Shown one piece after another: positions 1 to 64,000 of a stretch of DNA of 64,000 nucleotides (position 1 is its first letter; each line of letters opens with the position of its first letter). Below the pieces are notes generated by a model. It worked only from the letters and a program-made list of their open reading frames with translations, ran no database searches and was not told the origin of the DNA. A program made the position numbers and the translations under genes. Where the stretch lies: the NCBI RefSeq assembly GCF_031755915.1, contig NC_083386.1, positions 11,966,001-12,030,000 on the forward strand, read 5' to 3'. Source of the DNA: Ziziphus jujuba. Taxonomy: Eukaryota > Streptophyta > Magnoliopsida > Rosales > Rhamnaceae.

Positions 1-519
1 TATCTAGTCAGAATATGTATATGATTTCCATGCTTAACCATCATTATTCTCTTCTTTCATAAATCTTGTTTCCGATTTGCAATTTAACCAAATCAATGGG
101 TAGGAAAATCTACGCTAACAATTCCAATGTGGTTTACCAAAAATTCCATAGCTGATCTTTTCAATCACAAGATCAATCCATTTCAAGAATGCAGATTGTA
201 CATTCTTTTGTTTTATTTATTTATTTATTAGTTTTGATCTCCACATTTTCTTGGTTCAATTCAATTCCTACCCTTCCTTTTCTATGCTGAAAAAAACAAA
301 CAAACAATCATACAATCGAAATTTATCGAATGAACAATAAATTCTAGTTTATAACCATTCCCACACAAATGGGCATTCGAAAAATCAAACAAGACCCATT
401 AAAAAAAAAAAAAAAAAATCACATTCGTCATTCAAAGCAGACTAAAATTGTAAGTAAAACAAAGGAGATTAACTAACACAAAGAACAATGCAGATATACA
501 AAAATATAGTACATTTACG

Positions 520-790
520 TGTAATCAAGAACATCCAGAAAGAAAATGCGAAAGAGAAATCGAAGGATCACAGAAAAATAAAACTGAATGAAAGAAAATT
601 CACAGATCCAGATCCTAATAAAGAGAGATAAAAACAGAAAAGAAGCCAACAAAAAGAGAGAGAGGAAAAATTGACCTGTATGAATGCGAGTGACAGAGAG
701 AGAGAGAAGGCGTTTGTTAGGGGAGAGTGAATGAAAATGCGAATGGGGGATCTCAATATTTATATATACTAAAGATTGAGATTGGTCATG
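520..790 (-). promoter_or_regulatory. Promoter and 5' leader of a minus-strand gene leaving the window on the left
   Basis: Read on the minus strand, a TATA-like run (tatataaata) lies at about 757-767. It is followed by a CT-rich stretch typical of plant 5' untranslated leaders (about 540-735, with several TCTCTC runs) and a possible intron donor near 525 (ACGTAAAT). Upstream, at about 925-955, are TGGGCC/TGGGCT motifs like the site II elements of housekeeping promoters. No convincing coding frame follows in the window, so the coding exons are probably beyond position 1. The open frames across this stretch look like low-complexity leader, not protein. The identity of the gene cannot be told. 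Confidence 0.4.
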
Positions 791-1099
791 AGATCTGGGT
801 CGTTGGATTTTGTACACTCTGGAATTCGAATTTTTCTTCAACTTTCCTTTTTTTCTTTTTTCTTTTGGTGTTTTTTGGGGCAATTGAAAGCGAAGAGAGT
901 CAGAAGAAGTTAGAAAAACGCGCGCATGGGCCGCTCTTCGCTAGGCTGGGCTTGGCCTTTGGCGGGGTTCTTTCCAATCATTTTTCTTTATTTTCCCTTT
1001 TTTATTATTATTATTATTTTATTATTTTTTTAATCATTATTTCGCATTATTATTTTTTCTTCTTGGCTGGCATCACTCTAGCAACCCCAAATTAAAGCT

Positions 1100-2620
1100 A
1101 TATAATTTCCTTCTTATAATTTAAATTTTATTTTTTTGGGGGGTCAAATTTCATTATTATGGCACATCTATAAAACCGATGTTTGAAGCATACTATATCC
1201 AAGAAATAAGAATTAATGTATTTCATGAAGGTAGGTGGATTCATGATGGCAATCCATAATTTTCTTTTTCTGCACCGAACACCGGTCGATAAGGATTTGA
1301 TTTATAATTTTATTCAAATTATACAATTGGAATCCTTCCATTTCTAATATCAAGCAAAAAAATATCAACTTATATAATTCAAATGACAATTATCATTAAT
1401 GTTTAATTCAAGATTCCGACTTCTATAAGGTGTAGAGGGGAGAACCAAAAATAAAATAAAATAAAATAAAATAATAAAAAATCTCTCCTAATTTAACATA
1501 TATCCAACCATATAGTATGCTTGAGCTTGAATGATACTTCTTGAAGGGTATTTTGTTTATATATTAATTTAATTTTATGGGGAAGGGTGGATTGTAAAAA
1601 TTAACTTTTGTACCAAGGTTGGTGAAACTTAATTTTGTAATGTGAATCCATATGGTCCAAACATCATAATATATACCATACGCTTCAGTTGCAGAGAGGA
1701 CCAAGACAAAAAAGTACCCAATCTGTCATTGTCTCTTTATTATAGTGGTTAATAGGACAACAAGGCAATGGATCAATCTTGCAAGTGCCATGTGTCCCCA
1801 AACCAAAATAACTCATTTATTCTTTTGAATACCAAGAGTGTTTTATTCCCAAATGCTTCTGCGTCAGAATTTTTGTGGTGTTTTGTGCGCAACAACCAAA
1901 ACGATCTTCAGATTTTCGAAATTCAAATTCTCTGTCTTTCAGCTAACAGACCTCTGAATAAGTTACTAAATTCATGTGCTAAAACAACATTGAGCCTTTT
2001 AATGCATTGTTGAAGATAAAAGGAAAGCAATGCAAAACAGATTTTCTGTGCTTTTTTTTTTTTTTTTTTTTGAGAGGAGTGGCGTATGAGTAAGATAGAA
2101 GTTTTTTTTGGTACATAAGTAAGATAGAAGGTTTATTACCCAAAAAATAAAAAATAAAAAGTAAGATAGAAGGTTGATAAGGCAAAGTTACGTACTGTGA
2201 TTGGTGGGAAATGAAATCTTAATAAAGCCGGTGGTGCACGGTTTCCCCAACCATGTAACGTCAACATTCAGGCTTGATAGGTATCTATGCGAATAAATTG
2301 CTAGAGAAAGGGAAAAAAAACTATTAAAAAAAAAGTTGTGGGCCAAGAAGAAAGGGAAATTAATAAAGGTTTTCTTTTCGCTAAATTTATATGCAGCGTC
2401 TTTTTGCGGACATATATATATATATATATATATGATTTAATGATGCACCAGCTACGGAAAAGTGCAGTGAATTACTTTTATCTTCTCTGGGACCAGCTTG
2501 GCTGCCAGCCTTCAACATCTTAAATTTGCTTGGCGTCCACCACAGATGATATAAAATAAAATAAAGTTAGGATTTTAAGTTGTACGAAGATCATCTAGAC
2601 TAGGAAGTAAGCACTCTCTT
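1100..2620. other. Intergenic, no gene recognised
   Basis: AT-rich spacer. It holds a TAAAA microsatellite near 1450-1475, a poly(T) run at about 2052-2071, three short direct copies of a 'gtaagatagaag' word between 2089 and 2175, and a (TA)n tract near 2411. Short open frames here have no recognisable domain and biased composition. The last part, about 2630-3120, is probably 3' untranslated sequence of the reductase gene that follows. Confidence 0.6.
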
Positions 2621-3120
2621 CAGAAACATACAACATTCTGTCATTTTAAGAAAGATACAGAACAACCGTCAGTCATGACCATCGCTTTACGCTGTAATCT
2701 TCAAGAAACAAGCTAATGGTCAGGACAAAATCAGAGGAATATCCATAACAAGAACCTATCTCCATTGAGGGCTGCTCACAAAAAGCATCTTAAGTGTTGC
2801 TTTTTTTGTAAGTTGTGATGGGATTTATGCATTATGCATCCCATTATGAAATCAGAGGAAAAATGATTGACCCATTTTCAAAGAAAAGATGAATTTATAC
2901 CACGGCCATCAATTCGGACGAAAAGTAATTCCCGAATGATTTTAAATAAATTAAAAGAACAAGTAGGATGGTCATCCTTATAGTTCAAATGCATTACACT
3001 GTCTAAATGAAAGACTAAAAACATACATGAAACTGGAACAAAATGTGATCTCTACTTCAGAACTGGTGAGAATGAACATAACACCAAACAGGCCAAGGAG
3101 CAGGCTCACCAATATCTTCT

Positions 3121-5607
3121 CTATAGGAATGGCGGTAAAATCACCCATCGGCGTGGATACTTGGGTCTTCCTTCCTTTCCATCAAATAGCTGCAGACAAC
3201 AAGGTGTCACAACATTAGTTTTAATGGGGGCTAATCTCCATAGAATAAACGACACATGAGTAACTAAACATCTGGAAAAGTTTCTACCCTTGTAAAAGAG
3301 ATCAAATTTCACTTTATTTAGCTTTGGGGGAGTTAGGGGATGGGAGAGGGCTGGCTTTCATTGTTTATAGCACATAGGCCTAATGGACTCCAAAACAGAC
3401 CAAATATAAGACATGCAAAACCTAAGAACAGCAACATAAACTCTTCTATCAAAATATAAAATTATTCACACATGAATATACATGTATATGTGCGAGAATA
3501 ATTTACTCCTAAAATGATAGCTCCATGCAATAAAGTCTAACCAAGGTTGATCTCAATGTAAAAAACATCTGAGCAGCAAAATGCAATCTTTTGTATACGG
3601 AATTAGTTCAGCAAGAAAGCAAAGGAAGTTACCTTTTTGAGTCGGCGGTGCTTTGCAAGGGCCCAGTTGGTCATGATAGAAGCAGCAACTATGGCAAAGA
3701 TATAACCTGCAACTGTTTGTGTTGCAATGTTGAAACCTACCCATTGATAGATCTCTGTTGTGTAATTTGCACATGTCACAATATTAAACAAAAATCCACG
3801 TGGAATTTGATACCCTCCACTCCCATTAGGGCTGCGCAGATTGCTTAGCAAGATATGGCAATAGAAGTTTGCTATTTGACAAAGTATCCCAAACCCAAAG
3901 CCAATCTTCATTTGCTGTTCACTAACAGGGGTGTAAAGTGGGTGATTCACATAGTAAGCTATATAACAGCCAAAGGTCCAATAGTATGCACAATTGCGGA
4001 ACACATTGGAGAGTGGTGAGGTTGCATGGCTAAATCGATGCACAAAAAATGTTTCCATAATACGTTTGAAGTAGTGGAAACACCAATAGAACAAAGCATA
4101 TGTCTGGACTGGGTGGATGATGCGCTCTCCTTTGTACCCAAAGTACTGGTACACGGGAAAGAAGTAAAAGACAGGGTAGAGGATCAAAGGACCCAAATAC
4201 TCAAAAAAGAAAAGTGTGCGATAGGAAACTTGTGGGCCGAGGTCCTTGAACACTACTGTTAAGTTGTCCGAGTTTCCACCAGAGTAATCTTTGAGACTTT
4301 TCTTGTACTGAAGGACGGTAGGCCTCTCCTTGGAACCCGGCTGGATGGGGAGGGTCAGTCGCTGTCTTGCAGGATAGAACTTTTTGGCTGTTGATGTTAA
4401 GGAATAGAATCAATGGTGCAATACAAACATAAAATCTTCTTTTTGTTAAGTATTTAATTATTCGTTTATACATTACAGGTAACGGTCAAATGAATGGCAT
4501 AATTATAAAGCATACAAATCGAACCAGCGATAAGCATTGACAACTTCAAATACATCGAAGCTAAAGGCTCTTAACCAACTAGCAACTTAAGTGTAAACTT
4601 AGTTACAAGACCAGAACATCGACTCTGTTTAAAAGCATACAAGAAGAATCAACAATCATCATTGGCAACTTCAAATCAATCGAAACTAGAGGTCCATATC
4701 CTATCCAAGCCTTGCTACAATACCAAGAACATGGACTCTGTGTAGAGTTCTGTTTCACCTTTGTTGCCTAGCACAGCAATAAGGGAAAATGTTGCACAGG
4801 GATGCCATTTACTAATAAGATACCTAGTTGTGACTCTAAACTATTGAATTCAGTACCACAATTTTCAACCAGGAATGATACTCCTATGAAACTTAGAGAA
4901 TTATTTAGCATATGAGCTCTAAAAGCAGAAATACGAATCTCACTAACTCAAACAAAAAACCCCAGCCACGTTCTACATATCCAAGACCCAGACACCCAGT
5001 AAGCAACCAACAACAGTGGTTACTTGTGAGTAATATGGCTACCACGATCAATTATATAAAGTTTACCAGAAGGAGTAAGTACGAGCAAAAGCAAAACAAA
5101 CATTCTAAGCCCATTCACTGATACAAGTTCCAAAAAAAGGAAGAACAAGAACTTACTTCTCCGATAGATAGCCTCCTGCAGATCAGCTACCGTGGCCTGC
5201 AAAACAACATAAAAGACTAACACAATCATAGGTGTACCCAGATGGGCTCCTATAAACTTCTGCTAAAATTTATATATGAGATTGTACTTTTCGGATTTTT
5301 AGTTTTTGATCAATTTTAGTTCAAAAAACAAATTCAAGCTTTTTAAACTCAAACGGAATCCAACCCAATTTCATCAGACATGCAACAGATTTTTCCCATT
5401 TTGCAAACCACCCAAAGAAAAAATAAAAATAAAAATAAAATAAAAATAGAGGTGGTATACCATTTCTCCATAGTAGGCGAAGATTCCCGCGAATCACCAC
5501 AAAATAAAAGAAAGAAAAATGGGAAAAAGAGAACATACGGAATCGTTGAGCTCAAGGCCACCCTTGATGACTTCTTTACCGCTACGAGAAACGACGGTCA
5601 CCTTCAT
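3121..5607 (-). CDS. CER10: Very-long-chain trans-2,3-enoyl-CoA reductase (ECR/CER10), four exons
   Basis: Catalyses the last, NADPH-dependent reduction in each cycle of very-long-chain fatty acid elongation in the ER, feeding wax, sphingolipid and seed-oil synthesis. I place exons at 5539-5607, 5157-5196, 3633-4387 and 3121-3189; all introns have GT..AG ends and the frame closes at exactly 310 residues, the usual plant length. The start is the ATG of [12 protein letters not shown]. The N-terminus (about residues 1-85) is the ubiquitin-like part; the rest is the multi-pass steroid 5-alpha-reductase-type domain, with the conserved words [36 protein letters not shown] and NYTTEIYQW. It ends in [12 protein letters not shown], the family's typical C-terminus. 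No damage is seen. GGCCCA-type motifs lie upstream at about 5915-5955. Confidence 0.96.
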
Positions 5608-5989
5608 CTTTTGAAGACCAAAGTGACAGAGACCCACTTCACAAAAATAGTGTAAAGACTAAGAAAATTCTTTCAAATCGAGAACGATTTCATGCAAGAA
5701 CCATGCACAAAGTGAAAAGGTCAACGAAATCAAGATGAAGAAGAAGAATCGGAAGCCCGAATGAGATCTCGAAATGGGCAGAATCGCTATAAGATGCTGA
5801 AAATTTCCCAGGTGGGTGTTGGTTTTGGAGATGTGAAACAATAATGGTGTATGGTTGGGGCGTTGAGCTAACTGTGAGGGCCGATGAACCACATTTTCCT
5901 ATTCAATTTCTTGTTTCAGTTGGGCTTTACCAAGGTCTTGTCCTGGTGGGCCATGTCGAGATAGGACCTCGACATTGGAGCCGATGAAC

Positions 5990-7230
5990 ATCTTATCTAA
6001 AATTATATTAAAAAATTCAATTTATTTTTTTTATTAAAAAAAAAATGTTGGTTTCGGAGAAATTTAATTATATGCTTATATTTAATTAATTATGACTTTT
6101 TTTTTTCCTTTTTCTTTTGATCTAGAGGGCGGAAAGATTCAAACTCATCATCTTGATTTTTATAGTTAAATGGAAATATTTTATGAAATTTCAAAATATT
6201 CAAAAACTTATAAAAGGAAAATATTTTTTGTAACTATCCCATTTTTAAAACAATATTTTAGTATACCTTAAATCAAAATAGTTTTATATTTAATATAGTT
6301 TAATTAATTAATATTTTAATGAATAGAGTTTGAGGTATTAGTTGATGTGTGAAATGAATTAAATAACTAAAAAAATAAAAGTGTTTTTTCCTCTCTTCAA
6401 AATTTAAAGCATTTTGATCCAATTTTTTGTGGGGCTTGAGAGGCTGTCATATTCATCTAATTACGTCCTACTAACTTTCATTCGTTCTTTCAATTCTCTT
6501 AACTAAATTTGCAAATTTATGATTCTTAAATAACATAGATGTACTGGTAGCAGCTAGCATACTAACTGGACAAAGAAATTTAAAAAAAAAGAAAAAAAGT
6601 ATTAATTAAGAAAACTTTAATTGTTGAAAGAGAAAGCTAGCAGTTTTAGTTATTATTGGGTAGATGGAGTTTTGCTGATGTTTCTTTACTTAAGTAAGGT
6701 TTGTATATGTCATTATCTTCCTACCAATGGACCTTAAGCTGAATTAATGTTGAATTCTTCACAAAGGCCAAGTTTGCTTACACGGAAAACGGTATGCCTG
6801 ATCTCTTAGAGAACCACATCTCAGAAATTATTCAGTTATCATTTTCCGGGTGAAAAGATCAATAATATATTGTCCATGAGGTACCAGTTTTAACATTAAA
6901 TTTAACATGTCTTCAAATATATATATATATATATATACATTTCTCAATGATGAAATACAATCAAAATTTAATGTGTGTTTTTATATAGGAAAATTTATAA
7001 TTGTCATTAAAAAATAAAAAAATATATATTTTGGAGAACTTGAAATTGCCATTTACACTTTTTTTGGGGTAAATAAATTTCCATTTACACTTGAAAAAAT
7101 CAAAATTCTCTTAACATATAATTCTGAGGACACGTTCATACTTCATACTTCAGGTTTTACACTAAATACCCAAATACCAAATCGTTATCACTTAAAAATT
7201 TTATTAATTTTTTATTTTATTTTATTTGTT
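5990..7230. other. Intergenic AT-rich spacer
   Basis: No gene recognised. Contains poly(A/T) stretches, a (TA)n tract at about 6919-6938 and scattered ATTAATTAAT-type runs. Nothing that looks like an exon with splice signals was seen. Confidence 0.6.
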
Positions 7231-7239
7231 TGGGTCTCA

Positions 7240-8219
7240 ATTTGGATATCTTTTATCCAATTAAACGAAAAAGGTCAATTTTTCTTGTAACAGGCTACCA
7301 TCTTCATTGTTTTGCAACCGTTATCTCCCATTCTTAATTCTCGCTTGTCCACCCCCCTCCACACACCCCCCACCCCCCACCCACAAAATCAAAGAACCCA
7401 CCGAAAAAAAAAAAAGAAGCTTTATTCTTCTATTTCTCCGCCACTCAAAATTAAAACCTTTCTAAATAATGAAAAATCTCAAAATATACAATGTGAGAAA
7501 TACCATAATGTTAAACTAAAAGTGGTCACACGTTTTTTTCAAAAAACAAAAAAAAAAAAAAAAAAATGTGGTCACACATTAGATTTAGCATAAGTAAAAG
7601 ACTAATATAAAATTTAGCATTGAAGTTATTAGACTGAAAAATCAAAGTTAAGCTCATAAAAATACCATTTTCTGAGGAAGTAGAAACCAAAACACAGAAT
7701 TCGTCGAACTTTCAGAGAAAAAACTGTAAAGACCTATCATCTCTGCAATTCTGAACTCCTTGATAATGAATCACAAAATCTTTTATTCATTTCCTATTTC
7801 TTACATTCAGTCAAATAAGCAAAATGCTCAACTGATATTTTGAATCTTTAAGATGAAAGAGTTGAATAAGCTAATGACTGATCTATGGCAAATTAGGTCT
7901 TTGGAAATTTGGCACAGATAGTAAGTAACCATCAACATTACAACAAAAAATGCAAAATAAAAGAAATTATTCATATAAATTTATTAAATAGAATCCTGTA
8001 TTTCATCTTCTAAGCTGTGTCAAACAATTTTCCTTGTTCAATTGCTACATGCAGCATAATACAAAACAAGCTATTGCTCAAAGTGTGTAGTACTAAAAGT
8101 CAATTCAACTAAACTGCAACTGGAAATGTATAAAAACAATGTTCAATGTATAAAGAGAAAAGAGATGCCACTTCATTCTTTCCTATTTTGACCATTTTGT
8201 ATACATGATAACTCAACCC

Positions 8220-8259
<40 letters not shown>

Positions 8260-9830
8260 CACAAAAGATTCCTAGGATTGAGAAAATGGTATTGTCAAAA
8301 GAGTAAAACTTGGAGGAAGAAGTAAGAGCGTGAGGAAGGAGGAAAAGAAGCATCTTATCATTCTCAATGGTGGAGTCAATGGTGGAGGAATGAAGATACA
8401 TCATTATTAGAATTCAACTCTTTCCCCATATGGCTTCATATGTATCAGCATGACCTCCATGGTACTGAAGCCGAATGAATGTAACTTCATTCCTACTTGG
8501 TATTTGTATGGGAAAACATTTTGGATCGAAGGAGAATACTTAAAGGGACTTAATAGTTAGCCACAACTCTTTGAGTACCCAAAACTCGAACTACAAAATT
8601 AAAAGTGAAAGCCCATTTTTTCCATGCCCATTCTTTCTTGGTCTCAAACTGTATATATTTAATCCAATTAAATGAAAAAGCTCAATTTATCTTGTTGTGG
8701 CTAACCTCTACGCTGCTTTTTAGTCGTTAGTTCCCACTCTATTCATCTTTGTAATAAGATTTATCATATGCTAAAAAAAATGAAACGAAAGAAAGGAATA
8801 GAATAATTCTAGACTACAAAATATATAAAGATGAAAAATCAACACCTTTTCAATCTTGTGTGCAGTAGCAAGGGGTCACCATTACCATAAAGAGCAAAGA
8901 CTAGTCCAATTGTCCATGGATTGGTTGCCACTCTTTTCACCTTTCTAATGAGATCTATTCCCTCGTCGAAAAAATAATAATAATAATAATAATAATAAAA
9001 CAAAATAAAAGGACGGAAAGAAAAACAATTGTAGACTGAAAAATATACAAAGATGGGAAAATCGACACCTTATCAATCTTGTGTATTGTAGCAAGAGTTC
9101 ACCATTAGTATAAAGATTAGTCCTTGTCCAACAATCCAAGCTTTCTAGAATTTAGGATTGAAGTATTACAGGAAGACTACTTATTGTCTTGGATATGAGA
9201 CAAAAGTATTACAGGAAGGAAGCTGATGGTATTGCATTTTTATAAGAGTGTCAAGCTAAAGTTGAAATGTGAGGCAGAAACTATGTGCCATGCAAGAAAA
9301 AGGTGATTCCTACAAGTATACAGAGGAGTAAGTAGAAACCAAAAGACAGCCCTTCTTTAAGTTTCAGATAACTATAATGCGTGAGGACCTTTGATTTCTG
9401 GAATTCTGAATTCCTTGATAATGCATCACAAATTTTTTGATTCAGTTCCTACAATCAGTCAAATAAGCTAAATGCTCAGCTGATCTTTTGAATCGTTGAG
9501 ATGAAAAGTTGCCTACACTGATGATTTATCAACGGCAAATTAGGTCTATGGAAATCCCACAGATAGAAACCATCATATTGCAACAAACAATGCAAAATAT
9601 AAACTATTCATATAAGTTCATATTGCAGAAAAATCTACATCTTCTAAGATGTGTTATCACAATTTCATTGTTCAATCGGTACATGCAGTATAATTTTCCA
9701 TCAAAGATAGAACATAATTATAAGCTATTAGTGAAAGTGTTCATAAAGCGAAAAGTCAATTAGACCAAAGACGTGTACAACAATGTTTACTGCATAGAGA
9801 GAGAGAAGCCTCTTCATTCTTTCAAATTTC
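7240..9830. repeat. Region of diverged direct duplications
   Basis: At least two blocks are repeated in the same orientation. About 7730-8160 matches about 9395-9830; both carry the words 'ccttgataatg', 'cagtcaaataagc', 'aatgctca', 'ggcaaattaggtct' and the same order of flanking sequence. About 8690-8905 matches about 8925-9145 ('tcaatcttgtgt', 'gtagcaag', 'caccatta'). Part of the second block also resembles 7245-7320. Divergence is moderate with many indels, so the event is old. A poly(A) run of about 37 lies at 8220-8257 and an (ATA)n tract at 8969-8998. No coding content was recognised. Confidence 0.65.
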
Positions 9831-10023
9831 AAAAACAACATTTAGAGCACACGAGATGAAAATTAAAGCAAAAAAATAATATTGAGGAAAAAAAATAAAT
9901 AAATAAAGGAATGAAATATCATGTAATGAAAGAAGCATTCGCAACAATTACGAAGAGAGATAGCTTAACTACAAGAACAGAGTAGCAATGGGTTGGAAGA
10001 AGACATAAGAAATACAATGAAAC

Positions 10024-11176
10024 TCACTTGATAATTTTACAGATATCCTCGTATTCAACGGCTTCAAGAACTCTACCATCATAGACACCCTTCTCTATCT
10101 GCACCTTTGCACAAAACTTATCAGTATCCACAGCTAATGACCTCGCATTCAATCCGCGATAGGCGCCATTCACAATCTTAACAAGGCCACAAATCTGCGG
10201 AATCACATTATCAAGCTCTTCTTGATCAACTCTCAAAACATGCTTGTTTTCAAGCATTTCAATCTCTCCAACATACTTGTCAATCACTTTTCTCACAACC
10301 CCTTTTTGCTTATAATAAACCTTTTCAGCCAAAGCCTTACTCATGACCTTAACAGTGATTCCCTCACATAGCCAATAATCCTTCCTATTAATCTTCTCTT
10401 TCTTCTTCCTCCAAAGCTGAACTACCACCACCACCACCACCACCTCCATTCCTTCCTGAACTCCCACCAGCTTTCCTTGTCTCATTCTTATCGCTCTCTG
10501 TCTCTTCAAACACCAACTTCGAACTCTCTCCTTTCTTCTTCAACGATAAAGATGATCCAAGTGCAAAACCAATCGTAACACCATTCTCCAATTTTAATTC
10601 CCTTTTTTATCTCAGCCTGTAGAGACTGATCAGAATCAGACCCATTTCCAATTGGCATCAACTGCTCAGCCCTCTCAATCTGTATCTTTAGTTCGCTCTC
10701 CTGTTTCTCTTCCTCTGCCATATCCGCTCTAATCCTCTTATTATTCAACTTTGCTTTGAAAAGGGTCTCCGAATCTCTATTTATATAAGTGATAAACCAA
10801 ACATTTGGGGTCTCCTCTCGACCTTACACTTGCCCGTACGACCCAAGTACTTGACGAAGTCTGTGAGCGTAGCCCAATTCATATGGACGTGGTGCCGATC
10901 GCTGATGTACTCGTTGTAGACGACGGTGGCTGCGCTTCATGTGTTCGAGGAAATTACTCTCAAACTCTTCGGAATAGCCGTCGATGATACGGTTGGGGTT
11001 TTGGCCGAAGACTTTCATCTGGCGCTGGTGGCTCTCGCTCATGCAGTGGCATTTGAATCCGTTCTCGTCACAACATTGTTTCTGGCACATCTGACAGTAC
11101 CAAGGAGCTTCTGGAGACCTTTGGTTTTGATGCGGTTCGTGATTGCTTTCGGTGTTAGAAAATCGTTCTTCCCCAT
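10024..11176 (-). pseudogene. KIN17: KIN17-like DNA/RNA-binding protein, decayed
   Basis: KIN17 is a nuclear zinc-finger and KOW-domain protein linked to DNA repair, replication and RNA processing. Read on the minus strand, all parts of it occur in order but in different frames. The N-terminus MGKNDFLTPKAI starts at 11176. The C2H2 zinc-finger region (MCQKQCCDENGFKCHCMSES) and the winged-helix segment (VVYNEYISDRHHVHMN) follow. Next come the coiled-coil NNKRIRADMAEEEKQE and the C-terminal KOW part (YYKQKGVVRKVIDKYVGEIE to EYEDICKIIK). I count at least five breaks: a lost base near 11121, a short deletion near 10930, an insertion near 10835, a shift near 10600 and another near 10400 beside a GGT-type microsatellite. 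No intron is visible. It cannot make a full protein unless read errors explain every shift. Confidence 0.85.
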
Positions 11177-11269
11177 TGAAATTTCAGAAACTTTTTTCAA
11201 ATCAAAATCTCAATCTAGGATTCTGGTTGTTTTCAATTGCGGAATTGAAATTAAAAAAAAAAAAAAAAA

Positions 11270-11288
11270 ATGCTAAACCCTAAACCCA
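11270..11288 (-). promoter_or_regulatory. Telo-box-like promoter motif upstream of the KIN17 pseudogene
   Basis: Two copies of the AAACCCT word (ctaaaccctaaaccc) lie about 100 bp upstream of the pseudogene's ATG. AAACCCTA telo-boxes are a known element of plant promoters for growth- and translation-linked genes. Two copies are too few for an interstitial telomere tract. Its presence suggests a copy that kept its own promoter, not a promoterless retrocopy. Confidence 0.45.
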
Positions 11289-11399
11289 ATGTATCAATTT
11301 TCCCCAAAAAGAAAGGAGAGGAAGTGAGCTAAAGGAAAAAATTACTTTTGCCGCACTCCACACTGTTTATTTTTTCCCTTCCCACCGCCCCCAATAGGA

Positions 11400-12740
11400 A
11401 AGGAGTTTTTTTTTTTTTTTTTTCCTACATATTTTATTAACAAGATAATTCAAATCTCTCTATCAAAAAACAAACATAATTCAAATCAATTCTATATTTA
11501 TAGAGACTTAAACTAATTTTTATATTTTTTAAAATTTTTAATGTTATTTGTCTTAGGTGTAACCCTTTGAAAAACACACATTTAAAAAAAAAAAAAAACA
11601 TCTTAATTCTTAAGCTTTTAACTTTTTTTCATTGATTAATCTTATATTTTTAAGTAGTGATATTTGGTTTTTTTTTTTTTCTACTTTTCATTTTTGTTAT
11701 TCAGTATTTAGTTTATTTTCTAACCAAGTTATCTTGATAATGTGAAATTAAATTCCTATGAATAAATCAATTAATCTATTTGAGATTTAGCAAATAATAA
11801 GTGATATTATAATATTGATCTATTTTTAATTACATTTATTCTTTAAAAATTTATTTAGAGTATACTGAAATTTCATGTTAACAAACCATATCATCTTGAC
11901 AAATATTTTGATCAAATAGTTAATACTTGACATTTCTAGTATTATTTGATTTCTATTAATATCTTCAAAAATAATAGACACTTAGTACTTAGTACTTGAT
12001 ACCTTAAAAAAGAATGTTTATTAATTATTTTTTATTTTCCCGATGAGGAAGTCATATATATATATATATATTAAAATAGAAAGGATTTTCACCTGAATTT
12101 GATTGGATGAGGATTTGGAAATGTATTTTTATTGATTTTATGATTGTGCTAAATTTATGAACATTTAATTTTCATTTAAAGAAAAAAACAAAAAACCATC
12201 CTTTCTCATCCTTCACAGGTTCCAGTGCAAAATGATTTTTTCAGAAAACAATCCTTTCTCATCTTTCACAGGCGACAGTGTAAAATGATTTTTTTTTTTT
12301 TTTTGGTAATGAGTGTAAAATAACATTTGCTTCACTATAAAGAACATCCAACTATCTTACATTGTTATTTTTTTAGTTGATATCTATTTTTAAATTTTTT
12401 TACTTATATTGATATAATAATAAAATAAGTTATATAAAGTAAATATTTAAAATTGTATAATTATTTGGGTAAAATAAAATTATTGAAAATATAAATAAAT
12501 TTATGTCTAATATATATATATATATATATATTGAAAAAAAATTTAATTATACAGTACACTATTCAATCCAAAATTACCATCCATCATTTCATATCAGTAT
12601 AGAATTACCATCCATACTAGTATACCGTATTATGCTTATCATTTTTTATCCTCAGTACCAATTTTGAGTGCAAAACCCATCAAAATCACCCCATTGAAAA
12701 ACAAGTCAAAATCACCCCATTGAAAAACAAGTAATTTCAT
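11400..12740. other. Intergenic, AT-rich, with short tandem duplications
   Basis: No gene recognised. A 53-bp unit is tandemly repeated at 12198-12250 and 12251-12290 ('atcctttctcat', 'ttcacagg', 'aaaatgattttt'). A shorter direct repeat (aaaatcaccccattgaaaaa) occurs twice at about 12682-12728. (TA)n tracts lie near 12056 and 12510. Confidence 0.6.
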
Positions 12741-12749
12741 ATCAGTAGG

Positions 12750-12986
12750 TTTTGGTTTATTCCTGGCTCAACAAATGAATTTATTGATTGGATAGCTAAA
12801 AATGTTTTGAATAAGTATTTTCCATCTTGGGAAGTTAATATTCCTCTAGCTTTGAATAATTTGCTTATTAGTGATGTAATTTCTTATCTTTAACGGAAAA
12901 CCTTTTGTTCTTAATATATATATATTGCATTCTTTAAAAAATCCATTTTTTTCTTTTACAGAATTAAAAAAAAAAAAAAAAAAAAG
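12750..12986 (+). mobile_element. 5'-truncated LINE 3' end: RNase H-type C-terminus plus poly(A)
   Basis: Frame 12750-12893 reads 47 residues ending in a stop. It resembles the end of the RNase H domain found at the C-terminus of plant LINE ORF2 and related proteins: FWFIPGSTNEFIDWIAKN, then a PSWEVNIPLALNNLL stretch. About 75 bp after the stop there is a poly(A) run at 12967-12985. A C-terminal RNase H fragment, short 3' tail and poly(A) fit a 5'-truncated LINE insertion. No clear target duplication was found. It could instead be a fragment of a host RNase H-like gene. Confidence 0.5.
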
Positions 12987-12999
12987 GAGTTTTAAACTC

Positions 13000-13580
13000 A
13001 AAAGTTAGCCCTCTTTTTATATAAATAAAAATATAGCTGTTACACATAAGTGAACTTACATAGTGCTCCCCTCAAAAAAAAATTTTTTTGGGGCCTTTTT
13101 AACTTTTTTTTTTAATGTTTTTATATGCTTACAATTTTACGCTTAATTGAGTAGTTGTCCCCCAATCTCTCTCATTTCCAAGGGCATATTTTGAATTTCC
13201 TTTTCCAGTTTTTTTAATAATTTTCTCCACTAATTCATTTTTATTTTCATCTTTCACTTATCTTCAATTAAAGTATTTTATTTAATTCAATATTTATCTA
13301 TAATTTGATTCATACGATACTTAAGCTCTATTTGACAGTTTTTTTTTTTTTTTTTGTTTAAAAACTCTATTTGAAGGCCAAAATTTTTTTTATTAAAAAA
13401 TAAATATGTTTGATAAAAATCAATAAATACTTATTGGTCAAAAAATAAATTTTTTAAAAACTATTTTAAAGAAGTTTAAAATTTAAATTTTTCTATAAAA
13501 AGCTTTTTTTTTTTTTTTACTTTATATTGAAATTTAGCAAGTATATAATACAACTTACCGAGCATTTACTGTATCTTTTT
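13000..13580. other. Intergenic AT-rich spacer
   Basis: Poly(T)- and poly(A)-rich sequence with no recognised exon or repeat family, ending at the 9-bp target duplication of the next element. Confidence 0.5.
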
Positions 13581-13590
13581 TATTTACAAC

Positions 13591-14723
13591 TAGGGGTGGG
13601 CATGGATTGGGTTGGTTCGGTTTTGGACCGAAATACAACCCAATCCATACATATCGGTTTTTCTAATTTACAATCCAAACCAAATCATTAAAGTATTAAA
13701 TCCAAACCAAACCATTTATAATCGGTTTGGTTTGGATTGGTTGATCGGTTTGAAACTTACTAATTTATAAATATATAATACAAATAAAAAAAATTTCAAA
13801 TATAAAATATAAATAATAATTTATAATTATCCAAACATAAAATACAATTAGAATAATATAACATAGTCTACAATGGAAAATAAAAAAGAAAATATAGCAA
13901 ATGATACACATCATGCACTTATTAAATAGCAAACATTAATGTCATCATCTCATTCCTATAAAATTAAATTAAAATTGTTAGAACAAATAATGTAAAATAA
14001 TACATTCGTCAAAATTCATTCACTCAAGAATCAATGCATATTTCCTTTTTTTTTTTTTTAACCTTCATACTTTGGTAAATCATAAGTCAATCAACGTTGA
14101 CATTAAAATTAGCAACTTTAGTTGATTCTGTAAACTCTACGAAGATCAAAACAATAAAATTAGCAATAAATTATATTTAAACATATATAACAATTGGATA
14201 CAATATATGTAAATATATATATATATATATATATGATGGGAATGTAAAAAATATATATATATATTATGGTGATGGTGATGGATTGGTGGTGGGCGGCAAT
14301 AAAGGTAAATGTTTAGTTTAAGGTTACAACTTACAATTTGATTTTAGATTTGTGATATGGGGATGTAAAAGAAAAAAAATATATATATATATATATATAT
14401 AGATATATATTAAAAATCAATATATAAAAATGGAAAAAAAATAAAAAAAAATTAATATATAAAAATGAAAAAAAATACTAAAATTAATATATAAAAATGA
14501 AAAAAAATAAAAAATATATAATTGTTTAGTTATATAATATATTATTTGGATTGGATTGGATTGGATTGGATTTATATTTTCAATCCATAACCAATCCAAT
14601 CCATATAATTTATAATATTTTGAACCAAATCCAATCCAATTGATGTAAAAATCCAATCCAAACCGTTAAAAATGGATTGGATTGGACGGGTTGAACGGAT
14701 TGGATTGGATTTTGCCCACCCCT
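13591..14723. mobile_element. Non-autonomous MULE-like element, 1.13 kb, with 9-bp target duplication
   Basis: The ends are inverted repeats AGGGGTGGGCA / TGCCCACCCCT. The element is flanked on both sides by the same 9 bp, ATTTACAAC (13582-13590 and 14724-14732). A 9-bp duplication is the hallmark of Mutator-like elements. Inside the ends are many copies of GGATTGG and its complement CCAATCC (for example 14547-14575 and 14665-14710) that could fold back. The middle is AT-rich with several (TA)n tracts and no coding frame, so it depends on a transposase made elsewhere. Confidence 0.75.
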
Positions 14724-14739
14724 ATTTACAACCAAACAT

Positions 14740-15750
14740 TTATTAGTTTTTTAATAAATTTTTTTTTTTAAAAAGACTATTATACAAAACTTTACAGACT
14801 AAAACTCTACTTTCATCAGCTATACCAAATGGACTTTTATTGGATTGCCACTTTTAATATAATATTTCATTACAAATTTACAATTATAATTGGTCAATAC
14901 ATGCATTTAGTTAATAAAAAAAAATTTAAATAAAAATTATGCTTACTATAATTTTTATCCTTAAAGAAAGAAAATGTGTTATACACCTAACTTTTTTCAA
15001 CTTTTTAGAACTAAAAGGATAGATACTTGATTCTATATAGTATTATAGAAAGTATAAACAGCTTTCTTTATACTTGATTCTATAAAAAAAGAGGCAATAA
15101 GAATTTCTTCTTGGTGAAGGGGCAAATTGATGAAGCAAATTGTTTAAGCCCTTTGCTTTGAGAAAGGTAAGCCCCTTGATCGATCGTTTAAGGCAAGAAA
15201 TCAGAAGGAAGGGCATCCTAAAATTTGATTAAAATTTTTCTTAATTTTCCTATCAATTTTCATTTTTCTTTCATGTCTTTTTCAACATCAAAATTTTCTC
15301 CCTATTACGATAAATATTTGTGTATATTTTCGAACCTTTAATTTTCCTGTCAACAATATCATTCTATCACACCAATTCCGACCACTGTTTACACTTACAC
15401 ACTTACTAGTAATCTGTCATATTCCTTTATGTAATATGTTTAAATATCAATATAGGACAAGTCATATGTAATAAATCAAAATTAAGAAAGGAAAAATGTC
15501 ATTTTAACCAGAATTTTGATGGGGTTTATTAGACAAACTAATATGATAATTCCGTTGGCATATAAAGTGTATATATATATATATATATTACGAAAATTCC
15601 ATAGGAAATTTAATCTAAAAAATGCACTTGTCCAACATCCTAAGCATCAGATATCCAATACAGACATAATTACTTGCAAGTCACATTAGCCAAAATACAA
15701 AACCTAAATTAAAGCGGTATCAAAATTTAGCAAAGATGGAAGAGGTTACG
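14740..15750. other. Intergenic, no gene recognised
   Basis: AT-rich spacer between the MULE-like element and the last exon of the microprotein gene. A (TA)n tract is near 15572-15590. Sequence from about 15600 to 15760 may be the 3' untranslated part of the next, minus-strand gene. Confidence 0.5.
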
Positions 15751-15759
15751 AACAAATCT

Positions 15760-16332
15760 TCATTCTCTCTCAGGTTGTTTCAGCTTGGCCTTTTCAATAT
15801 CCTCTACAGGTGGCAATCTCTGAAAAAAAAAAGAAAAAGAAAAAGAAAAAAAAAAAAGAAATGCAAGGATTGGCTTAGAAAATGGCTTATATTGGCATTT
15901 CATCAAACAGGTAATATGCAGTAATCTCATCGAGGTACTGCAATTTTACCGACATTATACTCAGCTGACTATAACTTTCTTTATCAAAAACGATCATTCG
16001 CACCTTGGAGGATGAACAGAAAACACAAGGAAAAAAAAAAAAAAAAAGAAGAAGCAATCTGCTTTCGGAGAGCGTGTTATGATGCTCATTGCTTAAATAG
16101 CGCATGGCATCGCATATCACAAGCATTTCATCGAACAGGTAACAGACATTGAATTATAATCAGATAATAGCACCCAAAAGAAAAGAAGAAAAAGAGGTTT
16201 TACAAGGTCAGGCTTGTAGATATTGTGAACGACAGAGGCGCCGGTGAGAAGCGAAACGACGACGACGACGCAGGACAAAGCCAGTGAAGGAGTGCCGGTG
16301 GGCTTCCTCCCTCCCCCAAATTTCTGATTCAT
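15760..16332 (-). CDS. DUF4516 microprotein, UQCC6/Brawnin-like, two exons
   Basis: Exons at 16204-16332 and 15760-15819 join to a 62-residue protein. The start is the first ATG in frame (MNQKFGGGRK); the frame upstream is closed by a stop with no earlier ATG. The protein has a basic N-terminus, one hydrophobic segment at about residues 16-32 (LALSCVVVVVSLLTGASVV), then VVHNIYKPDLRLPPVED and a charged tail. The pattern G-x-x-VVH-x-x-Y-[KR]-PDL-x-x-P matches animal C12orf73/UQCC6 (Brawnin), a small inner-membrane protein needed for respiratory complex III assembly, which is about 71 residues. The same role in plants is inference. The donor TT|GTAAAA is weak but the frame joins cleanly. Proteins this short are easily missed by gene callers. 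Confidence 0.75.
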
Positions 16333-16642
16333 TCCCAAACACACAACCACCACTGCCGCCACCCAATGGATTTTGGGACCTATGGCAGCGGTAAACGTTG
16401 AGATAATAACTGGGCCTCCAGGCTTTCTCCGTAAGTAAATTCAACAGATCCGAGCCCAGAGTTCTGAATCCTTATTTGTTAGGGTTTGGGAATTAATTAC
16501 ATTTTGCGATTTTGCATAGATATTTAATTTTAAAAGTCCAAAAGAAAATATTATACAAGCCAAATGTTTTCACTTTTCAAGGAATAATATAGAAAGCTAT
16601 TACTTTTCAACATTTTTGCACTTTCAAATAGTTTTACCTACG

Positions 16643-16668
16643 AGAGAGAGAGAGAGAGAGAGAGAGAG
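16643..16668. repeat. (GA)n microsatellite
   Basis: Uninterrupted GA repeat of about 13 units. Confidence 0.9.
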
Positions 16669-16754
16669 GTGCAAGAAGTCGACGGGTCAACTGTGCCAAT
16701 AAAATAATAAGAATAATTCTGCTTCTTAAATTAGAAGTTTCTAAGTCGTTTTAT

Positions 16755-17212
16755 TTGGACTTAAAAAAATTAAAAGATGATGATTAAAAGTAAAAGAAGA
16801 TATTTAATTTGTAGCTATTATTTTAATGACCATCATAAGCAGAACCCTTCAAACGGAAAGGAGGAACGAGGAAAGAAGTAGAAAATTTGCCCCTTATCCT
16901 TTCTAAGAAACACAGTTTTATTAATTACCTACTTTGATCGATATAATTTCTATTTATATATTTAGTAAAAATATTGAATTAAAATTAAAATTTAATTTTT
17001 ATAAATATTTTTTTTTAAAAATGTTCAAATTTAAAAAATTAATTAAAAAATAAATTTAATATTTATTTATATATTTTTAATGTGAAAATAAAATATATAT
17101 CTAAAAAATATTTTATTTTCACATATTAAAAATATAAAAAATTCTGCTTATGGTGGTCATTAAAATAATATTGAACTATCATTATTTTTTATCAGAATTT
17201 TTTTAAATCTAA
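16755..17212. mobile_element. Foldback (MITE-like) element
   Basis: Left arm 16820-16850 (tattattttaatgacc..cataagcagaa) has a near-perfect reverse complement at 17141-17170, about 290 bp apart. Weaker pairing extends outward to 'acttaaaaaaatt' at about 16760 and its complement near 17205. The interior is AT-rich with no coding frame. The size and terminal inverted repeats fit a MITE; no target duplication was fixed. Confidence 0.55.
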
Positions 17213-17219
17213 AAAATAA

Positions 17220-18440
17220 TATCTAAAAAGAAACATTATTTTTTTGAATTTTGAAAGTATATGAATTGGAATTTAGTATTAGTTGAAGAAAATAGTTATA
17301 TTTCCACTAAACTATCCTTCAAAAACAAACGCAACACATATTTATGTGAAAAAGAAAATGGTAATGTTAATAAAACGTTGGTTTCTATATTTAACTTGAT
17401 AACTCATTTGTGAGTATTTGGTTTCATACGGTACTTAAAAAAACAAAACATTTATTTTTTTAAAAAAAAATTTGAAAGAAAAATACTTTTGTTTTGGTTT
17501 TCAAATATTTTTGCTAGTCATGTCTACATGATGCATATTTTTCTAGAACCACTGACCATGAGGTATTGCCATCAACACGAATAAATACTATTTAATAGTT
17601 TATTTATTATTATTATTTTTGGATAAAACTCAAAACTTTAAAATCGTAGAAACTGGGGAACTAGAAGACAAATGAAAAAGGCCAAATTTAGAAGATGGAA
17701 TTAATGTCCTTTTTACAACAAAATACACGGAAAGTGCTACAGCTTTAGCAGTCTCCTTTGGTCGGTTTTGATAAGGTTTGATATAATTATATATATATAT
17801 ATATGTATTATCTGATCATATTCCCACCACGTAGCCTTCTCAAAGAGAAATAAAAAATAAATAAATATATATATATATATATATAGAAAAATAAAAAAGC
17901 TAATTCAACTATCCATTTTATAGTTCCCCCAAAATTTTAGGATAAAGTCAAATGATTATTACTTTCTAGAAAATAATTAAAAGTGGATGATCAAGCTAAT
18001 TAACGATAGATGTTGGAGCTAATGGCATTTATCACTAATAATTTAGATCATAATCAGGTTTCGGTATTTTTTAATATATAAAAGTAAACTTGGTTAGGTA
18101 TTTTGTGTATAACCATGACAGCTAAACAAATAAACGAGAAAAGGAAAATGAAGCCAATTGCTACGAAGTTTAATCATAAGAGTAATATAAATAAATATAT
18201 CTATGTATTATATGCATGCATATATTTAGGTTGGTTGGGAGGTGTTAGAGATATTATAAGTACGTGGCAGTTCTAGAAACAGTGAGCCATGGAGGCACCG
18301 ACCAAAAAAAAAAAAAAAAAAAAAATTGTGATAGCTAGAGATTTGAGTTACGCAATATACATCCTAATTAATCTTAATATTTTAGGGTGTTTCCATGAAG
18401 TTTCTTTATGATTAAAAAATAAAAAAAAGAAAAAAAGAAA
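17220..18440. other. Intergenic, no gene recognised
   Basis: AT-rich. (TA)n tracts at about 17787-17806 and 17863-17885, and a poly(A) run at 18305-18325. Nothing coding was recognised. Confidence 0.55.
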
Positions 18441-18484
18441 AAGGAAATGACCAAGAAAAGGACTAAACGTCCCATAACGAACTT

Positions 18485-18628
18485 CGTTTTTGTTTATAAA
18501 TATGCAAAAAAATACAAGTGCTTTACACCAAATTTTTTTTTAGTTCTTTTCTGTTCCAGATTCTTTTTACTCTGTGTCTCTTCTTCTTCGGACATTTATT
18601 CAGTCGCCGCAACCCTTACCAAACCGAG
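18485..18628 (+). promoter_or_regulatory. Promoter and leader exon of the first DC1 gene
   Basis: A TATA-like word (ttataaata) lies at about 18495-18503. It is followed by a TTC-rich leader and a good intron donor, CCGAG|GTAAC, at 18628/18629. The coding exon begins 1.4 kb downstream, after an acceptor TTGCAG ending at 20013. The downstream DC1 gene at 27.8 kb has the same arrangement, which supports a leader intron here. Confidence 0.45.
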
Positions 18629-18829
18629 GTAACATTCCTATATATATATATATATATATATACACTTATGTATACTCAATCAGTACTTTATTCGTTTTTT
18701 TGTTTTGTTGTGTTTTTGTTTTTGTAAAACGTACAGCTTGTTTGCATGTTTATTTCCTTTAGCAAATAAATTATTAAATTAATTAAGAAAAATTTTTGTA
18801 TTATTGTTCATGGTATATATATAATTTCA

Positions 18830-19700
18830 TTTCTTGAAGATAATATGACGTTTCTTCCTATATGTTCAAAACTTTATTTTATTTTGTTGGGAATTGCATT
18901 AATATATTTATATATATATATATATATATATATAATCATATTTTGAGACTTAATTAGAGGAATATTTTCAGCGACAAATCAAGATAGAAAGAAATCAGAG
19001 GTTTTGATGTTGGAAGTAATTGCTTGCTGACTAAGCTAAGAGGTTTTGATGTTGGAAGTGATTCCTTGCTGCCTAAGCTAAGTTTAGGATTAGTTTAAAA
19101 TTAAATGAAAAGATTTGGTTTCCTCATCTCTCTCTATTATGACTTTGTTTTTTATCTGAACCTTTAATTTGGGTGCACTCAAACTCTTGCATGTCAATCC
19201 TATTTTCTATTATTTTTATTCATAGCCATTACCTACTATAAATAAACTATTATTATCAAGGTTCCTTAATATATCACTGATATTTAGTTTTCTATTCAAC
19301 GTACATGATTTATTAAGTTGTTGAAAATGATGTAATGTTTCTTCCCTATATATTTTTTCTTTTTTGCTTTCACTTTTTGATCATCAATAAGATTCCAAAT
19401 ATTTTTTTTGAGAATTGCATTAATATAGTCATATTTTGAAACTAAAAGAATATTCTCAGATACTAATCAAGATAGAAATTGTTTCAAGGTTTTTGTATTA
19501 TGAAAATGATAGTGACAGCTATTTTTTCTTGTTGACAAAACTAAGATAGTTAGGGTTAGTTTTACATTAAATAAAAAAATATTTTGTTCTTCCCATCTCT
19601 CTTTCTCATTATCATTTAATTTCTCTTTCATTTTTGATACATTCAAACTTGCATCTCAATATATTTTCCAAAAATCCTATATCTATGCCAAAGGTGATGC
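18830..19700 (+). repeat. Tandem duplication inside the DC1 leader intron
   Basis: About 18830-19180 resembles about 19320-19640 in the same order: 'gtttcttcc..tat', 'gaattgcattaatata', 'catattttga', 'aatcaagatagaaa', then 'taaaattaaatgaaaagattt' against 'tacattaaataaaaaaatatt'. Within the first copy a 42-bp unit is itself repeated at 18997-19038 and 19039-19080 (agaggttttgatgttggaag..). These lie wholly within the inferred intron. Confidence 0.65.
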
Positions 19701-20030
19701 TAGCTTCTCCAAAATATATATATATATATATATAATATAATTATTTTTATTTTTTTCACAGAAATCTTAGATAGATTTTGTCCAAGATTCATCCTATTAT
19801 CAGTAATAAGGTTCTTCTCATTATCTAATCAGCAATATTAAAATGAATCCTAAACAAATTTCGTTCAAAAATACCAAATAGGAGAAAATTAAAAGTATAT
19901 ACATGTATATCAATTATGCTATAAGCACCAAATTGTTTACCAATGCTACTAACTACTCTGATTTTATACCATGTGTGAAGTAATTAAAGCTCTTTAACAC
20001 ATGTATGTTGCAGCCCTGTTATCAGCAAGT

Positions 20031-20786
20031 ATGAAAATAACTGAGTTTGAGCATCCTAACCACCCTGATCACATTCTGATGCTAAAATCTTCCGATGTAC
20101 CTTACAAATGTGACGGATGCAAAGAGCTAGGGTTTGGTCCATGTTTCAAGTGCGAAGACTGCAACTTCCACCTCCATGAGGAATGTGCACTGGCTTCCAA
20201 ATCGTCCTACCACCCATTGTTAAAAAGATGTGAGCTCAGATTTTGTGAGGAAACATATGGAGGTAGATACTGTGATGCATGTGGGAAAGATGTGATGGGT
20301 TTTGTGTACCAATGCACACATGACAATGCTCATGACCTACATCCATGTTGTCTTAAACTTCAACGTATAATCATTGGTGATGGTTTTGAGTTACGTCTTT
20401 CTGATAAGGTTCCTTCGAAATGCCTTAAATGTAATAGCAAGGAAATTTCAAGAGGGATTAAGGGTTGGTCCTACGTTTCCTCTTGTGGAGAATATTGTTA
20501 CCACGTTGCTTGTGTGAAGGACTTAGTTCTGGAAAATTGGAGAAATGGATATTTTAATGGAGACAATGACAATATTAGTGCTCAAACAAGCAACTTGGCG
20601 TTGTTGCAAATTGCTAGTCCATCCAATGAGGTAGCACAGAGAGGAGATCGGCTTGGGAGTAAAGCTAAAAAGTTTTGGAGGATAGCAAAAATGGTTCTCA
20701 AGCTTATTATTTCCGCCATTTTTGGTGATCCAACTGGCGGGATTGCCATTATTGTTGAAGCTTTGGTTTCTTCGACTAGTGCATGA
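20031..20786 (+). CDS. DC1 (divergent C1) zinc-finger protein
   Basis: 251 residues from ATG 20031. Three cysteine/histidine-rich C1-like fingers are visible: about residues 8-52 ([32 protein letters not shown]), 61-107 (HPLL..YCDACGKDVMGFVYQC..LHPCC) and 118-165 (CLKCNSKE..GWSYVSSCGEYCYHVAC). A hydrophobic C-terminus follows (KMVLKLIISAIFGDPTGG). DC1 proteins form a large plant family that binds zinc and probably lipids or proteins; many respond to stress or pathogens, but the molecular role of most is unknown. An upstream in-frame ATG at 20001 lies before the likely acceptor TTGCAG (ends 20013), so I prefer 20031, which gives the family's short N-terminus. No disabling change is seen. Confidence 0.88.
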   Translation: MKITEFEHPNHPDHILMLKSSDVPYKCDGCKELGFGPCFKCEDCNFHLHEECALASKSSYHPLLKRCELRFCEETYGGRYCDACGKDVMGFVYQCTHDNAHDLHPCCLKLQRIIIGDGFELRLSDKVPSKCLKCNSKEISRGIKGWSYVSSCGEYCYHVACVKDLVLENWRNGYFNGDNDNISAQTSNLALLQIASPSNEVAQRGDRLGSKAKKFWRIAKMVLKLIISAIFGDPTGGIAIIVEALVSSTSA

Positions 20787-20799
20787 GTTTGAGTGCAAG

Positions 20800-23430
20800 A
20801 CGAGGACAAAATATATTTTTGCTTTTGTTCTTCTTGTTTTTGTTTGTTTGCTATGAAAAGGATATAAGGCATTTGCTTGTGTTTATTACATGTAATGTAA
20901 AATATTGATAAGTTGTTCTTCTTTGTAAAGACAAAGACGTACATGTACATAAATATGATGTATCTGTTCCATATTGTATAAAGTCAATATATATATAGCT
21001 GTGTTGTGTGTACTTCTAATGTAAAAATAGTTGTAAGTTTTAATAATTTGTTTAATAGGTTATTTTGTATGATGGTTTAATATAATATAAGTTAATGGAG
21101 AAATTTCAATACTGTGATCATAGTTTTTTGTTCCTTTTGAACATTTAAGATGACAATGATCGGAGATGATAATTTTCAGACATTGAATATAAAATCTGGT
21201 AATGAAATTCTTCTTTCCTAATTGATCAAAGTAATGATAAAAATAAAAATTAAAAAAAATCATAATTTCTTTAAATAACAATTTAATTAGTTTTCTCATA
21301 TACCGTTCCCTAATTTATATTTATATTCTAATATAACAATAATAAATAAATAAGTTGTCGAAAAACAAATTTACCTCTAATAATAACAATAACAATAATA
21401 AAATGTCCAAAAACAAAATCATTTGTATTTACACTCTTCATTATTTTTTGATTATTTATTATTAATGATTGGGTGATGGACACATAAAAATTATTAATAA
21501 ATGTACAAAAATTATTAATAAACGTACTTTCAATACATTTAATTAATGGTAGAACCTTAATTTAAACGGTCAACAGATTTGTTAAAATTTCAATAGGTTA
21601 GTGGGTTTCTTTTTAGTTATATGTGGATTATGATTCTTAATGAGATTGTTCGGCTCCTCATTGAACTAATTATGAGATTTTTAGGATTACCATAAGGAGA
21701 TGATAAATTTTTATTTTTATTTTTGTTTATTTTGTCATTTATTTATTTCATTGGGATATATAGTTTTATAGATCATAATTGAATCACTTTCCCAATAATT
21801 TCTTCCCTTTTTCCTTTCTTTTGTACCAATATTTTGTATACATTTTACATGCAAATACTGTATAAACCATGCAATATTTTAATTAATGTGTTGTCAACTA
21901 TGATTGCTTATAAAATAAGGTACATATTTGTTGAAGTTTCCAACATATAAACGTCAAAACTTGTAGGCCCGATGCATTAGACATCCACGCTATCGCTGCT
22001 GAATTTCAATACTATATAGCATAATACATATATATATATATATATATATATATGAAGTATGATATAACATGATATATTGTACGCTATATAGCATGTTAAA
22101 GTTTCCAACATATAAACGTCAAAGCGTGTAAGCCCTATGTATTAGACACCCACACACACCGCACGCTTCAGCCTTCAGTCTTCCAACCTTTCATGACATT
22201 TAATTAAGATTTGGGATCCAACCAAATATAATACAAAGTTAAATTTTTATTTTTATTTTCAAAATGAGAAGAACGAAAAAAAAAAAAAATATATATATAT
22301 ATATATAGTATATAAATATAAACATTTCCCATTTCCCATTTCCACAAGGCAAAGACTGAAAAAGAAAATATATATAAAAAGGTTTCTATCTTCTTCCTAA
22401 TGCTTTCTTAATTTTCATAAAATCTATAGTTGGACATTTGGCCTTCAATAGGTGGGAGCCCACATGTACATAACCTTTTTAATGATTAATTTGATTTTCA
22501 CTTAGATTCGGAGATTAAAAAAAAAAAAAAAAAGACTACCTGCGAGAAATAATTTATTTATTTATTATATTTATATTTTAATTTTATATAAAAGTGTAGT
22601 AAGTGATAAGATGGGTTTATTTATTTTTGTTTGTTTTTCAAACGTTAATGCCTCAATTAAAAAAGTTTGCATCTTTATCTTCTTCTTCTTCTTCTTTTTT
22701 TCTTTTTTTTAAGTAGATATCTTTATCAAAAAGGTCAATATGCACTCACATATACATGATTATTAACTACTAAATATCAATGTATGATTAACTACAAAAT
22801 AATCTCTACAGAGTCCAGTCTACCAAAACATGAAATTATTATTCTTCCAATGTGATATTCTTATGTTTAACTAGCCCATATCAAGGCACCATGCTTTTAT
22901 CAAAAAATATGTATATGTATATATATATATATCAAGGCGCCATGTTTGGTAACCAAGACCACATGGCTCAATGATGCCGGTGCAACAAAAACAGCTTAAG
23001 CAAATAGTTGACCAACTCTTTGCTGTGTCAAAACGATGAGTTTTAAGTTCTTTTGTTTTATTTTCTGCTTATGTGGCTATTTTTTATTGTTTCTTTGCTG
23101 ATTGGCTTTTTGGGTTACACCCTACGTGGTGAAGTGGTTTTATCACAAACTGATATAAACAGCTTATTTTCTTGTAAGAAAGGCAAAGACCTTTATTTTT
23201 TAAATATAGACAATTGAGTTTTCTTTCTTCCGTTTCTGTTATAATAGATGTGGAATTGGACCAGAGCAAAATCTGGACAGGGTTAAGACCTGATATTTGC
23301 TCCTTGGTGATTCCACTTTGTGACTGCCTACGTCACTCAAACTGGATCCACCCAACTACTTCAATGTTATTTGGGTGGCCCAAACTAATTCGGTCCAAAT
23401 TTGTCTTTTGAAATAAACCACCTCTTTTTT
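20800..23430. other. Intergenic with a short dispersed direct repeat
   Basis: AT-rich spacer downstream of the first DC1 gene. A block of about 55 bp (agtttccaacatataaacgt.. with 'attagaca') occurs at 21934-21988 and 22099-22153. A more diverged relative lies at about 25738-25795, upstream of the second DC1 gene, so the DC1 loci may share old flanking sequence. (TA)n tracts at about 22027-22053 and 22290-22306; a CTT run near 22680. No exon was recognised. Confidence 0.5.
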
Positions 23431-23445
23431 AAACGAAGCTTTTAA

Positions 23446-23849
23446 TAGGATGGACATGGTTAAATTCGATTGGCTTGTTGTAATTTTTTTACAAATTAAA
23501 CCAAAGTGAACCACTGAAGAAACCAAACTAAATCAGCCATTAATGTGATTTGATCCGTTTGGATTTTGATCTAATATTATATTATATTATTTTGTTAATA
23601 TTATTAATATTTTTTTAAAAAATATTAATTTTATTAATTTAAATTTACTATTATTAATATCTTAAATCAAATCATTTAAAGCATAAAAATATATTAAAAA
23701 TATAATTAATTATAATAAAAATACTAAAAGTTATGTATAAATATATTCCATTTAATCTGGTTTGGTTTGTATTAAAATTGTTGAAACTGAATTGGAGTAA
23801 CCATAAATCAAAAATCGAAGGTTAAGTCGGTCTAGATCGCCCACTCTTA
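23446..23849. mobile_element. Diverged relative of the 13.6-kb MULE-like element
   Basis: The ends read TAGGATGGACATGG and CGCCCACTCTTA, diverged forms of the TAGGGGTGGGCATGG / TGCCCACCCCT ends at 13591-14723. The subterminal sequence again has inverted 'ggtttggtttg' / 'aaaccaaa' words. The interior is AT-rich and non-coding. No target duplication could be fixed. It abuts the start of the duplicated segment below. Confidence 0.4.
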
Positions 23850-23923
23850 ACAGCTAGTCGTAGCACCAATGCCAGTGGATTTCTAATGGCTTTCTGCCAA
23901 CCAACTACTAGTTATGATAATAT

Positions 23924-23925
<2 letters not shown>

Positions 23926-23973
<48 letters not shown>
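23926..23973. repeat. (CA)n microsatellite
   Basis: About 24 uninterrupted CA units. The paralogous tract in copy B (about 56170-56201) is shorter. Confidence 0.95.
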
Positions 23974-23976
<3 letters not shown>

Positions 23977-24784
23977 GTATTTATTTATTTAAAGGAAACT
24001 ATATATTTTTCTCTATTTTTTAGGTTGGGGAAAAAAGAAACTGGCAGCCTTTCAGGGACAATCCAGTTTTTTCTTCTTCTTTGTTTTTTTTTTTTATAAC
24101 AATAATTATGAATTTAAATGGTCACAACTTCAATATATTAAAAAAGAACTAAACTGCATTGCAAATGACCCAAAAAAAATGAAAAATGAAACTGCTATTG
24201 GCAGACAATGAGGACCAAGGCTGCTAGGATTTCTTTACCACATTTATTATTTCTTTGGCTGGACAGCCCGTTCTAGATCTACCACATAATGTTCTTATAA
24301 TTTCTTATTTTCTTATTGTTAAAAATGAATTATATATTCTTAAGACATTAAACTTCCATATCAATTTTATTATAATTTTTTGTGTTCTTACTTGTTGTTT
24401 TATTATATTACGTATCATGGTAATATCACTTCAATGGAAAAAAGGTGCCTTTTTTTTTATTTTTTTATGTTGAGACTTCAACTAAAACAAGTTTACTATA
24501 TTAAAAAATACAACAAAAAAAAATGATTATAGTCATGCAATCGTCCAGATTTCATTCTCCCTAGTTTTTTTTTTTTTTTTTTGGGTCCTTTTTGGTAATG
24601 ATCTCCATACTTTCAATACATAAAAACATAAATAAATAAATAAAATAAAACATTTGACACTATCTAATATTGTTTGATAAAATAAAAAATTCAAAGACTA
24701 TATAAAAAGGAAAGGTTTTTTTTTGTTTTTTTTTTTTTTGTGAATATAAAAAAGATAATAATTGTAAGCTTCGATTTATGTGTG

Positions 24785-24785
<1 letters not shown>

Positions 24786-24856
<71 letters not shown>
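24786..24856. repeat. (TA)n microsatellite
   Basis: About 70 bp of nearly pure TA. The equivalent point in copy B (about 57310-57322) has only a short TA run, so this expanded, or contracted there, after the duplication. Confidence 0.95.
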
Positions 24857-24858
<2 letters not shown>

Positions 24859-25485
24859 CCTGATTACATCAAGGCATTTTGACATTATAAAGTATATATG
24901 CACTTTACATAATTATTCGTACAATTATAAGCATATTAAGATGTTTAAATGTGTTCTCCCAACTGCCACTTTTTTTTTTTTTGGGGGGTGAAATTGCAAG
25001 TGCCTATTACTTGATTGTTATTTTTTTTATACGAATAAAAAAAAGTTTTTATTTTTTATTTTTTATTTTTTTTTATCATTATATGAATAAGAAAAGTTCA
25101 ACGGGTAGAGGATAACATGCCTCTGAAAACCAAAATGTTAGACTAATATGCCTATCATATGCATACGTCTACACTTATAGTCTCAAAAATATGACCGAGC
25201 GTCTCCTTAGGCTGCTGATTCTTGTTCTCTTCTTCTAAAGTGATTAAACTGGTGGACTTGGGCCTTATCCCACATGACTTTAGGTTGTCCATATGGTCAA
25301 CGCTCTCTTTTTGGTGGGTCTTATTGGGCTTCTCCATGCGCCGTTTTGTTTCACAGTTAGCAGCATTGTGAAATCCCAAAAAATAATAATAATAATAAAA
25401 TCAAACTAATTTCGAGATAATAAATTTAATTGTTCTCAACAAATTTTTGTAAGATATATGATTTTCAGAGAGAGAAAAAAAAAAC

Positions 25486-25517
<32 letters not shown>

Positions 25518-25769
25518 ATGAAAAAGATGGATTGTTACATATTATATGAAGGCTTTTATTTGACGTTATTTGTTTATATATTTTATTATTGTTTTTTAAA
25601 GTTTTGCTGGTTAGGCAAGAATTACGACAGCTTTAGAAATCAATTTCCACATAATTTCTTCCCTATTTCCTGTCTCTTTGGTACGTGCAATCACTTGCAT
25701 GCAAATATCAAATCCTTGATGCGTAAATTACAAGCTATAGTTTGTTGAAATTTCCACCGTTTTTATATC

Positions 25770-26237
25770 AGCGTGTGAGCCCTACGTGTCCAACACCCAT
25801 GTCTATTTGGCTACCGACATTTCAATATCACAAAGCATTTCACATCATTAAAAATAGTTAATATTTGGCTTAAAATATGCAGAAAAAGAAAAAGCAGTAA
25901 ACATTTCCACAACAAAAATCTTTTTTTTAAAAAAAAAAAAAGGGGAAAAGGAGTCTTACTCTAATTTGCTACTGGTTTCTTTTATATATATCATTAAATT
26001 CCTTGCAGTTTACGTGTTCGGGCCGACCCAAACCATGACTATGCAAAGATATGAAAGTTATGGGGAAACACCCCCATGGCTTCCACGTTAATAACACGAA
26101 AATTGGACGGTTTTATTACGTGGAGTTCACGGTCTCTTTCTTAATCTGCAAGGAGAACTTTAGGAACTCATTTTCAGTTAATTAAATTTCAACCCATTAA
26201 ATATTGTTTTGGGGGCAAGACCAGAAAAAGAAAAAAA

Positions 26238-26270
<33 letters not shown>

Positions 26271-26985
26271 ATATTTTCACAGAAACCATAAAATAATTAA
26301 GTAATGTTTTCAGCCTAGTAATTAATCAATTTGCTTGACATATTATATATATATATATATGTTTGCATATGTATACTTTATATATATATATATATATACA
26401 CAAAAATGCTACGATAAGAGAAGTTATTTGCTACATTAATGAAAATAATCATCCACAACTGTTAGGTTACATAAATCATATAGAATTTATGACTATGATT
26501 TATCTACAATATACACTTGTATATATATCGATCCATTTCATTGAGCTAATTAAAATAATGAAAATTAATTATATAAGTTAATATAAGGTGCAAATATATG
26601 ATCTTTAAAGGATCTACATGCATGGCCTTGTCATATGTGCTGCATGAGTTTAGAAAATAAAATAAATCACTATATATTTTTTTCGATAAAATAAAAATCA
26701 TAAAATGAAGATTATGTGAACCCAAGAGGTGTAATATTTCGGACAGCGCGTTAAATTAATCAAAACAAGGCATCAAAACCGACCACATAAAATAAGTTGT
26801 ATACTTTTCTATGATATTTTTTCATGTAATATATGGTGACGGAGCGTTGAGACTGTTAGGTTAATAATATATTATATAGTAAGAATTTTTTTTTTCTTTT
26901 ATTTAAAATTTCTGGGAACCTTTGTTTAACGCGATTTCCATCATGAAGCTTCTTTCAGGTCATTGTAACTTTACGAGGAAGCCAG
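25770..26985. other. Upstream region of the second DC1 gene, no gene recognised
   Basis: AT-rich with (TA)n tracts at about 26240-26262, 26345-26361 and 26378-26398. There is no counterpart in front of the HSP70-DC1 fusion; similarity between the two loci stops at about 25758 / 59788. Confidence 0.55.
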
Positions 26986-26991
26986 TGCTCT

Positions 26992-27161
26992 CTCTCTATA
27001 TATAGAGGATATTTTATGCTCGAAAAAATGCACGTCCAAATTAATTATTGCTATTTATATTGCTTTCTGTATTCTCTCAAATACCTATAAAGATTTCTTG
27101 CATTTTTTATTCCCACCGCAGCAACAGATATCTGATACGCTTCGAAAGCCCAAAAAAAGAG
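26992..27161 (+). promoter_or_regulatory. Promoter and leader exon of the second DC1 gene
   Basis: A TATA motif (ctatatatagag) lies at about 26997-27007. A leader of about 130 nt ends at the donor AAGAG|GTAATTTC (27161/27162). The intron runs to an acceptor just before the ATG: either TTTTCCAG ending 27748 or ACTCAG ending 27760. Confidence 0.5.
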
Positions 27162-27762
27162 GTAATTTCTTCTTTATGCTTGCTAGTTTAAATTTCTCAT
27201 TTTCTTCCTCCTTTTAGGAAAAACTCTTGAATTGATTGACATTTTTTTTAAAAAAAAAATACCTTTAAAGAGCCTCTAAATGCTAGCCAGACGCATAGCA
27301 AGTTCTGTTTATTAATTTACATAATATATATATAAATGCAGTAATGATTTAGTAGGTTATCCAAAATAAAATTGATAAATCATATACAGCTTTAATAATT
27401 TAAAGCGTTTTTTATTTTTATCTTTTAATACTAAAATTGTAATAATAAAATGTAAACTTTTTAATGAAAATCAATCTAATTTTTATATAGTATATAAATA
27501 ATATTGGATTTTTTTACCCCTATTTAGTTTTGTGCCACGTGAATATCATATATTTAAAAACAAATAGATAATTCATTAAATCAACAAACTGTACGTATAT
27601 TTTGCTCTTTATAAGAAACACTCTTTAACTTTTTTATCCTAAACAAAAATTTCTTTAATAAGAGACTAACTATATATATATATATATATAGATATGATTT
27701 GTTTTCTTCCCTTTTTCTAATAATTGAGAGGTGCTCATCATTTTCCAGGTTGCAACTCAGAT

Positions 27763-28530
27763 ATGGGAAAAACTGGTAATTACCATCCTAGCCACCAAGA
27801 GCACCCACTGGAGCTCAAGTCATTTCACAAACCCTACAAATGCGACGGCTGCAAAGAGACAGGCTTCGGAAAGAGATACAGATGCGACCGATGCGACTTC
27901 GATCTCCACGAAGATTGCATGTTTCTCGCCGACCAAAAATCCCACGCTTCCTTCAGAGGTTCGACATTCGAGTTCTTGGAACATCCTCCGCGAAAATGCG
28001 AACGAGACAAGTACTGCAAAGACTGCGAAAGATATTGCGACGCTTGTGGAAAACCCGTCAAGGGTTTCGTTTACCATTGCGCAAAAAATGGTCTAGATTT
28101 GCACCCTTGTTGCAGTAATCTCAAGCAAGTGCTTAAAATCGATGGCAAAGAGTTTCGGCTCGGCAAAGGCGTGAAGTCGAAATGTTTTTGGTGCGAAAAA
28201 GTGAAAGTTAAAGGCAGTGTTTCTGGTATAAGAGGCTGGTCTTATGTTTCATTGTGCAATGAGTACCGTCTTCATGTTTATTGTGCTACTGAAATGGTTT
28301 CCGAGGTTTGGAAAAGTAGAGACAAGATTGGTAGCGGTAATAATAATAAAAATGACTGTTTGGATTTGGAGAACTTGAAGCTTCCAAAGAGTTTGGCAAA
28401 GTTGAGAAAAAATGGTGCAAGGGGGAATAAGTATTGGAGGATTATAAAAGCAGTTCTCAGGACAATTGCTTGTATCCTTATGGGTGAACCAACCATTACC
28501 ATGACTTGCCTTGTTGAATTGCTCAAGTAA
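27763..28530 (+). CDS. DC1 zinc-finger protein, close parent of the fusion's C-terminal half
   Basis: 255 residues from ATG 27763 (MGKTGNYHPSHQEHPLELK). The frame is open a little further upstream but only through a TTG and across the splice acceptor. Fingers: about residues 14-52 ([25 protein letters not shown]), 61-117 ([32 protein letters not shown]) and 131-174 (CFWCEKVK..GWSYVSLCNEYRLHVYC). A hydrophobic segment near the C-terminus ([15 protein letters not shown]) is followed by LVELLK. Base for base it is nearly identical, over about 740 bp, to 62241-62979 in the HSP70-DC1 gene, including about 40 bp after the stop. Three intact fingers suggest a working gene; the role is unknown. Confidence 0.9.
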   Translation: MGKTGNYHPSHQEHPLELKSFHKPYKCDGCKETGFGKRYRCDRCDFDLHEDCMFLADQKSHASFRGSTFEFLEHPPRKCERDKYCKDCERYCDACGKPVKGFVYHCAKNGLDLHPCCSNLKQVLKIDGKEFRLGKGVKSKCFWCEKVKVKGSVSGIRGWSYVSLCNEYRLHVYCATEMVSEVWKSRDKIGSGNNNKNDCLDLENLKLPKSLAKLRKNGARGNKYWRIIKAVLRTIACILMGEPTITMTCLVELLK

Positions 28531-28619
28531 AAAGTGTTTAGTAGTTAATTATGGATTTTCCAATAAGTTTCTCTGTTTTATTATGACAGAATCATTGTAA
28601 ATAGGTGTGAGAGTTGTAA

Positions 28620-29160
28620 GAGACGTTGGATTTTTTTTATTTTATTTTTTTTTGGGGCAAAACTTATACAAGTTATGTAAGTTTTGGAGTTTGGTATATT
28701 GTATTCGAACCAAGAAAAATATTTTCAAATATCGATAGTGGAAAAAGCTTTCTGAAGTTATAATCATAAAGACTTATAAATAGTATTAAGAATATACCAT
28801 TACTTTTAACCTCTAGGACCACTTATAAAACCATTGAACATTCATTTCTTTTTTTGATCCCATTTTTTTTTTTTTTTTTATCCAATTTTGAACATTCATT
28901 TCAGATCCAGGTTTAAACTTCCATTTCAATGAAAATCTCCTCTTTCTAAACTTGTAATAAAAAAAATTCAAAAAATTAACCTCTGAAGGCAAGCCAATTC
29001 TTAGCTGGCATATATATATATATATACACAGGAGAATATCCCTCATCTTTGGTATGAGTACATGGTTAATTTTCAAAGAAATAAAATAGAGAGAAAGGCA
29101 TGCAGGGACTTGAAAATTGATAAACATACACATTCAGAATTCTTTAATATTTTCTTCTAT
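28620..29160. other. Spacer after the second DC1 gene
   Basis: Poly(T)-rich sequence at 28633-28652 and 28852-28880, and a short (TA)n tract. Nothing coding was recognised. The match to the fusion locus ends at about 28575. Confidence 0.5.
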
Positions 29161-29179
29161 TTGTGAAATATTCTTGGGC

Positions 29180-30509
29180 TTGTTATGGAGTTGATACAAT
29201 GCGATAACCAATAATACTTCAGTGGTCAGAAATCCCAAGAGAAGTAGACACTCTGATGCCTATGCCTTTTGGAAATATTTGTTAAAGTAAATTCCAGCTG
29301 CTTCAAAGGGTTGCTGCATTTATTTCGTCATGGCAAATCCTACTGCAGCCACGGTGGCTAGTAAGTCTGATATAACCTGCCCATATATGCACTTGATATT
29401 AAATTTTATAATATAGTTTTTCAGTGAAAAAAAAAAACTTGGATTTACAAAGTACTAAAAAGCTTTATATCCATTTTTAAGAAATATTACAATTGATACA
29501 TAGATTTTTTTTATTTTTTTGCTTTTTCTTTCTTGGTTCAGATTCACTGTACTCGCTCGGAGCTATCTAGGACTCGTAGGCCTGATTTCTACCTATTAAT
29601 TACCACCTGACCTTTGAGCTTGTAGGTTCAATGGGTCGTTTTTGTGGACTATCTAGTTGCGAATGAGTCCACCATGTGATTCAGCCCATTTAAAGAAAAG
29701 CCAAGAGTCCAATTTAATTTGAGCTGACAAATTTGAATAGGTTTGAGCCTTGTGTATGATATAATACCTTATCTCACTGGATTTTAACAGGCTAGCCCAT
29801 TGGAGATTGAATTATTTTTTATTTTTTTGGTTTTTTGGGGGAACATTAGATATTAAATTTGGGGATAAATAAAATTGCAGCTAATTCTCTCGCTTGTATA
29901 ATACCTTAATTCCTGAATAAATAATAATAATAATACCTTAATTCTAAAATAATTAGCTTTTTTTTTTTTCTTTCTTTTTTTAAAAAGCTTAAAATGAAAT
30001 GGAAATTAAATAGAATTGCATCGTAGAAGTTGTCACCGTAGAAGTCCAGCAAAAAGTTGTGCACATGATTTAATTCCCTCTTCATTTTATAAATTGAAAT
30101 GGCAGTTTGCGACGATGCATATGCAATCCCAATAATAATTGTGAACAGCATGTATCTGCAATTTCAATTGGCTAAAACGTATGATTAGAAGAAAAGTAAA
30201 AATATTTTAAAACTTAATTTGATAAATGGATCCCAAAAAAAAAAAAAAGAAAAAAGAAAAAAATGGGTAAATGAAACCATTTTGAAAATATGAGAATAAA
30301 GGCTAGGTAAAACATAAATATGCTTAATTTTATCGATATGCAATAACATGAAAAAAGTTGGATCTGAATCATCTTCTTGATATTTTACTACCAAAGCATT
30401 AGAAGTTGGAACTTGGAAGTGCCACCGATAAGAACAGAAACATGACAGTAAAAATCCTTAACCCTAGACTGATCATCCTCAAACACCTAGAGATCACTAT
30501 TGATTCCAT
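29180..30509 (-). pseudogene. CASP-like protein, heavily decayed copy
   Basis: All three CASP-like exons can be traced. Exon 1 starts at 30509 (MESIVISRC, then LGLRIFTVMFLFLSVALPSS) and hits a stop early. Exon 2, at about 30005-30150, reads YMLFTIIIGIAYASSQTAIS..LLDFYGDN, but the GT donor after FYGDK is lost (GACAAC). Exon 3, below 29376, reads VISDLLATVAAVGFAM followed by in-frame stops. The order and strand match the intact copy at 32.7-33.7 kb, and the first exon shares its MESIV start. It cannot encode a CASP-like protein. Confidence 0.8.
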
Positions 30510-30559
30510 CTCTCTCTCTATTGAAGCTATTGAACATGGAAAATTTAGTGTAATTTTCT

Positions 30560-32578
30560 TTTTTTATAAACGCTGATGAACAGTCTAATGATAAAGTAAT
30601 TATTTTTTTCTATAAAGATTCAGAATTCGAAATTTTCAATTCAATATTTAAAAAAAAAAATCTCTAAAACTTTTTTCATTAGCTACATATTTATGCACTC
30701 CAAATAAATCCTACACAACTAGAATGTTAAAAAGAAGCCGGAATCCAATAAAATGATTTTGGTAAAGGAAATATATTAGTCTAAAGAGCATGGAAAAGCA
30801 CAGCGAATTAGAAATTAGGAAGAGGCAGCAAAACGGCGTAGTACTAATTTTTTTCTTAATTTATTTTTTGTTGGTCGCCTGCAAATTGTCATGGTTTACT
30901 TTGAAATTATAGGGCAAATTAAAATAATGTGCTTAAAAGGGTTGATTTATCACCAGCTCAAAAGGACAAGGAAAAAAAAAAAAAAAAGGGTAAAAAAACC
31001 AATAGAAATTCCGTGTAGGAAAACTAGCTAGGAAGGACTAGTCTACAATTTTCTCTTTTATTTTATTTTATTTTTTTTCTGTGTTTTTTTTAAGTCAATC
31101 GGTATAAATATAATTAAAAAAGAGCAAAGTATCATTTTTCAGAGTTGATTTTTTTTATCACTCTCTTTCCCCTTTGTTTGTTAATATTTCTTTCCCCACC
31201 CCCTTTTTTGGGTATCCTGTAATTTGTTGCGGAGAAATTGAGGTACATTTCTTAATTACTATAGACTAATTAAAGGTAAATATCAATTATTTTTTATGTC
31301 GCACGGTAAGTCCTAGATACTGTAATTTATTGTACACAATTTCAAGTTCCCCGTAAACAAAATTACAAATTTTGGTTTACTTCAGTATCAATGTGGATTG
31401 GAGAGTATGCCACTTGCCAAGCACTTTTAAAAATGTGTGCTGTTTCAAAGAATTAGAAATTTTTTGAGAATGTCAGACATTTTCTGGTCATTCTTTTGCC
31501 AAAAACAGTTTTCAGAAAACAAATGAGAAAAAACTACAAAATTTACAGAAGAGCTGCAACTTATTTCCAAGAAAACTCTATTTTATTTGATGAAAAAATA
31601 ATAATAATAATAATAAAAACAGAGAACATTGCCAAACACTTGTGGAATATATCTGCATATTATAATCCCAAACATAACTTGATATGTTGTTTGTTTTATA
31701 TAATTTTTTCTTCAAACTAATTCGTATGTTATCCTTTTAACATACTTTTAAAGTTAATTTGATCTTGCTTTTTGAATCAATTCCAATTGTTTTACTTATT
31801 TTATATGGTAAAACTTTAAAAGAACCATGAAAATAGCTATAACTAGGGTTGTTTGCTTAGGTTACATGTTGCATTTTTAATTTTCATTATGCCACATATC
31901 AGACAATTAAAAAGAAAAATAAAATAAAATAAAATCCAACCCTCCAGCCTAGCTAAAAAAATAAAAATACTGAAAATGGTTCAAAGTTCATCCAGATTCT
32001 GTTGAAGTTAGGACTACCAAGTGAATGGATTTAAGCAGTTTGGATGTCATGCCATTTGGAATTGTTTTTAGTTTTTCATTACTATTTTTATTTTTTTTCC
32101 TTAGAACTTTTGCTTCACCCATATAGAATTGAGCTTTTTCTTCTAATAGCTAAGCATCTCACCTATTTATAGGCTTAGAGAAGGAAGAAAAAATCTATAA
32201 TATCTTCTGTAGAAGCAGAGTATTTTATATATAGTCCTGTCTAATTTAGCCTGATCGAAAGCTAAAAATGATATTTTGATCAAATTTGTGCTTTTTAGTT
32301 TTGGAAGATGCTAGATTTTTCTTTTTTTTTTTTTTTTCCTTGGTGGTAAATAAATGCAAGGGATCTCAAACTTAGGGGCTTGGAATCTTTTTCAAATGAA
32401 TAATTTCTACTAGTAAAGTGACAACCAATAACTTATTATTATGTCATTTTAGGAAACCAAAGATTTTGAAATCTTTTAACATTTTCAGTTTTATTTGTAG
32501 AGGGACTAAAAATAAAAGTTGTGAACTTGTGCTAAATCAATATCTGTCTCATTAAATTTAAAATTGTCAAACAACAAG

Positions 32579-32660
<82 letters not shown>

Positions 32661-32700
32661 GCTTGCTTACAATTAAATTTTCTTGAAGGCCAAAAACACT
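30560..32700. other. Intergenic between CASP-like copies
   Basis: No gene recognised. Notable only for a (TA)n microsatellite of about 70 bp at 32584-32650, poly(A/T) runs near 30970 and 32322, and a short (ATA)n tract at 31597-31614. Confidence 0.6.
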
Positions 32701-32727
32701 CTTCTCTTTTCCTATTATAGAGAGAAA

Positions 32728-33731
32728 TTAATTGTTGACTCTCTTAGGAAGTGCGTAGGAAGATATAACAGACAATATGAGAGTACATACAAAGGCAAGC
32801 AGAAGAATGCACGCTGATGCATAAGACCTGTTGAAATGTTTCTGATAGTATTTTCCTGCTTCACCAAAACTTTCCTGCCTTTCTCTTGTAGCAATAAACC
32901 CTGCTGCAGCACCTGTGGCTAATAGATTTGAAATTACCTGCACATATAATATTGTTACTTTGGATTGTCAAACCCACATGGTTTTACATATTTGAAACCA
33001 ACATAATTTGAAATATTCATCCTTCGGCAATTAGTTTAGTGATATAGTCTACTGTTTTTCAAATATAAAATTTGAATTTAAATTTCTCATCCAAGAAAAA
33101 TAATTTGGAATATTCTCTATGTCATGTATTTTGTTAAGCAAATTTTAGATATCTAGTGACCACATAAAAATTAAGTAATCGGTGTTTTTAATATATATTA
33201 ATTTTGTATAATTTAAGATAATGTATCTTTTCCAGTACAAAATTTCAAAGAAATTATTTGGAAAATGATTCTAAATTTGAAATTCTATATACCTTAATAT
33301 TAACAAAAAAAAAAAAAAGTAATTAATTACCTTGTCACCGTAAAAGTCAAATAACAATCTTCCATCATAATTTTCATTCTTGATACGGCCAATTGCAAAG
33401 ATGGTTTGCAAAATTGAATATGCAAGTCCCAAAAAAATAGTGGCAACCATATACCTACATTTAAACAAAAACAAGAAGATTTATTACAAAAATAGATAAA
33501 ATTAATTGAAGAAAAAAATAGAAACAGTTTTTTTTTTTTTTTTTGAAATAGCACTTACTTAAACCCGACAACATCGTAGAAATGGAAAGATTTGGTCCGA
33601 CCATCAGTGTAAGTTACTTTAAGAACATTAGTGAGAAGGATTACAAAGGAAACAAGTAGTAAAAGGATTGTTAAGACCCTCAAGACCAGAGCAGCAATTC
33701 GCCAACCCCTTGAAGAAACAATTGATTCCAT
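32728..33731 (-). CDS. CASP-like membrane protein (CASPL), intact, three exons
   Basis: Exons at 33559-33731, 33331-33454 and 32728-32937 join to 168 residues; phases agree and introns are GT..AG. CASP-like proteins are four-pass plasma-membrane proteins related to those that scaffold the Casparian strip. Four hydrophobic segments are seen: about residues 10-30 (ALVLRVLTILLLLVSFVILL), 58-75 (YMVATIFLGLAYSILQTI), 99-115 (VISNLLATGAAAGF) and 138-158 (CILLLAFVCTLILSVISSYAL). The conserved words LRVLT, LLFDFYGDK and LLATGAAAGF are present. I take the start at MESIVSSRG; an upstream ATG (33773) lies only about 30 bp from the TATA box and is probably untranscribed. This is the only undamaged CASP-like copy in the window. 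Confidence 0.88.
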
Positions 33732-33800
33732 TTGCCTCTCTTCCCTTTCCAAATACTGAAAATTCTTATACATACAAAAATTTGAGAAATTGCCATGGAT

Positions 33801-33807
33801 TTTATAG
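33801..33807 (-). promoter_or_regulatory. TATA box of the intact CASP-like gene
   Basis: TATAAAA on the minus strand, 70 bp upstream of the chosen ATG. A start of transcription about 30 bp downstream would leave a leader of about 40 nt, which favours the 33731 start. Confidence 0.55.
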
Positions 33808-34476
33808 CTCTTCGATAAAGATAAAAAAACATTGATGAATTAAATTCCTCGTTATTAACTACCTAAGATCTCCACTCCGTACCAAGTCTTGCCTGAAAAA
33901 GGACAACCAATGCGAACAGCTTCCTCTGGCTGCTTCACTTGTCCACTCACTGATTTTTTGTGTTTATATATTTGTCCTTAAAAAATTCATTGACCAATTA
34001 ATGACCGGCCTATTGCCAATTTTATCATCTTTGTATTGGCTTTTGCCAATTGGCCATGCATGCTTTGATTTGTTGCTTTTTGGCTGCATTTAGCTCGATC
34101 AGAAACAGCTAAGAGTGGCTCAACGTTGTTTGCATCGTCCTAATTTCAGACACTTTATTTAATTAATTAATTAATTAGGTCACGTTAAAATTAAGGAATT
34201 AAAAAAATTTCACTTACATTAAGCTATTTATATTTTATATTTCATAATATTTGAATGTGAAAATAGAATAATTGAAAAAATCACCCCAAAACAAAAAAGA
34301 ATTATCATACCAGTGAGAATGATTTATTTCCAAAACTTTCAACTACAACATATAATTAATCAAACAGGAAAAAAAAATAAATAAATAACAATACTATTAT
34401 TTGCTTTCAATATTCATTTAGGGGAACAAAGAAATATTTCACAAATTAAAACAAAGTTTCAAGTCTTGAGACAATT

Positions 34477-34933
34477 TTAAACTCTATTGGAAAGTGCATA
34501 AGAAGAAATGACAGATAATATGAAAGTGCAGACAAATGCTACGGCTAAAAGCCTACATGATACCCATGCCTTATCGTAAATTTGATCAAATAATATGGAT
34601 GATAACCATTGCTTTGTTTCTATGCCTATGCCAAACCCTGCTGCACCACCTGTTGCTAGCATGTATGATACAATCTGCCCAAAATTAAAAGATTTTAAAT
34701 ATCAATTTCTAATTTAAAATGTTTAGTAAATCTAACTCTGAATTAACATCGAGAGCGAGGTCTCAAACATATAGATTAATTTTGATATTTTTAGTCAAAA
34801 TTAATGTACCTTGTCACCATAGAAGTCAAATAGAATGTTGTTCTGCTGGCTGCTAACTACAACTTGGTGGACTGAGAATGCAAGTTGCAAGATGGTATAT
34901 GGAATGCTTGTCATGATCGTAGCTCGCTTGTGT
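34477..34933 (-). pseudogene. CASP-like copy with exons 2 and 3 only
   Basis: Exon 2 (34810-34933, 124 bp, the same length as in the intact gene) encodes ATIMTSIPYTILQLAFSV..NNILFDFYGDK. Exon 3 (34477-34674) encodes IVSYMLATGGAAGFGIG..FVCTFILSVISSYALSNRV and a stop. Splice sites and frame are good. I found no first exon on the minus strand in the 2 kb beyond 34933, so the first membrane segment and start are missing. It is probably a 5'-truncated copy; a distant or very diverged first exon would change this. Confidence 0.7.
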
Positions 34934-34939
34934 CTACAT

Positions 34940-37315
34940 ATTTATTAATTTACCATTCAATATTCTAAAGGGAAAAAAATAACGTGTACTACATGTTACA
35001 AATATAAATAATATATATACGAATTATTAATAATAGAAAAAGAAACATCCACCATCTATTTCATCGAGCAATGATCCCAAACTCGAACTTCCATACCCTC
35101 AATGTTAAAATAAAAAGTAATAGTTAGGCAAATGAAAATAATCGAAATAGTTGTTATTATTTGCTAAGACAAAGTAATGACTCGTTATTGTAATTAAAGA
35201 GGAAAACTATTAATTTGTGCTTCACAGGTGAAAGTTTGATAAAGGCCAAGCCCAAACCTTTCTGTAACAGCCAATCAATGGACCTTGCGGGCTTGGACTC
35301 CGTGGAAGCATAAACCATGTAAAGCAACGACGCTCCCGTGGGGTTGTCTAAAAGTGCCACATTTGTGGAGCTTTTAATTTTAGCCCTTGGATACGTTGAA
35401 GGGCTTATATTTCATATGCAGTTTTAATTTCAATAATTCTAATGAAAAATCAAAATTATTATTGTAGATTGACATATCAAGTGAAAAATCAAAATTATAT
35501 TGTAAATAATAAAAAAAAAGGCAATTAATTCTAATGAAAAAAAAAATTATTATCACCACTAATGAACAATCATCAATGATGATTTATATACAAAATGACA
35601 ACTTAAATGGTTATCTTATTTTTTAAAATTTTGTTATTAAAAATAATAAATAAAATATTTTAATTAAAATTTATCACAAATAGTAAGGCTAAAAAAAAAA
35701 AAGCACGAGAAGGCTTGGGAATCAAGTTAGAGACCTTGGTTCTCCAATGCCAATGCGTTCCAAGGAGCATTATAGTTGCATTAATAATGTTTATCTAAAA
35801 ATATTGGTATTAGTTCATTTTGTATTTTAATAATGAGAGTGATGAGATTCAAATTCACAATTAAAGTTTTGAGTAAACTTCCATGAACAATTATTAATTT
35901 TCATTGAGTAGATGGGCAAAGTTTATAAAAATAAAACAACTAGATGGGGAAGGCAAAGACAAGCATTATTAATTTTTTTTAAAACAACAAAAAAAAGATT
36001 GAGGTACTCAAATTGTTAATGCAAGATGAAAGATTACACCTTTAATTTAAGAAACAAACAACAAGATTCATTTGGGATTTTATTTTTATAAATAGTGAAA
36101 TGAGGATCAAGTAAGGCTGGCTGAAGGACCAAAAAAAAAAAAAAAAAAAAAAGAAAAAAAAAATCAATGTGATGGAAATGGAGGAACACAGGGAGTGTTG
36201 GGCTCCAATTTTGTTGATCCTTTCAAATTCGACCCATTAAAAACACAACCCAAGACATGTTTGGTGAACATACCTTAATGTAGCCTAGTTGAACATGGCC
36301 CAAATAGGTAACAAAATCATAATTTTCAATAAATTTCACGTTAATCTCCTCTACTTTGTTTTTCTTTTTCTTTTCTTTTTTTTTTTTTTCTTTTCACAAA
36401 TGTATATCTATTTTGAAAATCTTCATTATAGTTCTTTTGCATTTTATTTTTGTTTCACTTCAGCCCTTTATTAATCAAACAATTTGTTAACTTATAGTTA
36501 ACTTTTTTTTCTTTTTTCTTTTTTGGGTTAAGCACTTACCTATTTGACTTAAAAAAAAAACATTTTTAAAATTCTTTTACTTATTTATATAAACTAATAA
36601 ATCCATTTATTATTTTCATTTTTCATATTTTTATATTTGTTTTCAAATATTAAAAAAAAAAATCTAAGGTGGGTCCTACCCACAATCCCATGAAAAAATC
36701 AATAATATGCAAAAAAGTTGATAATATTTAAATAATGTTGGCGAAGACATCATCTACAATGAACGTATGGATTATAAAAATTAACATAACATATATGCAT
36801 TAATATAAACATTCTTTTAAAGTTTAAACATTGCTAGGGAAATGTTTATTTTTAAAGTCTTTGTAAATATTATGATTTTCTTTAAAAACAAAGTTTTTTT
36901 GAAAAACATATTTTTTTAAAAAAAGAGAAAAAATTACCATATATTTTAGCCTTTTTTTCCATTGCGTATTCAATAATTTCCAAATGGAGTCCGATCCCAT
37001 GCCATATAAGAGAAGACACAGCCATGCAATGGTAATTTGGAAATTTAAAAATGATCTTCTTATGGAAATTACATACAAACAATTACATGTAGATTACCCC
37101 ATCTTAAAATATCTAGTACACTTCTACACAATACAGCAAAACTTCATCTGCGCATCTATAATTAATGTATTTACTAATTAGATCTAACCTCGAAGAACCA
37201 TATATATGGTGTATACGTATACAATAACAAATAATAGTCTTATATGATATTATGCTGTCTATCATATAAATATATATATATATATATATATATTTAAAAC
37301 ATTGCCATTATTCAA
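34940..37315. other. Intergenic, no gene recognised
   Basis: AT-rich with poly(A) at 36130-36152 and T-rich runs near 36363-36391. A minus-strand frame at 35157-35360 has near-normal base composition but no recognised domain and no CASP-like exon-1 features. (TA)n at about 37270-37292. Confidence 0.5.
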
Positions 37316-37321
37316 ATTACT

Positions 37322-37894
37322 GTGAAGGACAAGAGCAAGAATAATGGAATTCCAAAAATTCTTCTGCTCACTCTAGCTGCAATGGTTATGGTTTCTGTTG
37401 TAGTTAGTGCTAGAACTCTCTCTTCCATTTTCCTTACAGGTATACTAAATTTTGGGTATCTCATAAAAGTATTATACTCTTCACTCACAATTAAACGTAT
37501 TTTAAATATAAGTATGTAAATTTTGGTAATAAATAAAGAGTTCTTTTTCTTTTTTTTGGCTAAATGTAATAAATGAAGAGTTGTATATGTAATTTCCAGT
37601 CCAAAATATTTTTGCCTACAACAAGAATATTTTTTATTTTCTTTACATTTATAAAGAATAATAAATTAAGTATAGATTAAATTTGCTTGCTAACTTGCAG
37701 TAATTAATGTTATTTGAGATATTATTGTAGATGATGTGGGATTGAAGAAAGCACCAGACCCTTTTTGCTACGTTGAATGCACAGCCGATTTTGGAGACGA
37801 TAAGTGCCTACAATACTGCATAAAAAGGAAATTCAGTTTTGGGAAGTGCATAGTTCAATCCCCTTCGGAAACCCTTTGTTGTTGTAGCCCTTGA
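37322..37894 (+). pseudogene. Cysteine-rich secreted peptide gene without an in-frame ATG start
   Basis: Two exons, 37322-37439 and 37731-37894, join to 93 codons. The first encodes a basic N-terminus and a strongly hydrophobic stretch (LLLTLAAMVMVSVVVSA), typical of a signal peptide. The second encodes a mature part with eight cysteines spaced C-x3-C-x8-C-x3-C-x9-C-x9-CCC. Two C-x3-C pairs recall helical-hairpin or thionin-like defence peptides, but the triple CCC end is not one I can assign. The codon where the start should be is GTG, and the frame upstream reaches a stop without an ATG. The next in-frame ATGs fall inside the signal segment. It may be a dead gene, or one that starts in an unseen upstream exon. 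Confidence 0.55.
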
Positions 37895-38401
37895 TCATAT
37901 ATATAGTCCTCCTATTAAGCATTTCAAATCATAAATATTAATAACAAATCACAAAAAAATATATATATTATTCATGAATAAATAGAGACTAATTTATATA
38001 TATATATATATATAAATACAAATGTTTAAATCAAAACGATCTGCTAATTTTAATATTATATTTTATTTTATTAAATCTCAGTTGGCAGACCAGTGAGAAT
38101 GAAAATATTGAAAACAGAGGTGGATGAGTCTTAGTGGACCATCAGTATGATCATCATTATTATCATGCTAATAATATTTTTTTTGCTAATAATCATAATG
38201 CAAGACTATGATGCATTTATCAGCAATAAGGATAATAAGCGAGATTACTTGCACAACCAAAGTCACAACCCTTAGTATCACACTTTTAATCCCTGCTCCT
38301 TCCTTGCTCCTGAAAGCTCCGCCATTTAATTTCACGCATATACTAGGGCTTTACTCTGCATTTCCTACCCTTTTTATAAACCAATCTCAAGGCTGTACTA
38401 A

Positions 38402-38440
<39 letters not shown>

Positions 38441-38876
38441 TTTTCCAATTTTTAAACTTTCTGGGGTGTTTCATTTGAACCAGTCGGCTAAATATTCAGA
38501 ATTTTTTTTTTTAATAAAAAAAAGAGTATAAAAGCCATGATATGTAATTAATATGCACTAACAGTAACTAATTAGTCTAATTTGTTAAAAGAATAGTCCT
38601 TTTTAACTCTTTGAAGCTCCACTTAAGGGATGAATAAGAAAATAATAGGATTCATTTATTTTATTAATTAATTATTAGTACCGAATGTGTGCTTTAAAGT
38701 GTTAATATTAATTGTTAAGAGCTTATTTAACATTCACTTGATACAACCCTTTTTTCTTTTTTAATTAGAAGAGGGTCATTGATATTCAATTATTGATATT
38801 ATACCCCACGGACTCTTGTGAAAGTAGAAAACACGCAATTATATTGAAAATTTTCTTTATTTACGTTAAAGTATAG

Positions 38877-40010
38877 TTAAGGTTTTAAATATTGAAATTT
38901 TGGCCGGGATTTTGGTTTTTATAAGGGGTTAAAAAAAATTTAGATCTCAAATAAAAACCGATAGAATTTTCATAATATTTATCAAAATTTTTAAAATTTT
39001 TATCAAAATATCTACATCAAATCCTTTATAATTTCATTAAAAAATCCATAATATTTATTGGAATTTCGAAAATTTCTACAAAATTTTATCAAAAAATTCA
39101 TAAATATTATTAATGTTTAGTGAATTTGTTTACCAAATTAACTACAGTGATAGTTGTTTAGTTTTTAATTGTCTTTTAAATATTTAATGATATAAATCAA
39201 AATGAAATAAATTGAATTAAATAACTTTAATAGGTTCTATTTATTAATATAGTATATAAGTACTTGCTATATTTTTTGTATAAAATAGATTCATTAGAAA
39301 TTCATAATTATAAGTTAATAGTTGATTATATAAGTATGAAAAATAATAACATAAAATAATAACAAGGAAATACAATATTATGTAGAATTGGTATTGATAT
39401 TAAGCAAATAAAAATAAAAAGATGATGAGATATATTATACTAAATATTAAGGACAATTGCATTTAATATAAGATTCTTATGGTTTATATATTAATAATTA
39501 TATGAAAATTATCAAAGAGATATATCTTTTAATAATTACATTTTCACATTTCACATCTTAAAATGAGAATGAAGAAAAGACCAACAATTTTTAATTATCT
39601 AAAAGTTTTATGAGTATTGAGATAATATTTATGAAATATAATATAATTGTAATAATTGTTTTATCTTAACTAATAAACAATTTTATCAAATATATACTTT
39701 TTTTTTATATATTTTTATTAATAATAGTTTATTTATAATCATTATCATTTATTATAAATTAAATTAATTAAAAAAATATAATATCTGTTCAATATTTTAA
39801 TAATTTTTAAAACCAATTAATTAAATAAGCTAATTCTAAAATTTTAACAAAATTTTTTATTTTTTAAATAAATTTTTATTATTTTCTGTAAATTTGTATA
39901 GATATTTGATATTTTCAAATATTTTTATAAAAAAAATTTATTTTAAATTTTTGATATTTTTCTCGATACTAAAATTTTGAATTTTGGATACAATATTGCC
40001 ATTCATAATT
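38877..40010. repeat. Very AT-rich dispersed repeat, probable decayed transposon
   Basis: Begins with AAGGTTTTAAATATTGAAATTT and is rich in 'aaaatttttatcaaaat' and 'ttttgatatttt' words. A similar terminal word occurs in reverse orientation at about 56060-56080, which suggests two members of one family. No coding frame or target duplication was found. Confidence 0.4.
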
Positions 40011-40118
40011 GAGCGGCTTCTAAGGCTATTTTGTACCCTTAAATAAAATAATAGGTTAAAAATGTTTTTAAAAAATTAATATTATTATTAATTGTGAAAA
40101 AAATCATTATTATTATTA

Positions 40119-40121
<3 letters not shown>

Positions 40122-40178
<57 letters not shown>
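40122..40178. repeat. (TA)n microsatellite
   Basis: About 56 bp of pure TA repeat, 150 bp before the Harbinger element. Confidence 0.95.
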
Positions 40179-40179
<1 letters not shown>

Positions 40180-40542
40180 ATGTGTTTGCTTAATGTTTAC
40201 AGTCTTAAAATTACTTTTTTTTAATCCATCAAAAAACATTAATTTATTTGTTCCGTTTAAAAATAATACATATGTTTTGGATAAAATATTTTTATTTTGT
40301 TTTGTCTTGGGCAGTTTTCAGTCCATTAGGTGGTGTTTGTTACATGGGACTGGCCAGGACCGGATGGGATAGAGTCCCAATCTGGTGTTTGGGAAGGAAA
40401 ACGAAGGACGGGATACATTTATCCCGTTAATCAAATTATCTGAAACGAAGGGGACAAAACTGACCCACCAAAACACCTGGGTCACTTTTGTCCTGTCCTC
40501 TTTCGATGCGTTCAACCTCTCAGCCTCCCACACCCGTTCGCC

Positions 40543-40824
40543 ACATCTTTTCGGTTTGAAGCCACAATTCTTGACCTCGAAGACGTTTCCTACCAGCACG
40601 CCAGCCACGCAGCTGTCAAAGCTAACCCTAACTCTGCCGTTGGCGAAACCCATTTCAACCTCAAGATTGTCTCCCCGAAATTCGAAGGCCTGAACCTCGT
40701 GAAACGGCATCGTTTGGTCTACGACGCCTTGGCCGACGAGCTCCAATTTGGACTCCACGCCCTTTCTATCGTCGCCAAGACTCCTCAAGAGCTCGAATCT
40801 CAACCCAAACGTCGACCAAAGTAA
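40543..40824 (+). pseudogene. Captured BolA-like gene fragment inside the Harbinger
   Basis: From 40558 the plus strand reads EATILDLEDVSYQHASHAAV, then GETHFNLKIVSPKFEGLNLV, then KRHRLVYDALADELQFGLHA and LSIVAKTPQELES, to a stop at 40822-40824. This is nearly the whole BolA fold, including the invariant His of the KRHR motif used with monothiol glutaredoxins to bind iron-sulphur clusters. No start codon or transit peptide is seen upstream, so only the domain-coding part was taken in. GC content is clearly higher than in its surroundings, fitting a captured exon. Confidence 0.8.
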
Positions 40825-41400
40825 AATCCAAAACTGGATTTTTTTTTGTCACTGTGAGTGGCCGATATCTTTGCTTGATTTGTGGTTTATTTTTTTATTT
40901 ATTTTTGAATTATTAAATTTGTAATCGTATATCTTTGCGTATTTAAGCATTTCAGCATTTCAGCAACCGGCCTTCTCTCCCAACTCCGAAATTCCAGCAT
41001 TTCATTTCTTTTTCCCTTGCCTTTCCCCAATCCCTCATTGCCCACTCTTCCACCCTGTTGATCCCCAAGGCTAGTGACCGTATCTAACAGGTAATCAACA
41101 TGAGACCCTTTAACAATTTCTATGAGACAGCTTTCTATTTAGTCATTCTTGCAAGAATGGTTGAAATTATGACAATGCAATATCAACCTTTTTAGATTGC
41201 TTTTTTTTTATTACTAGTTTAGACGCTTTTACTGATTTTTCTAACATGATGAAAAATTCTTCTGAATGATCTAACATGTCTAATGCAAACTTGTAAAGAT
41301 CCGGTTTGTGTAATTGGTTTTTATTTTGGATTGTCATTGGTGGTTGTTTTGAATCGGTTTGAGGTTGTTGGTTTGTAATAATTCGGTGTGTTACCCCAAG

Positions 41401-41433
<33 letters not shown>

Positions 41434-41446
41434 TGATAGATAGATA
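41401..41446. repeat. (GATA)n microsatellite
   Basis: About eleven GATA units with few interruptions, inside the Harbinger element. Confidence 0.9.
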
Positions 41447-41696
41447 CAAGCAGATAGATACAAAATGAAGCATACTGAATGAACACATTAGACAGATCAT
41501 CTGGTGAATCCCTGTGATGAGCTGCAATTGCTCCTGATCTCTTAGCTATTGAATTCAGATGGCATTCCTAGTTGCAAGGTTTAGAAAGCAAAGAAAGAAA
41601 CCTAGATTAGGAGACTAAATATGAAACATGGGTTTTGTCTTCTCTAATAAAAAATGGATAAGCTTTTATTTTATTTTATTTTTTTTCCTTTTTAAC

Positions 41697-41900
41697 CTTG
41701 TAGAGTGATCTTGCTCTGCCAAATACAAAATCAACTCTGCCTTGGATGAAACACTTGTAGAAAAAGTGTGTTCCACTTTCATCTAAAAGCGTATCTTGCT
41801 TCCCCAAAAACCTTGCTTTATAGAACATTGCTTTATCACCTGCAATTCTCAAGGCTACTGCTTGGTTGCCTTGTCCTCTGCGAACTGGAACTGCAGAATT
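41697..41900 (-). pseudogene. Captured pectinesterase exon inside the Harbinger
   Basis: One 204-bp exon bounded by TTTGCAG and AAG|GTTAAA, open throughout: NSAVPVRRGQGNQAVALRIA, DKAMFYKARFLGKQDTLLDE, then YKCFIQGRVDFVFGRARSLY. These are the core pectin methylesterase motifs, with the catalytic Gln and Asp of QDTL and the Asp of VDFVFG. Its splice sites are intact but no other pectinesterase exon is found nearby. It is on the strand opposite to the transposase. This is a fragment, not a gene. Confidence 0.85.
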
Positions 41901-43454
41901 CTGCAAACACCCCACACCATGAAATTATGTATCAAATAATTTGCATTTGAAAGTTTGATCTTATTGTTTTTGGAGGGAAGGACTTAGGAAAGATGTTTAA
42001 GTAGGCAGCCAATAGAAACATGGGTAGAGTTGAAAAGATAATTCACAATCACTATTTTATAAAAGATTAAGTTGTACGTGAATAGTTGTCTGCATGCTAT
42101 TAGAACAGAAAGGGATTTCTGTAATAAGGAACACCAAATAAAAATGAAAAACTGGTTCACTACTATCATAATCATAAAACTTAAATGCATACCCAATGTA
42201 ACCAATATATCCACCATAGAACTGAAATGGCAATCCTTCGTAATCTTTTTCTTCATAATGAAATAACAGGAGCTCCTAAATATAAATCAATAACCATAAA
42301 TCAGTATGTGCATAAGAAATCTGATCTGTATTTAAATTGTACATTGCATTTAGATAGAAAATCATTTTGTGGTTATTTGAGAGAGACTTTCAAGCACTAG
42401 TGAGCTACCTACTCATGAATATTTGATGTGGGCCAGTTGTGTATTTTGGGTTGTAAAGCCTGAGCAGTTTGAAATTTTTTAAGATTACTCTGGTGTTGCT
42501 GTTGTCTATTAGCTCTTAGTAAGGGAAAAATTTAGCTTAATCAATTCTTTCATAAGCTCTTCTTGGTGCTGAAGCATGGGGAGTGGTTGGCAGAATATGA
42601 AAATATTTCTCCTCTTTTTTTCTTTTTTTCTTTTAAAATTATTTTTCTTGTGGCTAATACGGTTGATAAAAAACTTATGGCTTACATCATGCTAAGCCAG
42701 ATGCAGCCACTCTTCTCTCTTTCTCTCTCTCCCCATGTATATTTTTTCTCCTGGCTGTAATTTACAAGTGGGAAAACTGTTATCTGTTTTATGTTAGAAA
42801 TATCCTTAAACCTGGCTATAGCAAAATAAGTGCCTCTCAAATAATAATAATAATAATAAAAAGAACTTTTACAAAAAGGAAAATGTAACCATAATAGTCC
42901 TTTATGGAAGTTATTTGTAATGTAACTTATCACTGCATATTTTGTGAAATATATTTGCTGTGCAATTTGTGAGTTTCTCATAAGGTTATGTGCATCTCTA
43001 TTAAAAAATCTAACACCCCTTATTGGTGTCAACTTGTTTGAAACTTGTTATCAAACATATTTTTATCTTCATTGTCTGACAACAAATGGAAACATTGGGT
43101 GGCTATGTATTCTATAAGAAGTGTCAAAGAATGTTTTTTTGTCATTTGGCATTTGAATATAATTTGTTCTATAACATATCAAGCTGAATATGATGGCTCC
43201 AACCAGGTTCTCAGTTTTATATTTAGCCCTTAAAACCTTATATTATTCTAATGGTTATAAAATATGGACATCATGACAAAAAAACTGCAGGTTAAAAATA
43301 TGCGAAGACTTATTATGAAATTAGAATATGTACATATATGGCTATATTAATAGTTAGTTGTAGTTTTCTTGCATCATATATGCTCATTGGCTGGACGGAT
43401 TATTGAACATATGCATGTCAGGTGTACAGGGACATGGATTTCTAATTTTTATGT

Positions 43455-43586
43455 GTCCCACTTTTTCCTTGTCATGTGTCTAAGCTTGTTGGAGTATTTC
43501 TGTCCTCAACTTTGTCAATTTTGAATTCCCACTTGTTCCTTGTCATATGTCTAAGCTTGTTGGAGTATTTCTGTATTTTGAATTCG
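43455..43586. repeat. Tandem duplication of about 70 bp inside the Harbinger
   Basis: The run 'ttccttgtcat.tgtctaagc' with 'ttgttggagtatttctgt' occurs twice in succession. Confidence 0.7.
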
Positions 43587-43917
43587 CAGACTTGCAAATG
43601 GAGATACATAGCTATATAAGCTTTGGTGGTCAAAATGTTTTAGTTGTAGTTTCCACTTTTCAAGTGTAGCTATCACACACACACCCACACACACTATTTT
43701 CAAGAATCTTCAACTGATAGATAACCTCCACCTTTTGAAGCCATATCACTGTAAATTGTAAGTATGTCACTTTCATTTAAAGTGAAAAAAAACTTGCATA
43801 GTTCTACAACAGAGTAAAAAGTTCTCCAGAGTAATACACCATATGGAAAAACAGCACCATCATGTTAAAGACACAAAGTCTTAAAACCATATGAAAATGT
43901 TCAAAGCAAAAAGGAAC

Positions 43918-44064
43918 TCAAAAATTTTTTTTTAAAAGAAAGTATATTATGCTAAATCTTTCTGAATTTACAATTTGGATTAACCTTTCATCAGACAATC
44001 TAAAGGTCACTGGCTTCCAAAGATATCCACCTCTTCCTCCCATGAACGAAAAGCGTGCTCTTCC
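43918..44064 (-). pseudogene. Exon-like unassigned fragment inside the Harbinger
   Basis: After an acceptor GTTCAG (exon from 44064 downward) the minus strand reads GRARFSFMGGRGGYLWKPVT and FRLSDERLIQIVNSERF before becoming low-complexity. The composition looks like genuine protein, and the context of other captured exons suggests a third capture, but I do not recognise the family. Confidence 0.35.
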
Positions 44065-44790
44065 CTGAACATTAAAGATAAGACAAAATATAAGTACATA
44101 TTTCCACCTCAATAATAGCAGAATCATATTAACAAGACTGAACAAAAAGCTTCTTAATCCCATCAACAATAAATTCAAACCTTTTTAACCAAAAATTAAA
44201 ATAAAAATAAAAATACTTACATCATTTTGCTAAAATGATTGCAATCCAATTGTTTATATAAAGTTATTTTTAAGCATATTTATTAATTAAATCTATTTCA
44301 AATAACTTCTTTATATAATTCATTTTTTGTCTTTAATTATATACAACATATATTTTTCTCCATCTAACTCATACTTCACCATAAGTTTGGGTTGCAACAC
44401 AATGATTATCCAAATTATAAAAGCTCAAAAAGTTGTATTTAGTTTTTGCAATAATTATAATTTTTATTTATTTTTTATTTTTTATTTTTGTAATTTACCA
44501 ATGTTGTTTGAAAACTATTTCATTGGCTCTATCATTAATAATAATAAAAAAAATTTGATATATATATATATATATTGAGTTTGAAGAGTTTAAAAATACT
44601 TAAATCCACCTTTTATTTTGACCTTCCAAATATATATAATGTTTATTGTGAATGCTAATATATAAATATATTATTTATGGAAAATTTTTGTTTTCTGTAT
44701 TTATTCAATTGTATTGGCAATAGCAGCTCAATTTATTGTATTTCTTATAATTTTGTTTTTATTTGTTGTTTTTTTTTCTTTTTTGTAGAG

Positions 44791-46100
44791 ATGGATGGAA
44801 GAAAATTAGTTGTGATTCAATCTTTTTGTTGGGGCTTTATGTTTATCTTTTTTACGTACATGTATGTAGCGTGGCAAAGGAGAAATGAAAGACGTGTTAG
44901 GAATAGAATAACTAGGAATACCGAATTGCGTACATCTTTTATAGATAGTTTGTTGGACAATGATGTCACTTGTATTAGTCAATTGAGGATGGATAGGAGA
45001 ACATTTGTTATTTTATGTCGGTTATTACGCCAGGATGGATATGTGAAAAGAGATGGTACTGTTACATTGGAAGAGCAAGTGTGCATATTTTTGCACATAA
45101 TTGCTCATCATACAAAAAACCGTACAATTATCAGTCGATTCTATAGATCAGGGGAGACAATTAGTAGATATTTCAATTCAGTATTGAATGGGGTGTTGCG
45201 CTTACATTCCATTTTGTTGAGGCATCCTGAACCTGTGTCGGATAATTGCTCGGATGATAGATGGAAAATGTTTAAGGTACGTATGTGGACTAGTTTGGTT
45301 ATTAATTTTATAGTTAGATGACTTGTAGCATTATCTGACGTTAGTAAAATTGTTTGTGTCGTAGAATTGTTTGGGAGCATTAGATGGAACTTATATTAAG
45401 GTGAAAGTACCTGAAATCGATAAGCCAAGATATCGAACAAGAAAGGGTGAGATCGCAACAAATGTCTTAGGTGTATGTAACCCGAATATGGAATTTATAT
45501 TTGTATTACCGGGTTGGGAAGGCTCCGCTTCAGATTCCAGAGTACTTAGAGATGCAATAAGTAGGCCAAATGGACTAAAAGTACCAACCGGTAAGACCAA
45601 TCCTTAAATATTTCATCGAGTGGATTAACATTGCATAAACTAATAGGAGAAATTTTTCTGTGTTAGGTTGTTATTACTTAGTGGATGCTGGTTACACAAA
45701 TGGTGAAGGATTTCTTGCACCATATAGGAGAACAAGATATCACCTTTCCGAATGGAGAGATGGTTGTGCACCCATAAATCATCAAGAGTATTTCAACATG
45801 AAGCATGCATCAGCTAGGAATATCATAGAAAGATGCTTTGGGGTTCTTAAAATGCGATGGGCAATTTTAAGAAGTCCATCTTTCTACCCAATTGCAACAC
45901 AAATCAAAACCATTACTGCATATTGTCTGATACATAATCTGATTAGAAGAGAAATGACACTCGATCCTGGAGAAGTCGAATATGATAGGATGGAAAATGT
46001 GGACATTAATGAAGAGGAGGACATTATAGGATCAATTGCTTCCTCAGATCAATGGATGAATTGGAGAGATGAGTTAGCTAAGCAAATGTTTGGTGAGTAG
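44791..46100 (+). CDS. PIF/Harbinger DDE transposase, three exons
   Basis: Exons 44791-45276, 45365-45590 and 45667-46100 join in frame to 381 residues. The protein cuts and rejoins the element's ends. The N-terminal helical part has [20 protein letters not shown] and [20 protein letters not shown]. The nuclease motifs are the Asp of [13 protein letters not shown], the Asp of [20 protein letters not shown] and the Glu of [16 protein letters not shown]. The second Asp and the Glu are 47 residues apart, the DD47E spacing of this superfamily. A conserved [14 protein letters not shown] segment lies between the first two motifs. No stop or frameshift is seen, so this ORF looks functional. The start follows an acceptor TTTTGTAG, so a leader exon may exist. 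Confidence 0.93.
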
Positions 46101-46303
46101 AGAGGTCATCATGATTACTAGTTGATGGTTATGTAAAAAATTATGTTCTCACTGCTTATTTAATATTGTTTGTTAAATCTTTTGGATAATATGTATGAAG
46201 GCAAACTTATATTATATTAAGTGCAACATTTGAGATTTATTGTTATTTTGTTTGCATCTTGTTTTGATAATGTTGGAATCATGAAATGTTTACTTGAATA
46301 GCA

Positions 46304-47269
46304 ATGAAAGCTGGAGGTAGCAGTAACAATAATAGGTGGGGTGAATCTAGGCGTACATGGAGTAGAGGTGAGGAAGAAGCTTTGCTGGTTCTTTTAGATG
46401 AAGTAGTAGCTAGTGGGCAACGTTGTGACATGGGAGCATTTAAACCTGGTACACTTAATATGATTGAGCGGCAACTGGCTGAAATGTGTCCTAACTCGGG
46501 ATTGCGAGCAACTCCACATATTGAATCGAAGCTAAAAAAGTGGAAGAAGCAATATGGCATCATATACGACATGCTGAACAAAAGTGGATTTGGATGGAAT
46601 GACACTCTTAAATGTGTGGAGATTGACAGTGACGATGCTTGGAAAGCATATGTGCAGGTTTTGACTTTGTTAGGAAAAATACCTTTATTAAATTTTGTGT
46701 TTCTTATCTTAAATATATAATGTTTTTACTAAATGATGGTTTTTTTTTATTTTAGAGTAATCCAAGTGCAAAAAGTTGGAGAGATAAACCTTTTTCCGAT
46801 ATATGAGAGGCTTGCTAATATTTTTGGGAAGGATCGGGCAACAGGACATGGAGCACAAACTCCAATTGATTTAGTTAATGATATAAATATGGAGCCTGAC
46901 AATGACCAATTTGATGATGTGGGTTCTCCAATGTCTATGAATCAAACACATTGTCAACTGCCTACACAATCCCAATTAAGAGCTAAGAGGAAAGCTCAAT
47001 CGAAGGATGTTGACGTCGTTAGCGGGTTAAACAATGTAGCAGATAAGTTTATTGATAAATTGGCTACACAGTTAGACAAGTTGGAGAAGTCTGATATCAA
47101 CTATCCACAATACTTAGCTATGAAGCTTGACAGGTTAGGATTCCCTATTACTGACAATCTCAAAATCTCTAAGGCAATAAGATCGGATCCATTGAACGTT
47201 GAGGTTTTCAAGATTATTAAAACCGATGTGCAGAAGATTGAATTTGCTCGTGGATTTTTGGATAACTAA
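46304..47269 (+). pseudogene. Harbinger Myb/SANT-like DNA-binding protein, one frameshift
   Basis: Exon 1 (46304-46657) encodes RTWSRGEEEALLVLLDEVVA, PHIESKLKKWKKQYGIIYDM and GWNDTLKCVEIDSDDAWKAY, the Myb/SANT-like domain of the second Harbinger protein that partners the transposase and binds the element's ends. Exon 2 (from 46756) should continue SNPSAKSWRDKPFPIYERLA, but an extra T in the run at about 46792-46796 shifts the frame before FPIYERLANIFGKDRATG. From there the frame is open to the stop at 47267-47269, including a C-terminal helical part. No alternative acceptor restores phase. The element therefore lacks an intact partner protein unless this is a read error. Confidence 0.8.
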
Positions 47270-47527
47270 ATTAGTATTGTTGTGGATTATATATTTATGG
47301 ATATGTATGAGAGGATGACAACTATAAACATTTGGAATTGAAACTTATGGACATATATTGTAACGTATTGAATGTTGGTTTCTAATTATGCATGCACGGA
47401 TAATTTTATTATTATGTGTTATGTTTTAGAATATTAACATGTACTTTATTGATTTGGTTAGTTGTTATTTTGTTTAATAATATTACTATATTATATTGTC
47501 ATTTATTATTATATGCAGGAATATTGA

Positions 47528-47848
47528 ATGGCAAAGAGAAGGGTTTATGTTGTGTTTAAAGGTCGACAACCAGGGATATATAATTCTTGGTCTGAATGTC
47601 ATCAACAAGTGCACGGATTTACAAATAATTTATATCAAGCCTATAATACAATTGAAGAAACTGAAATTGCATATGTTGAGTTTGTAGAACAAACAATGAG
47701 GAATCGTAATGAAGCAAATCCAATACAAAATACCACCACCGTACATACACGTGCTCAATTTCACAATGAGTGGGGTAATGATTTTGTATTAGGTTGCTTA
47801 GTTGGCTTACTATCAATAGGTTTATTTACTTATTTCTTATATAATTAG
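47528..47848 (+). CDS. Third Harbinger ORF: viroplasmin / RNase H1 N-terminal-type domain with C-terminal membrane segment
   Basis: 106 residues. The first 50 (KRRVYVVFKGRQPGIYNSWS..CHQQVHGFTNNLYQAY) have the pattern Y-x-V-x-x-G-x-x-x-G-I-Y-x-x-W-x-x-C-x-x-Q-V-x-G-F. That is the small RNA-DNA hybrid-binding fold shared by eukaryotic RNase H1 N-termini and caulimovirus inclusion-body protein. No RNase H catalytic domain follows. The C-terminus is a single hydrophobic segment (FVLGCLVGLLSIGLFTYFLY). The ATG follows an acceptor-like TATGCAG. It lies inside the element, 260 bp after the Myb-like ORF and on the same strand. A role in transposition is unproven. Confidence 0.7.
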   Translation: MAKRRVYVVFKGRQPGIYNSWSECHQQVHGFTNNLYQAYNTIEETEIAYVEFVEQTMRNRNEANPIQNTTTVHTRAQFHNEWGNDFVLGCLVGLLSIGLFTYFLYN

Positions 47849-48469
47849 ATTATCCTTGTAAAATCCAATATATATATACGGATGTCATATTTGTTAAAAG
47901 TGCAACTACATGTGACATTTATTTATATATCTATATATCTATATGTATGAATTGAAGATAGATATTTTTATGCTATTAACAAGTTCTTAATTAAATATTA
48001 TGTCAATTTTTTTATTTGTATTTAATTGTTAATCATGATTAGTAATTTTATTTTAATTGGTTTTGAAAACAATATTTTAAGTAGTTTATGGGTGTTAAAA
48101 AAAAATTACAAATGTATTATAAATATCATTAAATTATTTTTATTATTAATTAATTGAACATATAAATATCTATACAAAACATATTAAATATAAGTAATAA
48201 TAAAACTTTAATTAAATATAATATTTAATTTTTTTGTAAATATAAATATAATTTTAAATCTTTTCATATATAACAAAATAAATACTATAATTATAAAATA
48301 ATCCAATCCAGTCCGATCCTGCACCAAACATGGGACAACTAGTCCAACATTCAGTCCAGAACTATACCAAACACAGTACTGCACTATTCGATCTTGTCCG
48401 ATCCGAACCTATCCTGTCCGATCCGGACCTATCCTGCGTACCAAACGAGCCCTTATTGGCCGGGCTAAG

Positions 48470-49080
48470 TTGACTTTATTGTACAGTGCACTTGTAACAG
48501 GGCCGACTAACGGAAGGGAACTTCCTGATTGGTATAAAACGTGAATAACGTTTTCAAGCAAAACATAATGTTAAAACTTTTATCAAAATAATAATAATAA
48601 TAATAATAATGTTAAACCTTTTTTTTTTTTTTTGAAAATAACTTAATGTGAAAACTTATAGAGAATGAAAATTATTCTGACATTTTTGTATTTTTACGAA
48701 TTCCATGAACCTCTCTCCTAAAACAAAAATAATTTAAACCAACATTTATTTGGTTAGTCACTAGCTAGTTGAGTTAACAAACGAAATATTTTTATTTATA
48801 GCACATTAACATTTCTAAACATCAAAATTAATCTTATAGAATAGAATTAATAGAAATAATTCCAAAAAAAAAAAAAAAACCTCTTTCTTTATTTTAGACC
48901 CATCACTATTACAAAGATTTTCGTTACTTTTATTTTTAAAGCTCATTATTTATTTCAAACTACTAATCAATTTAAAAATATTATAGAACATTATTTTCTT
49001 ATTATCTTATAATTTGTTCTAATTATAGTTTTATTCATTTTTTAAAAAGGGAAGTTTATGTAGTTTTAGCAAAATATAAG

Positions 49081-49122
<42 letters not shown>

Positions 49123-49500
49123 CAAAACAACTTAATGGAAAGTCAATACTGCTTGATGAAAGGGCAAAACAATTATTTTTAATGGAAAGTCAATACAGTT
49201 TGCATGAAGAGGATATCAATATAATTATTTTAGGTTTGCGTAATATTGAAAAAATACATGGATGGTCAACGCAATTTTCCTAAAAATAAATAAATAAACG
49301 TTATCGTATTATATGCCCTTAAAAAAATAGTTTAGATAAAAATGATCACATTTAACAAGTAAAGAAAACAATTATTGAATTAATTAAGGGTTTAGAATTA
49401 CCAATTACACATTCAATGAGATAATTCCACATTACAAATAAGAACTAGAACACTCAAAAAAAAAAAAAAAAAGAAAAAGAAAATCTTTTGGGTATTGCAA
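48470..49500. other. Intergenic, no gene recognised
   Basis: AT-rich with an (ATA)n tract at 48589-48609, poly(T) near 48620 and poly(A) near 48865. A (GA)n microsatellite lies at 49085-49122. Confidence 0.6.
49085..49122. repeat. (GA)n microsatellite
   Basis: About 17 GA units with one interruption at the start. Confidence 0.92.
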
Positions 49501-49508
49501 CAAGCAAT

Positions 49509-49740
49509 CTAAGTGCTTCTGGGGAGAGCATAGGAAGACAACACAGACAAAACGGCAGTGCACACGAATGCGAAAAAAAGCATACTACATGATGCGTACG
49601 CCTTGTCGTAAAAATCATGGAAGTATAATTCCGAGGCATCAAACAATTGCTTCATATCTGCGGTCACACCAAATCCTGCTGCTGCACCTGTGGCTAGCAT
49701 ATACGACATTATCTGCCACACCAAAAGTGTTTGATTAATC

Positions 49741-49793
<53 letters not shown>

Positions 49794-51073
49794 AAATTTG
49801 GAAAAATAGTAATAATAATAGCATTCATTTATAATATCAGAATATATAATTGGGTGCGTAAAATCATATTTTTAAAATATTTGCTGGTTTTTTAATTTTC
49901 AGCTAAAAAAGTGAATTAGGGTAATTTTATATCTTCTCATAATTAATTAAATTATTACGTACCTTGTCCCCATAAAAGTCAAATAGAATGTTGCTGTCGC
50001 TGCCATTTATAACTTTGAAGACTGAGAGTCCCACTTGCAAAAGAGTATACGCCGTCCCAAAAACGATTGCTGCTAGCACATATCTGCAAATCATATTTCA
50101 TAAGATTTAGCACCTTAATTAAGTTGGTTAATGTTCATTAATTTATTCACATTAGGAAGAGTTTGACACACACACGCACATATATATAGACATAATTATA
50201 TTAAAAAAATTAAGTTAATGAGGGACCAGATTGAGCTACCAATTATCTCATTTAACAAAACGGGCCAGATAATAACTAAAAGAGATTTTTCTTGTCTTTC
50301 AAAATATATTTATACAGAAGTTAAATCCACAATTCAACAAAAATAAAAGGCAAACTTAAAAGAATTCAAAGTAATTCTAAAAGTCTTTATACATTCATGT
50401 ATAGTTTTGTTCTTCTCAAAACTAGATCCTAAATTAAAATATAGAAAATTTGTAATGTAATATAAACTTAGATGTGGTTATCACCTTAATAAATAATTAA
50501 AAGTTATAAAATTACTTTCAAAAGTGAGAATTTTTTGTATTTATTTTATTATTATGATTTCCACAAACAAATTAATAGATAACTATCGAAATATCATATA
50601 TATATATATATATATATGTATGTATATAATTTTGATATGAAAAGAAATTTATAAAGAGAGATGTATAGAATAGCCATCAATGATGGTTAAATTATTAAAA
50701 TCATGTAGATCTGACAATTATAAATGTTGTTTCTCATAATTTATTTTTATAAATCCTTTACCATATCATTTTTTATATATATGTATATATTATGAATCCT
50801 ATTAACTTTTTATTTTGTGTGTTTATGTAAATATGAAAAAATTAAAATATCAAAGCATAAATAAAAGAAAAACCAAAAATATAAAAGCAAACACAGTTCA
50901 TGAATTGCTAACTTGTAGGAATAAACATCGGAAAAGCGAAGTCTTACAGAACCATCACTAACTTCGATTGTCTTTGTATTGGTGGTGAGGACTATGAGTG
51001 ATATTAACAGAAGAACCAGCGTAAAAATCCTCAATACAAGACTGCAAATGCTTGAAGTTGCAGTTTGTGCCAT
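49509..51073 (-). pseudogene. CASP-like copy with a one-base deletion in exon 2
   Basis: Exon 1 (50913-51073) encodes MAQTATSSICSLVLRIFTLV and LLLISLIVLTTN. Exon 2 (49963-50082) encodes YVLAAIVFGTAYT, then, in another frame, LQVGLSVFKVINGSDSNILF and DFYGDK. Exon 3 (49509-49712) encodes IMSYMLATGAAAGFGVTADM, then FFAFVCTAVLSVLSSYALPR and a stop. Exon 2 is 120 bp; at this spacing 121 would keep phase, and the missing base is a T in the run after TATACTC (about 50041-50046). Everything else, including the splice sites, is intact, so the lesion is recent or a read error. The 44-bp poly(A) at 49747-49791 sits in the second intron. Confidence 0.75.
49747..49791. repeat. Poly(A) tract of about 44 bp
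   Basis: Uninterrupted A run within the second intron of the frameshifted CASP-like copy. Confidence 0.95.
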
Positions 51074-51160
51074 CTTTCTTAATTGCTTCTCAATTCAGAC
51101 AATTAAGTACTATATGGTTTCAATCTCAAGCACGTCTACTTTTGCAACTCCAAACTAGGC

Positions 51161-51170
51161 CTTTTTATAA
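51161..51170 (-). promoter_or_regulatory. TATA box of the frameshifted CASP-like copy
   Basis: TTATAAAAAG on the minus strand, about 90 bp upstream of the ATG at 51073, at a spacing like that of the intact CASP-like gene. Confidence 0.5.
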
Positions 51171-51535
51171 GCAAATTGGTCAATCCAAAACACATTCCTT
51201 AGTTTTCTTTTGTTTTATTTATTATTCGTATGAAATTAATATTTTATTGGAAGCATAGTTGGAAATTTCTTGGGCAATTTACCATAGCCTCGTATACCGC
51301 CAATACCTTGTGGACTCAATGTAGTGAGTTTACTTTGAAAAAATGATACACTCATATCAGATCGTGCTAATTTGACACGAAAGAGATGGCGAAATATTGA
51401 TATAAAACAAACAATTTGAGAAGAAATTACGGTGGTTCACTGACTTCATTCTTTGGCAACATATGTGTGGTCAAAGCCCGATTGCATTTAATTTATGAAT
51501 TATATTACAAAAATAACATAAAATCAAACATTGAA

Positions 51536-51569
51536 TATTAACGGTATTTAAGATGGACAATGGCATCCA

Positions 51570-51601
<32 letters not shown>

Positions 51602-51716
51602 GTCCGTCTATGGTGCGAACGGTTCTCATGCGGATTATAGTATTGGTGATAGTTTTTCATAGTATTGGTGACGAAACATTGAATATTAACTGTATTTAAG
51701 ATGGACAATGGCATCC

Positions 51717-51747
<31 letters not shown>

Positions 51748-51877
51748 GTCCATCTATGGTGCGGACGGTTCTCATGCGGATCATAGTATTGGTGACGATT
51801 TTTTAAAAAATCGTCGTTAATATTATGAAAACCCGTCACTAATACTGTGATCCTCATGCGGACCGTCCTCATCATAG
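51536..51877. mobile_element. Foldback MITE with a tandem partial copy
   Basis: At 51754-51877 the ends CTATGGTGCGGACGG and its near complement CCGTCCTCATCATAG bracket a 124-bp palindrome whose centre is gacgattttttaaaaaatcgtc. A partial left half of the same element, with its flank 'aatattaacggtatttaagatggacaatggcatcc' and a (TA)n tract, is repeated in tandem at about 51536-51672. The whole reads as one MITE plus a local duplication of its left end. It is non-coding. Confidence 0.7.
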
Positions 51878-52309
51878 AATTTCCATATATATAATAAAAT
51901 TATGTATATAAATATATAAATTACATATAAGGATTTGATATAGTCAGATGTTGTATACGGATATGTCATAGTTTCCTTAGTTGTCAATTGAAGTTCATAT
52001 TTCTCCTTAATTGATTGGTTGACTATGGATAAAGATCAACTCTAGTACTTATCTACAGTATTCTTCCAGCGAGTGGAGTGTGTACATATATGCATATTAG
52101 ATGTTTTCGGCAGCAATGTAAGACTAAAGCAGCGGAAGGTGGTCCTCACTCACGGAATCTCTAATTAAAATTTCTAACTTCCGAATTTAAATTAAAATAA
52201 TATATAGCAATCCTTATACATTAAAGGGAAATTAGATTAGCAATTCGTTTATTTCTTTATTTATTCTGGGGTCAAATTCTTATAAAGTTTTTTTTTTCCC
52301 CTTTTTTTT

Positions 52310-52453
52310 GGTCAATTATTATGCTATTTCTCATCAAGTTGGAAGCGTGAATAAATGATTTAGCATTCCAAGTAAATCTTCTATACTGACGTAGTTTTGG
52401 TCAATTACTAGGCTACTTCTCATCAAGTTGGAAGCGTGAATAAATGATTTAGC
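52310..52453. repeat. Direct repeat of 55 bp
   Basis: 52310-52364 and 52399-52453 share 'ctcatcaagttggaagcgtg' and 'aataaatgatttagc', with 34 bp between the copies. Confidence 0.85.
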
Positions 52454-52628
52454 TCCTTTCTCTCCTCGTTCTATACATACTTTTTTGCCACATTTTTCTC
52501 TCCTTCCGCCTACAGCAACCAACCCATACCTGTAAATCTCCTCATTTAAACTCCTTTGTCTGCTTCAACCTCCAATGTGTATTTGCAAAATTTTATTATT
52601 GACAATGTTATGAATCAGTTGCTAATTT

Positions 52629-52811
52629 ATGTTGTTTTGTTTTTTCTTTTCTATTTTTTCTTCATTCTCTGATGTTCCAACTGGTTTCTTCAAATCTTCT
52701 AAGTATATGGTCCCAGGCTCTGGTCCAAATTCTAATCATGTTTTATCCAAAAGGATGAGAGCAATGTTCTTAAACCGTCATTCAAAGACCATTCAATGTG
52801 TAATTTTTTAA
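52629..52811 (+). CDS. Small ORF with a CLE-like proline/glycine motif
   Basis: 60 residues from an ATG. It starts with a hydrophobic run (MLFCFFFSIFSSFS) that could act as a signal peptide. In the middle is KYMVPGSGPNSNHV, which recalls the VP-x-GPNP-x-H core of CLE signalling peptides with one extra residue. True CLE motifs lie near the C-terminus, whereas about 22 residues follow here, and an LSKR processing-like site comes right after. No neighbouring exon supports it. It may be chance; low confidence. Confidence 0.2.
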   Translation: MLFCFFFSIFSSFSDVPTGFFKSSKYMVPGSGPNSNHVLSKRMRAMFLNRHSKTIQCVIF

Positions 52812-52926
52812 TTTTTTTTTACTTTTTTCCTGATATTGAAGGTGAGATATGTGAACATTGAATCTTCCTCAAAGAAAATAGCGATTTTGTCATGCAACTG
52901 TGCTCACAAGAATAAACAATAACTAT

Positions 52927-53040
52927 ATCATTGTTTCTTCATGCAACAATATTAAGTTACCCATTATAGTGAAATATGTTTAGATCATTGTTTCTTCATG
53001 CAACAATATTACGTTACCCATTATAGTGAAATATGTTTAG
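52927..53040. repeat. Tandem duplication of 57 bp
   Basis: 52927-52983 and 52984-53040 differ at only about one base, so the duplication is recent. Confidence 0.95.
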
Positions 53041-53049
53041 ATGTCCACT

Positions 53050-53928
53050 CAAAAAGTTTGTGGAGGTGCTGTTGGTACGAGAGGAAAAGTTCATCACTCG
53101 GCCTTCAACGATTGTAAAATGTCTATTTTGTCCCTTAAAACAAAGGAAACTCAAAACACTAGCCGTTAGTGTATACATACTTTGATTTGGCTTGTACGTA
53201 TATAACAAACAATAATGCTTTGTGCAAATATTTAAGTTTGGTTTGATGGCGCACAAACTTTCTACTTCTTAAAAGGGGATCAAAACAAGATGCCTGTATG
53301 TGCGCATTTAGTGAGTAATAAGGCGATTATTTCTTAGACAATTGATGATGATCCATATTAACAGAATATGAATACATATACAATTTTTTTTTTTTTTATC
53401 ATTTACAATAATCTTTTTCCATCTCATATCTCAAATTCATGACCTTCCATCCATAGATTTGATTTCTTAATGTATGTAATTCTCATCTTAATAATTTGGC
53501 AAATATTGATGTTGGAAGTACTAAAGGTATTTAAACTTCCAATTGAGTTTTTAATTTTAAATAAGTAGTTGAGACAATACCCTTTAATTAGTTCACATGT
53601 CTACACGATTCTCTTCTTATATTAGAAACATATTTCTAAAAATCAAAACTTTATATGCATATATGGAACTCTTCAATTACTCCACTATAAAATACAAATC
53701 CAGTGAAGTTTTCAGTTAATAATAATAATAATAATAACTATTTACCATATGTGCAATAGAATTTTAATTTATTAATGATTAGACTTTTTTTCATGAATTG
53801 AAAAGGAGATTTTAATGTTGAACTAACAATTTTGAGGTTATTACCAATAAATACTACCATCTAGTTGATCCTAAATAACAGTCAGATATGAGTTTAAAAA
53901 AAAATTATTTTTGGTAATACAAAAAAAT

Positions 53929-53964
<36 letters not shown>

Positions 53965-54810
53965 TAGATCAGCACTACTTTTTATAGAAGCCCTAGCTTA
54001 ATAAAATTGCACCAATGGATCTCCATATATATGGGGCAATTTTTCGGGCCGCATATGTTGACTCTCATATTTGATCAACTTTAAGAATTTTTTTTTTCTG
54101 TTTTTTTATTCAGAAAAAAAAAAGAAAAAAAAAACACTGTAAGATCCTTTTTCTTTTCTTTTTATTTTTTTTTTATTTTTTAAACATGATATAAGTTAGA
54201 GCTTTTGAACATATATATATATATATATATTTACCAACATGTATAAGATTCACCTTGCAATTTTTACATATTATACATGTGATGACATTGTTTAAACAAT
54301 TAATTATTACAAACAACATTAGTCATATGATGTAATATGTACAAACTTGTACAAATTGTTATGAAAAACTTTCTATAGGAACAATTAGCGAAGACATATG
54401 GGTAGAGAATTACGTTAATTAAGTCAACTAAGCAACAAATTTTCTTAATTTGCTTAGAGATCTTACCAAATCATAATTCACTTTGGGTGGCATTATTATT
54501 TTTCTTTACGTTTCGCTGAGAAGCAAGTAAAGTTTTCCCCAAAAACAGAGAAGCAAGTAAAGTAATAAAAACTACCAGATAAAAAGGTGTGCATTTAATT
54601 ACCCCAAAAAAAAAATAGGTGTGCATTTAGTTGACTAAATATTAAAAAGACGACAGTAACTGTTGGAAACTACTTTTACTATTTCATGAAAAAGAACAGC
54701 GATCTGGGGACTAGCGACCAAAGTACAATAAACTTTGCCTATGAGGAATTATATAATACCTAGATTTGGTGGTATTCAGAATGAGAGTTATTGATTATAT
54801 TATATTCTAC
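53050..54810. other. Intergenic, no gene recognised
   Basis: AT-rich with poly(A/T) runs, an (ATA)n tract at about 53720-53735 and (TA)n tracts near 53935-53960 and 54212-54230. Nothing coding was recognised. Confidence 0.55.
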
Positions 54811-54819
54811 ATTTTGCAG

Positions 54820-54903
54820 GCTAAAGATCTGAACCTTGTTGCTGGTGCGGCCAAAGATGTTGGTTTTAAATGTCCTGTGACATTCCAAACACAAACGATG
54901 TAA
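54820..54903 (+). pseudogene. 3-hydroxyisobutyrate dehydrogenase-like exon fragment
   Basis: After an acceptor TTTTGCAG the frame reads AKDLNLVAGAAKDVGFKCPV and TFQTQTM before a stop. AKDLxL..SAKEVGxxCPLTSxAQ is a conserved C-terminal segment of plant 3-hydroxyisobutyrate dehydrogenase-like proteins (valine breakdown). No other exon of such a gene is found nearby, so it is an isolated fragment, perhaps carried by the transposon whose end lies near 55.65 kb. Confidence 0.5.
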
Positions 54904-55269
54904 ATTCCTTTACCTACTTGACTTAACTATTTTCATAATAAATAAATTTTGGATAAATATGTAATTTAGTTTCTCACAAAACAGTATAATATAGTTATTC
55001 TACGAGAAATGGATTGTATATGGTGTAAAGTAAATCCATATGCAATTAATTGCTTGTTGACATTTTTCATTTTTATTTTATTGTAGTAGATTTAAAAATT
55101 TTAGTAATATACATATTCTTTTTTACTATTAATAGTATGAACTATTTTTTTTGTTTAATTGTTTTTATACAATATGAATACTTTTATAATATTTGTGTTA
55201 GCAAAAAAGATTAAAAAATATTATAAGCAAATAAAATTTTAAAAAATTATTTGCAAATTTTAAAAAAAA

Positions 55270-55648
55270 AAATTGGAAAATTCTTTGCTGACTAAATTAT
55301 TTTCGTCGCTAAAAGATGTATTGCTGACAAAATTATTTCATCGCTAGTTAAATTTTCACCAATATGAAAAATAGTTTTTTTGATGCCATATTTTGTCGCC
55401 AAAATTTTTTATCAACAATTTTGAATTTGTTGGAAATAGTCTTTAGCGAGAAAATTATATTTTTGTCGGCAAATATTTTTTTTTTTGGAGGAAAGTTGAA
55501 AATTTGTCGGTAAATACAATTGCAGAGAAGGTATAGACGACGAAGCTGCCGATGAATTTATTTTCGTCGGTAAATGTTTTAGTGATGAATTTATATTTTT
55601 ACCAACAATATTATTTTGATGGTAAAAGGCAAATTTCTTGTAGTAAGT
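55270..55648. mobile_element. CACTA (En/Spm)-like terminal region, right end
   Basis: The stretch is full of short words such as 'tcgtcggtaaat', 'gtcggcaaat' and 'ttgctgacaaaatt', in the manner of subterminal repeats in CACTA elements. It ends with ATTTCTTGTAGTA, close to the complement of the CACTACAAGAAAT terminal repeat. No matching left end was found, so only one end is supported. Confidence 0.45.
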
Positions 55649-55689
55649 TTCATATTATAATCACAATAGACTAGTTTTGCTTATATCAT

Positions 55690-56085
55690 TAAATGTCTAA
55701 AAAGTAATTAAATGATAAAAAAAATTACCAATGAAGTTAATTTGATAATTTTTTTATTAAATATAAATAATATTTATGAATTTTTTAAAAAAAATTTAAA
55801 AATTCTATTAATATTTTTGAAATTTCAATAAAAATTTTAAAAATTTTTCATGGAAATTATAGATTTTTTTAACCAAATCATTAAGCATTTGATGGATATT
55901 ATGAAAAATTGATTTTTCCATGGAAATTCGATGGAAATTATAAATTTTTTTATGGAAATTCAATGGATATTATAGAAGTTTTATCCACTTCCACTTCGAA
56001 CGTATATTTTATTTCGACCCTTCCAAAAATGAAAATATCAAAAAAATTTCAAATAAATATTGAATATTTTAAACCTTGCTTTTAA
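55690..56085. repeat. AT-rich repeat, inverted relative of 38.9 kb
   Basis: Ends, on the minus strand, with AAGGTTTAAAATATTCAATATTT, similar to the start of the 38877-40010 repeat, and has the same 'ggaaattcgatggaaatta' style. It abuts the duplicated segment. Confidence 0.4.
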
Positions 56086-56155
56086 CAACTAGCCGTAGCA
56101 CCAATGCCAATGGATTTCTAATGGTTTTCTACCAACCAACTACCTAGTTATGATA

Positions 56156-56203
<48 letters not shown>

Positions 56204-56981
56204 TATTTATTTATTTATTTAATGGAAACTATAGATTTTTCTCTATTTTTTAGGTTGGGGAAAAAAGAAAGTGGCAGCATACAGGGACAATCCATTTTTT
56301 TTTTATTAACAATAATTATGAATTTAAATTGTTACAACTTGAATATATTAAAGAAATAACTAAACTGCTTTGCAAAAGACCCAAAAAAACAAAAAAACAA
56401 AAAAACAAAAAAAAAAAAAGAAAAGAAAAGAAAAATGAAACTGCAATTGGCAGACAATGCGGACCAGGGTTGCTAGGATTTCTTTAGCACATTTATTATT
56501 TGTTTGGCTTGAAAGCCCGTTCTACATCTACCAAATAATGTTCTTAAAATTTCTTATTTTCTTATGTCAAAAACGAATTATATATTCTAAAGACATTAAA
56601 CTTCCATATCAATTTTATTATAATTTTTTGTTTTCTTACTTCTTGTTTAATGTTTACCTATCATGGTAATATTACCTCAATGAAACAAGGTACGTAATTT
56701 TTTATATTTTTTACTTTTTTATGTTGAGACTTCAACTAAATAAGAATACAAAAAAAATGATTATAGTAATGCAAACGTCCAGGTTTCATTCTCCCTATTT
56801 TTTTTTTCTTTTTGGTAATGATCTCCGTACTTTCAATACATAAAAAGAATATAAAAATAAAACATTTGACACTATCTAATATTATTTGAAAAAATAAAAA
56901 ATTCAAAGGCTCTATGAAAAGGAAAGGGTTTTTTTTTTTTTTCTTTTTTCCTTTTTGAATATAAAAATAGAAAGATAATAG

Positions 56982-57276
56982 CTTCTTTTTTTTTTTTGGG
57001 TGAATAATTAATAAACCTTTTGATGAGTATTTTTAGCCCAGAAAATTGAGAACTATGGAATATTAATGGTCATGGCTTAAACAACTCTCATCGGAGTCCA
57101 TTGACTACCTAGCCCGCCATCATACGGCTACCCCAATCCCCTTCCCCTATAGTGTATAAAGGTTCTACACCAAAACGATAAATGGGGCTGTTGGAACTCG
57201 AATCCACAACTTTTACAAGCATATATGATAGGAAGCCAATGATGATGACCATTTGCTCCACCCCTTGGTGTCTAAA
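56982..57276 (-). mobile_element. tRNA-derived-type SINE, 295 bp, with target duplication
   Basis: Flanked by AAAGATAATAG on both sides (56971-56981 and 57277-57287). Copy A has this word once with nothing between (about 24755). On the minus strand it starts near 57276 and has a box A-like GGAGCAAATGG (about 57249-57260). A box B-like GTGGATTCGAGTTCC follows about 40 bp later (57190-57208). It ends in a poly(A) tail (poly(T) on the plus strand at about 56985-56997). These are the features of a RNA polymerase III-driven SINE. Confidence 0.82.
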
Positions 57277-57601
57277 AAAGATAATAGTTCTAAGCTTAGA
57301 TTTGCGGGTATACATATATATAATCCTGATTACACCAGGATATTTTGACTTTACAAAATATATATACACTTTACATAATTATTCGTACAATTATAAGCAT
57401 ATTAGAGTGTTTAAAAACGTTCTCCCAAGTGCCACTTTTTGTTTTTTTATTATTATTTTTTTGGTGAAATTGCAAGTGCCAATTATTTTATTGTTATATT
57501 TTATATGAATAATTTTATTTTATTTATTCATTATATGAATAAGAAAAGTTCAACGCTTAGAGGATAACATGCCTCTGAAATCCAAAATGTGAGGCTAATA
57601 T

Positions 57602-59179
57602 GGGCAGTTTGTTTCACCGGGTTGGACAGGATTGTATCCCAAGTGTTTGGTAGCATCAAATAGAGAACCAGATAACTTACCACTACAGTAAAATAATTCC
57701 CCTCAAGGAGGATTAAACTGACCCGTCTCTCCTCCTGGGTCAGCTTTTTATCCGAAGCTCATCGAATGTTGTGGTCTCTCTCGCTAGTGTCTCCTGCTGG
57801 TATCTCTGGCCAGATCAAGCTCGCCGGACCATTCGTGGCTCTCGGAGTTGAAACCCCCCCGGTGAGTAGTGTTCTTCTTGAATCCGTGAGTTTTTCTTCT
57901 ATATTTCTCTCCGATAATAACGAAGGAATCTTCTCTCTCTCTCTCTACCCTCCTGCTTCCTGCTTCCTTCTTCTTAAAGTGAGCCTCTTCAATATAGCAA
58001 TGGTGGAATCACGACTAGCAGTATTTCTTTTGGTCATGGGATTTCTATCATTTACATCTGAGTCCCTTCGGTTCGACCTGAAATCTGGCCACACCAAATG
58101 CGTTTTAGAAGATATAAATAGCAATTCAATGACGATGGGCAAGTACAGCGTCGTCAAGCCCAACGAGGGTCATCCTCTTCCCGCTTCCCACAAGCTTTCG
58201 TCAACTGGGTGTTGGATAATTTGTTTGGTTGATTGAAATTTATAGGTAACTTCGCAATATGGGAATACCCTTCACCCTGCGGACCACCAGGATTCAGGGC
58301 ACCGGAAGTTACATGACTTGCTTCTTTGCCCCTGATCACAAGCCCGAGACCACGTTGACTGTTGAATTTGATTGGAGGACTGGGTTTTCTGCTGAAGATT
58401 GGTCCAATGTTGCTAAGAAAGGCTCTGTTGAGGTAAAGTTTTTCTTTTCTGATTTCTCTTTTCCGCAATTGGGATTGGTTTATTGATAGAATTTGAGTTT
58501 GCCAAAAGGTAAATGCTTTTTATATGTGGGAGCATGAGTTCAAGGCAAAAGAACGGGTTTCCTTAGACATTTTATATTTCCTAAATTTATTGGTTTTGTT
58601 GTGGGGTTATTTAATTTATTCATGGTTAACTGAGGTTTTTGACAAACCCATTTTGTGGTATTCATGAGAATTCATTTGAAACTGTTCTTGATGCTCAACG
58701 TCCCTTTTCAGAGAGGAAGAAGTGCAGGGGCTTAACAAATCAACTAGCACCAAGATGATCGTGTTTACTCTTCTCTCAATTGTTATTTGCTTGTCGGTGG
58801 CAAGAATGCAGTTATGACACTAGAAGACCTTTTTTGAGAAAAAGAAGCTCATTTAAATTTGAGTGGGTTTCAAGTTTCATGTCATTTATCTGTGCTTTTG
58901 TAAATTATTTTGCATGTATATATAAATATATAAATTTACAACTTTAATTAGATGTAATAATTTTTTTTATAAATATATAAATTTATAATTTTAATTAGAT
59001 GTAATAGTTGTTTTAATATAAATATAGCACTTAAATTTATAAATATATTTATAAAATAGTCTAATTCAGTCCAATTCTATATCAAATATAAGACAATTAA
59101 TTCATTATTCAGTTCGAAACTATAACAAATATAATTTATTCTATTTAATCGGCCCTATTCGGCGTACCAAACCCTCCTC
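57602..59179 (+). mobile_element. Non-autonomous Harbinger (Pack-type) carrying gene fragments
   Basis: The left end GGGCAGTTTGTTTCACC and right end GGCGTACCAAACCCTCC match the ends of the 40.3-48.5 kb Harbinger. So do the subterminal blocks 'aaactgaccc..cctgggtca' on the left and 'cagtccaattct..ttcagttcgaaactata' on the right. It is flanked by TAT (57599-57601 and 59180-59182), and copy A has a single TAT at the same point (25147-25149), an empty site. It has no transposase; the interior holds p24 gene sequence and a possible second exon near 57770-57870. It could have been mobilised by the element at 40 kb. Confidence 0.82.
58000..58434 (+). pseudogene. Captured p24 (emp24/gp25L) cargo-receptor fragment
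   Basis: From ATG 58000 the frame reads a signal peptide (RLAVFLLVMGFLSFTSES) and then LRFDLKSGHTKCVLEDINSN and MGKYSVVKPNEGHPLPASHK, the start of the GOLD domain of plant p24-delta proteins, which carry cargo in COPI/COPII vesicles. A second block (from about 58243) has VTSQYGNTLH, then a deletion and frame change, then TCFFAPDHKPETTLTVEFDW and NVAKKGSVE up to a donor-like GTAAAG at 58435. The cargo-binding coil, membrane segment and tail are absent. Because of the deletion and missing 3' end it cannot make p24. Confidence 0.8.
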
Positions 59180-59799
59180 TATGTCTATCATATGCATACA
59201 CATCTATATATAATAGTTTCAAAATATGACCGAGCGTCTCTTTAGGCTATGTGCGGATTCTTGTCCCGCATGACTTTAGGTTGTCCCTATGGTCAACACT
59301 CACTTTTCCGTGGGTCTTATTGGGCTTCTCCATATGCCGCTTTATTTCATAATGAGCAGCATTGCGAAATCCCCCCAAAAAAAAAAAATAATAATAATAA
59401 TACTATAAAATCAAACTAATTTCAAGATAAATAAATTTATTTGTTTTCAACAAAATTTTGTAAGATATATGTGATTTTCAGAGAAAAAAAACTACATATA
59501 TATGTATATATATGTGACGAAAAAGATGGATTGTTACATATTATATGACGGCTTTTATTTACGTTGTTTGTTTGTATATTTTATTATTGTTTTTTAAAGT
59601 TTTGCTGGTTGGGCAAGAATTACGACAGCTTTAGAAATCAATTTTTTTTCCACATAATTTCTTCCCTATTTCCTGTCTCTTCGGCACGCGCAATCATTTT
59701 TTTATTATTTTGATAGGTCGGCACTGGCATGCAAATATTAAATCCGTGATGCGTCAATTACAAGCTATAGTTTGTTGAATTTTCCACATTGAATATTAT

Positions 59800-60252
59800 T
59801 CTTTAGGAAGATCTTTTATCCCTACAGACTTCAAAAGTTGATTCCGAATCCAATCAAACATTCCTTTAAATTAATTAATCTGGTGCGACAACATCACTGC
59901 TACTACGCTCTAAATCCTGTTTTCGGCTCGCACCAAATAGGAACTATCTAGAACAACCTGCGTTCTGTTTTGCTTTTTTTTTGGCTTGGAATCTAGAACG
60001 ACCTACGCGCACTATTACTTACACATGTAGGCAACTTCCAGGAAGCTACCTTAGAATCCATCGGTGGCATTTAAATATCTATCATCTTAGAGGGATGAAC
60101 ATGCAAAGATTCATTGTGGTGTCTTTTGTTTATTTTCAAACTTTTAAAATCCTTGGCCTTTCTATTTTGCTTGTTTTTCATTTTTTGTTGCTAATATTTA
60201 TCTCTGATTCTTTTCTTCTCGGAAGCTCTTTCGATCTAAGATCACGACGATA
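59800..60252 (+). promoter_or_regulatory. Promoter and leader of the HSP70-DC1 fusion
   Basis: Sequence in front of the fusion's ATG that has no counterpart in front of the 27.8-kb DC1 gene, so it probably came with the Hsp70 part. Two copies of 'tctagaac' (about 59947-59954 and 59991-59998) resemble half of a heat-shock element, with one mismatch to TTCnnGAA. A TTTAAATA word at about 60071-60078 could serve as a TATA box. The leader ends in a CT-rich stretch and gataATGGC. Heat regulation is only suggested. Confidence 0.4.
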
Positions 60253-62979
60253 ATGGCTGGAAAAGGAGAAGGTCCAGCAATCGGTATCGATCTCGGCACG
60301 ACATACTCTTGTGTAGGAGTATGGCAACACGACAGGGTCGAGATCATCGTCAACGATCAGGGTAACCGAACGACGCCGTCTTATGTCGCTTTCACTGATT
60401 CTGAGCGTTTGATCGGCGATGCAGCCAAGAACCAGGTCGCCAGGAACCCCATCAACACCGTGTTTGGTAAGTCCTCCAATTTTTTCATTTTTTTTTTTTA
60501 AATTTAATAATGCATCTAATTTTTTCGTTCGCAATTTTTATATATACACGTTAGTTAAATCTGAAGAATGCATGTACTATGAGATTTGGTTTTGTTTTCA
60601 TAATAAAACGTTATGTACTGTATAGAGATAGATCTGTGTGTTTGTGTTTCTTGAATCAATTGTTTTTCGATATTTAAAAAAAAAAAAAAAATTTTTTTAA
60701 TTGTAGGTGCAAAGAGATTGATCGGTAGGAGATACAGTGATGCATCGGTTCAGAGCGATATCAAGCTCTGGCCATTCAAGGTTTTTGCAGGAGCTGGAGA
60801 CAAGCCCATGATTGTGGTTAAGTACAAGGGCGAAGAGAAGCAGTTCGCTGCTGAAGAGATCTCCTCTATGGTTCTCATCAAGATGCGTGAGATCGCAGAG
60901 GCTTACCTTGGTTCCACAGTCAAGAACGCCGTCGTTACAGTCCCTGCTTACTTCAATGACTCCCAGCGTCAGGCTACCAAGGATGCCGGTGTTATTGCTG
61001 GCCTTAATGTGATGCGTATCATCAATGAGCCAACTGCCGCTGCCATTGCCTACAGGCTTGACAAGAAGGCCACTAGCGTGGGTGAGAAGAACGTGTTGAT
61101 CTTCGATTTGGGTGGTGGTACTTTCGATGTGTCATTGCTCACCATTGGAGAGGGTATTTTCGAGGTGAAAGCCACCGCTGGTGATACTCACCTTGGAGGA
61201 GAGGATTTCGATAACAGAATGGTGAACCACTTTGCTCAAGAGTTCAAGAGGAAGCACAAGAAGGACATTAGTGGCAGCCCAAGAGCCCTTAGGAGGTTGA
61301 GGACTGCCTGTGAGAGAGCAAAGAGGACTCTCTCATCCACTGCCCAAACTACCATTGAAATCGATTCCCTCTATGAGGGTGTTGATTTTTACTCCACGAT
61401 CACCCGTGCTAGATTTGAGGAGCTCAACATGGATCTGTTCCGGAAGTGTATGGAGCCCGTTGAGAAGTGTTTGAGAGATGCTAAGATGGATAAGGGCTCT
61501 GTCCATGATGTTGTTCTTGTGGGAGGTTCTACCAGAATTCCCAAGGTACAGCAGCTGTTGCAAGATTTCTTCAATGGAAAGGGGCTCTGCAAGAGCATCA
61601 ATCCAGACGAGGCTGTTGCATACGGTGCAGCTGTTCAGGCTGCAGTCTTGAGTGGTGAAGGGAATGAGAAGGTCCAGGATCTATCGCTTGTGGATGTCAC
61701 GCCTCTGTCTCTTGGTTTGGAGACTGCTGGAGGTGTTATGACAGTATTGATTCCCAGGAACACAACAATTCCCACCAAGAAGGAGCAGGTTTTCTCTACC
61801 TCCTCGGACAACCAACCTGGTGTGTTGATCCAGGTGTACGAGGGTGAGAGAGCTAGAACCAGGGATAACAACTTGTTGGGCAAATTCGAGCTGTCTGGCA
61901 TTCCTCCAGCACCCAGGCGAGTTCCTCGGATCACTGTTTGCTTTGACATTGACGCAAACGGTATTCTCAATGTTTCTGCCGAGGACAAGACCACCGGCCA
62001 AAAGAATAAGATCACGATTACCAATGACAAGGGAAGATTGTCCAAGGAAGAAATTGAGAAGATGGTTCAGGAAGCAGAGAAATACAAGTCTGAAGATGAG
62101 GAGCACAAGAAGAAGGTTGACGCCAAGAATGCTTTGGAGAACTATGCCTATAACATGAGGAACACTGTTAAGGATGACAAGATTGCTTCCAAGCATGCAG
62201 CAGCAGACAAGATGAAGATCCAAACAGTCATTCGTTCAGCTAGCCACCCAAAGCACCCACTGGAGCTCAAGCAATTTGACAAACCCTACAAATGCGACGG
62301 CTGCAAAGAGACAGGCTTCGGAAAGAGATACAGATGCGACCGATGCGACTTCGATCTCCACGAAGATTGCATGTTTCTCGCCGACCAAAAATCCCACGCT
62401 TCCTTCAGAGGTTCGACATTCGAGTTCTTGGAACATCCTCCGCGAAAATGCAAACAAGACAAGTACTGCAAAGACTGCGAAAGATTTTGCGACGCATGTG
62501 GAAAACCCGTCAAGGGTTTTGTTTACCATTGCAAAAAAAATGGTCTAGATTTGCACCCTTGTTGCAGTAATCTCAAGCAAGAGTTTAAAATCGATGGTAA
62601 AAAGTTTTCGCTCAGCAGAGGCGTGCATTCGACATGTTGTTTTTGGTGCGGAAAAGAGAAAGTTAAAGACGGTATAAGAGGCTTGTCTTATGTTTCATCG
62701 CGCAATGAGTACCGTCTTCATGTTCATTGTGTTACTAAAATGGTTTCCGAGGTTTGGAAAAGTAGAGACAAGGTCGGTAGCGGTAATAATAATAAAAATG
62801 ACTCTTTGGATTTGGAGAACTTGAAGCTTCCAGAGAGTTTGGCAAAGTTGAGAAAACATGATGCAAGTCGTAAGAAGATGTATTGGAAGATTATAAAAAC
62901 AGTTCTCAGGACAATTGCTTGTATCCTAGGTGAACCAACCACTCTCGTGACTTCCCTTTTTATTGAACTGCTTAAGTAA
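60253..62979 (+). CDS. HSP70-DC1 fusion protein: Hsp70 truncated in its lid, joined to three DC1 fingers
   Basis: Exons 60253-60466 and 60707-62979 join to 828 residues with no stop. The intron interrupts the GAKRLIGRR region. Residues 1-576 are a cytosolic Hsp70: IDLGTTYS (12-19), the [14 protein letters not shown]ase motif, [15 protein letters not shown], the SBD start [20 protein letters not shown] and the lid start [18 protein letters not shown]. Normal Hsp70 (about 650 residues) would go on to the rest of the lid and the EEVD end; both are missing. From residue 583 ([10 protein letters not shown]) the protein is a DC1 protein like the gene at 27.8 kb, with [23 protein letters not shown] and CFWCGKEK fingers and the hydrophobic tail ending IELLK. 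Unusual changes: AYRLDKK for AYGLDKK (R188), STSSDNQPG for [18 protein letters not shown] for PRGVPQITV, and R737 for a finger-3 cysteine. The product could be an ATPase tethered by zinc fingers; function is inference. Confidence 0.9.
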
Positions 62980-63019
62980 AAAGTGGATAGTAGTTAATTA
63001 TGGGTTTTCCAATAAGTTT

Positions 63020-64000
63020 CTGATGCAGCTGAGAAAACCAGACATACAATGCTGCATAACTCTTTCTTTTTCTGTCTATATCTTATATCTAAATAAGAAA
63101 AAACGCTGCGTTTTGTATTCTTTTTATTTTCTTGCTGATGTGGTTTTATTTCTTTTATTTTACTCGCCCTGCATGGTGGAAAAACGAATATAAGGAATAG
63201 CCCAGTGAATGTAAGGGTAGAGACCTTTAGGGTATATTTGTATGATGTATTAGGATGTATTGGAATGGATTGCATTAACTATGACATATAAAAATACGAA
63301 AAAGGTTCCGTATTTTTGAATCTCTTCCCTTTTCCTTTGAATCTCTTGAAGCTCGTAAGACAGAGAGGGTGTGAATTTCGAATTGATTTTTTTGTTTCCT
63401 TTTTTCTGTTTTTTTTCCCCATTTCTGGAGATTTCTCTGCAAGCATACACGGTTGTGGAAAATTTTGCCCCGTTTCTGGAGATTTTTCTGCAAGCAAATA
63501 CGGTTGTGGAAAATTTTGTAATATCAGTTGATTGTACTTGAGTAGTTTGATTCGAATCTGCTGTTGAAATAATTGGATTGGATATTGCTTTTTTAACCTT
63601 TACAGTAATTTTGTTTAATTATTTTATTTATGATAAGATGACTTTGTTGTGTTGTGAGTTAGATCTTTGTTGTGCTGTGAATTGGCTGTTGGTGAGTTTT
63701 GGAGGACTTGGTCAAATTCGGTGGTTCATTTATGAGAATAAAGTTGCTTGTTAATTGAGTATAATAAATTGTTAGAAACAAAAAAGTGTTTGGACTTGGA
63801 AAAGTGTTAGAAAAAACAAAAAAGTGTTAATTGCGTGTTAATTGAGTGTAATATGTTTTTAGCAAAAAAACAAAAAAGTTTTAGAAACCCGATAATGGGG
63901 CCTAGTATCACTTATTTTTTGGACTTGTAAAAGGCCTAGTATCACTTGGAAAATGCCTGGAAACAAAAAAGTGTTTGGATTTGGAATGATGTGCTAGTAT
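63020..64000. other. Downstream of the fusion gene, no gene recognised
   Basis: About 40 bp after the fusion's stop still match the DC1 3' flank; the rest does not. A 51-bp unit is tandemly repeated at 63418-63468 and 63469-63519 ('tttctggagattt', 'ctgcaagca', 'cggttgtggaaaattttg'). Near the end, 'aaaagtgtttgga.ttgga' and 'cctagtatcactt' words recur. No exon was recognised. Confidence 0.6.

Follow-up and report, generated by a model that had tools for sequence, protein, structure and literature searches.

An in-frame Hsp70–DC1 gene in Ziziphus jujuba, probably formed within a DC1 gene cluster

Hsp70 is among the most conserved of proteins, and its C-terminal EEVD docks partner proteins. In the available portion of PMC8982422, this EEVD is described both as the class mark of cytosolic Hsp70s and as the dock for TPR partners. 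No paper on an Hsp70–DC1 fusion was found in the literature searched: the jujube papers PMC11094900, PMC11209981 and PMC8660251 name HSP70 or HSC genes, and 'DC1' is absent from the available portions of their main text; likewise, 'HSP70' does not occur in the available portions of the DC1 family papers PMC13033517 and PMC10707348. A preliminary description of the locus reported here had stated that no protein with this architecture was known to have been described, which stands for the literature searched, but predicted proteins with the same pair of families exist in four other species, with differing break points.

The window analysed here is a 64-kb stretch of the Ziziphus jujuba genome, and the chimeric gene spans 60253–62979 of its forward strand. 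Its first part resembles a cytosolic plant Hsp70 (Hsc70; Arabidopsis HSP70-1/-2 type, PF00012) in the ATPase domain, the signatures and the peptide-binding domain, with 92–93% identity to the nearest listed Hsp70s, and differs from it in the loss of the later lid helices and the EEVD tail, in an altered linker, in the attached DC1 protein and in more change at conserved columns. Its second part resembles the plant DC1 proteins (divergent C1, Cys/His-rich, PF03107) in the first finger and in a predicted C-terminal helix, whereas it has neither a start codon nor a promoter of its own and carries the substitutions W731L and C737R in the third finger; most of its later Cys and His residues are common to the other predicted Hsp70–DC1 fusions.

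Structure of the gene and its product

Exon 2 of the gene is a single uninterrupted frame from 60707 to the stop codon at 62979, which crosses the join, and the whole frame of 828 codons contains no stop and no frameshift (Table 1). The product consists of Hsc70 residues 1 to ∼582 (ATPase domain, peptide-binding domain and first lid helices) followed by a complete DC1 protein. In Pfam, PF00012 covers residues 9–582 (827 bits) and PF03107 (C1_2, DC1) covers residues 584–627, where the first finger scores 47.9 bits against a cut-off of 26 bits. The in-frame chimera of the preliminary description is thus real in the sequence, as one open exon-2 frame with both domains in one 828-residue protein, and the three Hsp70 signatures that it claimed are all present, at residues 12, 203 and 340, by what we take to be the PROSITE patterns. 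Because Hsp70 homology (tblastn) runs to 62241 and DC1 homology starts at 62240, the two parts abut and the junction is fixed at 62239/62240, so that the Hsp70 share is ∼582 residues rather than the ∼576 first estimated. Both halves are full homologues of known families, with up to 93% identity to the listed Hsp70s and 90.5% DNA identity to the DC1 gene at 27763–28530, hence chance is excluded as the source of the join.

The spliced frame equals the 828-residue database protein P0001 of Ziziphus jujuba, which is named 'heat shock cognate 70 kDa protein 2' and is the representative of a three-sequence cluster; identity is 100% over 269 scored residues, and the printed sequences are also equal over their whole length. 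Since P0001 may derive from the same assembly as the window, this identity is not independent support. In the piece upstream of the start codon (59788–60252), a TATA-like TTTAAATA is present at 60070. A scan of 59700–60252 gave no perfect heat-shock element and two sites with eight of nine core letters, at 59940 in the Hsc70-derived piece and at 59771 in the DC1 flank; because no element is perfect and one of the two near sites is in the DC1 flank, we do not argue for heat induction of the chimera.

Table 1. Features of the chimeric gene, the duplicated block and the DC1 genes in the window
Feature	Position	Strand	Basis or remark
Another, more distant DC1 gene, 261 aa	20001..20786	+	PF03107; separate branch of tree
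Upstream flank of parental DC1 gene, counterpart of 56079..59787	23844..25757	+	Self-comparison
Presumed promoter, leader and start codon (27763) of parental DC1 gene	25758..27787	+	Other sequence in fused copy; no match there
Parental free-standing DC1 gene, 255 aa	27763..28530	+	PF03107; sister to fused DC1, support 100/99
Upstream flank of DC1 gene, duplicated copy	56079..59787	+	Aligned pieces 56079–56980, 57309–57602, 59180–59248, 59260–59787; matches 23844–25757, substitutions 7.7–11.3% of aligned sites
Probable Hsc70-derived promoter and leader of chimera	59788..60252	+	Without counterpart in parental block
Exon 1 of chimera	60253..60466	+	Hsp70 residues 1–71 and first base of codon 72; spliced frame equals P0001; GT at 60467
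Intron of chimera, GT..AG	60467..60706	+	Omission yields 828-aa frame and Hsp70 alignment
Exon 2, Hsp70 part (remaining ATPase domain, linker, peptide-binding domain, first lid helices)	60707..62239	+	PF00012 to residue 582; P0126 matches as far as 62241 (tblastn)
Exon 2, DC1 part with stop codon	62240..62979	+	90.5% DNA identity to DC1 gene (alignment from 27788); PF03107
3′ flank common to chimera and parental DC1 gene	62980..63021	+	Homology ends after this piece

The Hsp70 part covers the two-domain Hsc70 construct of 554 residues in the structures 1yuw and 3c7n (query 6–559 against chain 3–553) and extends ∼23 residues beyond it. What we take to be the active-site motifs of the ATPase are intact, and D72G adjoins one of them. 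The interdomain linker reads DLSLVDV in place of the conserved DLLLLDV, and both altered positions, L398 and L400, never vary among 75 reference Hsp70s, a set picked by similarity to the chimera. In total, seven private changes fall in columns invariant in this set (D72G, G188R, E219G, I385V, L398S, L400V and Q479R); the mean is 0.84, but the excess is modest because the ordinary Hsp70 P0185 also has seven and P0160 has six. Among columns where 95% of the other rows share a residue, the chimera deviates at 16, more than any other of the 76 rows; the next two have 12 each, and the median is 2.

An AlphaFold model, made from a 31-row mixed alignment and used for helix positions only, was poor for the Hsp70 part (mean pLDDT 59.6, residues 1–97 below 50) and better for DC1 residues 591–760 (ten-residue blocks at pLDDT 63–91). 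In this model, helices are predicted at 518–560 and 570–581, which presumably fit lid helices B and C, suggesting that lid helices A and B and part of C remain and that the later helices and the tail are lost. The earlier view that most of the lid is lost does not hold, since the structure-chain alignment and the predicted helices keep the first lid helices and only the later ones and the tail are gone; the loss of EEVD is borne out, as the chimera ends in ELLK. The gain of a zinc-finger module with a hydrophobic tail is likewise in line with the PF03107 match and the predicted C-terminal helix of the DC1 part. At the W731L and C737R columns of the third finger, 42 and 36 of 44 relatives agree, respectively; the latter column is Cys in those 36, and its spacing suggests a zinc ligand, such that C737R leaves the fused DC1 without its full set of putative zinc-ligand Cys and His residues.

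A duplicated block and the origin of the join

Self-comparison of the window showed that 23844–28572 and 56079–63021 are two copies of one block, in which 23844–25757 pairs with 56079–59787 and 27788–28572 pairs with 62240–63021. Between the matched pieces, the copy with the solo DC1 gene has 2030 bases, including the DC1 start at 27763, and the fused copy has 2452 bases, which comprise upstream DNA, exon 1, the intron and most of exon 2 from an Hsc70 gene. The parental solo gene stands 34 kb from the chimera. We consider it likely that the chimera is a young gene made locally within the DC1 gene cluster, by duplication of the block and replacement of part of one copy by Hsc70 DNA. In that copy, ∼2.03 kb with the DC1 promoter, leader and start codon would have been replaced by ∼2.45 kb of cytosolic Hsc70 DNA with its intron kept, the Hsc70 piece ending inside the lid and the two coding parts meeting in frame. 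Because the intron and upstream DNA came along, we infer that the replacement was copied during break repair from an Hsc70 gene elsewhere and not from an mRNA. An mRNA-derived retrogene was rejected on the retained intron 60467–60706. When the window was searched by tblastn with P0126 and with its lid, nothing beyond the chimera matched at an E value below 0.99; on this result we also rejected a DC1 insertion into an Hsp70 gene whose end would then have stayed downstream. The donor Hsc70 gene would thus be outside the window, and the Hsp70 source and copying direction given here are putative.

The window has other features of interest. In the fused copy only, ∼1.58 kb at 57603–59179 separates pieces of flank that adjoin each other in the parent (25147–25150); TATG is found at both of its edges and its ends appear weakly inverted by eye, so that it is perhaps a small DNA transposon. 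Pieces at 44659–47845 resemble a transposon that we take to be of the PIF/Harbinger type, with DDE_Tnp_4 at 45639–46097 and a Myb/SANT-like domain at 46298–46717; after these comes a Cauli_VI/RNase H1 N-terminal domain, at 47528–47845. On the reverse strand, a KIN17 homologue lies in pieces at 10027–11183 (SH3-like, C-terminal SH3 and C2H2 finger), and a frame of the 3-oxo-5-alpha-steroid 4-dehydrogenase family lies at 3603–4253, presumably of the enoyl-CoA reductase type.

Divergence between the fused and the parental DC1

The fused and parental DC1 proteins are 83% identical in amino acids. Over 243 codons, Ka and Ks were 0.089 and 0.065 by NG86, 0.098 and 0.047 by YN00, and 0.088 and 0.055 by LWL85, and substitutions in the non-coding flanks of the two blocks were at 7.7–11.3% of aligned sites. 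Ka is thus near the divergence of the flanks, which indicates that the amino acids of this pair change at about the neutral rate. The change is placed mostly on the fused branch by several comparisons of the sequences: at the 47 differing aligned residues the family majority favours the parent at 36 and the fusion at 9, with 2 ties; compared with the two nearest outgroups, 26 sites agree with the parent only, 6 with the fusion only (p 0.0005 for 26 against 6), 4 with both and 11 with neither; and the branch lengths in the DC1 tree are 0.20 for the fused copy and 0.03 for the parent.

The pattern of indels differs between coding DNA and flanks. All five indels in the DC1 coding DNA are multiples of three, compared with 7 of the 36 flank indels (Fisher p 0.001), although some of the five may be older than the join or have occurred in the parent, and indels are rarer in the coding DNA (5 in 738 bases against 36 in 1674 flank bases, p 0.009). 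A stop-free DC1 part has a chance probability of 0.10–0.27 and is weak evidence taken alone. The reading frame of the DC1 part looks to be under selection. In our reading, the DC1 copy would have been coding during much of the time since the duplication, and the fused protein would be weakly constrained or changing its role; with a frame that appears kept and an amino acid sequence that appears little constrained, the chimera would be either gaining a new role or drifting. Hence, because amino acid change is near-neutral, a settled function is less certain than the preliminary description implied. One stretch in the region of the first finger, 62340–62440, is identical in the fused and solo DC1 over 100 aligned bases, and other blocks differ by 4–12 per 100; gene conversion or strong constraint are possible reasons.

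Recurrence of the join and its possible meaning

The preliminary description had proposed that other plant proteomes be searched for PF00012 with PF03107, and the pair was found in Dipteronia, Quercus and Morella and, less cleanly, in Citrus. A search with residues 560–828 gave 21 proteins at E ≤ 0.001 among 677 candidates; four of them have Hsp70 and DC1, from jujube, Dipteronia dyeriana (P0002), Quercus suber (P0003) and Morella rubra (P0004), and two have a kinase and DC1 (P0005 and P0006). From the Hsp70 side, two of the best 120 of 7989 scored proteins have both domains, P0001 and Citrus unshiu P0122; the latter is of eligible length and was met in this search only, which shows that the DC1-side search was not exhaustive. 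P0122 has an Hsp70 piece, a DC1 piece and then a second Hsp70 with EEVD, and looks like neighbouring genes merged by annotation. The predicted proteins of these four species, known here as gene models only, share with jujube the order of Hsp70 followed by a DC1 protein. The last PF00012 profile position is 566 in jujube, 435 in Dipteronia, 491 in Quercus and 588 in Morella, and part of the ATPase domain is missing in three of the four (Quercus, Morella and Citrus, but not Dipteronia). DC1 is also joined to unrelated partners, again in gene models only: to kinases in Miscanthus and Sorghum (P0005, P0006), to HMA in Cornus (P0070) and to a Met/Leu-tRNA synthetase piece in Acer (P0071). DC1 thus seems prone to fusion, or DC1 genes are prone to annotation merging.

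In a DC1 tree of 26 rows, the fused DC1 of jujube is sister to the solo DC1 of the window (100/99), that of Dipteronia is sister to a solo DC1 of its own species (92/80), beside Acer, and those of Quercus and Morella group with Fagus and two further rows (97/92). The groupings tested on this tree were named before the topology test but after a first tree, and Citrus was left out of the test of a single clade. One clade of the four fused DC1s was rejected (p-AU 4e-32), as were the cross-order pairs jujube with Dipteronia (2e-4), jujube with Quercus (2e-6) and Dipteronia with Quercus (5e-76), whereas the pairing of Quercus with Morella was not (0.28). Because the DC1 parts reject a single origin, they point to at least three separate joins, if the gene models are real, and jujube would have an origin separate from those of Dipteronia and of Quercus/Morella, with another break point. 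The Hsp70-side tree is poorly resolved, with 20 of its 31 inner branches open, and is weakened by five long or partial fusion pieces and by several rows from multi-copy models cut at 650 residues; there, jujube and Dipteronia are weak sisters (34/87), and neither jujube with Quercus (p-AU 0.28) nor Quercus with Morella (0.227) is rejected.

These data bear on how the jujube gene arose. One ancient fusion inherited by all these species would explain the same two families in the same order, and is not rejected by the poorly resolved Hsp70 tree, nor is the Quercus–Morella pairing on the DC1 side; we hold it to be scarcely probable, as the DC1 parts group with solo DC1s of their own relatives and break points differ, and on the DC1 side it is rejected by the clade test, although solo DC1s might in principle have converted the fused ones and so mimicked separate origins on that side. 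The reverse order of events, in which the other block lost an Hsp70 and left the solo DC1, is opposed by the DC1-like N-terminus of the solo gene. We also judge an assembly artefact in jujube to be very unlikely. P0001 and the solo DC1 of the window (P0022) are both on a 30,413,063-base sequence, such that the model may stem from the same assembly, but the frame is open in the raw sequence, P0001 represents three sequences, the DC1 indels are all in frame, and a difference of 7% from the parent over the aligned sites means that the fused DC1 is not a misplaced parental read.

With local formation of the chimera as the preferred reading, its fate is to be considered. Transcribed from the Hsc70 promoter, the chimera would yield an Hsp70 core (ATPase, peptide-binding cleft and partial lid) with DC1 zinc fingers and a hydrophobic C-terminal helix. 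The intact motifs suggest that ATP cycling with J-proteins and peptide binding would be retained, HOP or similar TPR partners would not be docked through EEVD, and the binding partners of the DC1 part would be carried instead. The most likely action, if it is expressed, would be that of a low-fidelity Hsc70, with J-protein-driven peptide binding tethered to a DC1 partner, and the changes in the linker and the third finger would be the weak points of this action. The roles put forward in the preliminary description, as a relocated ATPase, as a stress sensor or in interference with normal Hsp70, would be further conceivable actions. That the chimera encodes a working protein is a tentative reading, which we would put at clearly short of even. 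A dying by-product of the same origin, with little or no transcription or an unstable protein and a frame that is open through youth only, comes close to an even prospect: Ka/Ks of ∼1 or above, the two third-finger substitutions and the seven changes at Hsp70-invariant columns, two of them in the linker, fit such decay, but the stop-free frame, the in-frame indels and the intact catalytic motifs speak against it. Repeated selected recruitment in rosids, by which linked DC1 and Hsc70 genes fuse repeatedly because the chimera serves the plant, for instance in signalling during immunity or stress, is unlikely; it is suggested by the predicted fusions of the other species, their differing joins, the rejected single origin and the linkage described below, but the other four are gene models, three of them lacking part of the ATPase domain and the Citrus one resembling an annotation merge, constraint in the jujube sequence is weak, and linkage alone could yield useless fusions.

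The linkage comes from gene numbers rather than from mapped synteny. In Dipteronia, Ddye_004580 is the fused gene and Ddye_004565 the solo DC1 closest to it, and each is on a sequence of 98,462,741 bases; in Arabidopsis, a Cys/His-rich C1 gene has the number AT5G02330 (available portion of PMC4354979), and AT5G02490 and AT5G02500 are HSP70-2 and HSP70-1 (available portion of PMC8982422). These numbers suggest that DC1 and Hsp70 genes are neighbours in both species. In the available portion of PMC10707348, half of the tomato DC1 genes are clustered on one chromosome and 15 of 21 are without introns. With an Hsc70 gene linked to a DC1 cluster that is poor in introns and copied in tandem, in-frame fusions would come at little cost. 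A bolder and still less probable proposal is that Hsp70–DC1 is a recurrent, convergent architecture of rosid trees, in which DC1 genes near Hsc70 capture its promoter and core to make EEVD-less, DC1-bearing chaperones, selected for client binding or for baiting Hsp70-targeting pathogen effectors at a DC1-defined site. If the Sapindales and Fagales proteins are real, the same two families have met at least three times, and linkage alone or usefulness may be the driver. In jujube, the chimera would be a young gene, perhaps for an EEVD-less chaperone, in which the EEVD end was swapped for a plant zinc-finger protein, and with the parent block and the join in one stretch it offers a clean natural case of the birth of a new protein.
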